Part shown: piece by piece, positions 1-64,000 of the stretch | Numbering within the stretch: the first letter of the stretch is position 1 | Layout: the number at the start of each line of letters is the position of its first letter | Origin: Brachypterus glaber | Lineage: Eukaryota > Arthropoda > Insecta > Coleoptera > Kateretidae | Length of the DNA stretch: 64,000 nt | NCBI GenBank assembly: GCA_958510825.1 | Contig: OY294052.1 | Location: 6,035,816 to 6,099,815, forward strand | Reading direction: 5' to 3' | Notes under the pieces: generated by a model | The model's database searches: none | What the model was told of the DNA's origin: nothing | What the model saw: the letters and a program-made list of their open reading frames with translations, nothing else | Translations under genes and position numbers: made by a program

Positions 1-537
1 AAAAATGTTTTTTGTTTGTGCTCAAACCAAATATTAAGGATTACTATAACTATTAATCATTAATATTTATTGCTATTTAACAATAAACTTCAAAGAATTT
101 TCATAAAAAAATAGTTACTTACATAATCGTTGGTTGCAATATCCTTTGTACTTAGTCCATTTTTTAAATCGCACTCTATAAGGGTAAAATTCAAGAAAAC
201 ACAATTTTGGTGATTTTTGCACGATATGTAACACTTAAAACTATTCATAAACAATTATTTAGGCCCTAAACTATTAAATGTTAATATTTTACGCGTTTTA
301 ATTAATTTTTTATCAGTTTTACACGAAACCGATTATTTTTGGGTAGAATATTTGACCGTAACCGCGCGACGGAAACTATAAAACTGAATAGTTGAATTTT
401 TATCATATTAAGATAGAGTTTTTTGTGAGAAGAAACAAAACATGTGAGTGACTCATAGTTTTTTTGCTTTTTATTTTATAGTTTGAATAAAAAACTATCA
501 TTTCTTATCTATATTTTAAGATTTAACTTATAATGGG
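1..537. other. AT-rich DNA, no feature recognised
   Basis: No open frame with recognisable protein similarity, no RNA gene and no clear terminal repeats are visible. The sequence leads into the tandem repeat that follows. Confidence 0.6.
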
Positions 538-1078
538 AACTTTCTGACGGTTTCAATCAAAACTTAGCGCCCCTACAAAAAAAAATTGACGTGCCCAAAA
601 AATACCTTCATAAAAAAAGTTTTGTCCCTCACGGTTAAAAAGTCCAATAAATACCTTCAAAATAAAAAGCTTTGTCCCTCACGGTTTCTATCCAAACTTC
701 GCGCCCCTACAAAAAATTGGCGCCCTAAAAATTACCTTTAAGCGAAAAAGCAGAAAGCTTTGTTTGTCCCTGGCGGTTTCAACCAAAACTTGGCGCCCCT
801 GCACAAAAAAAATTGGTGCAAAAAAAAATACCGTCATGAATAAAGCTTTGTCCCTGGCGGTTTCTACCACTCTTGGCGCCCCTGCAAAAACAATTAGCAC
901 CTCAAAAATTACCTTCAACAAAAAAATACTTTGTCCCTGACGGTTTCTACCAAACTTGGAACCCCTTCAAAAAAGAATTGACGCCCCAAAAATTACCTTT
1001 TACCTTTAAAAAAAAACTTTGTCCCTGACTGTTTCTACCAAACTTGGCGCCCCTCCTGCAAAAAAAAATGGCGCCCAA
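538..1078. repeat. Tandem ~85-bp repeat (CGGTTTCTACCAAACTTGGC type)
   Basis: Six or so diverged units each read roughly CTTTGTCCCTGACGGTTTCTACC, then TTGGCGCCCCT, an A-run, GGCGCCC and AAAATTACC. The same unit recurs inverted at 16590-16745 and direct inside the hAT-like element at 49628-50053. This array is therefore probably the inner part of such an element whose ends have decayed. Open frames on the minus strand here are by-products of the repeat. Confidence 0.8.
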
Positions 1079-2805
1079 AGGTAGGTGACTTTTTAAAAAT
1101 ACCAGCGAAAACGACAGGGGGGGCTCAAAACAAAGCCAGCGTTGGTCGCAAAAAAAAATCCCCACTACGGAGAATTTTCTTGTGTAAGAAATTGTTTGAC
1201 TGGACATAAAGAATACATATACAAAGTCTCAACGGTGTGGTAATAAAAATAATTCTACTGGGGGTGGGCTTCCGGACTAATAGATACACTGGCGTTAATC
1301 TGTTCTAGAGGGGGGACCGGTGCACCGCGGTGGCTTCTAATCAGTGTTTAATTGATGCTACGGAAATGAACGAAAAACAGCTCGCTTATCCCCGACGTAT
1401 GGACATTACCCACGAGAAAAATGAAAAACTGGCTTTTTCTGAGAATACTCAGATTTGAATAAATCTGAGGGTAAATCAAAATAAAACCAGCCGTCTCAAA
1501 TGAGCGAGAGTACTTTCTTAAAAAAAAATGTAATCATTAATACTTTTTGTAATTTAATTTTCTATGGATATAGCTGTAAACTGTATTTTTTTATTTTAGG
1601 GTGTCATATTTTTTTGTGTATTTTTTGTTTTACCTTTTAGATATTTTATTCTATTGTAAATAATAAAAAGTTATGCTCAGAAACAATTTTTTACATTTTG
1701 GTGAACAGAGTGGATTCACTCCACTTCATGGAGTCAAATTCACCGTTTAAAAACCAAATTTTGTTCTTGCCAAACCTAATGGTTAAAAAAAATACCTAAC
1801 TACTACAAATTTAAAAAATCATCTTTTATAAAATTCTTTAAGCTAGGAAGGTTTTAAAATTTATATTTTTCTATATTTAACGGTTTTTTGTCATCGCAAA
1901 ATTATTTATTGTCCCATGATATACCACATAATCTTTATTTTTCATTTTCACCCCTTGAAAATAACTGATACACTTTTTAAGTAAAAAAGGGGAATTTACA
2001 AATTTCTAAAAAACTCTATCACTTATTTTAACCCCTCTCGATAAAGAAAAGTAAATTCGTTCCATTACACCTTGATTATTAAACCCTACATGGGAATATT
2101 TTTTTTAAGATATCTCAAATAGGAAACGGATTGAGTTTTATAAAAAATGTATCGGAAATTGAAATTTCCGTTAAGTTTAAAAAATTGAGGATTCTGTATC
2201 AAGTTTTTTTTTTTCTTTTTTTTGCCTATATCTCAAAAGGTTCTAGTCTTGGCTGAAAAATATGTGTGATATTTTTTGTACAGAAAGTTTTGCATTAATT
2301 TTACTTTTCATACGATAATTAGTAAGTGAGTTCTCGAGAAAAAATATAGTTATTGTTCCTTTTAGCCCTTTGGTCTCCACAATACACTTCTCAATGTAAG
2401 TTAAATTTTTTAAAGCATACTGAACTTGTTTCTTAAATAAAAAGTTTATAGTTAGTTAAATTTTTAGTTTTGTTTTAGTTTTAGTTTAACTATTTTAATT
2501 ATTTAAATTATATATTTAATGTATTTTTTATTATTATTATTTACATATATTAGTGTAAATTTTATGTATGTATATATTGTAATTTTTTAAAAAGGGGGTT
2601 ATCCCGTTAATAAATAAATAAATAAATTAAAAAAAAAAATCGAGTTAAAAACAATATTTTATTTACAAATTAAAAGAATCTTAATTATAATTAAGAAAAT
2701 GGATTTAATGTTTTTTGAGTGAGATTGATAACATGCCCAAGTAACTTTTAAGTGACAATGTTACTTAAATTGAAAATTTAAAAGGTAATTTGAAAGATTT
2801 AGAAT
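1079..2805. other. Unassigned AT-rich stretch
   Basis: Nothing codes convincingly. Around 1250-1500 the base composition is less AT-rich and contains runs of G, but no family is recognisable. From 2440 to 2640 the sequence is low-complexity T/A with a short AAAT run. Confidence 0.5.
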
Positions 2806-3302
2806 GACTTTTTAACCGACTTTTTAACCGACTTAAGGAGGTTATCAATTCGACGTGTGACTTTGTTTTTTTTTTGTTCCCGTATAACTTTGGAACGAAT
2901 GAACGGAATTTGATGAAACTTTTTGAAGCTTAAAGAGGGCATTCATGAGGTAGTCATGTTTTAATTTGACGCTCGGATAATGCCGGGTAAGCCGGATAAT
3001 TAAGATAAATCTAATCATTTTAAGGCAATTTCATTTAAAAACTGCTTAATTTGGTTCTACTACCAACCAAATTTTTAGGGAAATATCGGATAACTCGGAT
3101 AAGCTGAATAACTTGATTAAGGGGTCACTCAAATATTACGGCACACTGTAAATCTTTTAAATGCCGCTAAATTTGACTCGCTGGACCTGTAATATTAAAA
3201 TACCAAGATAAAATGATAAATTTTGTGATTTTACCATAAGGCGTTATTTGATTATTACTGAACGCTTAAAGTTTAAAAAGATTTTCTTTAGTATTTCGTT
3301 TA
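2806..3302. repeat. Dispersed repeat (AACCGACTT end), copy 1
   Basis: About 490 bp are repeated in inverse orientation at 52638-53116. Shared landmarks are the end motif TTTTTAACCGACTT, ATCAATTCGACGTGTGACTTT, CGAATGAACGGAATTTGATG, GGATAATTAAGATAAATCTAATCA and CATAAGGCGTTATTTGATTA. No frame is conserved. The class of element is not clear. Confidence 0.75.
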
Positions 3303-3508
3303 AAATAAGGTTGGTTGGACTCTTGGGCGCTGAAATAAAAATATTACTTTTATTTTTTAGAAATTTGTCTTTAAGATAATGGCGTTACAACGCCCTAACA
3401 GTGCGTTGTGACGTCAGCAGCTTGCAGAGATGGAAGGACAACTACAATTTAGCTTAGATGACGTTACAAATCTACAAGTTCTGTGTCTCCAAAAAGTAAA
3501 AAATAAAA

Positions 3509-3735
3509 ACTTTTCGCAAAAAAAATGAACCGACTTCTATGTCTCTGAAAAGTAAAAAATAAAACATACTTAAATCGGTGCCAATTACACCATTCCCTAA
3601 ATTAATTACTAACAATTATTTTTTTATTATTTTATTATTGTTTGCTGTGAAATTGGCACCGACTTAAGTATTTTTTATTTTTTACTTTTTAGAGACATAG
3701 AAGTCGGTTAATTCTTTTTGCGAAAAGTTTTTTAA
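3509..3735. repeat. Foldback element, ~80-bp arms
   Basis: The left arm (3510-3590) is nearly the exact reverse complement of 3648-3732, with a ~55-bp A/T spacer. Arm landmarks are CTTTTCGCAAAAA, AACCGACTTCTATGTCTCT and CGGTGCCAATT. It lies just after the repeat at 2806-3302, which also ends in AACCGACTT, so the two may share an end type. Confidence 0.8.
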
Positions 3736-4087
3736 CTTTATGACCTGGTAAATACTGAAATAAAAAAGTTCATTAATTTTATTCATTATAAGTGATCACT
3801 GATGATGCATAACTTTTGTAAATAATCCTGTGTAAAATCTTTTAACTATTCAAGACATTTACGACAATATGGCACCAGAAATAAGATAATAAAATAAATA
3901 AAACTAGCGTTTCACTTAAAGTTTAAATTGCACATTTTGTCGGTTTATTTGAAGTTGGAACCTCAAAAATTTTATGGCATACTATCTATAAGCCATGTTT
4001 TGGAGGTCTATTGTTTTATGGCACGTTTTATTATCTTAAAACTACACACAAAGAAAACTTGATTTCAATTAAATTATTTTGATTTTA
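3736..4087. other. Unassigned AT-rich spacer
   Basis: Nothing recognisable is seen between the two foldback elements. Confidence 0.5.
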
Positions 4088-4235
4088 CGTAGGGCATATC
4101 CACAGACTAGCATAACAACATAGCACATAACAATGCGATGCCGTGATTGGCTTGATGTGCCGCCTGTAAGCCAATCACGGCATCGCATTCTTATGTTTTA
4201 TGTTGTTATGCAAGCTTCTGGATAGGCTTTAAGAC
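4088..4235. repeat. Foldback MITE (GCGATGCCGTGATTGGCTT), copy 1
   Basis: A palindromic element runs from GGGCATATCC to GGATAGGCTTTAAG. The inner arms GCGATGCCGTGATTGGCTT and its complement flank a short loop. Related copies lie at 6143-6283 and 17721-17816 (partial), with a remnant near 14352. Confidence 0.8.
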
Positions 4236-4304
4236 AATAATAACGAAGAGAATATATTTTTCTTTAATGTAAAGCTGATTTTTACTTAAAAATTTAAAAA
4301 TATA

Positions 4305-4690
4305 CAGGGTTATTCAGAAATAAGTTCCAGAAATTTAAGAGGTGATTCTACTTTAAAAAATATGAAAAAGTTCCTATAAATGTTGGTCCGGAAATGAGTC
4401 CTAAGGGAGCTCCGGCTCTTTAAAATTGTAATAAAAATAAGGTTTTTAATTAATAACTCTTGTACCCTTTAAGCTAGAACGACGAGCTTTTGCTTGTATG
4501 CTAGTATTAATAAGGGCAATAAGTTTATGTTAATTTATGGTTTTGAATTTATCCAGAGGCGTGCTTAGACAAACAAAATATGTAAGGCTTAACACATTTT
4601 TGCCCCAAACTTTTTTATGTGTATTTTTTTTGGATTGTTTGTAATAAATATAGATTTCTTCAGTATGATAATATTATATCACAGTATCAT
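4305..4690 (+). mobile_element. TA-type MITE (GGTCCGGAAATGAG family), 3'-truncated
   Basis: The element starts at TA|CAGGGTTATTCAG and carries the subterminal blocks GAGGTGATTCTAC and GGTTGGTCCGGAAATGAG. It loses similarity to its relatives near 4690. It belongs to the subfamily of the copy at 5211-5897. Confidence 0.7.
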
Positions 4691-5210
4691 ACTTATACTA
4701 TACAAAATTTTACATTTATTTTTACTTGAAAATGTATTAATAAATAAACTTTTCTAAGGATTCCAAAACATCCAAATGTTATGTTATTTAGGATGACTAG
4801 TAACAATACTGACGTTGTAGTATTTAATAGTGAATTTAATATCAAAAGTCGCGATATAAATAAGTAAATAATATGTATTTTCAAATAATATTACAAAACC
4901 AAATATATATATTTTTAAAATTGCTATATCGCTTTTCTGTGTGTAGTATTTTTCAAAAAATTAGCAATTGCAATTTATTCTGAAAGTACAATCACCTAAG
5001 TTAATCCTTTAAATCTGTAAGTCGTATAAACTAAATCATTAAATTGCCATTAATTCTTTCAGTATAACTATATAACTATAATCGGATTACCCAAATTTCT
5101 GGAATTGTACGGAAACTCTTAAGATTTTTATATTAGTGATAATTCTACTATAAGCCAAAGAATAACACTTTTTTAAATTTATTTTTAAATAGTGATTTTA
5201 AAAGTATATA

Positions 5211-5897
5211 CAGTCATTCAGAAATTTAATAGGTGATTCTACGTTAAAAAGTATGAAAAAAAGTTTCTATAAAGGTTGGTCCGGAAATGAGTCCTAAGGG
5301 AGCTACGGCTCTTTAAAACTGCAATAAAAATAAGGTTTTTAATTAATAACTTTTGTACCCTTTAAGCTAGAGCGATGAGCTTTGGCATGTATACTAGTAT
5401 TAATAAGGGTGATAAGTTTATGTTAATTTATTTTTTTGAATTTATCCAGAGGCGTGCCTAGACGGACAAAATATGCGAGGCTTAACAAATTTTTGCCCCA
5501 AACTTTTTTATGTATATTTTTTTTAGATTTTTGGTAAAAGATATATATTCCTTGAGTAAAACTACATAAAAAATGTCATACAGTGTAACACTGTAGGAGC
5601 AACCGTTTAAAAAAAAAATACAGTTAAGAGGAAGTAACATTTTGTGCCACTAAAAATGTTACTTTTTAAAAGGCATTACTCCTTTAATATTAAATTTAGG
5701 TGTTTTGAAATGAAGAATCTCCCAGCAGCATTAAAATTTTATTGGTGCTTTTTTTTGTTCCCCATTCAATATGTCCATCTTCGAAGGGCCGCAGCTTCCT
5801 TAGGGCTCATTTCCGGACCAACCTTTATAGGAACTTTTTTTCATATCTTTTAACGTAAAATCACCTCTTAAATTTCTCTTATTTCTGAATAACCCTG
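5211..5897 (+). mobile_element. TA-type MITE, ~690 bp
   Basis: The insertion is flanked by TA. It starts CAGTCATTCAGAAATTT and ends TTATTTCTGAATAACCCTG. Both ends carry the subterminal inverted block built of GGTGATTCTAC, a TATGAAAAAAAGTTTCTATA-like stretch, and GGTTGGTCCGGAAATGAG. It resembles the three long copies at 7038, 46639 and 61032 through its whole length. A TA duplication fits a Tc1/mariner-type mechanism. The 69-codon open frame at its right end recurs only because the repeat recurs. Confidence 0.75.
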
Positions 5898-6142
5898 TAT
5901 ATACTTTTCACCAACTTTTTATAAACCAACTTTATTCTTAGGCACTATAAAATAGTATTTTAAAGCGGTTTTTAAATTATTAAAAACTCAATTACTTTTT
6001 TATACAGGTAAAACTTTAACATTATCAAATTTAAAAAAAAATTCTATATCTCCATATAATTTGTCCATCTGTCTATCCAAATTTCCGTCCAACTTTGAAG
6101 GAATGCATAACCTACAAAGTTTCATGGTTAAAGGCCTATCCA

Positions 6143-6283
6143 GAAGCTTGAATAAGAACATAAAACATAAGAATGCGATGCCGTGATTGGCTTACAAGAT
6201 ACATGGTGGCACATCAAGCCAATCACGGTATCGCATTGTTATGTTTTATGTTCTTATGCGAGCCTGTCAATAGGCACTTATTA
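6143..6283. repeat. Foldback MITE (GCGATGCCGTGATTGGCTT), copy 2
   Basis: The best-kept copy of the family: GGCCTATCCAGAAGCTTG at the left and a matching, diverged right end, with long arms through GAACATAAAACATAAGAATG. It would fold into a near-perfect hairpin. Confidence 0.8.
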
Positions 6284-6663
6284 TAAAACTGGAGTAACCA
6301 GCATAAATCAAATACGAAGTCAGGTATTTTCTTTAATAAATATAACCCATACATGAAATAATTTCAAAAAGAAAACTATTGCGGTTAAGAAAAATACAAT
6401 ATATACACAACAATAGAAAACTATTAATTGAAAAATAACAATGTTCGAATAACTATTATTACACGTCAAAATTTATTAATTTTAAAATAGAAAACGAAAG
6501 GGTGACATGGAATAAAAACGTATTTTTTTCTATTGTGAAAATAATTTTGCGTTTAAACAAAATCATGTTTGTCCTTACGCCAGAATGTGCCTTGCAATGA
6601 TACACTCCCTGTACGTCGCCATGGAGTGTATACACGCTTTGGAATAGCCTTAATCATGTTAAG

Positions 6664-8263
6664 GGTAGATTCTACGGGAGTCGGTCTTTACCTCGAAAAA
6701 ATTTACCTCGAAAGCAAATACCTCGAAAAAAATACCTCGAAAAAATTTACCTCGAAAGAACATTACCTCGAAAAGACCTTACCTCGAAAAAATTTACCTC
6801 GAAAGCACATTACCTCGAAAAGTCGTTACCTCGAAAGTACATTACCTCGAAAGTACATTACCTTGAAAGATTTTACCTCTAACGGCTTTTTTTTTTAATT
6901 TTTTATCTTTTTCTTTGCAATTATTGTATATTGTAGTTTTTTACTCATATTTTATCATTTATTGATTAAATTTTAATTTACGGGCATTTATTATCTTTTA
7001 GTTTTAGTAAATAATTAAAAATTAATCGATTAACCTACAGCCTGTTCCAGAACTCGCGTAGCGAAATTTAGGAGGTGTTTCTACATCCAAAAATATGAAA
7101 AAAAGTTTCTATAAAGGTTGGTCCGGAAATGAGCCCTAAGGGAGCTACGGCCCTTCGAAGATGACGTATTGAATGGGGAACAAAAAAAAGCACCAATAAA
7201 ATTTTAATGCTACAGGGTGATTCTTCATTTAAAACTGAGCAAAAAAGTATTATACACCAAAATACCTAAATTTAATATTAAAGGAGTAATAGCCTTTTAA
7301 AAAGTAACGATTTTGGTGGCACAAAATGTTACTTCCTCTTAATTGCATTTTTTTTGATAACGGTTACTCCCTCCTACAGTGTTACACTATATGATATTTT
7401 ATATGTATTTTTACTCTAGAAATCTATATTTTTTACAACAAATCCAAAAAACATACACATAGAAAACTTTGGGGCAAAAATGTTTTAAGCCTCATATATT
7501 TTGTCCGTCTGGGCACGCCTCTGGATAAATTAAAAAAATAAATTAACATAAACTTATTGCCCTTATTAATACTAGTATACATGCAAAAGCTCGCCGCTCT
7601 AGCTTAAACGGTACCCGAGTTATTAATTAAAAACCTTATTTTTATTACAATTTTAAAGGGCCCTAGATCCCTTAGGGCTCATTTCCGGACCAACCTTTAT
7701 AGGAACTTTTTTTATATTTTTGGATCTAGAATCACCTCTTAAATTTTGGCATGCCAGTTATGGATCACCCTGTATATCAGGAGTTTGCGAAAGATAAATT
7801 AGCGGTGTGTAAAAACTTTGTATATTATAAAGATCGTGCGTACAAAGACAGTTTTTTTTGGAAAGGTAAAATATGGTGAAATTGCTTGCAAAGGAATAAC
7901 ATTTATTGTTAATTATTTTGTTTTATAAAAAATGTTGCTGTAGATTTTTTGACAGTTTTTGATTATTTGTGATTTCAAATACTTTCTTTTTGTATAATAT
8001 GTCAATATTATTGCTTTAAATAACTAATAAATAATACTAAATTTATTGCTGTCAAATTTTCCTTCTTTTTCTAAAAAAAATTTTGTTTGTTTTAGTTTTT
8101 TTATAATTTTTAAAAAATTATTTATTTTAGAGGTAATTTTTTATGCGAGGTAATGGGCTTTCGAAGTAAAATTTTTCGAGGTAACGGTGTTCGAGTTAAA
8201 ATTTTCGAGGTAATTGCTTGCGAGGTAAATTTTTTCGAGGTAAAGACCCCTACCCGATCCTAC
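6664..8263. mobile_element. Element with TACCTCGAAA minisatellite at both ends
   Basis: The left end has GGTCTTTACCTCGAAAAAAT followed by about eleven diverged ~16-bp units of TACCTCGAAA (to about 6880). The right end (8130-8250) has the reverse complement, GAGGTAAATTTTTTCGAGG, ending CGAGGTAAAGACC. The terminal inverted repeat is thus itself a minisatellite. A complete TA-type MITE (7038-7772) sits inside, leaving about 860 bp of own sequence. No transposase is visible. The 109-codon frame across the left array is a product of the repeat. Confidence 0.75.
7038..7772 (-). mobile_element. TA-type MITE, 735 bp, nested copy
   Basis: TA|CAGCCTGTTCCAGAACTCGC begins the element and GGCATGCCAGTTATGGATCA plus CCCTG|TA ends it. 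It is the reverse-oriented sibling of 46639-47368 and 61032-61729. It inserted into the element with TACCTCGAAA ends, so it is the younger of the two. Confidence 0.88.
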
Positions 8264-8658
8264 ATCGGAAAATATGAAAAAAAGTTCCTATAAACATATG
8301 CCTAAAAATGAAGCTACGATCCTTTAACACACCCTTCCCCCCATCCACGTTCGAGTTGGGAAAATCCACTGTTCAATTGTTAAAATTGAGTGGCATTTTT
8401 CGGAAAATGGGTAGAAGAGGTGGGTAAATTGAGGGGTACAGTTGGGAAATCGGTTAGGAAATTTCGTCAAGGGTAAAGTCTGGAAAATTGGACTACAGTT
8501 AGGATTTTTTCAGGGGTAAACCATTTTTTTTTTTAGTTGGAAATTTCTGTATTTTAAGTTGGTATTATATTAATATATTGCTATTTTATTTGTGTACAAC
8601 AGCAATGCAAAATTAGAAATGGACAATTTACAGCCGTCTTAAAAAAATTGTAACCAAT
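8264..8658. other. Degenerate MITE end and unassigned sequence
   Basis: 8263-8330 resembles the subterminal block of the TA-type MITEs. 8340-8520 has TTGGGAAAATCCACTG-type phrases that recur, inverted, in the introns ahead of exon 2 of both SDR genes (for example TTTTCCCAACTCGAG at 60360). It is probably an old dispersed repeat. Confidence 0.4.
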
Positions 8659-9059
8659 ATATCGTCGGCTTACAAGTAAAAGGCACTAAGTCACTTTTTT
8701 GCAAAAATGGGATTTTTATGGTACTGTAATTAATTTTTGATGATCTATGTACAAGTAAACCGAACTAACTTCTAGGTGGACTGCCAAGAGAGTATCCCAC
8801 TATACAAAAAACACCAGTTTGATTTTGAATAAAATTTTATCTGGCAATAGGCACTAAGTGACTTAGTGCACGTAGTGCATTTTACTTGTAGATTATTTCA
8901 AATATTTCTGCACTAATCGACTTAGTATTTGTTTGGCGAAACGTGCAGTTTTGTAACAATTATTACAAAGATTAAAAAACAACAGTGAAAGTTAAATTTG
9001 TCAATATCTCAAAACCATGTTTTTGGACTTAGTGCTCTTTACTTGTAAGCCGACGATAT
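8659..9059. mobile_element. MITE with ~35-bp terminal inverted repeats
   Basis: The ends ATATCGTCGGCTTACAAG and CTTGTAAGCCGACGATAT are inverted repeats. Further inner inverted pieces of GGCACTAAGTCACTT type are present. The element is about 400 bp and no protein is encoded. Confidence 0.8.
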
Positions 9060-9468
9060 TTACAAGTTTATTTTCTGCCGAGAGTAAAAACTTTTTATCA
9101 TGAAAAGAATTTTCCGTTTAACCAGAATCAAACCCATTCGATTATGCAGTTGTTCTAAAAAACGGAAATGGTAAATTTGAGGGAGTAACTTCTAGCTGAC
9201 TTATAATTTGAAATCTGAGCACGTATTCTATAAGTTGACACAGTTTTTTTTTAATAGAATCATATCGGCTTGAAATCAACGTTCAATTTTTAACATCGAC
9301 GTTTTTTAATTCATCAGTCATTCCTCGAATTTATATTCAATAAAAAAGTATCTAATAGAAATCAAATGAAATGTTACAAAAATTGAAAAAATATTTTTTT
9401 AGGCATCTTTCTGGATCCATGAAATAACACGAGTTAATTAATGGAAGATTTTTACGCTGGAAAGGACT
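9060..9468. other. Unassigned AT-rich stretch
   Basis: No coding frame, inverted repeat or family relationship is recognised here. Confidence 0.5.
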
Positions 9469-9716
9469 TTTTCTACGACTGCTTTAGAATGTAAGCAAAT
9501 ACATACACTTTTCAAACCCAGAATGAATCCATTCTAGCTCAAGATACGGTATGAATATTCCGTATCAAGTGTTAGAATGAGCACATGTAGTGCCATCTCT
9601 TGTTTATAAAAGAAAAGAAAACTGTAGCAAAATTAGCAAAAATATATATATTTTACCATGAAATATTGAATAATTTAATGCAATTTAAAGTTTTGCGTTA
9701 AAATTACATAAAGTTT
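9469..9716 (+). repeat. Dispersed repeat (ACGACTGCTTTAGAATG), copy 1
   Basis: About 248 bp match 63755-64000 closely in the same orientation, with only scattered changes. Shared landmarks are CTACGACTGCTTTAGAATG, GATACGGTATGAATATTCCG and GAGCACATGTAGT. A short piece (GAGCACATGTGG-TCCATCTCT) also occurs near 40950. The class is unknown. Confidence 0.8.
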
Positions 9717-9939
9717 ATTAGTTTTTCTTAATATTTGACCAGTTTTTTATCAATTTAGTTCAAAAAATTAAAACTGCTCCATCTATTGTTAAATATTTAA
9801 ACCTGATATCTGTCACAACAATCTGACATAACCTTCAATTTTTGCATTATAATTTGTAAATATGTGCTAAAATTAAATAAAAATCTTTTTTAAGTACTGA
9901 TTTGATAAAATTATTAAATAACATTAATTGATTTATTTA

Positions 9940-10074
9940 GGGCCACTTGCACCAATGATGGTTTAACTTTAAACTTGGATTAAATTGACGGATGGCCAAT
10001 CAGAACGCAGCATTTTTAACTTAAACTCGGTTTAGCTGAGTTAATCCCGTACCAAAATTTGGTGCAAGTGGCCC
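9940..10074. mobile_element. PIF/Harbinger-type MITE, 135 bp
   Basis: The inverted ends GGGCCACTTGCACCAA and TTGGTGCAAGTGGCCC are flanked by TTA on both sides. The end sequence and the 3-bp TTA duplication are typical of PIF/Harbinger non-autonomous elements. Confidence 0.88.
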
Positions 10075-10461
10075 TTAAAAATATGTGTTTTGTTGCATTT
10101 CCAATGTCGAGTCACACAAAACATTGTTTTTAACCTTGTCAGCAGTTTAAAGCCATACAGTGTTTCATATTTGCAGTATTAAGGAATTTTTCAACTTTTG
10201 ATTTTTACCCTGCGAAAAACTTTACCGCTGCCGGAAATTTTTGATGACTAAAAAAATAAGCTTTACTCCTGGCGGAAAATTTTGGTTTGGACTTTTTGGA
10301 CCAATACATTTTTATAACGCAGAATAGTCTGGTAATTGTTTTTTAGACGATTTTAAGTTCTATTTACGAAATTCGGTTTTCCTTTTTGGACTCCAAAACA
10401 GGACTTGGGCGGTATAGTGGGGTGTAGGCAAAAAAAACAAAGAAATTTTACCTACAGTGTA

Positions 10462-10822
10462 CAGTGTTGCCGATTGGAAACATATACTTTGGATATTTTA
10501 TTGTAAATTTTAAGAAACATTAGTTCTGTATGAGTTTTATTTGAACTAGTAGTTTAATTTTAATAGATTTAAATATACTATATTATTAAACATAATTATA
10601 GTATACACAATAAAGTTTTTTACATTTTTAATTTAAGTATGATTTGAATTCATGATAAGGTGGAAACTACGCAACATCCGCTACTAGGTAGCCTGAAAGT
10701 CGACTAGCGACATCTATATTTTACACCACAAAGCTGTATCGCGTTTTAGTAAATAAACAAAAAAAAGATGACACATTCATACACATTGGTCTGAAATTAC
10801 TTCTTGAGGTAAAAGTTCTTTG
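10462..10822 (+). repeat. Dispersed repeat (AGTGTTGCCG), copy 1
   Basis: This block resembles 12536-12770 in the same orientation. Shared landmarks are AGTGTTGCCG, GATATTTTATTGTAAATTTT, AAACATAATTATA, and CACATTGGTCTGAAATTACT against AACATTGGTCTGAAATTACT. An inverted piece of its end (ACTTTTACCTCAAGAAG) lies near 12362, so copies 1 and 2 may be parts of one longer structure. Confidence 0.65.
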
Positions 10823-12535
10823 GAAAAAATTAATGAATATTCTTTCGAGTATGGTAGAATAAAAAAAGTTTTACAATGTGGAGATTATCAAAATTCGCCT
10901 GACATCTGGTTTTGTCGCTTTCTTCACAGATTGGTTGATTCCTCTTCCGATTGACGTGTGCATGAGACGTTGAAGGGTTGCAAGACAGCCGTTGCTAAAT
11001 CCGTTGCGTGTCAAAAAGAACTGTTTATGGATTTCAAGGTCTAACAAAAGGCTTAAAAACCATAACTCTGAATCATTTAATTTTCTTTTGATGACTTACA
11101 TTTTTATGAACTTTTGAAGTAGTCAGTTGGAAATACATTTTTAATTACAGGGGGAAAAGAAAAAAAATATAAATAAGGTATTTTTTTAGAAGAGACATGA
11201 TACTAATCCATCAAATTTTGATTTTAGTACAATAATTTTATGGATTCTGGGTTAAATCAATTTGTAAAGTAATGGTTATTTATTATTCTACATTTTCTTA
11301 GGTTTAGTTAAAATTAATTAACTTCTAACTTTAAAAAAGAATACATATCGTCTGGTAGTAGTTAGAAAGTTGTATGTGGAATGCACAGTGCACGGGACAT
11401 ACAACTTTTTTTATATATTCGCAATACGCCCTCATAAATCTTTATACCAACTGGGTTCTATTATCTTCTGACATAATATTGTTCGTGTCAATTATAATAA
11501 ATCATAGATAACATAAACAATATCATTAAATTATAATAATTATTGTTCTAAAAGCTTTAATTTGATTTAATTTATCAACATCGCGTTATTTCAAAGCATT
11601 TATATTCATGATATTAATCTAGAACAACTTTATTATTTTATGATTTAGGTATGATTTCAGTAAAATAAATATCTTAATTTTAGTTTTGAGGTAATATATT
11701 GGTGCATTAAGAGAAGAGGAATGGGTTGAAACTTTGCCCTTGGCCCCACAGGAAAAATGCATGTTTTTGCTTGGTATTCAATTGACACATTACTGTACAA
11801 ACTTATTTTTATTTATTTATTTTTTTAACTAAATATGACAAAGTGATTACAATAGCACTTCTTTTTAAGCAAAAATATACTACCACCTACCTACTTACCT
11901 ATTTGAAATATCTTCTCTAATTTTATTTATCGACCAATGGTCGATATCAATATCCAGTAAAGATAAACCAATGATTTTTTTATGTTTAACAAATAAAACA
12001 TTAACTACTTAAGATTTTTGATTTTTTTAATAGCTTTTTACATTTTAAGAGCATTATTTTTAACACAGAACACAGAAAAACAATTTTTAATAGCCTGTTA
12101 ACAAAACCTATATTTACTTTCATGACACTTGACACATGAAACTTCGTGCATTGACATATGTCAAAATTCGTAATTAAAATAATTAAATAAAGTATGTTCC
12201 TGGACATAAGAAGGGCTAAAATTTTGGCTAAGTATTTATTTTTTATGTATCTGTAAGCATGTAAAGTTTTATGGTTGCAGGCGATTTAGCCCAAAATATG
12301 ATACCCTCCTTTAACTGTTGAAGTTGATATTTATATTCTAGTCTGTAGTTGTTTCAATGAACTTTTACCTCAAGAAGGAACATGATGACATCTACCGTAT
12401 GCTTTGTTTGAAGCGTGAACCAACTACGGTGAGGGGCTGGTGGGGAGTGACTATTGTTTACACTTAGTACGCGTAAAGAGAGAGAAAGAATGTGTTAACT
12501 CACAGTCTAATGTCGTAAACTTTGTCAAGCAATAT
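10823..12535. other. Unassigned AT-rich stretch
   Basis: Apart from a short hairpin (GTTGTATGT and its complement, 11370-11410) and the inverted piece near 12362, nothing is recognised. Confidence 0.45.
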
Positions 12536-12770
12536 AGTGTTGCCGGTTGCAACACCTTCTTTAGATATTTTATTGTAAATTTTAAGAAATATTAGTTTTA
12601 TTTTAGTTTTCATAAATTTAATTATATTACATTATCAAACATAATTATACTGTCGTAGTATAGTAGTTTTTTACACCAGAAGCAGTATCGCCTACGTTTA
12701 TGTAAACAAACAAAAAGATGACACCTTCATAAACATTGGTCTGAAATTACTTCTTGAGATAAAAGTTCTT
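12536..12770 (+). repeat. Dispersed repeat (AGTGTTGCCG), copy 2
   Basis: Shorter relative of 10462-10822, with internal deletions but the same first and last blocks. Confidence 0.65.
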
Positions 12771-13692
12771 CGAGTTGTTTATATGGAACCGTGTGTAAAT
12801 TTTTCATATGTTTCCAAACAATTATTTTTGTTAGGGCATTTACAATTTTTTGCTTTAAAGCCATATTCATCGTTTCTATTATCCCCAATTTTTAAGGCTA
12901 ATCACAAATCCATCAACCACTCCATGCTTTAACAATAAAACTGTTTATTTAATTAAACCATTTCCTGATAGGGTTAACAATGGTTTACTAAAAAAAAAAA
13001 ACGTGATATCCTCAACAGAATTAATCTTACCAATTTTTTCACATAAAAATTAAAAAAAATCGTCTGATGGGGATGCAGTTGTTTTCACTCAGCAAACAAC
13101 GAAGTACATCTGCTTTATCCGTGACTTGCAATATCTCTGTATACACTGTAAAAATCGGTTATTTTTTTTTAATAATCTTGTTTAAAACTTTTGACTTTTA
13201 AACAAGTATTTGCTTTTTTCCATACGTCTGCGCTAAAACAGTTATATAACTTATATTTTTCGTCCTCGAACCGTGAAATTTCACCTTCAAATGAATTTTT
13301 CTCGAAAATGGTTTATCCTACAGTATCATAACAAGAGTACCTTTTTTAAGTATTTTGACCTGAGGAATCATGTTCCAATAATAAAATCACAAATAAGTTG
13401 CACAGAAAAAAGTTTGGGACAAAATACTGATAAGGCCCCTCCGTTTTGCACACTCCTGGTTAAAATAAGTACATGAAAATAATATACAAAGATAGGCCCT
13501 ATTAAATTAGTTGCTATATCTGAAAGGGTTTCTGAGTTATTAAATAAAAACCGATTTTTTTGGCACTTTCAAAGGGGCTTAGCTCCCTTACGACACATTT
13601 TTAGGCATATCTTTATAGGAACTTTTTGTCATATTTTATGATGTAGAATCGTAAAATCGGTTATTATTTAATACGAAAAAAATCTTACTATA
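12771..13692. other. Unassigned DNA with a decayed TA-type MITE
   Basis: 13390-13660 holds diverged pieces of the GGTCCGGAAATGAG MITE superfamily (GGGGCTTAGCTCCCTTACG, TTTATAGGAACTTTTTGTCA). The rest is unassigned. Confidence 0.5.
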
Positions 13693-13935
13693 CACGGTGT
13701 ATTTGAAATAGGGTCCGAAATTTTAAGGGGTGATTCTACATTAGAAAACTCAGGAACCCTTTGAGATATAGGAACGAGGTTTTGCACGTGAACTAATCTT
13801 AATAAAGCTCATCTTCGTATGTTGCTTTCAGGTACCTTTTTTAACCATAAACATTTGTTTATAGGAACTTTTTTTCGTATTTTATGATGTAGAATCACCT
13901 CTTAAAACTTCGGACCCTACTTCAAATACATCCTG
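13693..13935. mobile_element. Short TA-type MITE, 243 bp
   Basis: TA-flanked ends CACGGTGTATTTGAAATAGG and CCTACTTCAAATACATCCTG are inverted repeats. Inside lie GGTGATTCTACAT and its complement, as in the longer TA-type MITEs, so it is a short relative. Confidence 0.8.
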
Positions 13936-14480
13936 TATCGTTAAAAATCTACGCTTTGATATAATGAATAAAAACGCTTTAATATAATAAAAAAAACTTA
14001 TCGTTGAATTATGATTCATCATTGATGATTAATCATTGATGAATCATCATTGATGATAATCATTTACATTTCAAATTTAATTATTTTTTTTCGTGTAGGT
14101 ATGCTATTCTCGCCTCCCAAGTAGAGATCTGTTGAATGCGTGAGAGATTTAAGGGGTTGACAAACATGACTAGTCGAAACACCCCCAAAAATAAGTAATA
14201 TGATATTCGCCTTTTAAAAATTTATAAATTCACTAATAGAGGAAATACAGGTGTCTCACACATCCTGGTTTTTGATCAACCTGCATTAATTTCATATAAA
14301 TATGTTGTATCCTACAAAAAATGTTCCACTTTTCATGGGGTTATGACATTAAGCACTGTCCAGAGGCTTGCCTAAGCGTAGTACATAACATAAAGGGTGG
14401 TACGGGGATTTGGGCAGAAAATTATGAGTTTCCCAGACTGAAAATGTAAAAACTGTTTCAATATTTAAATACCTTTAAGG

Positions 14481-14600
14481 TAGGGTGACCATATGATTTT
14501 TTTTTGATTTTTTGATTTTTTCATTTTTTGATGTTTTACGGTTTATCTTTTACCCCCAAATATTTTAATCCCTGGAAGTCGGGGACGTATGGTCACCCTA
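14481..14600. mobile_element. hAT-type MITE, 120 bp
   Basis: The inverted ends TAGGGTGACCATATG and CGTATGGTCACCCTA are flanked by an exact 8-bp duplication, CTTTAAGG. End sequence and duplication length are characteristic of hAT elements. Confidence 0.9.
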
Positions 14601-14879
14601 CTTTAAGGGTAATTTTACGAGTGTTAAGTTTAATAAAGATTGCAATTTGTTACAATTACATCTTAGTTTTTATATAATATGTATTTTTTCCTACAACTTA
14701 GCAGTTAGTGCCTATTTTCCACCCGTTGCCTATGAAAACAGTTGGGAAGTGACAATCAGCTAATTTTACATATCTGCTGTCATAAAACTAGTAAACGTCA
14801 AACACGTAACCTCAAACTAAAAAAACTAATTTTAAGATATTTTTTGCGTTTTATGGATGTTTAGATGTTAGGTTGTACG

Positions 14880-15420
14880 AAAAATAATATACGCACCTCG
14901 ACGCAAACCATTTCAGTGCACAACGAGTGATTTTTTTACTGGGCTGCGCCTCGTAGAAAAAAGAACTCTAGTGCACTAAAAACTAGGTTTGCGTACTCGG
15001 TGCGTAAAATACTATTTCGTACGACCTAGTGTACACGAAATAAAGAAAAATGCATGTTCACTTTATATCCTCGTTAGGATATATTTCTATCGCACGAGTA
15101 CATAGTGCATATTTGAATGAAATGACAACTATGCACACTCATTTATCCAAACGATTACACATAGCATTCATTTTGTCAAAAGTCATCTGACGTTAATAAA
15201 ATCTTGAAATGTCAAAATTAAACACTTAATTCTTTAAAATATACATTTTTAAAGAGTCTGGACTGTAGATCGAACGAAAAATGTTGTTCGCAACTCGTTT
15301 AGGACAAATCTTTAGTGCACTCGAATGATTTTTTGACTTCTCTTCGCGTCGTCAAAAAAACTTCATTCTCGTGCACTAAGGACTAAAGTCGCTTACTCGT
15401 TACGAAAACTACTATATAAT
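14880..15420. repeat. Two hairpin-forming repeats with GCGCCTCG/CTTCGCGTCG centres
   Basis: 14913-14995 folds around TGGGCTGCGCCTCG with arms CAGTGCAC...GTGCACTA. 15298-15385 folds around CTCTTCGCGTCGTC with arms TTTAGTGCACTCG...CGTGCACTAAGG. The same design, with other arm sequences, is seen at 20408-20541, 44898-45016 and 50690-50800. Confidence 0.6.
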
Positions 15421-15720
15421 CGCTAATGCGTCTCAAAGTGGGACCTTTTCATATAAATTTACAAATACACCTGACCCCCTTGACCTGCCCCAAAAATGAC
15501 CATTTTTACTACGTTCGGACCCTTTACAACAGCAAAAGTGATATGGTCAACCCTTTTTGGTACCGTTACTTTATTCGAAACGTCATCATCATTGAGGTTT
15601 TTTTTTATTTTATCACGTTAGGAAAAAGGAAATATTTTCTTATGTATCTGAAGTTTCTTAAGTCTATAGTTTTAGCCCTGAATTATAGTTAGCATTTAAA
15701 AAATACCTGAATATGTACTA
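15421..15720. other. Unassigned, possible chance frame
   Basis: An 88-codon frame on the plus strand covers 15426-15692. It has no recognisable domain and looks like chance AT-rich coding. Confidence 0.4.
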
Positions 15721-15721
15721 T

Positions 15722-15900
15722 AGAAAAAGATGCAAGTCGCTTGTAAAACAAGTTTACACTACGATATTTCAAAAACGCTTTGAGCCAGTGACTTGAAATT
15801 TGGAAAAAAGATTTTCTAAGTAGTAAACAAAATTTCAAGTCTCAAAGATTTCTTGAAATATCATAGTGTAAAATTGTTTTGCAAGCGACTTTTTCTCTAC
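15722..15900. repeat. Foldback repeat, ~45-bp arms
   Basis: The arms read AAGTCGCTTGTAAAACAAG...ACGATATTTCAA and TTGAAATATCATAGTG...TTGCAAGCGACTT. Between them is the widespread phrase GACTTGAAATTTGG, also found near 35755 and 44565. Confidence 0.7.
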
Positions 15901-16257
15901 TATACGTAATATGTTATCCCCTAATAGTAAATATTTATAAAGTTTAAAAGGTTAATTTATATTTTAATTTTTAATTTACTAATTGATCATTCTTATTATT
16001 CTTATAATTAAGCCTTATAATCGATTTATAGAATTGCCCTAATTCCATTGCATAGGAAATTTTAGGAAAAAGAATAGAGTATGACCTGTTGGACACTTTG
16101 CAAGGTGTTAAACTGAATAAATTATATTTTTTCTACCTGATGATTTCTGTTTCATAGGTTTATAATCAGAAGCAATGGTCTTATGATTTAAAGTTATAAA
16201 CAATCATTTATTAATTTCAAATAGATTTTGGGTTTTTTCGAAAATTACTTTAAAAAC

Positions 16258-16506
16258 GAGGGACTGACCGCGAGGACATCTTTTGTACAAGCCAAAGGAA
16301 CTCAGGAGGAACTTTGGAGGAACTCTGGAGGAACTCTGAAGAACTCTGCAGGAACTCCGGAGGAACTCCGAGGAACTAGGAGGAACTCTGGAGGAACTCC
16401 GAGAAACTCCGGAGGAACTCCGAAGGAACTCAGAGGAACTCTGAGGAACTCTGAGGAACTCTTTGCAAAAAGGAACTCTTTTGTACAAATTTTAGACGCC
16501 GTCAGA
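16258..16506 (+). mobile_element. hAT-like element with internal GGAACTCCGA minisatellite, copy 1
   Basis: The left end CGAGGGACTGACCGCG and a diverged right end (GACGCCGTCAG) match the inverted ends of the better copy at 21377-21629. Between lie TTTTGTACAAGCC, about fifteen units of a 10-12 bp minisatellite (GAGGAACTCYG) and AAAAAGGAACTCTTTTGTACA. Long frames over the array on both strands (E, L, R, N and S, F, V, P repeats) come from the repeat itself. Confidence 0.75.
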
Positions 16507-16589
16507 AACAATTATTATTTATTACCCATGCGGATTAACGTTTTTATTTTCAAACTAGATGAGCCATTACAAACACCTTATCCTACCTA

Positions 16590-16745
16590 TGGGCGCCAAT
16601 TTTTTTTGAAGGGGCGCCAAGTTTGGTAGAAACCGTCAGGGACAAAGCTTGTTTTCTTGAAGGTAATTTTGGGGGGCCAATTTTCGTTTTTCTTTTTTTG
16701 TAGGGGCGCCAAGTTTTGGTTGAAACTGTCAGGAACAAAGCTTTT
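16590..16745 (-). repeat. ~85-bp CGGTTTCTACC repeat, inverted piece
   Basis: Two units of the repeat seen at 538-1078 and 49700-49985, here as GGGGCGCCAAGTTTGGTAGA and AAACTGTCAGGAACAAAGC. It lies between two minisatellite element copies. Confidence 0.75.
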
Positions 16746-16814
16746 TTTTCGAGAGTGCCTTATTGGCAGTAGTGCTTGTATAGCGGTAATTTCTACGGCT
16801 TTATTGCCAAAAAT

Positions 16815-17043
16815 TACCCCTTCCAGAGAGGAACTCCGAAGAACTAGGAGGTACTCCGAAGAACTCGGAGGAACTCCGAAGAACTCGGAGGAACTCCGAA
16901 GAACTAGGAGGAACTCGGAGGAACTCTGGAGGAACTCCGTGGAACTCCGGAGGAACTTCGAGGAACTCCGAAGGAACTCTGAGGAACTCTTTGCAAAAAG
17001 GAACTCTTTTGTACACATTTCAGACGAGGTCAGCCCCTCAGTT
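16815..17043 (+). mobile_element. hAT-like element with GGAACTCCGA minisatellite, copy 2 (left end lost)
   Basis: The minisatellite (about fourteen units) is followed by TTGCAAAAAGGAACTCTTTT and the right end GACGAGGTCAGCCCCTC. The left inverted end is missing. Unit order differs from the other two copies. Confidence 0.72.
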
Positions 17044-17720
17044 AAAAATCTAGAGTAACAGACCAAAAGGAAAGAAGAAGAAATGAAAAAGAGTGACACC
17101 AAAGGAGGGAAGGTTTGAAATTGGCAAAAGTTAGATGAAATATTCACTTACTAAAATATATTTAGTAAGTGCATATTTAACAGGAAATAATATAAAAACT
17201 CCACAAAGGAAAGTCACCTTTTCTGTGTTTTCCTCTCAACATACTTTACTCATGTGTAATGTAAAGTTTTTTCCGACTATTTTAATTTTCTCACTCACCT
17301 ACGATTCAAGAATAAAAAATTGCAATGTTTTTTTAGAACCATTTTCATTAAAAATTAAAGATAAAAATGATTAAATTCTTATTATGAAGGGTTTAATAAA
17401 GAAAAAAATCAATACAAACAGTAAATCAAGGTTCCATAACTTTAAAAACCAATTACATTTTCAAAATAATAAAACCACATAAAACTGTCAATAATAAATT
17501 TGAAAATAATAGAAACGAATTTTTCCTAAAATCACAAAACTGTGCTTATAAGGTGAAGGAGGGTAATTGTGATAATGGAAAAAATTATATAATTATTTAA
17601 TTAATATTGAGGCGATATCTAAAGCCTGGTGTTTTTTTGGTATAGAATTGTAAATTATTAGATTATTTTGCAAAGAAGATTTCTCATCCAATTTCAAACT
17701 TTAGAAATCCCTTCTTAAGG
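17044..17720. other. Unassigned AT-rich stretch
   Basis: No recognisable frame or repeat is present. A 79-codon frame at 17135-17374 shows no domain. Confidence 0.45.
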
Positions 17721-17816
17721 GCATATACACAGGCTCGCCGGCCCTGTATCTTGTAAGCCAATCACGGCATCGCATTCTTATGTTTTATATTCTTATGCAA
17801 GCTTCTGGATAGGCTG
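17721..17816. repeat. Foldback MITE (GCGATGCCGTGATTGGCTT), partial copy 3
   Basis: Only the right arm remains, from CTTGTAAGCCAATCACGG to AAGCTTCTGGATAGGCT, preceded by a short left-end remnant. Confidence 0.7.
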
Positions 17817-18664
17817 GGAAAGTTTGACAATTTAGCTTAAACGTACTACGTAATATAGATGCACCAGATCTAGAATATTTTTGTAAATTGTGTTATTTAA
17901 AAAATATTTTATATTTGCCCCAAGTTACCTTAAATGTAAAACACTATAAAAGAAAGAGAGAGAAAACATCGAAAAATGTATCTAATGACGCATAAATAAC
18001 GTCACGCAAAAGAACAAAGCTTAAATTACAAAGAGAAACTGCATATTCCGCAATATTTCAAAATAGAATTGACAGGCACAATAGTTTCTTGTGAAGATGC
18101 AGCTTTAAAACATCATGCTGAGTCCAGGCAAGTCGGCCAGACAAAAGGCTTCTTATCGAACGTTAGATCACAAAAGACGATTACCGAATACTTAGCTGGG
18201 AAGTTGCACAGTCCAGGGAGAGTTGATGCGTCTCATGTGACGTTTGAACACTGTTACCAACCCCCCGCTGGTGGATAACGACTTGTAGCTAATCAGATGA
18301 ACTTGAAGTTTAGCGAAAATTGCGGATTTTACTAACTTTCAAATCGATTTATTCAGTTTGGTGAAAATTTTTTTTAAAACATAAATTTCTTTAATTTCTT
18401 TTACAATAAAAGAAAAATAAATTGATCAAGTAAGAGAAAACTCGTACATTGAGGGTTCCGTATCAAACTTTTTTTTCCTTTTCGTGCTATATGATATCTC
18501 CAAGAGTTTTAGATGTAGCTCAAAAATGCATAAGTATGACTTTTGTGGAGAATTATTTGAGCTTTCTTGCAGAGCGTTTTTAAAGAAAATGTATGTATGT
18601 CAAAAGTTTGACATCTTTAATTCAATTAGTTTTAAAAATATTAAGTAAAATGATAAGAGACCTA
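17817..18664. other. Unassigned stretch
   Basis: A 69-codon frame at 18069-18278 lies in a slightly GC-richer patch but shows no known motif. Nothing else is recognised. Confidence 0.4.
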
Positions 18665-19267
18665 CAGTTGATTTCAACAAAACTGGAAAAGTGGGGTTAA
18701 GTAAAATTTCATGTTTTCCATAAAATTTAGTTGTGTGAATGTGGATTATTTAAATGCCTGTTTGAAAAATAAGGTTAGTTTAACCATGTCAAAAATCATA
18801 TGTTATTCTATGCATTTGTGTTTAATAAATACTATTTGGATTTTGAAGCGTATTTCTATTGTTAATTACTGTATTTCTGCTCTAAAATATCCCTATTCTG
18901 AAATGTCTATTATTAAATCCCCTTATCAATATATTTTGTATCTAATAAACTTGTTTTAAATACCTTTATTTTTAAAAAACACTACTAGTATATTGGTCTC
19001 CTACAACTAAGTATTCCTCATAGTTCCTTGATTTAAAAATTATAATTATGGGTTTTAAACCAGTATTCTTCGAGTATTCTTGTTTTTCTGCTTTATCCCT
19101 CCCAATTTTAAAAAAATACACCAACATTTTTTGACTTTGACATTGATGTGGCAATAACAATATTGACACTAAATTTATTAACAAGTAAACAAATGTCAAA
19201 TGAAAGATAGTTCACAATGTAATTTTTTTTTATAACCCCACTTTTCCAGTTTTGTTGAAATGAACTG
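18665..19267. mobile_element. Tc1/mariner-type non-autonomous element, ~600 bp
   Basis: TA flanks both ends. The inverted ends of about 35 bp begin CAGTTGATTTCAACAAAACT and end AGTTTTGTTGAAATGAACTG. CAGT-type ends with a TA duplication fit Tc1/mariner. Two short frames inside (82 codons plus, 75 codons minus) have no DDE motif that can be recognised. Confidence 0.82.
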
Positions 19268-19892
19268 TACAAGAAAGCAGAGCGTTTTTTAAGTACTGAG
19301 CATGAATGTAATGCCTTACCACGTTTTATCCTAAAGTAAAAAACAACATGTAATTATAACTTTAAATAATTCCCTAAACGACCAAACAGGGACACGTGAA
19401 AGAAGCGTGATTTTTATTCATGTACGCTTTAGTCCCAAAATCAAATATTGGAGCGCTTTTAAAAGGGTTGTGGTGGCACCTCTGGGGGTTAAAAAACCGT
19501 ACAAATATACACAATTGCACAAACACACCTAGACTTGGCGGGTGGCGATTAAAACCGCAAAAAAGTATCGCAGCTATTTTTTGGACGTCCCACGGGCCGC
19601 AACAGGTCGTTTCGACGTAGGGCGTCGCGTTTTGTTGTTTTGTTTCCTTTTTATTTCGAGAGGTCTTTGATATTTTCACACCACGAGGCTGCTGATGTAA
19701 ATGTATTAACACGTGCTCACTGGTACAACTACATTGTTCAAGGGGTGCAAAATTGGGCTATTATGTGTTATTCTAAATTCTTTTTAGTGTTTTTGGAACC
19801 TAAGATAGGCGGCCAGTTATTTCCATTATTTTTACTACATTCAAATTTATTTCTAATCACCTGAAACTTTACTACATTAACAATAAACATAT
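19268..19892. other. GC-richer island, function unknown
   Basis: 19380-19800 is clearly less AT-rich than its surroundings, with several CG dinucleotides around 19530-19630. Overlapping frames occur on both strands (19374-19712 minus, 19420-19620 plus) but none has a known domain. It may be a decayed exon, a promoter region or a transposon piece; the sequence does not decide. Confidence 0.35.
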
Positions 19893-20545
19893 ATTTTTCT
19901 TGAAGCGTACTAAAATGTTCATTTTTATAACTGAACACACTAGTTAGAAGTGATCTATTTTTTTACAGTAAAAAAATGAGTTCATTGTTGTACGCCGTAA
20001 AAAAATGTTTGTTAGCAAAACTACCACTGGAAGCAGCACTCTTTGACTTTGATGACAGCCATACTTCAAACTTGTTTGTTTATTATGTAAACAGGTGGTT
20101 AACTCGAGACTCTGTGCAAAAACCTTGTGTGAAATTGATTAAAAATGATTGAAGAAGAATATATGGTTTATACATCTACAAATCTCTCCGAAATTGCAAA
20201 TGCTACATTAGACAAGTTACCATCGAAATCGCGAAAAGTGTACGATTTAGCCTACAAAAAAAAATTAAAATGAGCTAAGGGAGGTTTAAGTTAATTTCGA
20301 AAGGGTTTTATTAGCCTGTTTTAATAAAAAAACATGCTTTATTACAGAATAAATTAAATTTAAAAATTAAAAATTAAAAAATATATATAGGATGCTTGAA
20401 GAAAAAATAGTATGTTTCACTCAGAGGAAAAGTGCTTTTTTTACTCGTCTATAGTTTCCGGACTCCGCTTCGCGTCGTCCGTAAATTCTACAGACTAGTA
20501 AAAAAAAGCTTCACTTTTCCTCTTAGTAAAACAATATACTATTAT
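19893..20545 (+). mobile_element. Element with 42-codon ORF and terminal hairpin, copy 1
   Basis: About 650 bp recur at 50190-50806 in the same orientation. Left landmarks are AAGCGTACTAAAATGTTCAT and GAACACACTAG. A conserved small ORF lies in the middle. The right part is a hairpin centred on CTCCGCTTCGCGTCGTCC, with arms reaching TTCACT...AGTAAAACAATATACTA. No full recombinase is present, so it would be non-autonomous. Confidence 0.75.
20145..20273 (+). CDS. 42-aa ORF of the repeated element, possibly a recombinase N-terminal remnant
   Basis: The protein begins MIEEEYMVYTS and contains ATLDKLPSKSRKVYDLAY before a lysine-rich end. The same frame, with about eight substitutions and no stop or frameshift, is intact in the second copy at 50425-50553. 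The phrase L-P-x-K-S-R-x-x-Y-x-x-A-Y resembles the start of the core-binding domain of Crypton-type tyrosine recombinases in insects. If so, this is the first coding segment left after an internal deletion. That family assignment is inference from a short motif. The ORF could also be neutral sequence that happens to stay open. Confidence 0.4.
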   Translation: MIEEEYMVYTSTNLSEIANATLDKLPSKSRKVYDLAYKKKLK

Positions 20546-20602
20546 TCTAATGGGTAAAAAATAAACAAACTGCAGGAGCTTAACCCTATATTGCACGAAT
20601 TA

Positions 20603-21200
20603 TGAAATAGAATAGAATAGAATAGAATAGAATAGAATAGAAATTTATTAGTGCATTAGGATACAAAGTATATAACACAAGTCAAATGCTTACAAACTAA
20701 AATAAAATAAATAAATAAAATAAATAAACATATAAATAAGTTAAAACAAATACATAAGTTAAAATAAAGGACACTATTTTGATAAAGTTTTATCGTTATA
20801 AAAATCATCAAGTTTGTAATATGCTTTTTGTTCAAGTAAAACTTTAAGTTTATTCTTAAAAATGTTTGGTCTTTCTATATCTTTTAAAACCGCTAGGAGT
20901 TTATTTAAAATTTTGGAACCTATAAAAAAAATTGACCTTTCATATAAAGCGGTTTTATGTTTTTCGCATTTTAACAAGTTAATGTTTCTTGTATCATATG
21001 AACACTTATTTGTGTCTTCATACTGACTAAAGTTCTTTTTGACATACAAAATCGTTTTTAAAATAAATATACAAGGAGTAGTTAATATTTTGTTTTTAGA
21101 TGAAATAAATATACAAAAACTTTGAAAACGTTTCATTTTAGTAATAGTAAACATTAAAAACCTAATTTTAAAAATAATTGAAACGGGACATGCGACAACT
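20603..21200 (-). pseudogene. 3' end of a LINE (CR1/Jockey-like reverse transcriptase C-terminus)
   Basis: A minus-strand frame ending at 20774 (open back to 21238) reads ILTTPCIFILKTILYVKKN, then a YDTRNINLL block and a C-terminal FKNKLKVLLEQKAYYKLDDF. The order 'ILTxPxIxIxxxLLYxKxN, YxTRN, FKxxLKxFLxxKAFYxLxEF' is typical of the C-terminus of CR1-like and related LINE reverse transcriptases. The 3' side ends in a (TATTC)n run at 20604-20641, as expected of a LINE tail. The catalytic part is absent; the similarity fades at about 21180-21200. It is a 5'-truncated dead copy. Confidence 0.75.
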
Positions 21201-21376
21201 TTACCTAAGAAAACATACTCGCGTTTATTGCGGTGCACCCTGTATAAGTAATATATTTTTTTAAATCTTTATCATTGCAAAATAAAGCCAAAATACAATG
21301 CTTTTAGTAAAAGAAAGATCATTCAAAACGGGCTACCGGTCTTTAAAATATAGTGATTAAAAAAATGTATTTTTTT

Positions 21377-21629
21377 CGAGGGGCTGACCGCGTCTGAAAT
21401 CTGTACAAAAGAGTTCCTTTTTGCAAATAGTTCCTTGGAGTTCCTCTGAGTTCCTTCGGAGTTCCTCTGGAGTTCCTCGGAGTCCTCGGAGTTCCTCCAG
21501 AGTTCCTTAGACTTCCTCGGAGTTCCTCCAGAGTTCCTTAGACTTCCTCGGAGTTCCTCCAGAGTTCTTCAGAGTTCCTCCTGAGTTCCTTTGGCTTGTA
21601 CAAAAGATTTCCTCGCGGTCAGCCCCTCG
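21377..21629 (-). mobile_element. hAT-like element with GGAACTCCGA minisatellite, copy 3 (complete)
   Basis: The perfect inverted ends CGAGGGGCTGACCGCG and CGCGGTCAGCCCCTCG are flanked by an 8-bp ATTTTTTT on both sides, which fits a hAT-type insertion although the duplication is low-complexity. Inside, TGTACAAAAGAGTTCC is followed by about fourteen GAGTTCCTCNG units and GGCTTGTACAAAAGA. It is the reference copy for 16258-16506 and 16815-17043. Confidence 0.85.
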
Positions 21630-22693
21630 ATTTTTTTAGTAATCTACTTTATTTGCCGAGTTAGAGGTTAGTCACATGACTTTATAAACCAATGTTTGTA
21701 AGGCATTCTGAATACCCGTTATTTTTTTATCATTGATTAACTCAAAAAGATACACTTGATCAAGCCTATGCAAAAATGTTTTAATTTTTGATTAGTTTAA
21801 AATTTACAGGGCTCTAAATCCAGCGTTACGTGAAAGTAACACTATGCAATATAGGGTTAAAAAATATAGTATTGCTTTTTAAAATAGATTGCATACAATA
21901 TATTCCCAGAGTACTGGCAATAATAGAAAAGTTGATGCTAGAATGAATGATAAAAATAGTAGCTATAGAAGAATTAGAATTAGAAAACATACAGAGAATG
22001 TCAAAATTCCCCCCTTTTGAACTGGGTAAGATAATAATATACCAAAAAATATATAATGTTTGATATGCTTTGGGGGCACAATGGAGAGAGGGGACAAGGG
22101 GGAAGTTGATATGTTAAGCCGTTCAATAGTTAAAGGGGGCGGACCTTTGACACGCACGGTATAACACTTCTCTACTGTAAAGCTACGGGGAGTAAATAAG
22201 TCGAAAACGTAAACGGTTGATCAAAATTCGATTGAAGCGATACCTTTGGCGCCTCTGGAGGCCTGTCTGCGTCCCGAAGCGGACAAATTGAAATCTCATA
22301 TCTAGAATATGAAATATTTATAAGTTTTGCTTTTGAATATACAGTCTAGGATCTGTCGCTAGAAAAGGATTCTTTATGTAGGTGCCTTGTAATAAAATAA
22401 AATCTGAATCCTATTAAATTTGTATTGAGTATAAGAACTTCTCATTTTGCCCATCTATAGTTGAAATTTTATAAAATTCTTTTAGCGACAGCCCCATTGT
22501 GAAGCAATAAAATTAGCTTTGAGGGAAGGGAGATAGAACGGTACAGCCATAAAGAAGGAAAGAGAACCATTAGTCCAGCCTGCGCAAGATTATTTTGTGA
22601 CAGAACGAGGCAGCAAAATGACGTAACGCAATATATCTGACCTTGCGCAGTACGCATCTCTATCAGCTGTGAAATGCTGTCGGTCGTAAAACA
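21630..22693. other. Unassigned stretch
   Basis: 21960-22150 contains a C/G-run phrase also found near 25150, 29040 and 36330 (AAAGGGGG, ACAAGGGGGAAG), part of a diffuse repeat. Frames here are short and unrecognised. Confidence 0.4.
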
Positions 22694-22789
22694 TCACCCC
22701 AGTATTCATTTGTCTTATTTCCAAAAATCCCCCAGTAAAAATCTTAAAATGTCCAAAAACAGAGATATGGCAAACCAATACTGGGGTGA
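22694..22789. repeat. Possible ~96-bp MITE
   Basis: The 13-bp ends TCACCCCAGTATT and AATACTGGGGTGA are exact inverted repeats. No clear target duplication is seen. Confidence 0.5.
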
Positions 22790-23481
22790 CGAATTATTAG
22801 TAGTTTGTTTATACTGTAAGTACTGTCAGATCGTCGTTTGTTACTGTTCATTTTTCGACTTGTACTGTGTTTTAATTGTTTTTTTTTTGCTGCATTTGTT
22901 TATAACTTTAAACCTAACCTGTATTGTTGCTTTGTGAAGAGCAAAGGGTCAATTCCTGGTGTACTCAAAGTAGGTGTACAAAATCCCGAAACTCAAACAC
23001 ACCTCGAAAAATTCTTATAAAATAATTTTAAAAAACTATTTCGACGTTTCTTCGTAGATATTTATTGTTTTTTTGTTGAATTTTTTACAATTTTTATTTG
23101 ACACACAAAACTAAGGTTAAAAATACTCGTCAAAAACAACAATAGTAGTGCCCATGTGCAAGTTTATCTCAGATGCGCTAGGCACATTTATCACAGTATT
23201 CCGCAACGGCTTTGGAGGTCTTTCCTTGTCTATGGGTACAGCGGGTGGAAAGATATAACCCCTCTAAAAGCTATAATTAAACTTAAAAGTACTGTACCAT
23301 CATGGATACTTGAACGCGCTCGTCTCTCTCCACTTTATATAGGAACACTAATCAACATTTTTTATTTCGTAACATGTTAGTGATAGTTACTTTTCCATGT
23401 AACGCATACAAGCATGTTTGTTGCAATTTTTAGTGCTTTATTAATTACGTTAAGTACTATAATATAAATGTTACGAAAATA
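22790..23481. other. Unassigned stretch
   Basis: Frames of 60-87 codons occur on the plus strand (22674-22937, 22838-23020, 23156-23380) without recognisable domains. Confidence 0.4.
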
Positions 23482-24260
23482 CCCAGGTAGCAAGTGATGT
23501 TATATTACAAGAAATTAACATCACTTTTGGGTGTATTTTTAAACTAAATCATAACATCACATAATATTAAAAAATAACATGTATTTAACATCACATTTGC
23601 AACGTAAAACATGTGACGTGACAACCATGTTATTTAATAACAAATATTTAGCAACGCTGTGAATATATCGCATGTCACATATTAACTTGGCTTTCACATG
23701 AATGTCATGTTATTTTGCTTCTCACCGACGTTCGAAGCAAAAAAATCGATATAAGATGATGTTGATAGAGTAAATTATTTTAAGGAAATTGTATACACAT
23801 TATACGATTTCCAATGGATAGGGGGCTCTGCCGGGCTTCTCAAGACCACGGACACGGATTAAAGGAATATATTCTCCGCTTAATCTGCAATTTCGTATTT
23901 AGAATCTATCTGTTTCAATCTGTGATTGTTTCAATTACTGATTGATTTTAAATCCGATTTTTTTATAGGGTTATAGCGTTTTTAATGGTTTTAATTTAGA
24001 AAAAGCTAATATCCTAAAATATTATTTAAATATTAAAGTACCAGTAACGGCATCCATAAGATATTAGATATAACAGGAATGTGGATTTATTATGTCACAA
24101 ACACGTTATTTTTGGGATGTCATTGTGTGATGTTATTAGGAGGGGACTTAGGACATCCCCACCATGCTACATTCTTGTTAAATGAGACTACAATCTTAAC
24201 ATCACATGTCACATATTAACGTGACTTTCACGTGAATGTCATGTTATTTTGCTACCTGGG
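23482..24260. mobile_element. TA-flanked element with CCCAGGTAGCAA ends, ~780 bp
   Basis: TA|CCCAGGTAGCAA at the left matches TTGCTACCTGGG|TA at the right. The interior repeats phrases such as ACATCAC, CATGTCACATATTAAC and CACATGAATGTCATGTTATT in both orientations. No transposase frame is present. The end resembles CCCAGACAGCA of the nested element at 27105-27695, suggesting related families. Confidence 0.8.
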
Positions 24261-25019
24261 TAACGATTTTACTTAAAAGAATAATCCTATTAAGACAAAT
24301 GAGCCATAGGCACTAATTCTGTCTCTTAAATATACCAAACTACAGATCAGTATAGTAAAAACAGATTTATTCTACGCACCCCGTATACGCGTACTGTACT
24401 GGGAGTACATTGATTTGCTTATTGGCCCACGGTATAGCGCCTGTTGCTCTGCGTTTAGATGGTACCATCTTCAAATCATGGAAGGCCCTGAGCAGCAGGA
24501 AATATGTAGGGGGTTGGGACGCGGAGAGCAGGACCAGCAGCATTGTGTTGTTTGTTGCGTCGAGGCGAGTGGATTCTTTGTTTTAAAAACTGGTAATGTG
24601 TTTTTGAAGGTCACTTTTGGCCCACAGCCTGAGGTGATACGGCTGGCGAGGTTGCCAGATGGTATGGAACAATAATGCTGAAGGTGTCGTTAGGTGGCGA
24701 GTTTAAGGTTTGCAAAACAACAGAAGGTTTGGAGATTATCAGTTATTATTTTGATATCAACAGGCACAAGAAAGTCTGGTGTTTTAATTTCTTTAATCCA
24801 ATAATTTAATTTTACTGAACAGAATCAGTATGTAGTAGATCCTGCAGGCCTGGTAATCGGGATAATTTAAATCCAGCTTTTTAACCTTTATTTTCCAATA
24901 AAACCGTTGTCGAAGTCAAGTTTAAAATTTTAGATTTTTTACATTATCCCCCTACACTGTAAAAGGACATGACATGTCCCACATTGTGGGTTTACATTAT
25001 TTACATACCGGGTGTCCCA
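24261..25019. other. Unassigned; GC-richer patch at 24380-24690
   Basis: A plus-strand frame at 24415-24675 (86 codons) covers a patch of higher GC. It has a few Cys and Trp residues but no domain that can be named. It may be a decayed retroelement piece. Confidence 0.35.
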
Positions 25020-25250
25020 ACTCTATTTACCCAGCGATTTTCTCGAAATCTAAAAGATAATCAAGTTCTGCGAAAACCATCTTAAATTAGACAACTTAAA
25101 CTATCTTTAAGCATATATTTGATACTTTCAGCTCTTAAAATATGGGCAGGGGGGCATGGGGGATTTTTTTAATGAAAAGGGGGGTCATGTGATGCATCAT
25201 ACCAATTTTGAAAGTAATCCCCCCAACAACAAAAAAGTTATGGATATTTT
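25020..25250. repeat. Diffuse C/G-run repeat
   Basis: The phrases AAACTATCTTTAAGCATATA, TTTCAGCT..AAAATATGGGCAGG and GGGGGTCATGTGATGCATCA recur, diverged, at 36270-36400 and in part near 29030 and 22080. The element type is unknown. Confidence 0.5.
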
Positions 25251-25261
25251 TTATTTATTTA

Positions 25262-25495
25262 TTTTTTTATTTATAGATAATTGAGGAGTTGAACTGCAAA
25301 ACTTAACATATTCAAAAGGAGTCGAACTGCAATACTTAACATATCAAAAAAAAAAACTTAAAAAATCGCTATCATAGGTAGTTTACCCAATAGTCAAAAT
25401 CTCACTTTTCGCGAAAACTGGATATGTCAAGTTTAGCAATTCAACTCCTTTTGGATATGTTAAGTTTTACAGTTTAACTCCTTAATTATACTTGT
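25262..25495. repeat. Foldback repeat
   Basis: The arms carry TAATTGAGGAGTTGAACTGC with CTTAACATAT and their complements (AGTTTAACTCCTTAATTATA). The arm phrase itself is partly duplicated within each arm. Confidence 0.65.
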
Positions 25496-25914
25496 GTAAA
25501 ATAAAATAGAAAAATACATGACAACCCTGTAAAAATACATAGACATCTCGTGCCGGTGGTGATTCACATCTATCCAAACCTGATCAATGGAATCTGGCTC
25601 TAAGAAGAATAAAAATAATCTAAATGTGAGAATACAGAATCATTAAACATCGATAGGGTATTTATCGATTGGGGGTCCAATATGGATATCAAGAGAAAAA
25701 ATTGGAGCAGTTTAGGGGAGATCACCAAGATGGGACCCTTTTTTTAAACGGCTGCAAAATTTTATTTTTTATGTTTTACACGTATTTTTTTTAGTAATCA
25801 TATTTGAAAATAAAAGAACACAGTCCAAGTATGTTTTTTTTGCCAAAAATACAAGCATTAAAAAAACTAACCTATCCCATTCAAAAACACGGTATTATTA
25901 AATTACCTAGGTAT

Positions 25915-26193
25915 GAGAGCTCTCATTCTAATTCTTATTACGCTTTTTATATCAATAAGACCGTACCTAGCAATGCAAATGGGAGGGTGTATTATGGTGT
26001 AAAGTCGCCTGTGCAAGGCGTCAGTAAGACGTCTTAAAAAAGATGTCTTAAAGACGTTACCTTTTGTAACATACGAAGTCGTTAAAACGTCTTTAAGTTG
26101 CATATATGGCGAAAACCGATGTTGTTAAGACGTCTTGAATGACGAGCTACGACATCTTTAAGATCTCTTTAAGTCATATTTGTGCTGTCTGGG
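25915..26193. mobile_element. GACGTCTT-rich element, right part
   Basis: This region is nearly identical to 27420-27690 and ends TTTGTGCTGTCTGGG, the complement of the CCCAGACAGCACA end. The left terminal repeat is missing here. The interior is rich in GACGTCTT/AAGACGT phrases. Confidence 0.75.
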
Positions 26194-26883
26194 AATTGTA
26201 TATCTACAACTCATATAATGTAGGCCTGCTTAAAAAAAAACAAATCGTAACTCTTATTGTTATCGAAGGTAAAAAATTGTTATAGCAGTAGTAGAAGCTA
26301 GACATGCATTTCTCTATGTATTATAATTGGCTTTATAATAAAATACAGTTAAGATTTGGACCTATCCAAATCCTCAGCGTATAAAGGTATTTAAAACACT
26401 GAAAAAAACTGGTTCATTAAAAATACCATCTGTGTTCTTTCTCACTCTATGCGACTACGACAACAGAACATCTAATACCAATGGTAACAATACAAAGAGG
26501 TTCCAAAATTATACATAGCTGGTCAAAAGTTAAAACCACAAAAAAGCAAATAAAATTTATATAGTGAGATATTTAATTTTTATTAAATTAAATTCTGTCC
26601 AAATTAACTTTCTCAAGACTTATTCATACTTTGCTAATATTTGAAAAACAAAAAATATTAGATCAGGCATTTTGGCCAATAGCATAATTTCGTCTACTAA
26701 ATAACGTGAAGCTTAAAAATGTTTTGTAAAAAAAGTATGCTTATAATAAAGTCATGTATGACTTATACGTATACGTTTACAAAAAATTAACGGATTTTTA
26801 CTAATTTTTTGTATGATTATATTAACTAGAACTTTACTTTAATTTTCGCATAAAGTAAAGTCTAATAGGGTAAAATAACTTCA
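26194..26883. other. Unassigned AT-rich stretch
   Basis: Nothing is recognised in this interval. Confidence 0.5.
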
Positions 26884-26919
26884 TAAGGAAGTTATCTATC
26901 TGTCGTTAAAATCAAATGG

Positions 26920-26981
26920 ACAGGAAACAGTGAATAGTACCTTTCATCATTTTTGGGAATCATCAGCACTGTGTATCCTGT
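26920..26981 (-). ncRNA. Degenerate type I hammerhead motif, left arm
   Basis: On the minus strand the outer stem I ACAGGA/TCCTGT, inner stem I CAGTG/CACTG, core CTGATGA and GAAA are all present. Stem II (TTCC against TGAT) no longer pairs. It is probably inactive. Confidence 0.5.
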
Positions 26982-27104
26982 ATGTTGCTAATATTCAAAT
27001 AAAACGTTAGATAGATATAAAAGCATGGTGCCATCTATTGATGTGGTCACTGTTATCTGTTCACTTATTAACAAAAGGCAAAGCGCCACAATTTAGGGTG
27101 TACA

Positions 27105-27695
27105 CCCAGACAGCACATGATATCTTAAAGACGTCTTTTTTAGATCTTAATTATGTCTGGACGCCTAAAGACATAAAAAGGATATCTTATGGACTTCTAT
27201 TTAGGGATGTTTAATAGATATCTGATTATGATGTCTATAAGATGTCTTTAAAGTATCGGTACAAGACGTCTTAGCTTCGATACTCATCGCTAAAAATAAA
27301 TTAACCACAATCAACTATTAAAAAAAAAACATTTTTTCGAAAGATCTTTTTTTGAAAAACAAGAAAATTCAAAAAAAAAATAAAAAAAAATCAAAAAAAA
27401 AAATTCAAAAAAACAAATGACCTCTCATTCTAATTCTTATTACGCTTTTTATATTAATACGACCGTACCTAGCAACGTAAATGGGAGGGGGTATTATGTT
27501 GTAAAGTCGCCTGTGCAAGGCGTCAGTAAGGCGTCTTAAAAAAGATGTCTTAAAGACGTTACCTTTTGTAACATACGACGTCGTTAAGACGTCTGTAAGA
27601 TACATATACGGCGAAAACCGACCTTCTTAAGACGTCTTGAATGACGAGCTACGACATCTTTAAGATCTCTTTAAGTCATCTATGTGCTCTCTGGG
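27105..27695. mobile_element. Nested element with CCCAGACAGC ends, ~590 bp
   Basis: The left end CCCAGACAGCACAT and right end ATGTGCTCTCTGGG are inverted repeats with one change. The opposite arm of the host foldback shows the empty sequence, so the insertion duplicated about 2 bp (CA). The interior is rich in AAGACGTCTT and shares its right half with 25915-26193. Confidence 0.82.
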
Positions 27696-27920
27696 CAGTA
27701 ACGTGCATTTAAAATGCCACTGACCCAAGCCATTATATGAACAGATAGATATAGAAGCATCTATTTAAAAGTCCGTGGCATTTTGAATGCACGTTGCTGT
27801 ACACCCTAAATTGTGGCGATTTGCCTTTTGGGAACAAGTGAACAGATAACAGTGACCACATCAATAGATGGCACCATGCTTTTATATCTATCTAACGTTT
27901 TATTTGAATATTAGCAACAT

Positions 27921-27983
27921 ACAGGATACACAGTGCTGATGATTCCCAAAAAGGATGAAATGATACTATTCACTGTTTCCTGT
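27921..27983 (+). ncRNA. Hammerhead ribozyme candidate, right arm
   Basis: Outer stem I is ACAGGA (27921-27926) with TCCTGT (27978-27983). The internal loop is TACA against TT. Inner stem I is CAGTG (27931-27935) with CACTG (27971-27975). The core CTGATGA is at 27936-27942 and GAAA at 27957-27960. Stem II is TTCC/GGAT, with a U-U mismatch next to the core. Stem III would be weak, and the cleavage triplet is AUU at 27968-27970. The layout is that of a type I hammerhead, but the weak stems make activity doubtful. Confidence 0.55.
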
Positions 27984-28020
27984 CCATTTGATTTTAACGA
28001 CAGATAGATAACTTTCTTAT

Positions 28021-29149
28021 ATATATTTTTCGGTTATTAACCGACAAACGTGCAGTATATATTTTTATAGACTGTCAATTCTTAACTCATAACGAATTAA
28101 AAAAATAAATTTAGTTATTGTTCTTCTTCCTTCTTTATGGCCTTTTCTCAGTGAGATAATTAGCCAGATCCCTACCTTAGTTATTGTTACTATAACAACT
28201 TGTTACCAATAACTAAGGTTGTTTGGGTAACCCATTGGGTTACTAACCCAATTTGGGTTTCCCTATATACGAAAAGGTTTAGTATTTAATACAGTAACAG
28301 ATTCTTACTGTAGTATTAAAGTTTATTTTTTTAAGTTATAGTTATTTTAAATTTGCCGCTAAATACTCCACAAAGTCCGATTTACACTGAAGCATGTGGC
28401 TTGTTTTGAATGTTAACATAACCAAAATTTATAATTTTTGTTTACTTACTTTGTTTTTATGATGTTTTGATGTAAAAAAGAGAATTGATAAAGCTGTTGC
28501 TAAAAACACTTTTGTATTCCTGTAGAAACAAAACTTGCTTATAAAATCGCTTTTATTCCAATAATTTAGAGGAATAAACCATTGTTTTGTTCTCGTTAAT
28601 GGCACGTCAACGTTTTACGGTTGTGTAAATTGGGCCTAGTCATTTCGCTTACGACTCATGCGTATCTTACGTTGCTATGGTAATTTCGAGATTGTTTACA
28701 AGCGGGAAACTTTAGTTTTAATAATAGTGTTTATGCCTAATTTACTATAATACTTCTGAACAGCTAAATTTATTAGTTGAACCTCTGTGCAATTGTACCA
28801 ATAGTATTGTTATATTAATAATCGGTCCAGCATTTTATATTTGATGCCCATTGGGACCGGATGCCATTAATTAAGTTTTTAAGAACTATAGATTCACCGA
28901 AGAAGCAAGGCTTGAAATATATACCGAGCGTGTCAAACGTCTTAACTTTTGAACGGCTTCAAATATCAACTTAAATTTTTTAACACGAAAATAACTTAAA
29001 CCAAGTAATTTTTTGGTATATATTTGATATGTTTTGGGGTACAATAAAGGCAGGGGGGCAAGGGGGGAAGGGAATTGGAAAGGAGGGTGGGTGGAACACT
29101 ATTTTAAAGCTAATACAAATCTCTATTTGAGCATTAATTTTTTTAACAT
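28021..29149. other. Unassigned; diffuse repeat near 28930-29120
   Basis: 28920-29120 carries CTTAACTTTTGAACGGCTTC and a G-rich phrase like those at 36220-36340. An 87-codon frame (29034-29297) spans it without a domain. The rest is AT-rich. Confidence 0.4.
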
Positions 29150-29965
29150 TTTTTTTTTGATGGAGTTAAAAAAGGGTAGACTAAGTAGTAGTAGTAGTAA
29201 GGGTGGGGAGGCTACAAGCCAGGCAACTAAGCCATTATGGCCCTTTTTGCCAGCCCCGAGCTGTCCCAGCCACACATCTACCCTACTCCCTGCCTAAACC
29301 TGCCGGACCTCCTTATAAAGGTCGCGATATCTGTCCAGGCAAGGGTACGCAACTCCTCTCTTCGGAGAGTTGCCACTCCGAAGATCTCCTGTCGTATTCT
29401 GCCGAACCGATCGCATTGTCCTAGGAAATGGAAGGGCGATTCCTCGTCTATCCCGCAACCCGAACAGACGGGGTCGTTACCGACCTTCATCTTGAACAGG
29501 TGCCTTCCTAGTCCACAGTGACCCGTGAGGATCCCTGTGAGTTGGCTGATCGTGGCTCGGCTTCTTCCTAGTAGCCACGCGGTTTTTGACTTGCTTGGAC
29601 CGGAAAGGAAGTCCTTTGCCTGTCTGCAGTTCGTGACCGTTGACCAGCTTTCCCTTAGTTTTTCTCCAGCCCACGTGTTGAGGGCTGATGTGACTTGTTT
29701 CCTTGTAATACCAAGCATGGGTTCGGGTCCCATGCACGGAGTCTCGGCTCCGAGCCTGGCAAGTTCGTCTGCCTTCTCGTTGCCTGGTATCCCGCTGTGT
29801 CCAGGGACCCATACAAGGTGGACTCTTTTGTTCCTCGCTAGCTCCTCCAGGGCTTCTATGCATTCCTGCACAAGACTAGATCTTGTGCCGGGTGCACTGA
29901 GAGCCTTGAGGGCTGCTTGGCTGTCGGAGCAGATGTATACATCTGATCCGTTACTCCCTAGACTA
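29150..29965 (-). pseudogene. 3' end of a LINE with RNase H domain (5'-truncated)
   Basis: A minus-strand frame, open from about 29961 down to the stop at 29278, starts in DVYICSDSQAALKALSA. It continues through HLVWVPGHSGIPGNEKADEL, the signature of the RNase H of Jockey/I/R1-type non-LTR retrotransposons, with the D in 'CSDSQ' and the 'GHSGIPGNEKAD' block visible. A C-terminal tail with a Cys/His cluster (CSGCGIDEESPFHFLGQC) is also typical. The first RNase H strand (TDGS-type) and the whole reverse transcriptase are missing. The 3' side ends in ACTACTACTACTTAG. The GC content is well above its surroundings, and the ~225 codons have no frameshift, so the insertion is fairly recent. Confidence 0.88.
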
Positions 29966-30144
29966 ATATCCCTACTCTAAATTTCCCTACTCCCTAACAT
30001 CTCTACTCCATAATAGGATTTTACGAAATTTAATAAAAAAAATATTGTTAAAATTAATAAATATTAAACAATATGTGCAAAAATACTAACCTAGAAGAAA
30101 AAACTAAATCCTGAAAGCTTAAATCAGTATTGTCGAATTAGGTA

Positions 30145-30294
30145 AGGGAAGGTTCAAGTACTACGTAACGCTCCTAGGGGGGGTGGGGGTTATTTTGGAG
30201 TATTACGCCCATGTCAATGGTATAGGAAAATAGCGTTACAGGGGGGGGTCCAAAATGATCAAAATTTGCGTTGCGTAATACTTGAACGTTCCCT
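30145..30294. mobile_element. MITE with AGGGAACGTTCAAG ends, 150 bp
   Basis: The ends AGGGAAGGTTCAAGTA and TACTTGAACGTTCCCT are inverted repeats. Next to them are TACGTAACGC and GCGTTGCGTAAT. G-runs lie inside. Relatives: 30967-31428 and a partial end at 54130-54185. Confidence 0.8.
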
Positions 30295-30966
30295 AATGTG
30301 TCATGTTTTATGAATGGGTAAAATTAAAGATCAGGAAGTTTTAAGCTTTGAATGGTTTATGCTAAAATATAATAAAAATGCAGGTCAGGGGACACTATAA
30401 CATTATTTTAAACAACCATTTTTCGTATCGGTGTTTTCTCCTTAAGTAGATACATTATCTTTTGATACGCATTGTAAATTAAGAATTAAAATTTTTTGAT
30501 ATTTTTGGTAAATATTATATTTATTCAATCCAAAAATTTTAAGGCACTGAACCATAAAGAATGAGCAAAACTACTTATAATCGTATTTTGCTGGTTATTA
30601 TGCTTAATGTAGCATGTGCGTGGTTCCATCATTTGGCATGATGATAGGCCGGCTTTAGCAATAAAATAACATACATTTAGTATACAATTTTAAAGCCTGA
30701 AAGTATCTGCCAAAATTTGGCCCGAATGGAATATAAAGTTATATAATATTTGTGCTGCACAAATTGTGCAATTTTCAACTCAATAATTTCCCAACTAAGT
30801 GTCAAAAATTTCCCAACTAAATATTTAAAAAATTCCCGACTCTACCCATGATAAATTTTGATGACTGTAAACACGGTTACAGGTTTTAATACCAGTTGGT
30901 TCAACCGTACGTCATTATAAAATCAAACTTTAAATACCAAACGTATAACCAAAACTTTGGTAAATA
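30295..30966. other. Unassigned stretch
   Basis: 30780-30845 has three TTTCCCAACT phrases, like those at 8350 and 60300-60380. Otherwise nothing is recognised. Confidence 0.4.
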
Positions 30967-31428
30967 AGGGAGAGTTCAAGTATTACGTAACGCGCTAGGA
31001 GGAGGTGGGGGGTCTCGAAAATGTTAGGTTACAGAATATCAGTAAAAAGGTTACGTAACACTTAAAAAAGTCCAAACTTATAAAATATTTATTGGATCAT
31101 GTTTTTAACAATGATCTAGGCCTAAAGAGACGAATTCCTTGCAAATTTTATTGTACACGGCGTTGTTAACAGTTTACTAAATCCTCTAAACAAAAACAAA
31201 TTAGAGTTGGACAACCATAGCCAATAACCGGTTTTCGGTTAACCGGTTACATCAGACCAGTTTTGAGCTAAAAAACGGAAGCAATAACCGGTTAAAAACC
31301 GGTTTAAACCATAAAGCAAAATTTATTTTCAGTTTTTTTTACTTTCTGTAAAAAAAAGTTACGTAACAAATGGGGATGGGGGTCAAAAATGGCCCATTTT
31401 TGCGTTACGTAATACATGAGCGTTCCCT
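30967..31428. mobile_element. MITE with AGGGARNGTTCAAG ends, ~460 bp
   Basis: The left end AGGGAGAGTTCAAGTATTAC and right end GTAATACATGAGCGTTCCCT are inverted repeats, with GTTACGTAAC motifs repeated inside. The AACCGGTT cluster lies within it. Confidence 0.75.
31226..31304. promoter_or_regulatory. Cluster of four AACCGGTT sites
   Basis: Exact palindromes AACCGGTT occur at 31226-31233, 31241-31248, 31286-31293 and 31297-31304. AACCGGTT is the optimal Grainyhead/CP2-family binding sequence. Four exact sites in 79 bp is far above chance, but they sit inside a transposon and no gene is visible nearby. Binding is therefore only a possibility. Confidence 0.4.
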
Positions 31429-31974
31429 AAAACGAAAAGGCTTAAAATCATCACAATAATTTTCTGACATATATGCTATGTATATAGCAATAGATTATAA
31501 TCTAATAATAATTATTATTCTTCGGAAATAATTAAATTACCACAGGAACATAAATTAAGTAAAAAAGTATAAATTTTATTAAAATGAATGCGGTTTGCTA
31601 TAAATTAGAAACGCTATAAAAACCAATGTATTTATTATCAAAAATAAACAAAATACATTTTTTTGTATCTGAACGATTGCAAGATATTTTAAATTCCGAC
31701 CAGATAGGTCACTTTATAAAAACCCTACATATTATTATTTTTATATTACATCGTTTGAGCTTTTTTGTTTTGTGTTATTTTTTGATGAAACATAAAAATT
31801 TGACTGAGATAACGAGGCGTGAGTCTGGGTAATATCTTTTAAATCGCGATGAAATTGACAAAAGGAAAAAGTAGAAGCCAGAAGCGTAGTAGTATTTGTT
31901 TACAATTCTTTTACCTATAAGTTTAGTCATTATTTCTCTGGTTTACAGATTCCAGATCCTGGAACTATAATTTT
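31429..31974. other. Unassigned AT-rich stretch
   Basis: A 68-codon frame (31626-31832) has no recognisable domain. Nothing else is seen. Confidence 0.45.
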
Positions 31975-32790
31975 CGATTCCATCAATCTCTTTTCTAATC
32001 ATCGTACAGTGTGATATCACATAGGTAGAGAATATATAGAGGAAATAAACGTTTGCGCAGGGTTCTGCGCTGGGTAATAACAATAGATAGAAAATTGACA
32101 TCTAAACGGTAAAAATGGCTGTTCTACGTTGCCAACACCATTTCAACCGTATAGTTTTTAATTATAAAAACCAATAAATTTCCAAATAAATTTGCTACAA
32201 ATTTTAATGAGAACACTCAAAGGCTGCATAAATTTACATTTAAACCGTTTAAATGCAAACAAACCCAAATTTACATGGGTAGGAGGTCCGGCAACGCTGC
32301 ACATTTTGTTATGAAATCGAATAATTGGTGATATTTTATTTGTGGCCTTATTTGTGGTATTTGCGTGTCTTTATAGTTTTATTTTGTTTATAGTGTTCAA
32401 ATTAAAAACTTAAAAATGACTTGTTTTGTAAAGACTTGTAAAAATGTGAAAAACCTTTTTGAGGTTTTGTTTTTGTTTACAAATTTTGACATTTAAAAGG
32501 TAAAAATGGCGGACTAAATTTTACACACCTAATGTGTTTTTGTCTTTATCTAATACCCACTATAGCTTCTCTACCTATGTGAGTGATAATGGTAGACTGT
32601 CACTTTCGGGCTTTTTTAGACCAAGAGTCGACCCTGTGCACTGATTAAGAAAACAGTTATGACTTTATTCGCAAAAGAAGTTAAGTCCAATAGATTGATG
32701 TATACTTGTGCGCCATCTATTGCTAGATTGCGGAAGAGGGCCAGCAGCCCGACAGATAGAAATTTTTGTACACCCACTTTTTCACATTTT
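31975..32790 (-). mobile_element. Old copy of the 354-bp hammerhead element, split by a transposon
   Basis: 31975-32017 and 32582-32735 together match unit A of the SDR-B intron 3 insertion (CCATCAATC, CTAATCATCGTACAG, then GGTAGACTG, AAGAGTC, CACTGATTAAGAAAAC, AGATTGATG, GTGCGCCATCTATT). The minus-strand hammerhead is broken: GAAA, the GTC site and part of stem I remain, but the core reads CTAAAAA and one side of stem II is lost. 32736-32770 carries a plus-strand piece (GAAGAGGGCCAGCAGCCCGA), the trace of an inverted unit. Confidence 0.75.
32018..32581. mobile_element. hAT-like element nested in the hammerhead element, 564 bp
   Basis: The 15-bp inverted ends CACATAGGTAGAGAA and TTCTCTACCTATGTG are exact. 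The flanks TGTGATAT and AGTGATAA look like a diverged 8-bp duplication of the AGTGATAT seen in the uninterrupted copies. Ends starting CA with an 8-bp duplication fit hAT. No transposase is visible. Confidence 0.8.
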
Positions 32791-33356
32791 CTCGACGATT
32801 CATGACATTCTTAAGCCGAAAATGCAAAAAAAAACTTTGATTTTGGGGTCGATTTTAATAACGGGTTTCCCCCTTAAAAAAAAACAACAATAAAAAACTT
32901 TGATTTATCAGTTTAACTTTTTTTATTCGGCGAAGTTAAATTAATTGAGCGACAGGCCCCCCGGTGCCGCCGGCACTGGCAGACGTGTCCAAAAAATAAA
33001 TCAGCGAACGGACATAGCGGGCGGCAGAAGGTTAAGCGGTCACTGATACAAAGTTTCGCAGAAATGCCGCAAAATCTAATTATATGGCGCTCATTTCATT
33101 CATAATCAACATCAAACAGCAGGACTTGACTGGCCGAACCTACAATTAGGGCCCCTCTTACCCCTAGGTCCTTAAAAATAAAAGAAAAAAATGCATTAAA
33201 TTATTTGTGCATGCAAATGAAAATTAGCTTGCAATTTTATTTTTAGGGAATTACAGAATACTAGTTTTAAACAAGATGACTATTGGTAAATAATCAACTC
33301 GAAATAATCAACTTGAAATTCTTGTGTATAAATTACAAATAAATAATAGTTATTTA
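32791..33356. other. Unassigned stretch
   Basis: 32930-33030 is locally GC-rich (GGCCCCCCGGTGCCGCCGGC) without a frame that can be named. Confidence 0.4.
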
Positions 33357-33905
33357 TATACCAAGGGTTTCCTGAGCGAGCGTAGCGAGCGAGGGAAACG
33401 AAATGCAAGGGACTAAAACAGCCAAGTTTAGTCCTGAGGTATATACACTATTTTTTGCAGGACCAAACATAATTTAGGTAGGTAGATAAAATTAAAATTA
33501 AAAACCACGCGTCTAAAATCGGTTGTTTTATTTTCGTAATTTAATCAAGATGCCTGTAAATTGCGAAAAGTCAGTTTCATGGCTATCGCGATTTCAATTG
33601 TTTTCTAATATGGTTGACACAAACGTCAAAAAAATGGACGAAGATGATAAATTTTAAGTTATGTATAAATTGTTATAACAATGTTATTTTTAAAGGTTTT
33701 CTTTGTTAAAATCAAATAAATTGGTTTAAATCGCTAATTTATTACAAAACACCACCAAACCTAATTTTTAAACCAGCAACGTAGTAAGTATAATATTTTA
33801 ATATTATCAAGGTTGCCTTGATTTTTATTCCCTAGGGAGAAAAACGGCAAGTTTAGTCCCGAAAATGGAAGCGTAAAATTAGGTTTTAGTCTTGGTCGTG
33901 CAAAA
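33357..33905 (+). mobile_element. Element with GAGCGTAGCGAGCGAGG hairpin and 35-codon ORF, copy 1
   Basis: It matches 51601-52187 in the same orientation. Left part: ATACCAAGGGTTTCCTGAGC, GCGTAGCGAGCGAGGGAAAC, GACTAAAACAGCCAAG. The main part lies between TTTTTTGCAGGACCAAA (33453-33469) and a right end TTTTAGTCTTGGTCGTGCAA, which are imperfect inverted repeats. Copy 1 lacks part of the left hairpin kept in copy 2. Confidence 0.72.
33550..33657 (+). CDS. 35-aa ORF of the repeated element
   Basis: The protein begins MPVNCEKSVSWLSRFQLF and ends KKMDEDDKF. The same frame is intact in the other copy (51828-51935), with one amino-acid change. No known domain is recognised. It may be the first exon of a deleted autonomous element or a neutral frame in young copies. 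Confidence 0.3.
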   Translation: MPVNCEKSVSWLSRFQLFSNMVDTNVKKMDEDDKF

Positions 33906-34081
33906 AATAAATTAATGCTGAGAATCTCAGCCTGTAATTCAGATAAGGACCTCGATAAGTACCACAATTTCTAATTTTTCCGCTTCATAAGAGCTATATA
34001 GTTTTTAAAAATTCTTTTATTTGTCACTTAGCTCACTATTGCAGTAAAAGAGCCACATAACTAATTTATTTATTTATTTAT

Positions 34082-34372
34082 GGGAGGCATAGCGTAGTGG
34101 CTAGCGCGTATGTATAGCAAGTCTACTATCGTGAGTTCGATTCTCACTGGCGCCGATTTGCCTTTTTCAGTTAATTAATAATTGAAATTTGGCGAAGGCG
34201 ATAAGTGAAACGGACAATCCCTAGAAACTGGTTCGAAAGTCGGTATAAGCCGGTGGTTCCCTCTACTACTAGCCCACAAAAGTCCTGGACTTAGGGGATG
34301 CTTAATTAAGTAGAATAGTACGAGGTTAAACAAATAAAACAAAAAATAAAACAAAACAAATAAAACAAATTT
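34082..34372 (+). mobile_element. tRNA-derived SINE, copy 1
   Basis: The head resembles a tRNA. An RNA polymerase III A box, TAGCGTAGTGG, lies at 34090-34100 and a B box, GAGTTCGATTC, at 34133-34143. A non-tRNA body (GGCGAAGGCG, GAAACTGGTTCGAAAGTC, CCCTCTACTACTAGCCCAC, CTTAGGGGATGCTTAATTAA) follows. The tail is A-rich with AAATAAAAC units. A possible target duplication AATTTATTTA flanks it. The second copy lies inverted in SDR-A intron 2. Confidence 0.88.
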
Positions 34373-35171
34373 ATTTACATAGTAAATGTAGATTTATCAA
34401 ATAATTATCAAATATGTACACAGTACACTTATAAATCAAGATATATTTTCCAAACATTTGTGGTTTAAATACCGCATACAGTATTTTTCAAATACTTTAT
34501 ACATGTATTTTTCATAATTTATTATTAACATACCTAGGGGAAAAGTGAGCTGATTTTCGTTCATGAGCGTAGCATAAATTAGAACTGATTAGAAGCGACC
34601 GCCAGACCTCCGTCCCCACTCCACAAGAAGTCAAAGCCAGTGTATCTATGATAAAAGCTAAAAAAGATCCTAAATGACGACTTATAGCTCGCAACTCCCC
34701 GGGCTTTGATTATTATGGCAAGTGCCATTCTTTTTTCAAGATTTCTCAGAGTATCCTGAGAATATCTGATAAAGAACATAGATTTTGGATCTGCCTTTAA
34801 TTTGTGAAATAGGTAACAGGTGATCTCGGCGAAATTAGTAAATAAATGGGTAACATCTTTTATCCTCAGCAACGACTATTTTATTGATAAAAAAAAATTA
34901 TTTAATTTAATTTATGTTTTAATTTAATTTATGTGTTGTTTATGAAAATATTGATACTTCTGAAACCGTTCAGTTATTAAAATTAATTTTACAATTGAAA
35001 TTTGATGTTTGTGATGTACTTTAGTGGATGAATCGGGATTAGGATTATCTACATGTTTTGAGGTTATGTTATAGAAGAAATTTTTATTTATTTATATGAT
35101 TATAATACTTTTATCTGGCCAAAAAGAATATACAGTTCAAGACCATAAGTGACCAAAATGTCATATTTGAA
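34373..35171. other. Unassigned stretch
   Basis: Overlapping minus-strand frames at 34512-34694 and 34579-34872 lie in a GC-average patch but have no recognised domain. Confidence 0.4.
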
Positions 35172-35257
35172 AAAGAAGACGAAGAAGAAGAAGAAGAAGA
35201 AGAAGAAGAAGAAGAAGAAGAAGAAGAAGAAGAAAAAGAAGAAGAAGAAGAGAAACG
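35172..35257 (+). repeat. (AAG)n microsatellite
   Basis: About 25 near-perfect AAG units. The minus-strand poly-Phe frame is a by-product. Confidence 0.97.
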
Positions 35258-36690
35258 AAAAATAATGCCAGAATATATTTAACAACAGTACCCGGACTTA
35301 AAACCGAAAACGTTGAATGTCTACGGACTAGGCTTCTCGAATCGACGTTGTCAAATTGACGCGGTAAAAGGCGTTGCCGCTGTAACTAATAATTCCCTTT
35401 CAAGTGAGAAATTAAAACAAGGTAATAGATTTTTTTGATTAATCGTTTATTCTCTTTATCAGTATTAAAAAAAAAACTACAGCTACAGCTTTTAAGTGGT
35501 CAGGGCAGCAGGTGATTTGTTTTAATGGAAAGAGGTTCGTGTTATACTATTATATTTTTTACATTTTTTTAAACATGTTGATTTTTCATTTTGCTAAAAA
35601 ATGCGTTTTGAGTTTTTTTTTTGAATACTACTTTTTCAAAATTTGGTTTTTGCCCAAATCATCTTATTTTTTCCGGAAACGTCGAGAAAAATCAAAATAA
35701 GTAAAAAAATCGTCTGTCTGTCTGTATCCACGATAACTTCAGAACACTTCAAGCTAGAGACTTGAAATTTGGTAAGCAGATGTATTTTTACATTATCTTG
35801 AACAAGTTCGTATTTGAGCAAGATCGGTTATGGGGGAAAGTGTAAAAGACTGAAAAAATATTTGTTTTGGCTTTTTTTCTTATTCACTTTATGACAAAAA
35901 TTTAAAAACCAGCTAAAAGGTAAATAAAAATTACAAAAAAAATATTATCACCATTTTTATATGGCGCCACCTCTGTCCCCCAAAATAAAAACAAATTTTA
36001 CTGGACATAATTTTATTATTCACAATAGAGTACCTACTATAAAAATAAAAGTATAAAAAGCACCTTTATAAAGGTTAAAAATACAGAAAAAAATATATAA
36101 TTTTAGCCTATAACGAGATAGAAAATAAAATTACAAGCATTTTTAATCAATAATCAACGATTAATTTTTTTTATGAGAATGTATATATACTCTTTCAAGA
36201 CGGTCCAAAACTCACCTTCCTCTTAACTTTTGAACGACTTGAGATATCGACTTAAAATTTGGATCTCGCAAGTAAGACTACCTAAACTATCTTTTTGCAT
36301 ATATTTCATATTTTCAGCTAAAAATGTGGGCAGGTGAGCGTAGGGGTATTTTTTTTAATGGAAAGGGGGTCATGCGATCCATCATTTTAAAAGTTTTAAA
36401 ATTATCTATTCGAACACATATTTTTTAGGCATTTTTTTTTGGGTTTAAAATAGGGTTGAGAATTCGTCAAAATGTATTTTAAAAAATCAAACAATTTTTG
36501 AAAAATGAATTATTTCAAGTTCAAGCTTTAAAACAATGTATCATACGACTCCCCTTTCCAAAAAAATGTCCCCCATACCACCCTGTCCACATTTTAGTTG
36601 CTAAAAAAAACAAATATATGCAAAAAAATGTTGTTTTATGCGTAAGTTCCAAATTTTAAGTCGATCAAAAGTTGAGGGGGGGGGTAACCT
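35258..36690. repeat. AT-rich DNA with diffuse repeats
   Basis: 35725-35785 holds ATCCACGATAACTTCAGAAC and GAGACTTGAAATTTGG, found again near 44530-44575. 36215-36690 has CTTTTGAACGACTTGAGATA, CTAAACTATCTTT and a G-run block like that at 25020-25250, followed by an inverted C-run block. No gene is recognised. Confidence 0.5.
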
Positions 36691-37947
36691 ATGGACCGCT
36701 GCGGCATGGTACACATTGATTAACATTTTTTTCCACAAATAAAGTAATTCATGCAAACTAGGTGCATAATATACTATTATTATAATTATATAGTTTTTTT
36801 ACAAGGTTTTTAATTTTCCTACATAAGTGGAGACATGGATTGTAACAAAAATGATTCTTACCAAAAAAAATATATAATTCTTACCTTAAACCAGAATATA
36901 TCTATATTGTAGATATATTCTGCCTTAAACATATATATAATTCTTACCTTAAACATACTGAGATTTGACTTTCTTCTGCTCCTGCAATTTAAAAAAGTGC
37001 AGTTACAATTGTTCGTATTTTTCATTTTTTATCAAAATCCACTACTACTAAAACAATAATAAAAAAGTATTACAAATATTCTGGAAAAACTACGAAAAAT
37101 TCTGTCAACAAACTTTTAAAACATAGGTTATGTTTTCTTAAAACGCGCCCGGCTTTTTACCAGCTCTACAGAACTCTGCAGTACTTTCTTTGGTAGTTCA
37201 CTTATTTCCCGTCAGATGTGATAGTGTTTGAAGCCTATTTTTGCCATTAGGATTAGTACACTTTTAAAGCATTGCAGGTATACGGAGTTCAGGTACTTGT
37301 GTAGATATATTCTGATAATGCTATTTGGTGACCTGTAGATTTATTTCAGTGAACTATAATTATATTTATTAATTATAATAGAGAAGAGAAATGTGTCTAA
37401 TAGCTCATTCATAATAAATAATAAATACAGATATATAATTATTAAAATTCCTTTGTTATTAATCCCACGAGAGGAAAAATAATTAACAAGAATTATAATA
37501 TACCTTAGTTCTTTTATTCTTCAAAATGTCATATTTGATAAAGCATCACTTGCAAAAATATGGAAAGAGTGACTTGACAAGATAAACATCTACAGGGTGG
37601 TCCTGACAACTCTTTTTGTTAGTAAATACATAAAAATCCTTGTGGCACTTTGAACTGGTATGCTTATAATCTATTCATAATAAGAAATAATTTAATGGAC
37701 CGCAATAGTATTTTGTCTATAATTTGTTTCATATACCTAGGAAACGTTCAAGATTACGTAACGCAAATTTTGATCATTTAAATCAACTCCAATATGAGTA
37801 AGGATCAAGAATTTCTTAACTTTATTATTATTTATCATGTTTTTAATCCAAGAAATAAAATCTTTGCAACTATAATAATCATTTTTTTTATCTCCTTGTA
37901 AAAGATAATTTTATAAACAATTGATAACTGTCACTTGATTTTCCTTG
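36691..37947. other. Unassigned AT-rich stretch
   Basis: A short palindrome (AGAATATATCTATATTGTAG and onward, 36894-36923) is the only notable structure. Near 37742 lies GAAACGTTCAAGATTACGTA, a remnant of the AGGGAACGTTCAAG MITE end. Confidence 0.45.
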
Positions 37948-38355
37948 AATGGAGCTCTCTACAACTAGAATTATGAAACAAAAGACGTCTACCCTATCTC
38001 TATCTCATTTGTGCTACACTTTCCAGCCTACCAAATAAATATTGTATTTGTTTTTCATACAACAAATACAGTATTTATTTGGTTGGCCGGAAAGTGTAGC
38101 AGTGAGCCGCACCAACGAACATAGCTAATGTGAATTTGTAAAATAAGATAATTCTACTTAAATTAAGATGGCGCCAGTAATTTCTTTAATATAGTTACAC
38201 TTTTCGCCCGGCCAAGTAAATATTGTATTTGTTCAACAAAGAACAAATACAGAATTAGTTTGGTTGGGTGGAAGTGGGAGTGTATGTATGTATTCTATCC
38301 TTTTTGGGTAGAACTTTTGTCCCTGTCTAATCTAACGGGAGAAATCTCCATTGCA
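37948..38355 (+). repeat. ~410-bp dispersed repeat, copy 1
   Basis: Nearly identical to 53268-53683 in the same orientation. It starts AATGGAGCTCTCTACAACTA and ends GGGAGAAATCTCCATT, with short inverted ends. Inside, two hairpins use CAAATAAATATTGTATTTG and its complement. The class is unknown. Confidence 0.82.
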
Positions 38356-41300
38356 AAGACACGACACTGCTTAATAGTTAATTTTCTGTTGGACAAAATA
38401 TAACAATATCTTGACACTAGATAAATAATGAACATGGAAAACATTATAAATTAGTTAATTATAATGAGTAATCGGCATAAACTCAGTTATGACTTATCAA
38501 CGTTGAAAATAAACACAAAAACATAGGCTTACGGAATAATTTTGCCGAATTATGAGGGAAATTTTTATAAAGGTCACTAAATCGAAGCATTTGACGACTA
38601 ATTTGTTACACACAACAATATTGACTATACATATTAACTATAATATAATATTCGATTTTTATCTTTTAAGAATACGAAAGTTTTTAATTTTTATTTATCG
38701 ATAACTTTTTTCCCACCTAACTCGTTTAAATGAAATCATTAAAAAAATCAAAATAAACAGAAATACAAATGTAAATATTTAAAACCTCGCTTCAACGCTA
38801 GAATCGACGAGGCTCCTATGCGAGCACTGGAAATTCGCCGATGACTGATTATAATAGAATATAATACAATAATTATTCAATAAGTACTACCCATATGTTT
38901 TTACACATTTAAAAATATAAAATCGCTACTAGTACGTCTTCTCTACCTTAGTATATAATTACTATTATACCGAAAAGCAAACTTAAGATAAAATGGCATT
39001 GTCCGCCATTTATCGGGTTTATTCAAATTGCTTGGGATGAAATATTAACACGTGTCACAAAAGGTAGCAAAGGCATAAAAATAAAAGTCGCTTCCTTGTT
39101 CTAATGGTTAATGTCAATAAGTTTTTTTTGTTTACATCCACGGTTGAGGATTAACCTCTTGAGGTAGGTCATTTAAACTTTTTTAAATTGCATGCTATAA
39201 GTAGGTATAACTTATATAAGGTATGACCCATAACTTGTGTCTTCGTCTATGGTAGTTATGCACACTTTCACACTTGTAATTTTAATACTAAATTTTATTT
39301 GTAAATACATATTTGTTATTTATATCGCCACTATTGGTATTTAATACTTTAGTTGTGATATTAAGTACTGGAATGTGTATTGTATTGTATACAAAATGTT
39401 GTCATACTAACATAGAGACCGTGCTGGTACATTTGAATCCCCACGCAATATGTGTTTATTAATACTAGCATGTTATAGTAAAAATTACTGTAACATTTGG
39501 TAATGCATATCACATTTATAGTATGGTATACTTTGAGTCGTTGTTAAGTTGTATTACTGATCTAGTTTAAAGTATGTTACAGTATTCTAATAGTGAGTCA
39601 CTATTAGTCACGACTTTATAAAGTCTTTTTTTGGAATTACGTAAACTGCCTCCAGCCTTGTGGGTTAATTTTCTCATGGGCGATCATACCATAAATAAAT
39701 ATTAATTGTAGAGATATATAAATTATTAGACGTTATTCTAACGTCATATTTCTGACTATAACGTTAGTAATGCTACGTCCCTGGGCTGTGACTTTTTACA
39801 CGTCACTGGAACAACAGTAAGACGTCATAATATTACCTCATGTAGGTCAGTTAGTGCCTTATAATTGACGTCAAAAAGACGTCTTTTGGTTTACTGGGTA
39901 GCGATCATTATGGATTAAATCCCAAAAAATATGTTCATAAAACCACATTATTGATTTAAAATCAAACTAAAAGTATCCCCTTGTAAATATTTTTTCCTCT
40001 ATTTTGATAGAAAACAGTTCTATTATAAAAAGTTTTTAGCCAAACAAATAAATTAAAAGCAACCAAACCTATATATTTTCTAGTTTAAAATACACAATTC
40101 TCAAATCTAAGCACAAAACTTTATAAAAAGCTATACCGTGAAAAATTCCAAAATTATTTCCTATCCTTTTCTAATCAATTCTAAGAGATTTTCGTTCTTT
40201 CTCTTTTATTATTGCATCTTTACAGGGTTGTCACGTATAAAAACAAGAATTAAATAAAAATTTAGTAGTTTTCTCTGCATTTTTTCGGATGCAGCATTTC
40301 AAAATTGTTTTTTTGCTATAAGCAGAATCAGGAAAACATAATTTATTTATTTAGGGACCCAATTAATGCTCTCAGATAATTATGGGCACTATAGCGCTAA
40401 TCTTAAATGATATTAAGTTTAAGAGACGCAAACCAAGAGTTAATTCTGTTAGTGGGACGTCTCCACATTATAAAACCATCAACAGTAAAATCTAAGCTCA
40501 TGAGGTGCGCGGTTTCGGAAGATAATGAACTTTATTCCTCAAAAATTATCATTGTCGTTGAAATCACATCACATTAGTAATGTGACATTATATGAAATAT
40601 GAACTGTGTCCCTGATCTGCAACAGTTTTTATCTAATTACACTTTTTCAGTACTTATTTCTTAATTTGAAATATCACAATGGTTTTAAAGGTAAATTTTA
40701 AACTGACAACGTTGCTTTACATCCAGCGTTCTTGCAACCCTGAGGAATCTTCTTTCAAGGTCACTTAATGAGGGTTGTTTGTACTAGCCTTTCAAAAAAA
40801 GTTAGTTTCTAATTCTTGTACTCAGTGCAGTCGGTTACCTTGTTGGAGATACATAACTTTTAACCTAGCCTAAAAGCATTTTTTTTCCTATTTTATCATA
40901 TAAAATTAACCTAGTAATAATTAAAGTTGGTATGACTATTCTATATCAAATGTTAATTGAGCACATGTGGTTCCATCTCTTTTCTATTAAAATTTTAAAA
41001 TAAAAATATAGTCTAGTTAAGAGTAACTGACTTTTTTTTGTGGGCCTTTATAATAATATGTGCGTCATAATCTTAAAGAATAAGTCAAGGAGTCAAACTT
41101 GCCCAAAACTTTAGGTGTGCCTTTTTTTTTAATTCGGTGTTATTCATTTTTCCCCGCCCCCATCGCAAATTCAAGACAGATGCAACTCTAGCATCAGTGA
41201 GCAGAGACTCACTGCCCCAATTATCCATTCAAACTAATTCTATTTTAGACAAATGAGCCATAGGCACTGAGCCTGTTTCTTAAAGATCCAAACAAACTGC

Positions 41301-44300
41301 TGAAGATATTCATTTTACAAATTTTAAATTAAGCTTGAGTAATCCCCAAAAAAAAATTTGAGACCCAAAACCTTTATCTAAAAGATGAAGTCTCAGTTAA
41401 GAGCAAATTCTGGATTTTGGTTCGAGTTGCTATGGTTATTACGTGTCAGCTAAATTTAGCTGCACTTTGATAAATACAGCCTTATTAAATTAGTTAAGAC
41501 TAGTCTCATCTAATTTTTTCTATAAAAGTCCAAACCAAGGCTCTTAACGACACAAGTATACATTTTAAGAAATACTTTTAGAAGATCTTAAATATTGTAA
41601 TTATAGTAGATAGGTATTCGTTTTATGGCAGTACTTAAAATTTCAGTTTTATATTTTGAAAATAATGTGTACTTATTTCCGATTTAAAAATCTTACTAAA
41701 TTATAACTTACAGTTTATAACATAAAAAATAATACATAAGTATCATTAAGAAATTAAGGGTAATAATTTATTTTATATATTTTTAATAATAGTACCTGTG
41801 ATAGTCGATCCAGAATCTAAATCTACTTAAAAAAAGTAAATGCATTTACATTAATTTTAGCCGATAAATGTTTGTAAGAAAAGTTTATTTTGATTAATTT
41901 TATTAAATTATTAAAATTTCGTTGTATAAGGGATTTTTTACAGAAATAACACTAGGTATGTTAAAAATATCAAAGAATATGGAAAATGTATGAAAAGTAA
42001 GTAAATTTTTCTATTCGCATCACAAATCAGCCTTTTTCGGACAATACGAAGAAATAAAAAAATCTAAACTTTAACACATTATTAATGTGGCCTTAGTTAT
42101 GTGCTAACAAAACATACCTACTACAGCTGTCCTAATTATCAGAATCAAATCGTGAAGTTATCTTGGTTATCGAATAATGACAACGCAATTTAATTAATTT
42201 GAAACACATATGGTAAAATCCGCTAAAATCATCCATGCATAGTATTTTTGAAAGATTTGCCATTTTAAGCTAAATAAAATTTAATACTGGTTTAAATGCT
42301 TTTTGAATTGGTAAAATAAACAATACAGTATGTCAGCAATATGTCAAATAATGCAATAATTTATTGAACTTCTGGCTTTTTCAATTGTTTCTTAAAATCA
42401 ATTTAAGAGCGTAAAGCATTTTAAAATTTCCAAGAAATCATTTCAAGTAGCCTTCCTTTTAGAGTAAATACTTTTTCTTTGAGATACAAATTTTGCTAAG
42501 AAGAAAAAAAGAATTATACTATTGCAGTGCAAATTCATAAAAAAAATAATATTTAGATCTAGAATCTTAATAAAAATTTCAAAAAAAGTCCAAAATACTT
42601 AGGTAATACATTAATACTAGGGATTTCAATCTCAAAGTTCAGGATTCCGAAATTTCGGCAATTGTTATGGTAAATTTAAAGCCTAACTGTATTTTTAAAT
42701 AGCGATTGTAAAAATACTTTAATTTTTAAAGTAAATTTAAAGCGTTTGGCTGTATTACCGTCGTGTTTTTACAACGTTTTTACAGTTGTTCTGTGTTTTT
42801 TAATGTTACTGTGAATTCGACCTATTGTTACAAGTACTTCTTGTATTTTTCAAGGGATATTACAACCTAACCTGTGGTTTAACTTAAAATTTACAAATAA
42901 CATGAAAAATTAAGCATTATTACAGTTTTTTGTAAATTTGCTTATATGAGATAGTATAATTCAGTTTTTCCTCACAAGGATAACTGCTTTAAATTTACTA
43001 TCACTTTTTACAGTGTAGACTATTTTCAAAATAAAACCAAGTACATATGGGACAAAAGTCAGTAATGGGAGAAATATGTCTCTAGCTCCAAAAAAACTAT
43101 GGACTTTTTGTGCAATTTAGTTAATCAAATGTCTTCAATATTAACTGGTTTTGATACTCAGTTACTAATAGCTTATATAAATATTGTCTGTTTTGAAAAT
43201 CTGATATATTTACTTGGAAAATCTTATAATGGTTTGAATAAAAAAAATAATAACTTATGTCTCCCAATTTAAATCGAGCGCTTCTTATTAGTAAAATCCG
43301 ACACTGCTAGAATGCCGATGGTGGTACGTTAAAATTATTAGTAGAAGATCAGTGCCAAGTATTTTCATTACGTGTTAAGAGCGGTAAGTACAACTAATTG
43401 TAAATATGCATTTAATAAATTTAGTTTAAGCGATGTTATTTTAATGCGTACTTTTTTAATGGACAACGCCGGTCCCTAATATTATCTTAATTGTTTTTAA
43501 TTATATCTTAGACTAAACATTTTAGATTTGTACAATAACATATACAATACCTAACCTCAAATTTGCAGGAACTGATCTCAAAGACCTTGATCCAAATCCC
43601 ACTAATTGTGTCTAAACCGTTGTTGCTAAAATAGGGAACGTCGTTACATATTTAAAAAATTATGCAAATTTTTACTCTGTTAACATTGTTCTTTCTAAAA
43701 CTCTTGCATAATAAAGAAATAAATATATTCCAAACTCAAAAAAACAATATAATGCCTAAAATTAGGCTTAGAGAAAACCAATTGGACGAAAAGGGGAGTG
43801 AGAAATATAAAAAATATTATATTAAAAACATTAATTTTATTTTTAAATTGAGAAAAGTTGGTCCCTTTGCTAAGAACAACGGTCTTTATAGAAAAATAAC
43901 GACGGTCCCTCTAAGAATAATAAAATTGTTGCTAATCAACTGTATGTACATTGTACAACCCTCTTGGATTTTATCTTTTATTACAATATGAAGAATAACT
44001 ATGACAATTTTTACTTTTTTTAATATATTTTTTTTAATTTATAATTATTAAACCAATTTATACCATTATTAAATTTTATCCCATATAGTTTGAAACCTAA
44101 AACACTTGATACCACTTTGCTTCGTTCTATTCATAAGTGTTATCTCTCGCTGGCTCGATTAAAATAGCACCTTAATGTAAAATAACAAGTTGTACGGGGT
44201 TTGTGATTTTTATGATAAGGGCTGAAATTTTTCTGGATGGATAGTACAGTTTGTAAATCTTTCGAAAAGGTGCTTTGTGCAGTTGTTTTTATTATAGCTC

Positions 44301-44897
44301 AGGTGAGAAGCATAGGCGGCTTTAGGTGGGGGTGGATGGAAGGAAGATTGTATCGAATAAAATTTTAACAATAGTTTTGCTTTCCCATTATGAAAATTCG
44401 TAAAAAAAAAATTCAAAAATTTTGTTTGCGTATTTTTGCGTTTTATGACGTTTTATGTCGATATAAATCAATTTCGAGCAAAAAAAAAATTGTCAGTCCA
44501 TCGGTCGATCGGTCTGTCGGGGAATTTTGTGTGCACGATAACTTAAGAACGCTTTAAGTCAGAGACTTGAAATTTGGCATACATGTATCTTACCAAAAGT
44601 TCTGGCTCGGGATTGTTTTTGGTGAACATTGGGGTGCAGCAAGGGGGACAAATGGGGAAGAATACATTTTTTTTTAGAAAAATTTGAAAATTGCTATATA
44701 GGGGTTTTTGAGGTTGGTTAAATTGAATCTAATAATAACATTTTTCTAACTCCACCCGAGGGGGTGAGGGGGTAAATATTTTCAATATTTTCTTCAAAAT
44801 GGACATATAGGGGTTTTTGGGGTCGGCGAATATGAATCTAATAATAAATTTTTTCTTTTTTTTTAATTTTAGAGCAAAATAGAAAAAATTGTATAAA
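38356..44897. other. Long AT-rich region without recognised genes
   Basis: Only minor items stand out: ATAGTGAGTCACTAT at about 39589, GACGTC-rich sequence at 39720-39890 ending TTTACTGGGTAG, a piece of the ACGACTGCTTTAGAATG repeat near 40930-40985, and the TGAGACTTGAAATTTGG phrase near 44565. A 109-codon frame at 43662-43991 is low-complexity (K, I, N) and unconvincing. Exons of an unseen gene cannot be ruled out. Confidence 0.45.
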
Positions 44898-45016
44898 GCA
44901 CTCGTTTCATAACACATTTTTAGCGCACTAGTACTTTAGAAAACTCACCGCAAGCGGCTCGTTTTCTAAACTTGTACTAGTGCGCTAAAAACGTATGTTA
45001 TGAAACTAGTACTTTA
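44898..45016. repeat. Hairpin repeat centred on ACCGCAAGCGGC
   Basis: The arms GTTTCATAACACATTTTTAG and CGCACTAGTACTTTAG-AAAAC pair with their complements on the right, giving a ~50-bp stem. Confidence 0.75.
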
Positions 45017-45148
45017 ATATACTATTATTATTATTATGAAATGTGCTACAATGTAGCAGGATAAATGTTGTTATTAAGTAACTACTTCCTACTACTTAGC
45101 TTTTGTTACTATTACCTTAACCTAGTTCAACATATATTTCAGTGACTA

Positions 45149-45572
45149 CACGGAAAGAAATTAGTGGGCTCTGCGCTATACATTATAAGATATTTGGTAA
45201 CAGTGGCAAATTATAGTGATTTAAGCTATAGATTATAAGGGACACAATAACTAATAATGTTAAAAATAAATTGGAAACGATTATATATATTACAGACACG
45301 ATTATATTTATTACAGGCACTATTATAAATTTACAGAAATTTTATTATATTATAAAAATTATTAGCACGGACAATAATTAAATCTATTTAAGCTATAAAT
45401 GCCATACTATTTGTTATATTTTATTATTCACTAAACAATTAAAGTATTTCATATAAATTTTTACACTGACTGCCATAATTGTAAGAGAAAGCCTTGTATT
45501 TATATAATAAGCGATTATAATTTGCTTGGTATGTGTGTTATAGCGCTCCTAGCTATAATTTTTTTTTCCGTG
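45149..45572 (+). mobile_element. TA-flanked CACGGAAA element, copy 1
   Basis: TA|CACGGAAAGAAATTAG and TTTTTTTTTCCGTG|TA mark the ends. It is 424 bp and AT-rich, and is almost identical to 48460-48884, which is inverted. The ends are short inverted repeats with a TA duplication, suggesting a Tc1/mariner-like MITE. Confidence 0.88.
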
Positions 45573-46638
45573 TATAGTCTTTCAAAGTTTAAACTGTAAA
45601 TATTATCAAAGCCTGGTCAAACATTATAGTTAAAGGATATTAGTTTGTTTTAAGACAAGCCAAGTGCATGTAATTTGATAACCTAGGACCTAGGGTACTC
45701 CACTGCAACTGCACCTCCCCATCTTCCTCACCACCCTTGCATCCCCTGTGACGTCATTATCTAGCGCCACTAAGAATACCTGTTGATCTCTATAAAATTA
45801 AGTGTTATGTCTAAAAATAACTAAAAGTTTCAAAAGTTTTGGACGAATGAAAATGTTGCTTTAGGTATTGTACTAGCAGTGAAGCCCTTTCTTCGCACGG
45901 ATTATTTAAAAACTAAAATTATTTATCTCTTTAATAACCTTGTTTAATAACTTCTTCCAATTAATGGGTAAGGCGGTCTAATTTTCGTTTTTTTTTTTCG
46001 ATTTTTAACCGATCACACGTTTGGTTTTTAAAATTTGGTTAGGACATGTTGGTATAAAATTTTTTAACTCGGTAAAAAAATATTGATACACTGATAATAA
46101 TTATTTATGGTACTAGTGGGTAAAATAAGATATTGCCCATGAGAAAATTAACCTGCGAGGCGTCAGCCAAGCAGGTTAATTTTCGATTTCGAGGTTTTAT
46201 CCAATAAATAGCTTAGGAATTCATATTTTTATTAAACATTTTAGTGACATTTACAAGAAAATAATTTGACAAGTGACAGTTGAGTGGGTAAAATAAATAA
46301 TTATCCACTCAATAAAGTAAAAGCCACGCGGGGGTTATTATTGAGTTTATCTATTTAAAATAAAGCTGGTAATTGTCTTATTATCTGTATGTGCTGGATA
46401 AAAAAAATTATACAGTCTACCGTGTAGACTGAATTGACAAGAAAACTTCTTAGAGTGTGTAAAATAGTGTAAATTTTACTAAAAACGGTGTTAAAATTAC
46501 ACATTTTTACACAATTTAACACGATTCCGTGTCATTTCAGGTCTATACGGTCGCTTGTGTAAAAATTTTATCCTGAGTGTAAATTTGGAAATTTTAAAGT
46601 AAACTCAATGAACTACAAGTGTAAAGTTATATTATACA
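45573..46638. other. Unassigned stretch with MITE-like hairpins
   Basis: 46130-46205 contains GAGAAAATTAACCTGC and its complement around GAGGCGTCAGCC. 46420-46560 is rich in GTGTAAA/TTTACAC. No gene is recognised. Confidence 0.45.
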
Positions 46639-47368
46639 GGGTGATCCATAACTGGCATGCCAAAATTTAAGAGGTGATTCTAGATCCAAAAATATAAAAA
46701 AAGTTCCTATAAAGGTTGGTCCGGAAATGAGCCCTAAGGGATCTAGGGCCCTTTAAAATTGTAATAAAAATAAGGTTTTTAATTAATAACTCGGGTACCG
46801 TTTAAGCTAGAGCGGCGAGCTTTTGCATGTATACTAGTATTAATAAGGGCAATAAGTTTATGTTAATTTATTTTTTTAATTTATCCAGAGGCGTGCCCAG
46901 ACGGTCAAAATATATGAGGCTTAAAACATTTTTGCCCCAAACTTTTCTATGTGTATGTTTTTTGGATTTGTTGTAAAAAATATAGATTTCTAGAGTAAAA
47001 ATACATATAAAATATCATATAGTGTAACACTGTAGGAGCAACCGTTATCAAAAAAAAATGCAATTAAGAGGAAGTAACATTTTGTGCCACCAAAAACGTT
47101 ACTTTTTAAAAGGCTATTACTCCTTTAATATTAAATTTAGGTGTTTTGGTGTATAATACTTTTTTGCTCAGTTTTAAATGAAGAATCACCCTGCAGCATT
47201 AAAATTTTATTGGTGCTTTTTTTTGTTCCCCATTCAATACGTCATCTTCGAAGGGCCGTAGCTCCCTTAGGGCTCATTTCCGGACCAACCTTTATAGAAA
47301 CTTTTTTTCATATTTTTGGATGTAGAATCACCTCTTAAATTTCGGTACGCGAGTTCTGGAACAGGCTG
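46639..47368 (+). mobile_element. TA-type MITE, 730 bp, full copy
   Basis: TA|CAGGGTGATCCATAACTGG starts it and GAGTTCTGGAACAGGCTG|TA ends it. It is close to 61032-61729 (same orientation) and 7038-7772 (opposite). The subterminal inverted block with GGTTGGTCCGGAAATGAGCC is present at both ends. Frames at 47141-47338 belong to the repeat. Confidence 0.9.
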
Positions 47369-48459
47369 TATCTGGATGGTTTTAAAATTTCAAAATCTTC
47401 AAAAACGACTAGTTAAAAGAATTTATGTCTGTCCATCCATAGGTCACACTAATGAACGGAGTGACCAATCTATAAGAAAAGAAACAAGAACCCAAGATTT
47501 TTTTTATAAAGTTTATAATAACCGTTAAATATTCCAATATATAAAAAGCATCCCCAAATTGGAAGTGCTCCAATTTCTCACGGATTTTAAATTTAAATTC
47601 ACTTTAATGCAAATTTATCTTTTATTGCACAAAACATCTTCTTTATTCGATTGATAAATTATAAATTATGTATTCAAACACAATTTAGACCCCAAACGAC
47701 CTAAAATAACGTAAAATGACTTTTTTGCCAAGATCATTGAAATAACCTACCCTCATTTACCTATAAATCAATGAATTTATATTTGTATAATGTGAGGATT
47801 TATAAGTTAAGTATGGGTTTAAGGAAACCACATTTTTTTGGGTATTCTTTAACTTTTTTGTTCTCTTTTTTACGTTTTTTTGCGGCCACCACACACACTT
47901 CTGTTCATTTCTGCTCCAGATTAATTTGCATAATAGGTATATCGGTATCTTTTGTATTGTTAACCTTGGTCATTTCGTTATTTGGTCATAATAATATTTC
48001 ACACAAAATGGTGCAACCGTTTAAAATAAACTCAGCTGTAGGCCCTACTGAGGGTTAGATTATATAGATATATATTTTATTTATTTCTGATGTACAGGGT
48101 GTTCCAGGACTAGCCACTATCCTTAAACATCAAAAAATATAAAAATATCCTTAATGAAAATTTTAGTGAAAATTAAGGTAGAAACTTCTATGGGACAAAA
48201 AAAATAAATATTAATAATCATTAGGAAATAAACATATAGGTAGGTCTGAACTTCAAAAAATTACAAAACAATGGAAAAAAAGTCCGAGAAAATAAAGAGA
48301 TATCTCTGTGAAATTATGGGCACTTAAAATTTTACTGTAAGTGTGCTAATACTCGTGACGAGAAACAGCTGAAGTTTTATATGGCTTAGCACATGTGGAA
48401 TATTATTTTGTGTGGTCCGGAAAATAACTAATTTTTGTTTTTTCACTTGTACAGAATTA
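47369..48459. other. Unassigned stretch
   Basis: A 95-codon plus frame at 47771-48058 is hydrophobic and unrecognised. TACAGGGTGTTCCAGGAC at about 48096 looks like an isolated Tc1/mariner-type end. Confidence 0.4.
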
Positions 48460-48884
48460 CACGGAAAAAAAAAATTATAGCTAGGAGCGCTATAACACAC
48501 ATACCAAGCAAATTATAATCGCTTATTATATAAATACAAGGCTTTCTCTTACAATTATGGCAGTCAGTGTAAAAATTTATATGAAATACTTTAATTGTTT
48601 AGTGAATAATAAAATATAACAAATAGTATGGCATTTATAGCTTAAATAGATTTAATTATTGTCCGTGCTAATAATTTTTATAATATAATAAAATTTCTGT
48701 AAATTTATAATAATGCCTGTATTAAATATAATCGTGTCTGTAATATATATAATCGTTTCCAATTAATTTTTAACATTATTAGTTATTGTGTCCCTTATAA
48801 TCTATAGCTTAAATCACTATAATTTGCCACTGTTACCAAATATCTTATAATGTATAGCGCAGAGCCCACTAATTTCTTTCCGTG
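48460..48884 (-). mobile_element. TA-flanked CACGGAAA element, copy 2
   Basis: Inverted twin of 45149-45572, about 97-98% identical by eye. It begins CACGGAAAAAAAAAATTATA and ends TAATTTCTTTCCGTG, with TA on both sides. Confidence 0.88.
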
Positions 48885-49627
48885 TAGTTTACACCAAATG
48901 TTTATTTTTATAATCACTTAGGTATTGGATATCTGAATCTTTTACAAAATAATAATCGGCATCAGTCCTATAACTGGTTTGAGACAGTTCTCCATTCCAA
49001 CTATTTTTATATGTTTTAACCATTATTTGAAGATGCTATACCGAATTTTTTCTTCCTATATCGTACTAAGTTGGCTTTATTCTTTCCCAGGAATAGAACA
49101 GCGATTGTATACAAATTAGGTTCAATAATAGAGCTTACAACCTGTTACTTATATTACAATTAAAATTATAAGATTATTAATTAAAAATTATCATATAATA
49201 ATTATTATTCGCAAGGGTATCGTTAGGGATCAATAAATCCCATATCTAGCATATCCTAATTTACACCTTATTCATAATTATAGACCTCAGGATGACCCTT
49301 GCGGACAAAGGTTGTGCTATAAACGATCATTTTAGGGTTTTGGTAATAATTATAATCTATACATTACAGAATATGTTAGGTAATATTATATCCGAAACTT
49401 TCAAATTTTAAAGCTTAATCAAAGTCTCTGATTCAAAGAGACCTTTGAAAAGAGTGTCATGAAGTCAAACTTTGTTACACTATTTGCTCAAACATAAAAG
49501 TTTTATTTACAAAATTGATTTTTTAGCAAATACACACGTGAAAAAAATAAAGGATAATAATAATATTATTCGTAAATTATGAACCTAACTTACATGCTAA
49601 AATGAGTTACCGATATTTTACTTCACT
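48885..49627. other. Unassigned AT-rich stretch
   Basis: Nothing is recognised in this interval. Confidence 0.5.
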
Positions 49628-50053
49628 CAAGGGCGTAGATCTTTTTCTTCTATGGGGGGGGGGGGGGGTAAAACCCAGGGCCGGCCGTTCAAGCCTCAAA
49701 TTTGGCGCCCCTAACAAAAGAAAAAACACCCGAAAATAAAGCTTTGTGCGCCTTCAAAAAAAATTGCCCCCCAAAAAATGCCATAAAAAAAAGCTTTGTC
49801 CCTGACGGTTACTACCAAACGTGGCGCCCCTACAAAAAAAATGACGGCGCCCAAAAAACTACCCTAAGACAAAAGCTTTGTCCTGATGGTTTCTACCAAA
49901 CTAGGCACCCAAAAAAATGCCAACAAGAAAAAAAGCTGTTTCCTTGACGGTTTCTACCAAATTTGGCGCCCTGCAATCAAAATTTGCCCCCACGCCTATG
50001 GGGGGGGGGGTAATTACCCCTATTACCCCCCCCCCCCCTCATCTACGCCCTTG
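49628..50053. mobile_element. hAT-type element carrying the CGGTTTCTACC tandem repeat
   Basis: The 13-bp inverted ends CAAGGGCGTAGAT and ATCTACGCCCTTG are flanked by an exact 8-bp duplication, ACTTCACT. Long G and C runs lie inside each end. The interior (49705-49985) is three to four units of the ~85-bp repeat also found at 538-1078 and 16590-16745. This shows that the tandem repeat is cargo of a hAT-type non-autonomous family. Confidence 0.88.
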
Positions 50054-50189
50054 ACTTCACTCTATACAGTGAAGTACAATATCATGTACCATCTTTTGCA
50101 TAAATAACGATCACGCCACTGAACATTTTAATTTTTCGTAGATTTTTTCTCCTCGTAGATAAAAAAAAGGTTGATAGCTTGTATAATAT

Positions 50190-50806
50190 TTTTTTTCTTC
50201 AAGCGTACTAAAATGTTCATATTTTATAACTGAACACACTAGTTTGAAGTGATCTATTTTTTTACAGTAAAAAAAAATGAGTTAATTTTTGTACGCCGTA
50301 AAAAAAAGTTAGTTAGCAAAACCACCAGCACTCTTTGACTTTGATGACAGCCATACTTCAAACTTGTTTGTTTATTATGTAAACAGGTGGTTGACTCGAG
50401 ATTCTTGTGTGAAATTGATTAAAAATGATTGAAGAAAAATATATGGTTTATACACTTAAAATTCTCTCCGAAATTGCAAATGCTACATTAGACCAGTTAC
50501 CATCGAAATCGCGAAAAGTGTACAATTTAGCCTACGAAAAAAAATTAAAATGAGTTAAGGAAGGTTTAAGTTTATTTCGAAAGGGTTTTATAGGCCTATT
50601 TTAATAAAAAAAACATACTTTATTACTGAATAAATTAAATTCAAAAATTAATATTTAAAAAAATATATAGGATGCTTGAAGAAAAAGTAGTATATTTCAC
50701 TCGTCTGTAGTTTCCGGACTCCGCTTCGCGTCATCCGTAAATTCTACAGACTAGTAAAAAAAAGCTTAACTTTTCCTCTTAATAAAACAATATACTATTA
50801 TTTTGA
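50190..50806 (+). mobile_element. Element with 42-codon ORF and terminal hairpin, copy 2
   Basis: Matches 19893-20545 from TTCAAGCGTACTAAAATG to AAAACAATATACTATTATT, with a few small deletions in the hairpin and in the 5' part. Confidence 0.75.
50425..50553 (+). CDS. 42-aa ORF of the repeated element, second copy
   Basis: MIEEKYMVYTLK is followed by ATLDQLPSKSRKVYNLAYEK, so the frame and the L-P-S-K-S-R-K-V-Y motif survive. Differences from the first copy cluster at residues 11-13 and are otherwise single substitutions. The family reading is as tentative as for the first copy. Confidence 0.4.
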   Translation: MIEEKYMVYTLKILSEIANATLDQLPSKSRKVYNLAYEKKLK

Positions 50807-51600
50807 CACCTACCAAAATATGAAATAATCCTTATAAAAATATAAAACTACCTTCTATTTATTGAAATAAATGCTCTTGGTATCGAATTTAGTCGGACCC
50901 TTATAAAGAAAGAAGTGATATTAAGGATACCTCTTTTCTAGTTTTTGGCACGCGACGGCCGAGTTCCTCCAGACGGGTCTTTGGGATATCCCAGACCTAT
51001 CCCAAGAAAGGTACATCCTCTCTCATTTTTATATACAAGCCGCAAAAACAACTTTTTTCTTGGTCTCGGTGGATTCACTTTCCCTTTTCTCTTAGTGAAA
51101 CACAATTGATTAATAATAGGTTTTTCTTGTACCCTTTTCCTCTCAACAAGGAAATATAGATCCTTTATAGTTATTTAGGTACACAGAAAAAAAACTGTAC
51201 AGCATGTGGCAACATTTTTTCAGCAATAAATTATGTAGTTTTCCATAGAAGCAATATAAAACGACATGTAATTTTATGTAAAATACATAGTCCGTAATTG
51301 ACAATAGGTGTAAATTTATGTAAATCTATGGAATTTTAAATAATTTTACATTAATATTGCAGTTTGTGTACATTTAAATCAATTTAGAGCCCTTTACAAA
51401 ATTTTATCAGTTGTTTATTTTACAATTTTATTTAAAAACATTTTCAAAAATTCACGAATTAAACATAATCAAGTTTAGTAAAATTAATTAGGAAACTAAC
51501 CCCTTGTCCCATATGTGGCACGAGTCGGATTTATTAGTGTATCTATAATGCCATCTCTAAAACAAACTTTTACTCAGATATAAAGGCTATAGTTATTTAT
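50807..51600. other. Unassigned stretch
   Basis: 50940-51010 is slightly GC-richer (GCGACGGCCGAGTTCCTCC). ACACAGAAAAAAAACTGTAC near 51182 may be a transposon end. No gene is recognised. Confidence 0.4.
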
Positions 51601-52187
51601 ATACCAAGGGACTAAACTGGCTGTTTTAGTCCCGCTGCATGAGTGTTTCCTGAGCAAGCGTAGCGAGCGAGGGAAACAGAAATGCAAGGACTAAAACAGC
51701 CACGTTTAGTCCTGAGGTATATACACTATTTTTTGCAGGACCAAACATAATTTAGGTAGGTAGATAAAATTAAAATTAAAAACCACGCGTCTGAAATCAG
51801 TTGTTTTATTTTCGTAATTTAATCAAGATGCCTGTAAATTGCGAAAAGTCAGTTTCATGGCTATCGCGATTTCAATTGTTTTTTAATATGGTTGACACAA
51901 ACGTCAAAAAAATGGACGAAGATGATAAATTTTAAGTTATGTATAAATTGTTATAACAATGTTATTTTTAAAGGTTTACTTTGTTAAAATCAAATAAATT
52001 GGTTTGAATCGCTAATTTATTACACCACCAAACCTAATTTTTGAACCAGCAAAGTACATAGTAAGTATAATATTTTAATATTATCAAGGTGGCCGTGATT
52101 TTAATTCCCTAGGGAGAAAAACGGCAAGTTTAGTCCCGAAAATGAAAGGGTAAAATTAGGTTTTAGTCTTGGTCGTGCAAAAAAAAA
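51601..52187 (+). mobile_element. Element with GAGCGTAGCGAGCGAGG hairpin and 35-codon ORF, copy 2
   Basis: This copy keeps the full left hairpin: GGGACTAAACTGGCTG-type and GGACTAAAACAGCCACG arms around GCGTAGCGAGCGAGG. The main part is the same as 33453-33905, with ends TTTTTTGCAGGACCAAA and GTCTTGGTCGTGCAAAAAA. Confidence 0.75.
51828..51935 (+). CDS. 35-aa ORF of the repeated element, second copy
   Basis: Same frame as 33550-33657, with one replacement (S to F in QLFFNMVD). The function is unknown. Confidence 0.3.
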   Translation: MPVNCEKSVSWLSRFQLFFNMVDTNVKKMDEDDKF

Positions 52188-52637
52188 CATTATAGCTATT
52201 TTCTTATAATTTTATTTTAAGAGGTGTCGTTGAATTCAAAATAAATGCAAAAAGTGATTTTTTTTGTTCATTACATTAAAAAAAATAAAATTCGTTAATG
52301 TAATCTGGAAGTCAATAAATCTTAACAATAGCTATAATGGTAAATTTTTGTCGGTATATTGGGAGCTTGTAGTTTTATTTTGAAAAATAAGCCGTGAAGG
52401 TACATATTGCTTCGTATTATATAATACACTCCTCGCAGTTTCAAATACTGGTTTTTCTCACTACTAACTAGGTAAGTTGACACTACTTAATCAAAAAATC
52501 GACATTAATGGAAAGTACTATATCAAGCACACTTAGTTATAGATGAAATCAATACAAAACAAAAACCGTAACAAAAGACAGAAAAAACGATTTACCGCTC
52601 AACGACAAGTATGCGACACTTACCGCAGTCCAAACGA

Positions 52638-53116
52638 AATACTAAATAAATATCTTTTTAAACTTTAAGCGTTAAGTAGTAATCAAATAACGCCTTATGG
52701 TAAAATCACAAAATTTATCATTTTCTCTTGGTATTTTAATATTACAGGTCCAGAGAATCAAGTTTAGCGGCATTTAAAAGATCTTCAGTGTGCCGTAATA
52801 TTTGAGTGACCCCTTAATCAAGTTATCCAGCTTATCCGACTTATCCGATATTTCTCTAAAAATTTGGTTGGTAGTAAAACCAAATTAAGCCGTTTTCAAG
52901 TGAAATTGCGTTAAAATGATTAGATTTATCTTAATTATCCGGCTTACCCTGCATTATCGGAGCGTCAAAGGGGACCACCTCATGAATGCTCTCTTTAAGT
53001 TGCAAAAAGTTTCATCAAATTCCGTTCATTCGTTTCAGAGATGCGGGAACAAACATAAAAAAAAAACAAAGTCACACGTCGAATTGATAACCTCCTCCTT
53101 TTTGGAAGTCGGTTAA
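52638..53116 (-). repeat. Dispersed repeat (AACCGACTT end), copy 2
   Basis: Inverse copy of 2806-3302, ending TTTTTGGAAGTCGGTTAAAA. Short frames on both strands inside it are not conserved between copies. Confidence 0.75.
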
Positions 53117-53127
53117 AAATATGCGAT

Positions 53128-53801
53128 AATTCCAACGAACTAATAACTCTTCTCTCTAGAATAGGCATTTCATTCATTAAAACTGACAAAAACGTAGGCA
53201 ACATAAACATTCGTCTGTCTTACTCGCACATCTTGGTTCTAACAGAGACAACAATACCAGTTACTGGTAATGGAGCTCTCTACAACTAGAATTATGAAAC
53301 AAAAGACGTCTACCCTATCTCTATCTCATTTGTGCTACACTTTCCAGCCAACCAAATAAATACTGTATTTGTTTTTCATACAACAAATACAGTATTTATT
53401 TGGTTGGCCGGAAAGTAGCACTGAGCGGCACGAACGGACATAGCTAATGTGAATCTGTAGAATAAGATAATTCTACTAAAATTTAGATGGCGCCAGTAAT
53501 TTCTTTAATAAAAATAATAAAGTTACACTTTTCGCCCTGCCAAGTAAATATTGTATTTGTTCAACAAAGAACAAATACAGAATTTGTTTGGTTGGGTGGA
53601 AGTGGGAGTGTATGTATGTCTTCTATCCTTTTTGGGTAGAACTTTTGTCCCTGTCTAATCTAACGGGAGAAATCGCCATTGTTATTGTTCAGGCCTGAAT
53701 ATACCTACTATTTGTTTACAAACAAACCGAGATGTTGGCGATACTTTATTTTAACGGTATGCGTATTCTAGAAAGAAGAGTTATTAATTCGTTGGATAAT
53801 A
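53128..53801. mobile_element. Element with ~36-bp inverted ends upstream of SDR-A
   Basis: CCAACGAACTAATAACTCTT and TCTCTAGAATA at the left pair with TATTCTAGAAAG and AAGAGTTATTAATTCGTTGG at the right. The repeat 53268-53683 is inside. Whether this is one element or an element with an insertion cannot be told here. It ends 475 bp before the SDR-A start codon. Confidence 0.65.
53268..53683 (+). repeat. ~410-bp dispersed repeat, copy 2
   Basis: Close copy of 37948-38355. One small insertion (AATAATAA near 53515) and a few substitutions separate them. Confidence 0.82.
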
Positions 53802-54276
53802 TTTAGTTAGTGTACTCCTCTGCTGTACAGCTGCGAGGAGAAAAATAAGACGACTCTATGCAATAATGGCGAAGGTACACAATTCGTTTGACCGATAGAA
53901 ATCTTAATGGTTCTGGTGTCAAACTGAAAATAAATGATGTCTCTAAACGTAATACCGACATAGGTAGTGAAAAGACAAAATTAATGATCGACTTGGAATT
54001 ATTTTATGCAAATATTTTTTTACACGTTCTTATTTTTGACTTATTTTTAACTGGACAATAAAATTACAATTTCTTGAAAAAAAACTACCTTCAGAAAAGA
54101 AAATAATTGAGCAGCCAATAATTATTAAATTACACAGGACCAAAATGATCAACATTTGCGTTTTGTAATACTTGAACGTTTCCTAAGTAGGTGTTATCAG
54201 TAAATACTTTTAAAAAAATATTAAGCTACACTCATTCTATTTGCTATCTTTTTAACTAGTCATTCAATGAACAATC
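53802..54276 (+). promoter_or_regulatory. Upstream region of SDR-A
   Basis: 54130-54185 is the end of an AGGGAACGTTCAAG-type MITE (TTGCGTTTTGTAATACTTGA). The last ~48 bp before the ATG (54229-54276) resemble 58619-58666 upstream of SDR-B: CTACACTCATT, TTTTAACTAGT, ATTCAATGAACAATC. This shared block probably holds the 5' untranslated region and the core promoter. ATCAGTAAA at about 54193 could be an initiator, but that is only a guess. Confidence 0.45.
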
Positions 54277-56786
54277 ATGATTGCTATAGTTTCAATTGTG
54301 ATTTTATTACTTTTAGCATTTAAAATATATTATAAATTAACGACAGGATGGTGCTTAAGTAATACTTGCCTTAAAGGAAAGACCGCTGTCGTGACAGGAT
54401 CAAATTGTGGTAAGTACTTATATAAAGGTTAGATTATGTTAGGTTAGGTTTAAGAATTACGTAACACACTTTTTAGCAATTTGGACTTTTACTTACACAG
54501 GTAAAAAATACCAAAAAAAACGGAAAAAAGTCATGAAGCGTCGAATGTTGAATATTTATAAACCTTATAGTGTCCTCTAAATGATTTGAATACATTTTTT
54601 TTGAAAATGTTTGCTGCCTTGCTTAAAAAATTAAATTTAAGTCAATTTTCTTAACTATTTTCCAGCTTGATAGTGCATTTTCCCATTTCGATCGTAGGGG
54701 TGGCTTAAATCAAATGGAACTTTTTACTTATTTTAGGCATTGGCTATGAGACTGCACTGGATTTTGCAAAGCGCGGTGCCAGAGTGATTCTAGCATGTAG
54801 AAGTCCAGAAAAAGCAGAAGAAGCTCGCAAAAAAATTATTGAAGAAACGGGAAACGAAAATGTAATTGTGCAATTACTTGACTATTCATCATTTTCTTCT
54901 GTGCGGAAATTTTGCTCAGAAATAATATCAACAGAGCAAAGATTGGACATTTTGATAAATAATGCTGGTGTCGGGGGCATAACAACAAATGACGAGAATG
55001 GGCGTAATTCAACCATGAAAACTAACTACTATTCACACTTTTTGTTAACCAATTTATTATTAGGTATGTTGCAAACCTTGTTATTTATACATTGTTAAGT
55101 TACATTACATTACATTTTGTTTAACCTCGTACTATTCTACTTAATTCAGCATCCCCTAAGTCCAAAACTTGTGTGGGCTAGTAATAGAGGGAACCACCGG
55201 CTTTAATTGACTTTCGAACCAATTTATAGGGAGTGTCCGCTTCACTTACGCCTTCGCCAAATTTCAATTATTAATTAACTGAAAAGGGCAAATCGGCGCC
55301 GGTGAGAATCGACACGGTAGTCCACTACACGAATCCTCCCATAAGTGAAAATTCTATACTAGATTTTTTAAAATATTTTTGACTTTGTCGAAAAGAAAAA
55401 TTGTTAGTTTTTTTTGAAAAAAAAAGGTTTTATTTTTTCTTCTTTCGAAAAAATATATATTTTTTTAAACTTGATTTCTTGTGTTTATAAAACTAGGCCT
55501 ACTGTAGGCCGCCTACAGGAGACGTATTCTTCTGTTGGCAGCAATAATTAATATCGTGTTTTAAATATTTTTAACTTGTGTTTATGTATTTGAGAAAATA
55601 CAATGTTTTAATGTATTTTTGTAGATTTACTATCAAAAACTCCAGACAGCAGAATAGTCAACGTCTCATCCATAGCCGCCAAATATAACCAGATTGATAC
55701 CGAAAAACTAAAAAAATTAGACAATCTTGTTAGCAACTTTGATATGTACGGTAGAAGTAAACTATGCCAGATTTTTTTTACCCGACAACTTGCCAAAAGA
55801 TTAAAAGGAACCAGCGTTACTGCATATTCTTTACATCCAGGACTTGTCGCGACGAATATTTTTAGGAAAAAGCCTAAATGGACGTTAGCTGTGATAACTT
55901 TCATCTTTAACAATTTATTCAAGGTACGTATATAGGAAAGGCGCCTAATTTCGGATAGTAGTATATCTAAGATATACTCTGCCTTCCTAAGCTGAAAGGT
56001 CCTATCTGTATATGTTAAACCTATGTAGATAGGACCTTTCAGCTTAACACGAAAGTACTATCTGCAAAGGTAAACAGAAACAGAAAAAGAAAACACCTAT
56101 TGCAAGAGAGAGATACAAATTTACAACCAATTAGAAAATTATAAAAATATCTGCGTCAGATATCAAAATTTTTCTTTTTAAACTTAAACTTTAAACTTTA
56201 ATAGTTATTAAAAATACAAATTTTGATTCGATTGATAAAATTCTAGTGCAAGGAGTCCATCTGCCAGTAGTGTCATATTTTGTAAACTTTTAAATATGGC
56301 CACCGTTGAACTCTTAGGTATATAGTTTAAACAACAGAAACCATTTTGATTCTCTAGTTTAATATAAACATAAGTTTGATATACGTTTATGATACGTTTA
56401 ACATACGTTTAACATACTTTTACCATACATTTAACATACGTTTAAAATACGTTTAACATACGTTTAACATACATTTAACATACGTTTAACTACATTTTAC
56501 GTACAAAACCATACATTGTATCTATACAGAGGAAAATTAGTTAGATTGAGTTAGATTGATTAGGTATTTATATTTCTTATCTTATTTATAGAGTTCAGTG
56601 GAAGGAGCACAAACGAGCATTTTTCTGGGAGTTGCAAAAAATATTGAGCATTTCAGCGGAGAACATTTTTCCGACTGTAAACGTATTGAGCCATATAGGA
56701 GTGCACAAGATATGTATATCGCGGAAAAGCTTTGGGAAAAATCAGAGGAAATCGTTAACTTGACGAAAGAAGAAAAACAATATTAA
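54277..56786 (+). CDS. SDR-A: retinol-dehydrogenase-like short-chain dehydrogenase/reductase, four exons
   Basis: Coding exons are 54277-54409, 54737-55063, 55625-55923 and 56592-56786. All introns are GT-AG and the product has 317 residues, the usual RDH11-14-like length. Residues 4-19 form one hydrophobic segment, as in membrane-anchored members. The cofactor motif TGSNCGIG is at 40-47. R60 and R66 with LACR favour NADP(H). D93-x-S-S, NNAG (119-122) and N141 follow. S169 in IVNVSSIA and Y195-x-x-x-K199 complete the catalytic tetrad. HPG is at 224-226. The family reduces or oxidises retinoids, steroids or other lipid carbonyls at the ER; the substrate here is unknown. The ATG is the first in frame and is conserved in the tandem copy. 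Intron 2 holds an inverted SINE and intron 3 a minisatellite. No disabling change is seen. Confidence 0.93.
55113..55341 (-). mobile_element. tRNA-derived SINE, copy 2, in SDR-A intron 2
   Basis: Inverse relative of 34082-34372. The head (GGGAGGATTCGTGTAGTGG on the minus strand) has a changed A box, and the B box reads GTGTCGATTC. The body and the AGGTTAAACAAA tail match. A (TACAT)n stretch lies next to the tail. The intron is about 560 bp, so the SINE is nearly half of it. It has no counterpart in SDR-B intron 2. Confidence 0.88.
55988..56046 (+). repeat. Perfect 20-bp hairpin in SDR-A intron 3
   Basis: TAAGCTGAAAGGTCCTATCT (55988-56007) is exactly complementary to 56027-56046, with a 19-nt loop. 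It could be a tiny foldback repeat or a pre-microRNA-like hairpin. The stem is perfect, which is less usual for a microRNA. It is absent from SDR-B intron 3. Confidence 0.7.
56375..56495 (+). repeat. ACATACGTTTA minisatellite in SDR-A intron 3
   Basis: About eleven diverged 11-bp units such as ACATACGTTTA. SDR-B intron 3 has a shorter, decayed run at 63185-63270, so the array predates the duplication and expanded or shrank afterwards. Confidence 0.85.
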
Positions 56787-56812
56787 CACACTTTCTGAAA
56801 AAAAAAAGATAA

Positions 56813-56818
56813 AATAAA
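56813..56818 (+). terminator. SDR-A poly(A) signal AATAAA
   Basis: AATAAA lies 27 bp after the stop codon, followed by a T-rich stretch. The SDR-B signal is in a matching place. Confidence 0.75.
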
Positions 56819-57273
56819 GGTTAAGTTAATTTTTTATTGTTTTATTTTTGTTTTAAAAATGTTTTGACTCAAGTCCTCATAAAAAAAAACTTGAAAACCT
56901 AAAAATTGAAAAACTGATTTTGTGGGTGTTGATGTACTATCATCACATCTACATAAAATAAATATAATTAAATAAATAAATTACCTGTTTGTCTCAAGGA
57001 AGGAACTATGTCTCAATTAAAAAGTAAGCTAAAATTATTTTTTCTTAGTAATCCTTTTTATAACACTAACGAATTCTTTCAATTTAATTTTCAAAATTAC
57101 CAGTGTTCATAATATCTTTTTTTTATTAAGTCTTATATGTATGTCACAGTCTCTTGTAACATATCAGGTAGTTACTTATGCATTTTATATTATTTATATA
57201 TGTGTTTTTTTTTAATATTAATTATTGAATTTTGACAATATCCGATACTTGTAAAAGTCTGTGGAAATAAATA

Positions 57274-57305
<32 letters not shown>

Positions 57306-58666
57306 AAACCGAATAAAACAGAATGGTAGCTCAGTTCGCCGTCTCCATCCAATGAAGGCGGCAGCTTAATGTTTAGCTTAAGTAATTTAGTTTTTCAGTG
57401 TGTGTTTATTGCGACTATCGCATTATTATCACAGTGATTTCACATTTTTATCACAGACTATTGCGTAATATTAGTACATAATGCTAATAAAATTTAACTT
57501 GAAGAAATGAACATAGTATAATATGCACACAAAAGCATAGAGTAAAAAAAACCTTAAATTGACAGTTTGCTAGTTATATTATATTTCTGTGGTTATGCTG
57601 TCATATAAGACAGTAAAATTGTACTATTTTACATTTCATAAGAAAAATAGTGTGTATTTAGATGTTTTTTTATAAAATGTAAGGTTACTAAATCAAAATT
57701 AAGTAATGTTTATAAAATCTAGACAGTAATGGTTAAAATAGTAACGTTATAACTATAGTTTCTATTTTTGACATAAAAAATAGAAATATTTGGATTTAAA
57801 AACATAAAATATATCAAAAAAGTGGAAAATGTTTTATAAAACATTAAAAAGGTAAATTAAATTCGTAGAATCTACGAGATAAATATCTAAATAAAATTTG
57901 GCAACCCTCCATACATAAATATCACACTAGGGTGATAGGAAAATATCAAACTAGTGTGATATAAGGCGTTTTCTAAAAAAACGAGTGTGCTAAATGTCAT
58001 TTTCATAGAGGATCGTAGGAAAAAATTAAATCCTACCAATACAGAATAATAAAATAGTAAGATATAGTCAACTTATCAGAACAGCATATTCTCATAATAT
58101 TTATTTGAAGTGGAACAGTTGAATCAAAAATTAAATATAACAACAAGCATTATATATAATAAAATAATAATTAATTGTATTGATATTGATAAGAAAAGTA
58201 TAAAGCGTTTTTTTGCGTAATGTCAAATATATTAAGTAATATAAAACCAATTTAATAAAACGAAACTGAACAAAATATTAACATTACACATTCAAAGTTA
58301 AGATTACTTGACGTTTCTTTTTTTTTGCGGGTTGTTAAATTATTTTTATTGTGGCCATCTAAAAACATGACACCAGGCCAAAACTAATTTTGCCATTTTG
58401 CTGGTCTCGTCTCTCGTCTCGCGAACAGATTTGTCCAGCTAAAAGGTTCTTTCAGGCCTTGGCATGCATATAATTATATTTTTTAAAACCTTCGACAAAA
58501 TAATAATTTACATTTATGCAAAACTTTAAATTTAAAATTGGTTTTAAATTGGCTTTAAAATGCAACACAAAAAAACGCCTAATTATTATTAATAAATCCT
58601 TTAGAAATGATAACGCTACACTCATTGTGTTTACTAACATTTTAACTAGTGATTCAATGAACAATC
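56819..58666 (+). promoter_or_regulatory. Spacer between SDR-A and SDR-B
   Basis: 1.85 kb of AT-rich DNA. It contains an AATATATC/(TCTTA)n microsatellite (57272-57303) and small palindromes around ATCACACTAGGGTGAT (57921-57936). The last ~48 bp match the block just upstream of the SDR-A start and are the likely SDR-B 5' untranslated region. No further gene is seen. Confidence 0.5.
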
Positions 58667-61600
58667 ATGTTTGCGATAGTTTCAATTGTGATTTTATTAC
58701 CTTTAGCATTTAAAATATATTTAAAATTGACCACAGGATGGTGCCGAAGTAGTACTTGCCTTAAAGGAAAGACCGCTGTCGTGACAGGATCAAATTGCGG
58801 TAAGTATACTCATTTTATTTCATTAATAGTAACTATTTAGTAAACTAAATTAAATTGTTTGATATTTACAAATTTAAAAAATCTATATAAAACATTTTAC
58901 TATTCCTTTTTCGTTTGGAATGGATTTGATTTTCGTAGTTGTCCCTACTACCGATATGTGGCTCTGAAGAGTGCTAAAAAGCACGAAATCGATGAGTCAC
59001 TTCGGAGGGACGACTGCGTTAATCAAACAAAAGTAGTTTTAAGGAATAGTAAAATGTTTTATATAGATTTTTTAAATTTGTAAGTATCAAACAATTTAAT
59101 TTAGTTTATTAATTCAGATACCACTGTAAAAGGTGCCCTCCTAGCGTTTAGGATTCAATTGGCGGCAATGTCCACCGTGGCATTGATTAATCTGCCCCCT
59201 ATCGACAGCGTGCAATAGGTTCTTGAAACCAATAACTGCTTCCTTTTTTGGACTGTCGATAGGTTTATCCAGTCTCTGCTTTTAGCAGTAGATGTCGCTA
59301 GCTGTTTTTGCTTTTCCTTACAACGATTTTTAAACTCCATATAGAGATATATGGAAAGGATTTGATTTTCGTAGTTGTCCCTACTACCGATATGTGGCTC
59401 TGAAGAGTGCTAAAAAGCACGAAATCGATCAGTCACTTCGGAGGGACGACTGCGTTAATCAAACAAAAGTAGTTTTAAGGAATAGTAAAATGTTTTATAT
59501 AACTATTTAGTACTTTTGATTTTTATGATTGGTTCTTAATATTAGTTGTTTTGACTGAGGTTGCAATCATGGAATCACCTTTGAAGTTTTTCAAAATGAT
59601 TTTTCTTTTGTCACTGTCAGAAATAAAATTTCGTATTTTTTTCTTTAAAAATGCCTCAGTAATTTTATATAAGCAAACAAAGTGATATAATTAAGTGATA
59701 AAATAAATAAGTGATAAATAAGTGATAATAAATTGCGCTGGATATTTAACAGCATATAGAGACTTCTAAGGTATTTTCCAATCATGCTTTAAAATATTGT
59801 TGTAAAATTTTGCCACTTTTCTTCGTTACATTTGGGTAAAGCCTCATTTCATCATATTTTTATTCATAATTTAAAAAAACGCAAAAGTTTATATTGTATC
59901 TGAATACCTACCCCTGACGGATAATTTGATGACTAAAAAAAGGTCGTCTCCCCTGACGAAAAATTTTGATGACTAGAAAAAAGCGAGGCTTCTACGAACT
60001 TTCCAAATTTACGGTACATTATGTACCGCTCCAATTTTCTCAACAAATGAATTTACTGACCAAAAAATCTTCGCCCCCACCAATTTTTCAATCCTGTCAT
60101 AATTTTTTTAAATTTTTTAATGTAAATTAAATTTATTAATATTTTTACCATTTACACTAGTTTTTATATTTAATTATTATATTGTTTTAATAAGTTTGCC
60201 CTGAAGAAGCCCCAACAATAAGGGGCGAAACGTTGGCTTTATAATTTTGAGTTTTTTCACTGTGTTCTTAAAAGCAAGATTAAAATTAATATCCTGACAA
60301 TCAATTTTCCCAACTCCTTCACTCAATTTTGCCAACTATTTTCCAGTTTGACAGTGCATTTTCCCAACTCGAGCATAGGGTTGGCGTGTAAAGCAAATTG
60401 AAATTTTTACTTATTTTAGGCATTGGCTATGAGTCTGCAATGGATTTTGCAAAGCGCGGTGCCAGAGTGATTCTAGCATGTAGAAGTCCAGAAAAAGCAG
60501 AAGAAGCTCGTAAAAAAATAATTGAAGAAACGGGAAACGAAAATGTAATTGTACAATTACTTGACTGTTCATCATTTTCTTCTGTACGGAAATTTTGCGC
60601 AGAAATAAAATCCACAGAGCAAAGATTGGACATTTTGGTTAATAATGCAGGTGTTGGAGGCCCAACCACAAATGACGAGAATGGGCTTAATTCAACCATG
60701 AAAATTAACTACTATTCACATTTTTTGTTAACCAATTTATTATTAGGTATGTCGTAAACTGTGTTATTTACCCAGTCTTAAGTAAAACTGGTATACCAGG
60801 TTTGTCCAACACGGTGGCACCATCCAGCGGTCATATAGTTAAAACTTGAATCAAAATAACATTATTCAGTTTATTTTTTATTTTTTTTAAATTTCTTCTT
60901 TAAATTAACTTCGAAAAAAAAATCTTTTTGATTTTTTTTTTAACTTTTTGTTTTTCGAAAAAGTGTTTGGGAAAGTAATATAGTGCAAATAGTATAATAC
61001 TATAGTATAATAGAATGCGTAGCATTACATACGGGGTGATCCATAACTGGCATGCCAAAATTTAAGAGGTGATTCTAGATCCAAAAATATAAAAAAAGTT
61101 CCTATAAAGGTTGGTCCGGAAATGAGCCCTAAGGGATCTAGGGCCCTTTAAAATTGTAATAAAAATAAGGTTTTTAATTAATAACTCGGGTACCGTTTAA
61201 GCTAGAGCGGCGAGCTTTTGCATGTATACTAGTATTAATAATGGCAATAAGTTTATGTTAAATGACAAAATATATAAGGCTTAAAACATTTTTGCCCCAA
61301 ACTTTTCTATGTGTATGTTTTTTGGATTTGTTGTAAAAAATATAGATTTCTAGAGTAAAAATACATATAAAATATCATATAGTGTAACACTGTAGGAGCA
61401 AACGTTATCAAAAAAAAAAATGCAATTAAGAGGAAGTAACATTTTGTGCCACCAAAAACGTTACTTTTTAAAAGGCTATTACTCCTTTAATATTAAATTT
61501 AGGTGTTTTGGTGTATCATACTTTTTTGCTCAGTTTTAAATGAAGAATCACTCTGCAGCATTAAAATTTTATTGGTGCTTTTTTTTGTTCCCCATTCAAT

Positions 61601-63569
61601 ACGTCATCTTCAAAGGGCCGTAGCTCCCTTAGGGCTCATTTCCGGACCAACCTTTATAGAAACTTTTTTCATATTTTTGGATGTAGAATCACCTCTTAAA
61701 TTTCGGTACGCGAGTTCTGGAACAGGCTGTATCTTAATGGCTTGTTATAATGTATTTTTGTAGGGTTATTATTAAACACGGGAGATAGCAGAATAGTCAA
61801 CGTCTCATCCATGGCCGCCAAATATAACCAGATTGATTCCGAAAAACTAAAACATTTAAACAAATTTATTAGCAACCTTGATATATACGCTAGAAGTAAA
61901 TTATGCCAGATTTTTTTTACCCGACAACTTGCCAAAAGATTAAAAGGAACCAGCGTTACTGCATATTCTTTACATCCAGGATTTGTCGCGACCAATATTT
62001 TTAGGAAAATGCCCAAATGGATGTTAACTGTAGTAACTTTCATCTTTGAAAATTTATACAAGGTACGTAGAGCTTAGTTTAGTTTATCCTATTAACCATT
62101 TCAGATACAATGTATACAGTCAGGCGATCATGGCATTACGGACTATATTATAAACAGTTGGTATCTCTGTTCTGTAAAAGCACCGACCAATCAAATAATT
62201 ATTCACAAATCTGCATAAGATGTTAAAAATCTTGTTTTTGTGACAACTTTTACTTTAATAGATTATAATAATACAAATTTTGATTCGATTGATAAATGCC
62301 AGTAGTGTCATCTAGTAAATTTGTTGTTAAGTTTTAAATATAACCACCGTTGAAATCGTATATAGTTTAAACTGCTGAAACCATTTTGATTATCTGTTTA
62401 TTATTCCATCAATCTATTTTCTAATCATCGTACAGAGTGATATTGGTAGACTGACAGTTTCGGACTGCTGGCCCTCTTCAGTACCAAGAGTCAACTCTGC
62501 ACGCTGATTAAGAAAACGTTTTTAGACTTTACTCGCAAAAGGAATATAGCCATTAGATTGATGTAGACTTGTGCGCCATCTATTTCTAGATGTAGACAAC
62601 TACTCATACCTCTCCTTATCTGGAGACTTTGAATGGTAGCAAGTTGAAGACTTGTGTGTCTCAAGCACATAGTACCACTAACGGGTGGTTAGACGTAAAA
62701 TTAGTAAGGACAGAAATTTTTAATTTTAAACAAAATTATAAAAATATTAATTTATTATTCCATCAATCTATTTTCTAATCATCGTACAGAGTGATATTGG
62801 TAGACTGACAGTTTCGTTTGGACTGCTGGCCCTCTTCAGTACCAAGAGTCAACTCTGCACGCTGATTAAGAAAACGTTTTTAGACTTTACTCGCAAAAGG
62901 AATATAGCCATTAGATTGATGTAGACTAGAAAAAGATGGCGTACAAGTCTACATCAATCTAATGGCTATATTCCCTTTGCGAGTAAAGTCTAAAAACGTT
63001 TTCTTAATCAGCGTGCAGAGTTGACTCTTGGTACTGAAGAGGGCCAGCAGCCCGAAACTGTCAGTCTACCAATATCACTCTGTACGATGATTAGAAAATA
63101 GATTGATGGAATAATAAATTAATATTTTTATAATTTTGTTTAAAATTAAAAATTTCTGTCCTTTTGATTATCTGGTTTAAACCTACATTTAATATATCTT
63201 TAACATAGTATCTGTAACATATGTATTACGTTTAAAATACTTTTAAAATAAGTTTAACCTACGTTTAACTAAATATTACATATGAAGCCATACATTGTAT
63301 TGATACAGAGACAACTTAATTATGTTGAGTCAGTTAGATTGATTAAGTATTTATATTTCTTTTCTTATTTATAGAGTTCACTGGAAGGAGCACAAACAAG
63401 CATTTTTCTGGGAGTTGCAAAGAATATTGAGCATTTTAACGGAGAACATTTTTGCGACTGCAAACGCGTTGAGCCATATAAAAGTGCACAAGACATGTAC
63501 ATCGCGGAAAAGCTATGGGAAAAATCAGAGGAAATCGTTAACTTGACGAAAGAAGAAAAACAATATTAA
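58667..63569 (+). CDS. SDR-B: tandem paralogue of SDR-A, four exons
   Basis: Coding exons are 58667-58799, 60420-60746, 61764-62062 and 63375-63569. Exon lengths, phases and splice sites match SDR-A exactly, and the product is again 317 residues. TGSNCGIG (40-47), NNAG (119-122), N141, S169 in IVNVSSMA and Y195-A-R-S-K199 are all present. Exon 3 is the most changed (GLLLNTGDS for DLLSKTPDS; several differences at 181-192). The N-terminal anchor carries L12P. It is presumably a membrane-bound oxidoreductase of the same class with unknown substrate. Introns are 1620, 1017 and 1312 bp, against 327, 561 and 668 bp in SDR-A. The excess is mostly a 658-bp hammerhead element (intron 1), a 698-bp MITE (intron 2) and a 765-bp hammerhead element (intron 3). 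Confidence 0.93.
58941..59011 (+). ncRNA. Type I hammerhead ribozyme, unit 1 (C17G, probably inactive)
   Basis: Stem I is GTCCCT/AGGGAC and CCG/CGG, then an internal loop ATAT against TT, then GTGGCT/AGTCAC. The core CTGAAGA is at 58964-58970. Stem II GTGC/GCAC has the loop TAAAAA. GAAA is at 58985-58988 and the palindromic stem III ATCGAT follows. The cleavage nucleotide (58994) is G instead of C. NUG sites are not cut by hammerheads, so this unit should be dead. Confidence 0.82.
59377..59447 (+). ncRNA. Type I hammerhead ribozyme, unit 2 (intact)
   Basis: Identical to unit 1 through all stems and loops but with C at the cleavage position (59430), giving AUC. Core CTGAAGA 59400-59406, stem II 59407-59420, GAAA 59421-59424. 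Stem III (ATCGAT) is self-complementary, as in hammerheads that work as dimers of neighbouring units. Position 7 of the core is A, which is allowed. It lies sense to SDR-B. Confidence 0.85.
59513..60197 (+). other. SDR-B intron 1, middle part
   Basis: AT-rich sequence. 59900-59985 has CCCCTGACG-type phrases with TTTTGATGACTA repeated, distantly like 10200-10270. Otherwise nothing is recognised. Confidence 0.45.
60198..60237 (+). ncRNA. Hammerhead-like motif with one extra base
   Basis: GCC (60198-60200) and GGC (60235-60237) would form stem I. CTGAAGA is at 60201-60207. A strong stem II, GCCCC/GGGGC with loop AACAATAA, and GAAA at 60227-60230 follow, then ACGT as a palindromic stem III. One unpaired A (60208) separates the core from stem II, which departs from the consensus. 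The phrase CTGAAGAAG-hairpin-CGAAACGTTG is, from memory, common in animal repeats. Activity is uncertain. Confidence 0.45.
61032..61729 (+). mobile_element. TA-type MITE in SDR-B intron 2, 698 bp
   Basis: It starts CGGGGTGATCCATAACTGG after TA and ends TTCTGGAACAGGCTG before TA. It is like 46639-47368 apart from a ~37-bp deletion near 61263. It ends only 34 bp before the exon 3 boundary, leaving just the last part of the acceptor region. SDR-A intron 2 has no copy, so it inserted after the duplication. Confidence 0.9.
62430..62502 (-). ncRNA. Type I hammerhead ribozyme, unit A
   Basis: On the minus strand: outer stem I GTGCAGAGT with ACTCTGTAC (one G-U pair), inner stem I TTGGTA/TACCAA, CTGAAGA, and stem II GGGC/GTCC (one G-U pair) with loop CAGCA. 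GAAA and a short stem III (ACT/AGT) follow. The cleavage triplet is GUC, with the cut between complements of 62449 and 62448. The core is complete. It is antisense to SDR-B. Confidence 0.83.
62784..62860 (-). ncRNA. Hammerhead ribozyme, unit B (4-nt insertion)
   Basis: Same as unit A, but four extra bases (GTTT on the plus strand, 62816-62819) lie between stem II and GAAA. This displaces the core, so the unit is probably inactive. Confidence 0.75.
63013..63085 (+). ncRNA. Type I hammerhead ribozyme, unit C (inverted, intact)
   Basis: Outer stem I GTGCAGAGT (63013-63021) pairs with ACTCTGTAC (63077-63085). The internal loop is TGACTC against TATC. Inner stem I is TTGGTA (63028-63033) with TACCAA (63067-63072). 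Core CTGAAGA is at 63034-63040. Stem II GGGC/GCCC has the loop CAGCA, and GAAA is at 63054-63057. The stem III region ACTGTCAGT is nearly palindromic. Cleavage follows GUC at 63066. Every consensus base is present, and it lies sense to SDR-B. Confidence 0.88.
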
Positions 63570-63593
63570 TACAATATCTGAAAAAAATAAATA

Positions 63594-63599
63594 AATAAA
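63594..63599 (+). terminator. SDR-B poly(A) signal AATAAA
   Basis: AATAAA lies 25 bp after the stop codon within an AAATAAATAAA run and is followed by T-rich sequence, as in SDR-A. Confidence 0.75.
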
Positions 63600-63754
63600 G
63601 GTTATGTATATTTTTTAAAGTTTTATTGCTGTTTCTAAAAATGTTTTGATTTAAAATCCTCAAAAAAAAAAACTTGAAAATCTGACAATTAAAAAATTGC
63701 TTTTCTTGATGTGGGTGTGCACACATGTGATATCATCACATCAACCAAATCAAT

Positions 63755-64000
63755 TTTTTCTACGACTGCTTTAGAATGTAAGCAAATACACAAACTTTTC
63801 AAACACAGAATTAATCCATTCTAGCTCTAGATACGGTATGAATATTCCGTATCAAGTGTTAGAATGAGCACATGTAGTACCATCTCTTGTTTATAAAAGT
63901 AAAGAAACTGTAGCAAAATTAGCAAAAATATAATTATTTTACCATGAGATATTGAATAAATTAATGCAATTTAAAGTTTTGCGTTAAAATTACATAAAGT
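63755..64000 (+). repeat. Dispersed repeat (ACGACTGCTTTAGAATG), copy 2, runs off the window
   Basis: Close match to 9469-9714. The window ends inside it, so the true right end is not visible in either copy. Confidence 0.8.

Follow-up and report, generated by a model that had tools for sequence, protein, structure and literature searches.

Metazoan retrozymes are dispersed families of non-coding tandem units, 170-400 bp long and low in GC, that carry a type I hammerhead with a short stem III and are flanked by target duplications longer than 4 bp in genomes that also hold Penelope-like elements (PLEs; Cervera and de la Pena, 2020; PMC7229834). Whether LINEs or PLEs move them was left open there, and the integrator of animal retrozymes was again left open in PMC11722881; PLEs have been named as candidate mobilisers in PMC7229834, PMC7761336, PMC11722881 and PMC8969392. 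Frangieh et al. (2024; PMC11167929) describe a PLE protein with a preference for AT-rich targets, both strands of which it cuts and extends; its reverse transcription starts at two adjacent internal sites, the interval between which forms a genomic tail called "unique to PLEs"; the hammerhead cut lies at +26 and the start at +111 to +118, so that about 85-92 nt separate cut and start. Bdelloid PLEs have two direct pLTRs with an adjacent inverted pLTR, an optional 31-bp tail on one inverted pLTR and, in Pen2a_Av, a 9-bp duplication (Arkhipova; PMC3846280). Plant LTR retrozymes are likewise non-autonomous, with a hammerhead, tandem repeats and a circle model, but are distinguished by a type III hammerhead, LTR, PBS, PPT and a 4-bp duplication (PMC7229834).

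The element described here lies in a stretch of 64,000 nucleotides of the beetle Brachypterus glaber (the window, that is, the whole stretch of DNA that was analysed). It represents a single insertion from a young family of non-autonomous metazoan retrozymes of the non-LTR type, a known kind of element; its cleavage and its circles are predicted. The hammerhead-bearing tandem repeats of insects reportedly also include the pDo500-type satellite DNA of cave crickets, from which the beetle family differs in consisting of dispersed insertions with target duplications. It shares with metazoan retrozymes all the features given above, and has neither the type III hammerhead nor the LTR nor the 4-bp duplication of plant LTR retrozymes. 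The word "inverted" is absent from the main text of PMC7229834, whereas the present insertions show both outer ends together with the inversion and allow two start sites to be placed.

The likeness to PLEs comprises tandem copies, a head-to-head inverted end, a tail at one inverted 3′ end, a target duplication, an AT-rich target and a hammerhead upstream of the RT starts (PMC3846280; PMC11167929). The retrozyme agrees with the PLEs of these papers on each point, its second start site lying 97 nt from the cut and its tail measuring 45 nt. It differs in its hammerhead, a canonical type I motif with stem III and a stem I in two parts, where those of PLEs are minimal. Moreover, its frames are stop-to-stop only, of 60-65 aa, and it holds no ORF with RT and GIY-YIG domains as PLEs do. 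Thus, it is at most a PLE-dependent element. It is a further animal retrozyme, and the PLE signature in its insertions appears to be new within the open-access literature searched, in which no paper stating such a signature was found.

The insertion in the SDR-B intron

The interrupted gene, SDR-B, encodes a short-chain dehydrogenase (PF00106), the named best relatives of which are beetle retinol-dehydrogenase-11-like proteins. Unit positions (u) are numbered from the predicted hammerhead cleavage site (u1), and A and B denote the two kinds of outer end. The features are as follows:

56344..56356, + strand: empty site, without the insertion, of the tandem SDR paralogue, TTTTGATTCTCTA, from alignment of the joined flanks
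61751..62077, + strand: open frame with the SDR-B exon upstream of the intron, retinol dehydrogenase 11-like, PF00106
62384..62396: left copy of the target-site duplication, 13 bp, TTTTGATTATCTG, exact match to 63162-63174
62397..62927, − strand: left arm, 1.5 units, RNA sense on the − strand; outer end A at u52 (GGAATAATAAA, then target)
62432..62500, − strand: intact type I hammerhead by descriptor, predicted cleavage between 62449 and 62448
62449..62802, − strand: one full 354-nt unit numbered from the cleavage site, u1 = 62802, u354 = 62449
62706..62750, − strand: tail segment u53-u97 within the left arm, between putative initiation sites A and B
62786..62858, − strand: third hammerhead, with an extra AAAC between stem II and GAAA, not matched by the descriptor
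62926..62927: head-to-head inversion joint at which the arms overlap by 2 nt, the left one ending at u234 and the right one beginning at u214
62926..63161, + strand: right arm, about 0.67 unit, with + as the RNA-sense strand; its outer end, of kind B, is at u95 (TTTCTGTCC, then target)
63015..63083, + strand: intact type I hammerhead by descriptor, motif identical to the family consensus, predicted cleavage between 63066 and 63067
63119..63161, + strand: tail u53-u95, at the B end, absent from the A end
63162..63174: right copy of the target-site duplication, 13 bp, TTTTGATTATCTG, exact match to 62384-62396
63375..63569, + strand: open frame with the SDR-B exon downstream of the intron

The sequence-only reading had described a palindromic element at 62397-63161 with a 13-bp duplication, a 354-bp tandem period and an uninserted site preserved in the tandem paralogue, and this outline was borne out. 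The two copies of the 13-mer are exact and flank the element without being part of a longer repeat, and the joined flanks align straight through the paralogue, which has a single equivalent of the 13-mer. The direct period of 354 was recovered, the second unit carrying 4 inserted nt, and the palindrome comprises 193 nt of ungapped arm at 98% (62397-62589 and 62926-63118) with more arm past the insertion. The arms are not identical in their variants: C339T occurs in both passes of the left arm and not in the right arm, which has three more differences.

The consensus-perfect hammerhead at 63015-63083 lies on the sense strand of the SDR-B intron, yet the left arm offers it a pairing partner. The SDR-B pre-mRNA might be cut by it, or the hairpin might mask it.

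Other repeats are found in the window. One repeat family, about 700 bp long and bounded by inverted ends of 124 nt at 88%, is present in several near-identical copies (61029-61732, 4365-5903, 7036-7776 and 46633-47372), one of them in an SDR-B intron, and looks like a MITE. Inverted arms of 423 nt with 99% complementarity, 2.9 kb apart, form a young inverted-repeat element at 45145-48888. Minisatellites built of units resembling TTACCTCGAAA or AGGAACTC, which occur in either orientation, lie at 6688-6882, 16295-17000 and 21429-21590, and an Rfam tRNA match of 38.5 bits in repeat-rich DNA at 34083-34155 (+) may be a gene or a tRNA-derived SINE.

Hammerhead motifs and the genome-wide family

A stringent descriptor for type I hammerheads (CUGANGA core, stem II of at least 4 bp, GAAA, stem III, UH and stem I of at least 5 bp) matches exactly two places on both strands of the 64 kb and gave a match in 0/300 dinucleotide shuffles of the window. 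Three type I hammerheads had been proposed; two of them are intact, and the third, broken by the 4-nt insertion, does not pass the descriptor and is not counted. The one said to show every consensus feature, at 63013-63085, is the descriptor match at 63015-63083, and its predicted cleavage point falls after 63066, just where it had been placed. The 69-nt consensus hammerhead folds with z = -2.67, its helix III has the 2-3 bp of metazoan non-LTR retrozymes, and the motif is intact in 95 of the 106 full units examined genome-wide. The test set by the sequence-only reading, recognition by hammerhead models, went against it in Rfam, which gave no hammerhead in the window at gathering score and, at E ≤ 10, a single one (RAGATH-1, 20.8 bits, E 0.95), on the broken copy, the other matches being at chance level and mostly to miRNA and snoRNA models responding to the palindrome. 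We give the hammerhead call more weight than this null result because of the descriptor, its shuffles and the intact units of the family.

When the genome (648 Mb in 842 contigs) was searched with the window element, dispersed arrays of 354-bp units were found, as the sequence-only reading had foreseen, with at least 306 matches. The best 39 of 638 candidate places were scored, so that family counts are lower bounds, and the 39 loci examined (the window copy and 38 others, chosen by the search tool as best) are biased accordingly, with long young arrays over-represented. Among the 106 full units in these loci, 97 are exactly 354 nt long, 47 are identical to the consensus and 101 have at most three differing sites; the family is young. 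Its units belong to the low-GC tandem units of about 150-450 bp without ORF that characterise metazoan non-LTR retrozymes, and it is likewise dispersed and multicopy with target duplications longer than 4 bp. The family, its target duplications, the empty site and the insertion anatomy of PLEs in the same genome support the earlier assignment of the element to the non-autonomous hammerhead/Penelope class.

Ends of retrozyme and PLE insertions

All 39 loci were placed on the unit numbering. A single inversion is present in 33, and in all 33 the left arm is minus and the right arm plus, so that the RNA 3′ sides face outward; the other six (L018, L023, L026, L035, L039 and L044) have no inversion. 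The palindrome is therefore the normal two-ended insertion structure of the family, not a foldback accident of the window copy. A duplication of net length at least 10 flanks 28/39 loci, from which L037 and L046, both within simple repeats, were dropped; in the remaining 26 the duplications measure 12-17 bp, and 13 bp in 12/26.

Where do the insertions end within the unit? The 23 double-ended loci with a clear duplication have one A end and one B end in every case (23/23), A/A or B/B being found in 0/23, with A ends at unit positions 45-60 (median 51) and B ends at 93-100 (median 96), bins that were set post hoc after data inspection. Each of the three single-ended loci with a duplication (L023, L026 and L035) has an A end at its primed side. 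Judged by BLAST ends, the eight double-ended loci that lack a clear duplication are less orderly: A+B fits in L021 (52/103) and L041 (104/64), and no clean fit was obtained in L011 (102/88), L017 (91/99), L020 (78/56), L031 (204/52), L033 (98/81) and L043 (98/72). Inversion points and unit numbers vary by locus, arm lengths range from 0.16 to 14 units, and the inversion joints lie at unlike unit positions of the two arms. The A arm is the longer in 17/23 loci (Wilcoxon P 0.08), from which no length bias is claimed; nor is a hairpin claimed in the A-B interval, since it folds no better than shuffles (z 0.49). The two clusters of ends correspond to the two adjacent internal RT start sites that give the tail in PLEs, and the head-to-head joints (33/33) to extension of both target strands.

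The same genome contains PLEs. A GIY-YIG search gave at least 31 matches (150 of 419 candidates scored), and one contig has a 3.0-kb tandem PLE (PLE-A) with a 637-aa open frame that includes RT and GIY-YIG domains and has relatives among the PLE-type proteins of insects and of further animals. A probe consisting of the pLTR and tail of PLE-A gave at least 44 matches (40 of 159 candidates scored), with ends at probe position 207-218 or 238-240. Opposite-strand pairs have one short and one long end in 11/11 cases, with the RNA 3′ sides outward, and 22/44 are unpaired among the matches listed. The PLE-A duplications, for which 10/12 insertions were usable, measure 12-19 bp, 13 bp being commonest (4/10); the rows left out are L065/L066, in which no duplication was found, and L073/L074, in which an 11-bp match is ambiguous.

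In a second PLE, PLE-B (L054), the duplication is 14 bp long, the two arms each bear a hammerhead and face outward, and the tail measures about 30 nt; another locus (L051) has inverted arms for which a duplication was looked for and not found. The distances from the putative hammerhead cut to A and B are 52/97 nt in the retrozyme, 60/83 in PLE-A and 69/99 in PLE-B, the PLE-A hammerhead having been recognised by eye, not by model, with a core that deviates from CUGANGA. No sequence similarity was seen between the retrozyme and the ends of PLE-A, compared by eye, or PLE-B.

Two side observations concern PLEs. In the window, a PLE-type minimal hammerhead (CTGAAGAAGCCCC..GGGGCGAAACGTTGG) followed by GTGTTCTTAAAAGCAAGA at 60199-60260 (+), a motif nearly as at the PLE-B end, marks a PLE remnant just upstream of the first listed SDR-B exon. 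At L055 (C556:2000-9900), the 3.0-kb tandem PLE adjoins a GCGAAAAATA-rich minisatellite array.

Target sites of the retrozyme, with A at the left, read roughly AAC/TA...TA/GTT (slashes mark the borders of the duplication), a near-palindrome. GTT stands directly outside the duplication in 9/46 retrozyme flanks, against a background of 1.9% (P 2e-7), and in 6/20 PLE-A flanks (P 1.5e-6), or 6/22 with the ambiguous L073/L074, the word having been chosen after data inspection. The retrozyme thus resembles the PLEs of its own genome both in the GTT flank and in the 13-bp mode of the duplication.

Mechanism and template

The insertions record the RT start sites base by base, and the pattern is that of PLEs, among them the PLEs of this genome. 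The finding is relevant to how animal retrozymes are mobilised and makes a suspicion testable in any retrozyme-bearing animal genome. The loci would also supply dozens of natural reactions of PLE type on a substrate of 354 nt, much smaller than a PLE itself. We consider it very probable that the young retrozyme was inserted by PLE-type RT/GIY-YIG machinery, with starts at A and B, a stagger of about 13 bp, a circular or concatemeric template and head-to-head joining. The 354-nt unit RNA would contain the type I hammerhead and, downstream of the cleavage site, RT start sites A (52 nt) and B (about 97 nt). In an AT-rich target, a Penelope-type RT/GIY-YIG enzyme would cut the two strands at points about 13 bp apart, and the two target 3′ ends would then act as primers on the RNA, the first starting from A and the second from B. 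The cDNAs would each run a variable distance round a circular (or along a concatemeric) template, and end-joining of the two cDNAs head to head would produce tandem units with one internal inversion and a 12-17 bp duplication. The PLE protein as actor, the order of these steps and the circular template are what we infer from the insertions.

Inversions and duplications of similar length also occur in LINE-type target-primed reverse transcription with twin priming. LINE starts, however, are at the RNA 3′ end, whereas the outer ends here fall at two fixed internal positions of the RNA, separated by 45 nt and each used once per locus (23/23), and neither a poly(A) nor a 3′-repeat end was seen at the listed junctions; a LINE-type origin is accordingly very improbable. 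A foldback or MITE DNA transposon, or a satellite moved by recombination, would account for inverted arms with a duplication and for tandem units, but is scarcely credible when the two ends differ by a 45-nt tail and recur at the same two RNA positions while inversion points, unit numbers and duplication length (12-17) vary by locus. Could the second arm instead have arisen by snap-back self-priming of the first cDNA, as proposed for PLE palindromes (PMC3846280), with no priming by the second target strand? The arms are nearly identical and head to head, and those of L011 have a common 2-nt deletion near the joint. Such self-priming would be expected to leave two like ends, yet none of the 23 loci is A/A or B/B; the window arms differ, with C339T in the left only and the three further differences in the right, and the joints are at unlike unit positions. 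The A+B rule thus disfavours snap-back priming, which we regard as very unlikely, and favours a concerted asymmetric particle.

The link of one start site to each DNA end is a strand link that the in vitro work on a PLE, in the part cited here, does not report. Tentatively, the rule (23/23 in the retrozyme and 11/11 in PLE-A) may reflect a single dimeric PLE particle that grips one RNA asymmetrically, with one active site on each side of the tail, each extending one cut strand, and the 354-nt hammerhead circle would be the minimal such RNA. Animal retrozymes would then be to PLEs as SINEs are to LINEs, by way of two-ended rolling-circle reverse transcription.

What was the form of the template? 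In every one of the 23 A+B loci, one or both arms continue through the cleavage junction, which rules out a cleaved linear monomer; this candidate was rejected. Unit pairs of the same array with a common private variant number 31, compared with 2.2 in shuffles (maximum 9 in 2000). For instance, A11T+C95G occurs in three successive units of L010, C119T+C120T in four successive units of L025, private variants in alternate units of L021, and C339T in both left passes of the window copy. Mean pairwise unit difference did not separate units within arrays from units between arrays (3.9 vs 3.7; medians 2 and 2), but this comparison is dominated by two heavily deleted units, and the private-variant test was used instead. 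The shared private variants are as expected if a circular or concatemeric template was copied repeatedly, and of the two the circle is the simpler.

One locus (L020, C12:9474600-9480600) has an 856-bp higher-order repeat, in which two units and a partial unit with an identical internal break are copied three times, possibly the trace of an abnormal 856-nt circle.

PLE-type integration might instead have used linear multimers transcribed from a genomic array. This alternative to the circle deserves weight: in vitro, hammerhead-dead RNA is inserted equally well by PLE protein, and unprocessed RNA is the main substrate (PMC11167929). The mixture of unit types within the arrays of L015 and L021 is as in a concatemer, and a source array could already show repeated variants. 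The excess of private-variant pairs speaks against it, however, and the repeated doublets of L025 and L010 together with the L020 block are simplest as rounds of one circle, so that we hold the linear multimer to be a serious but somewhat unlikely template. The RNA source of the two arms is itself mixed among loci, since A11T is common to both arms of L010 and the arms of the window copy differ.
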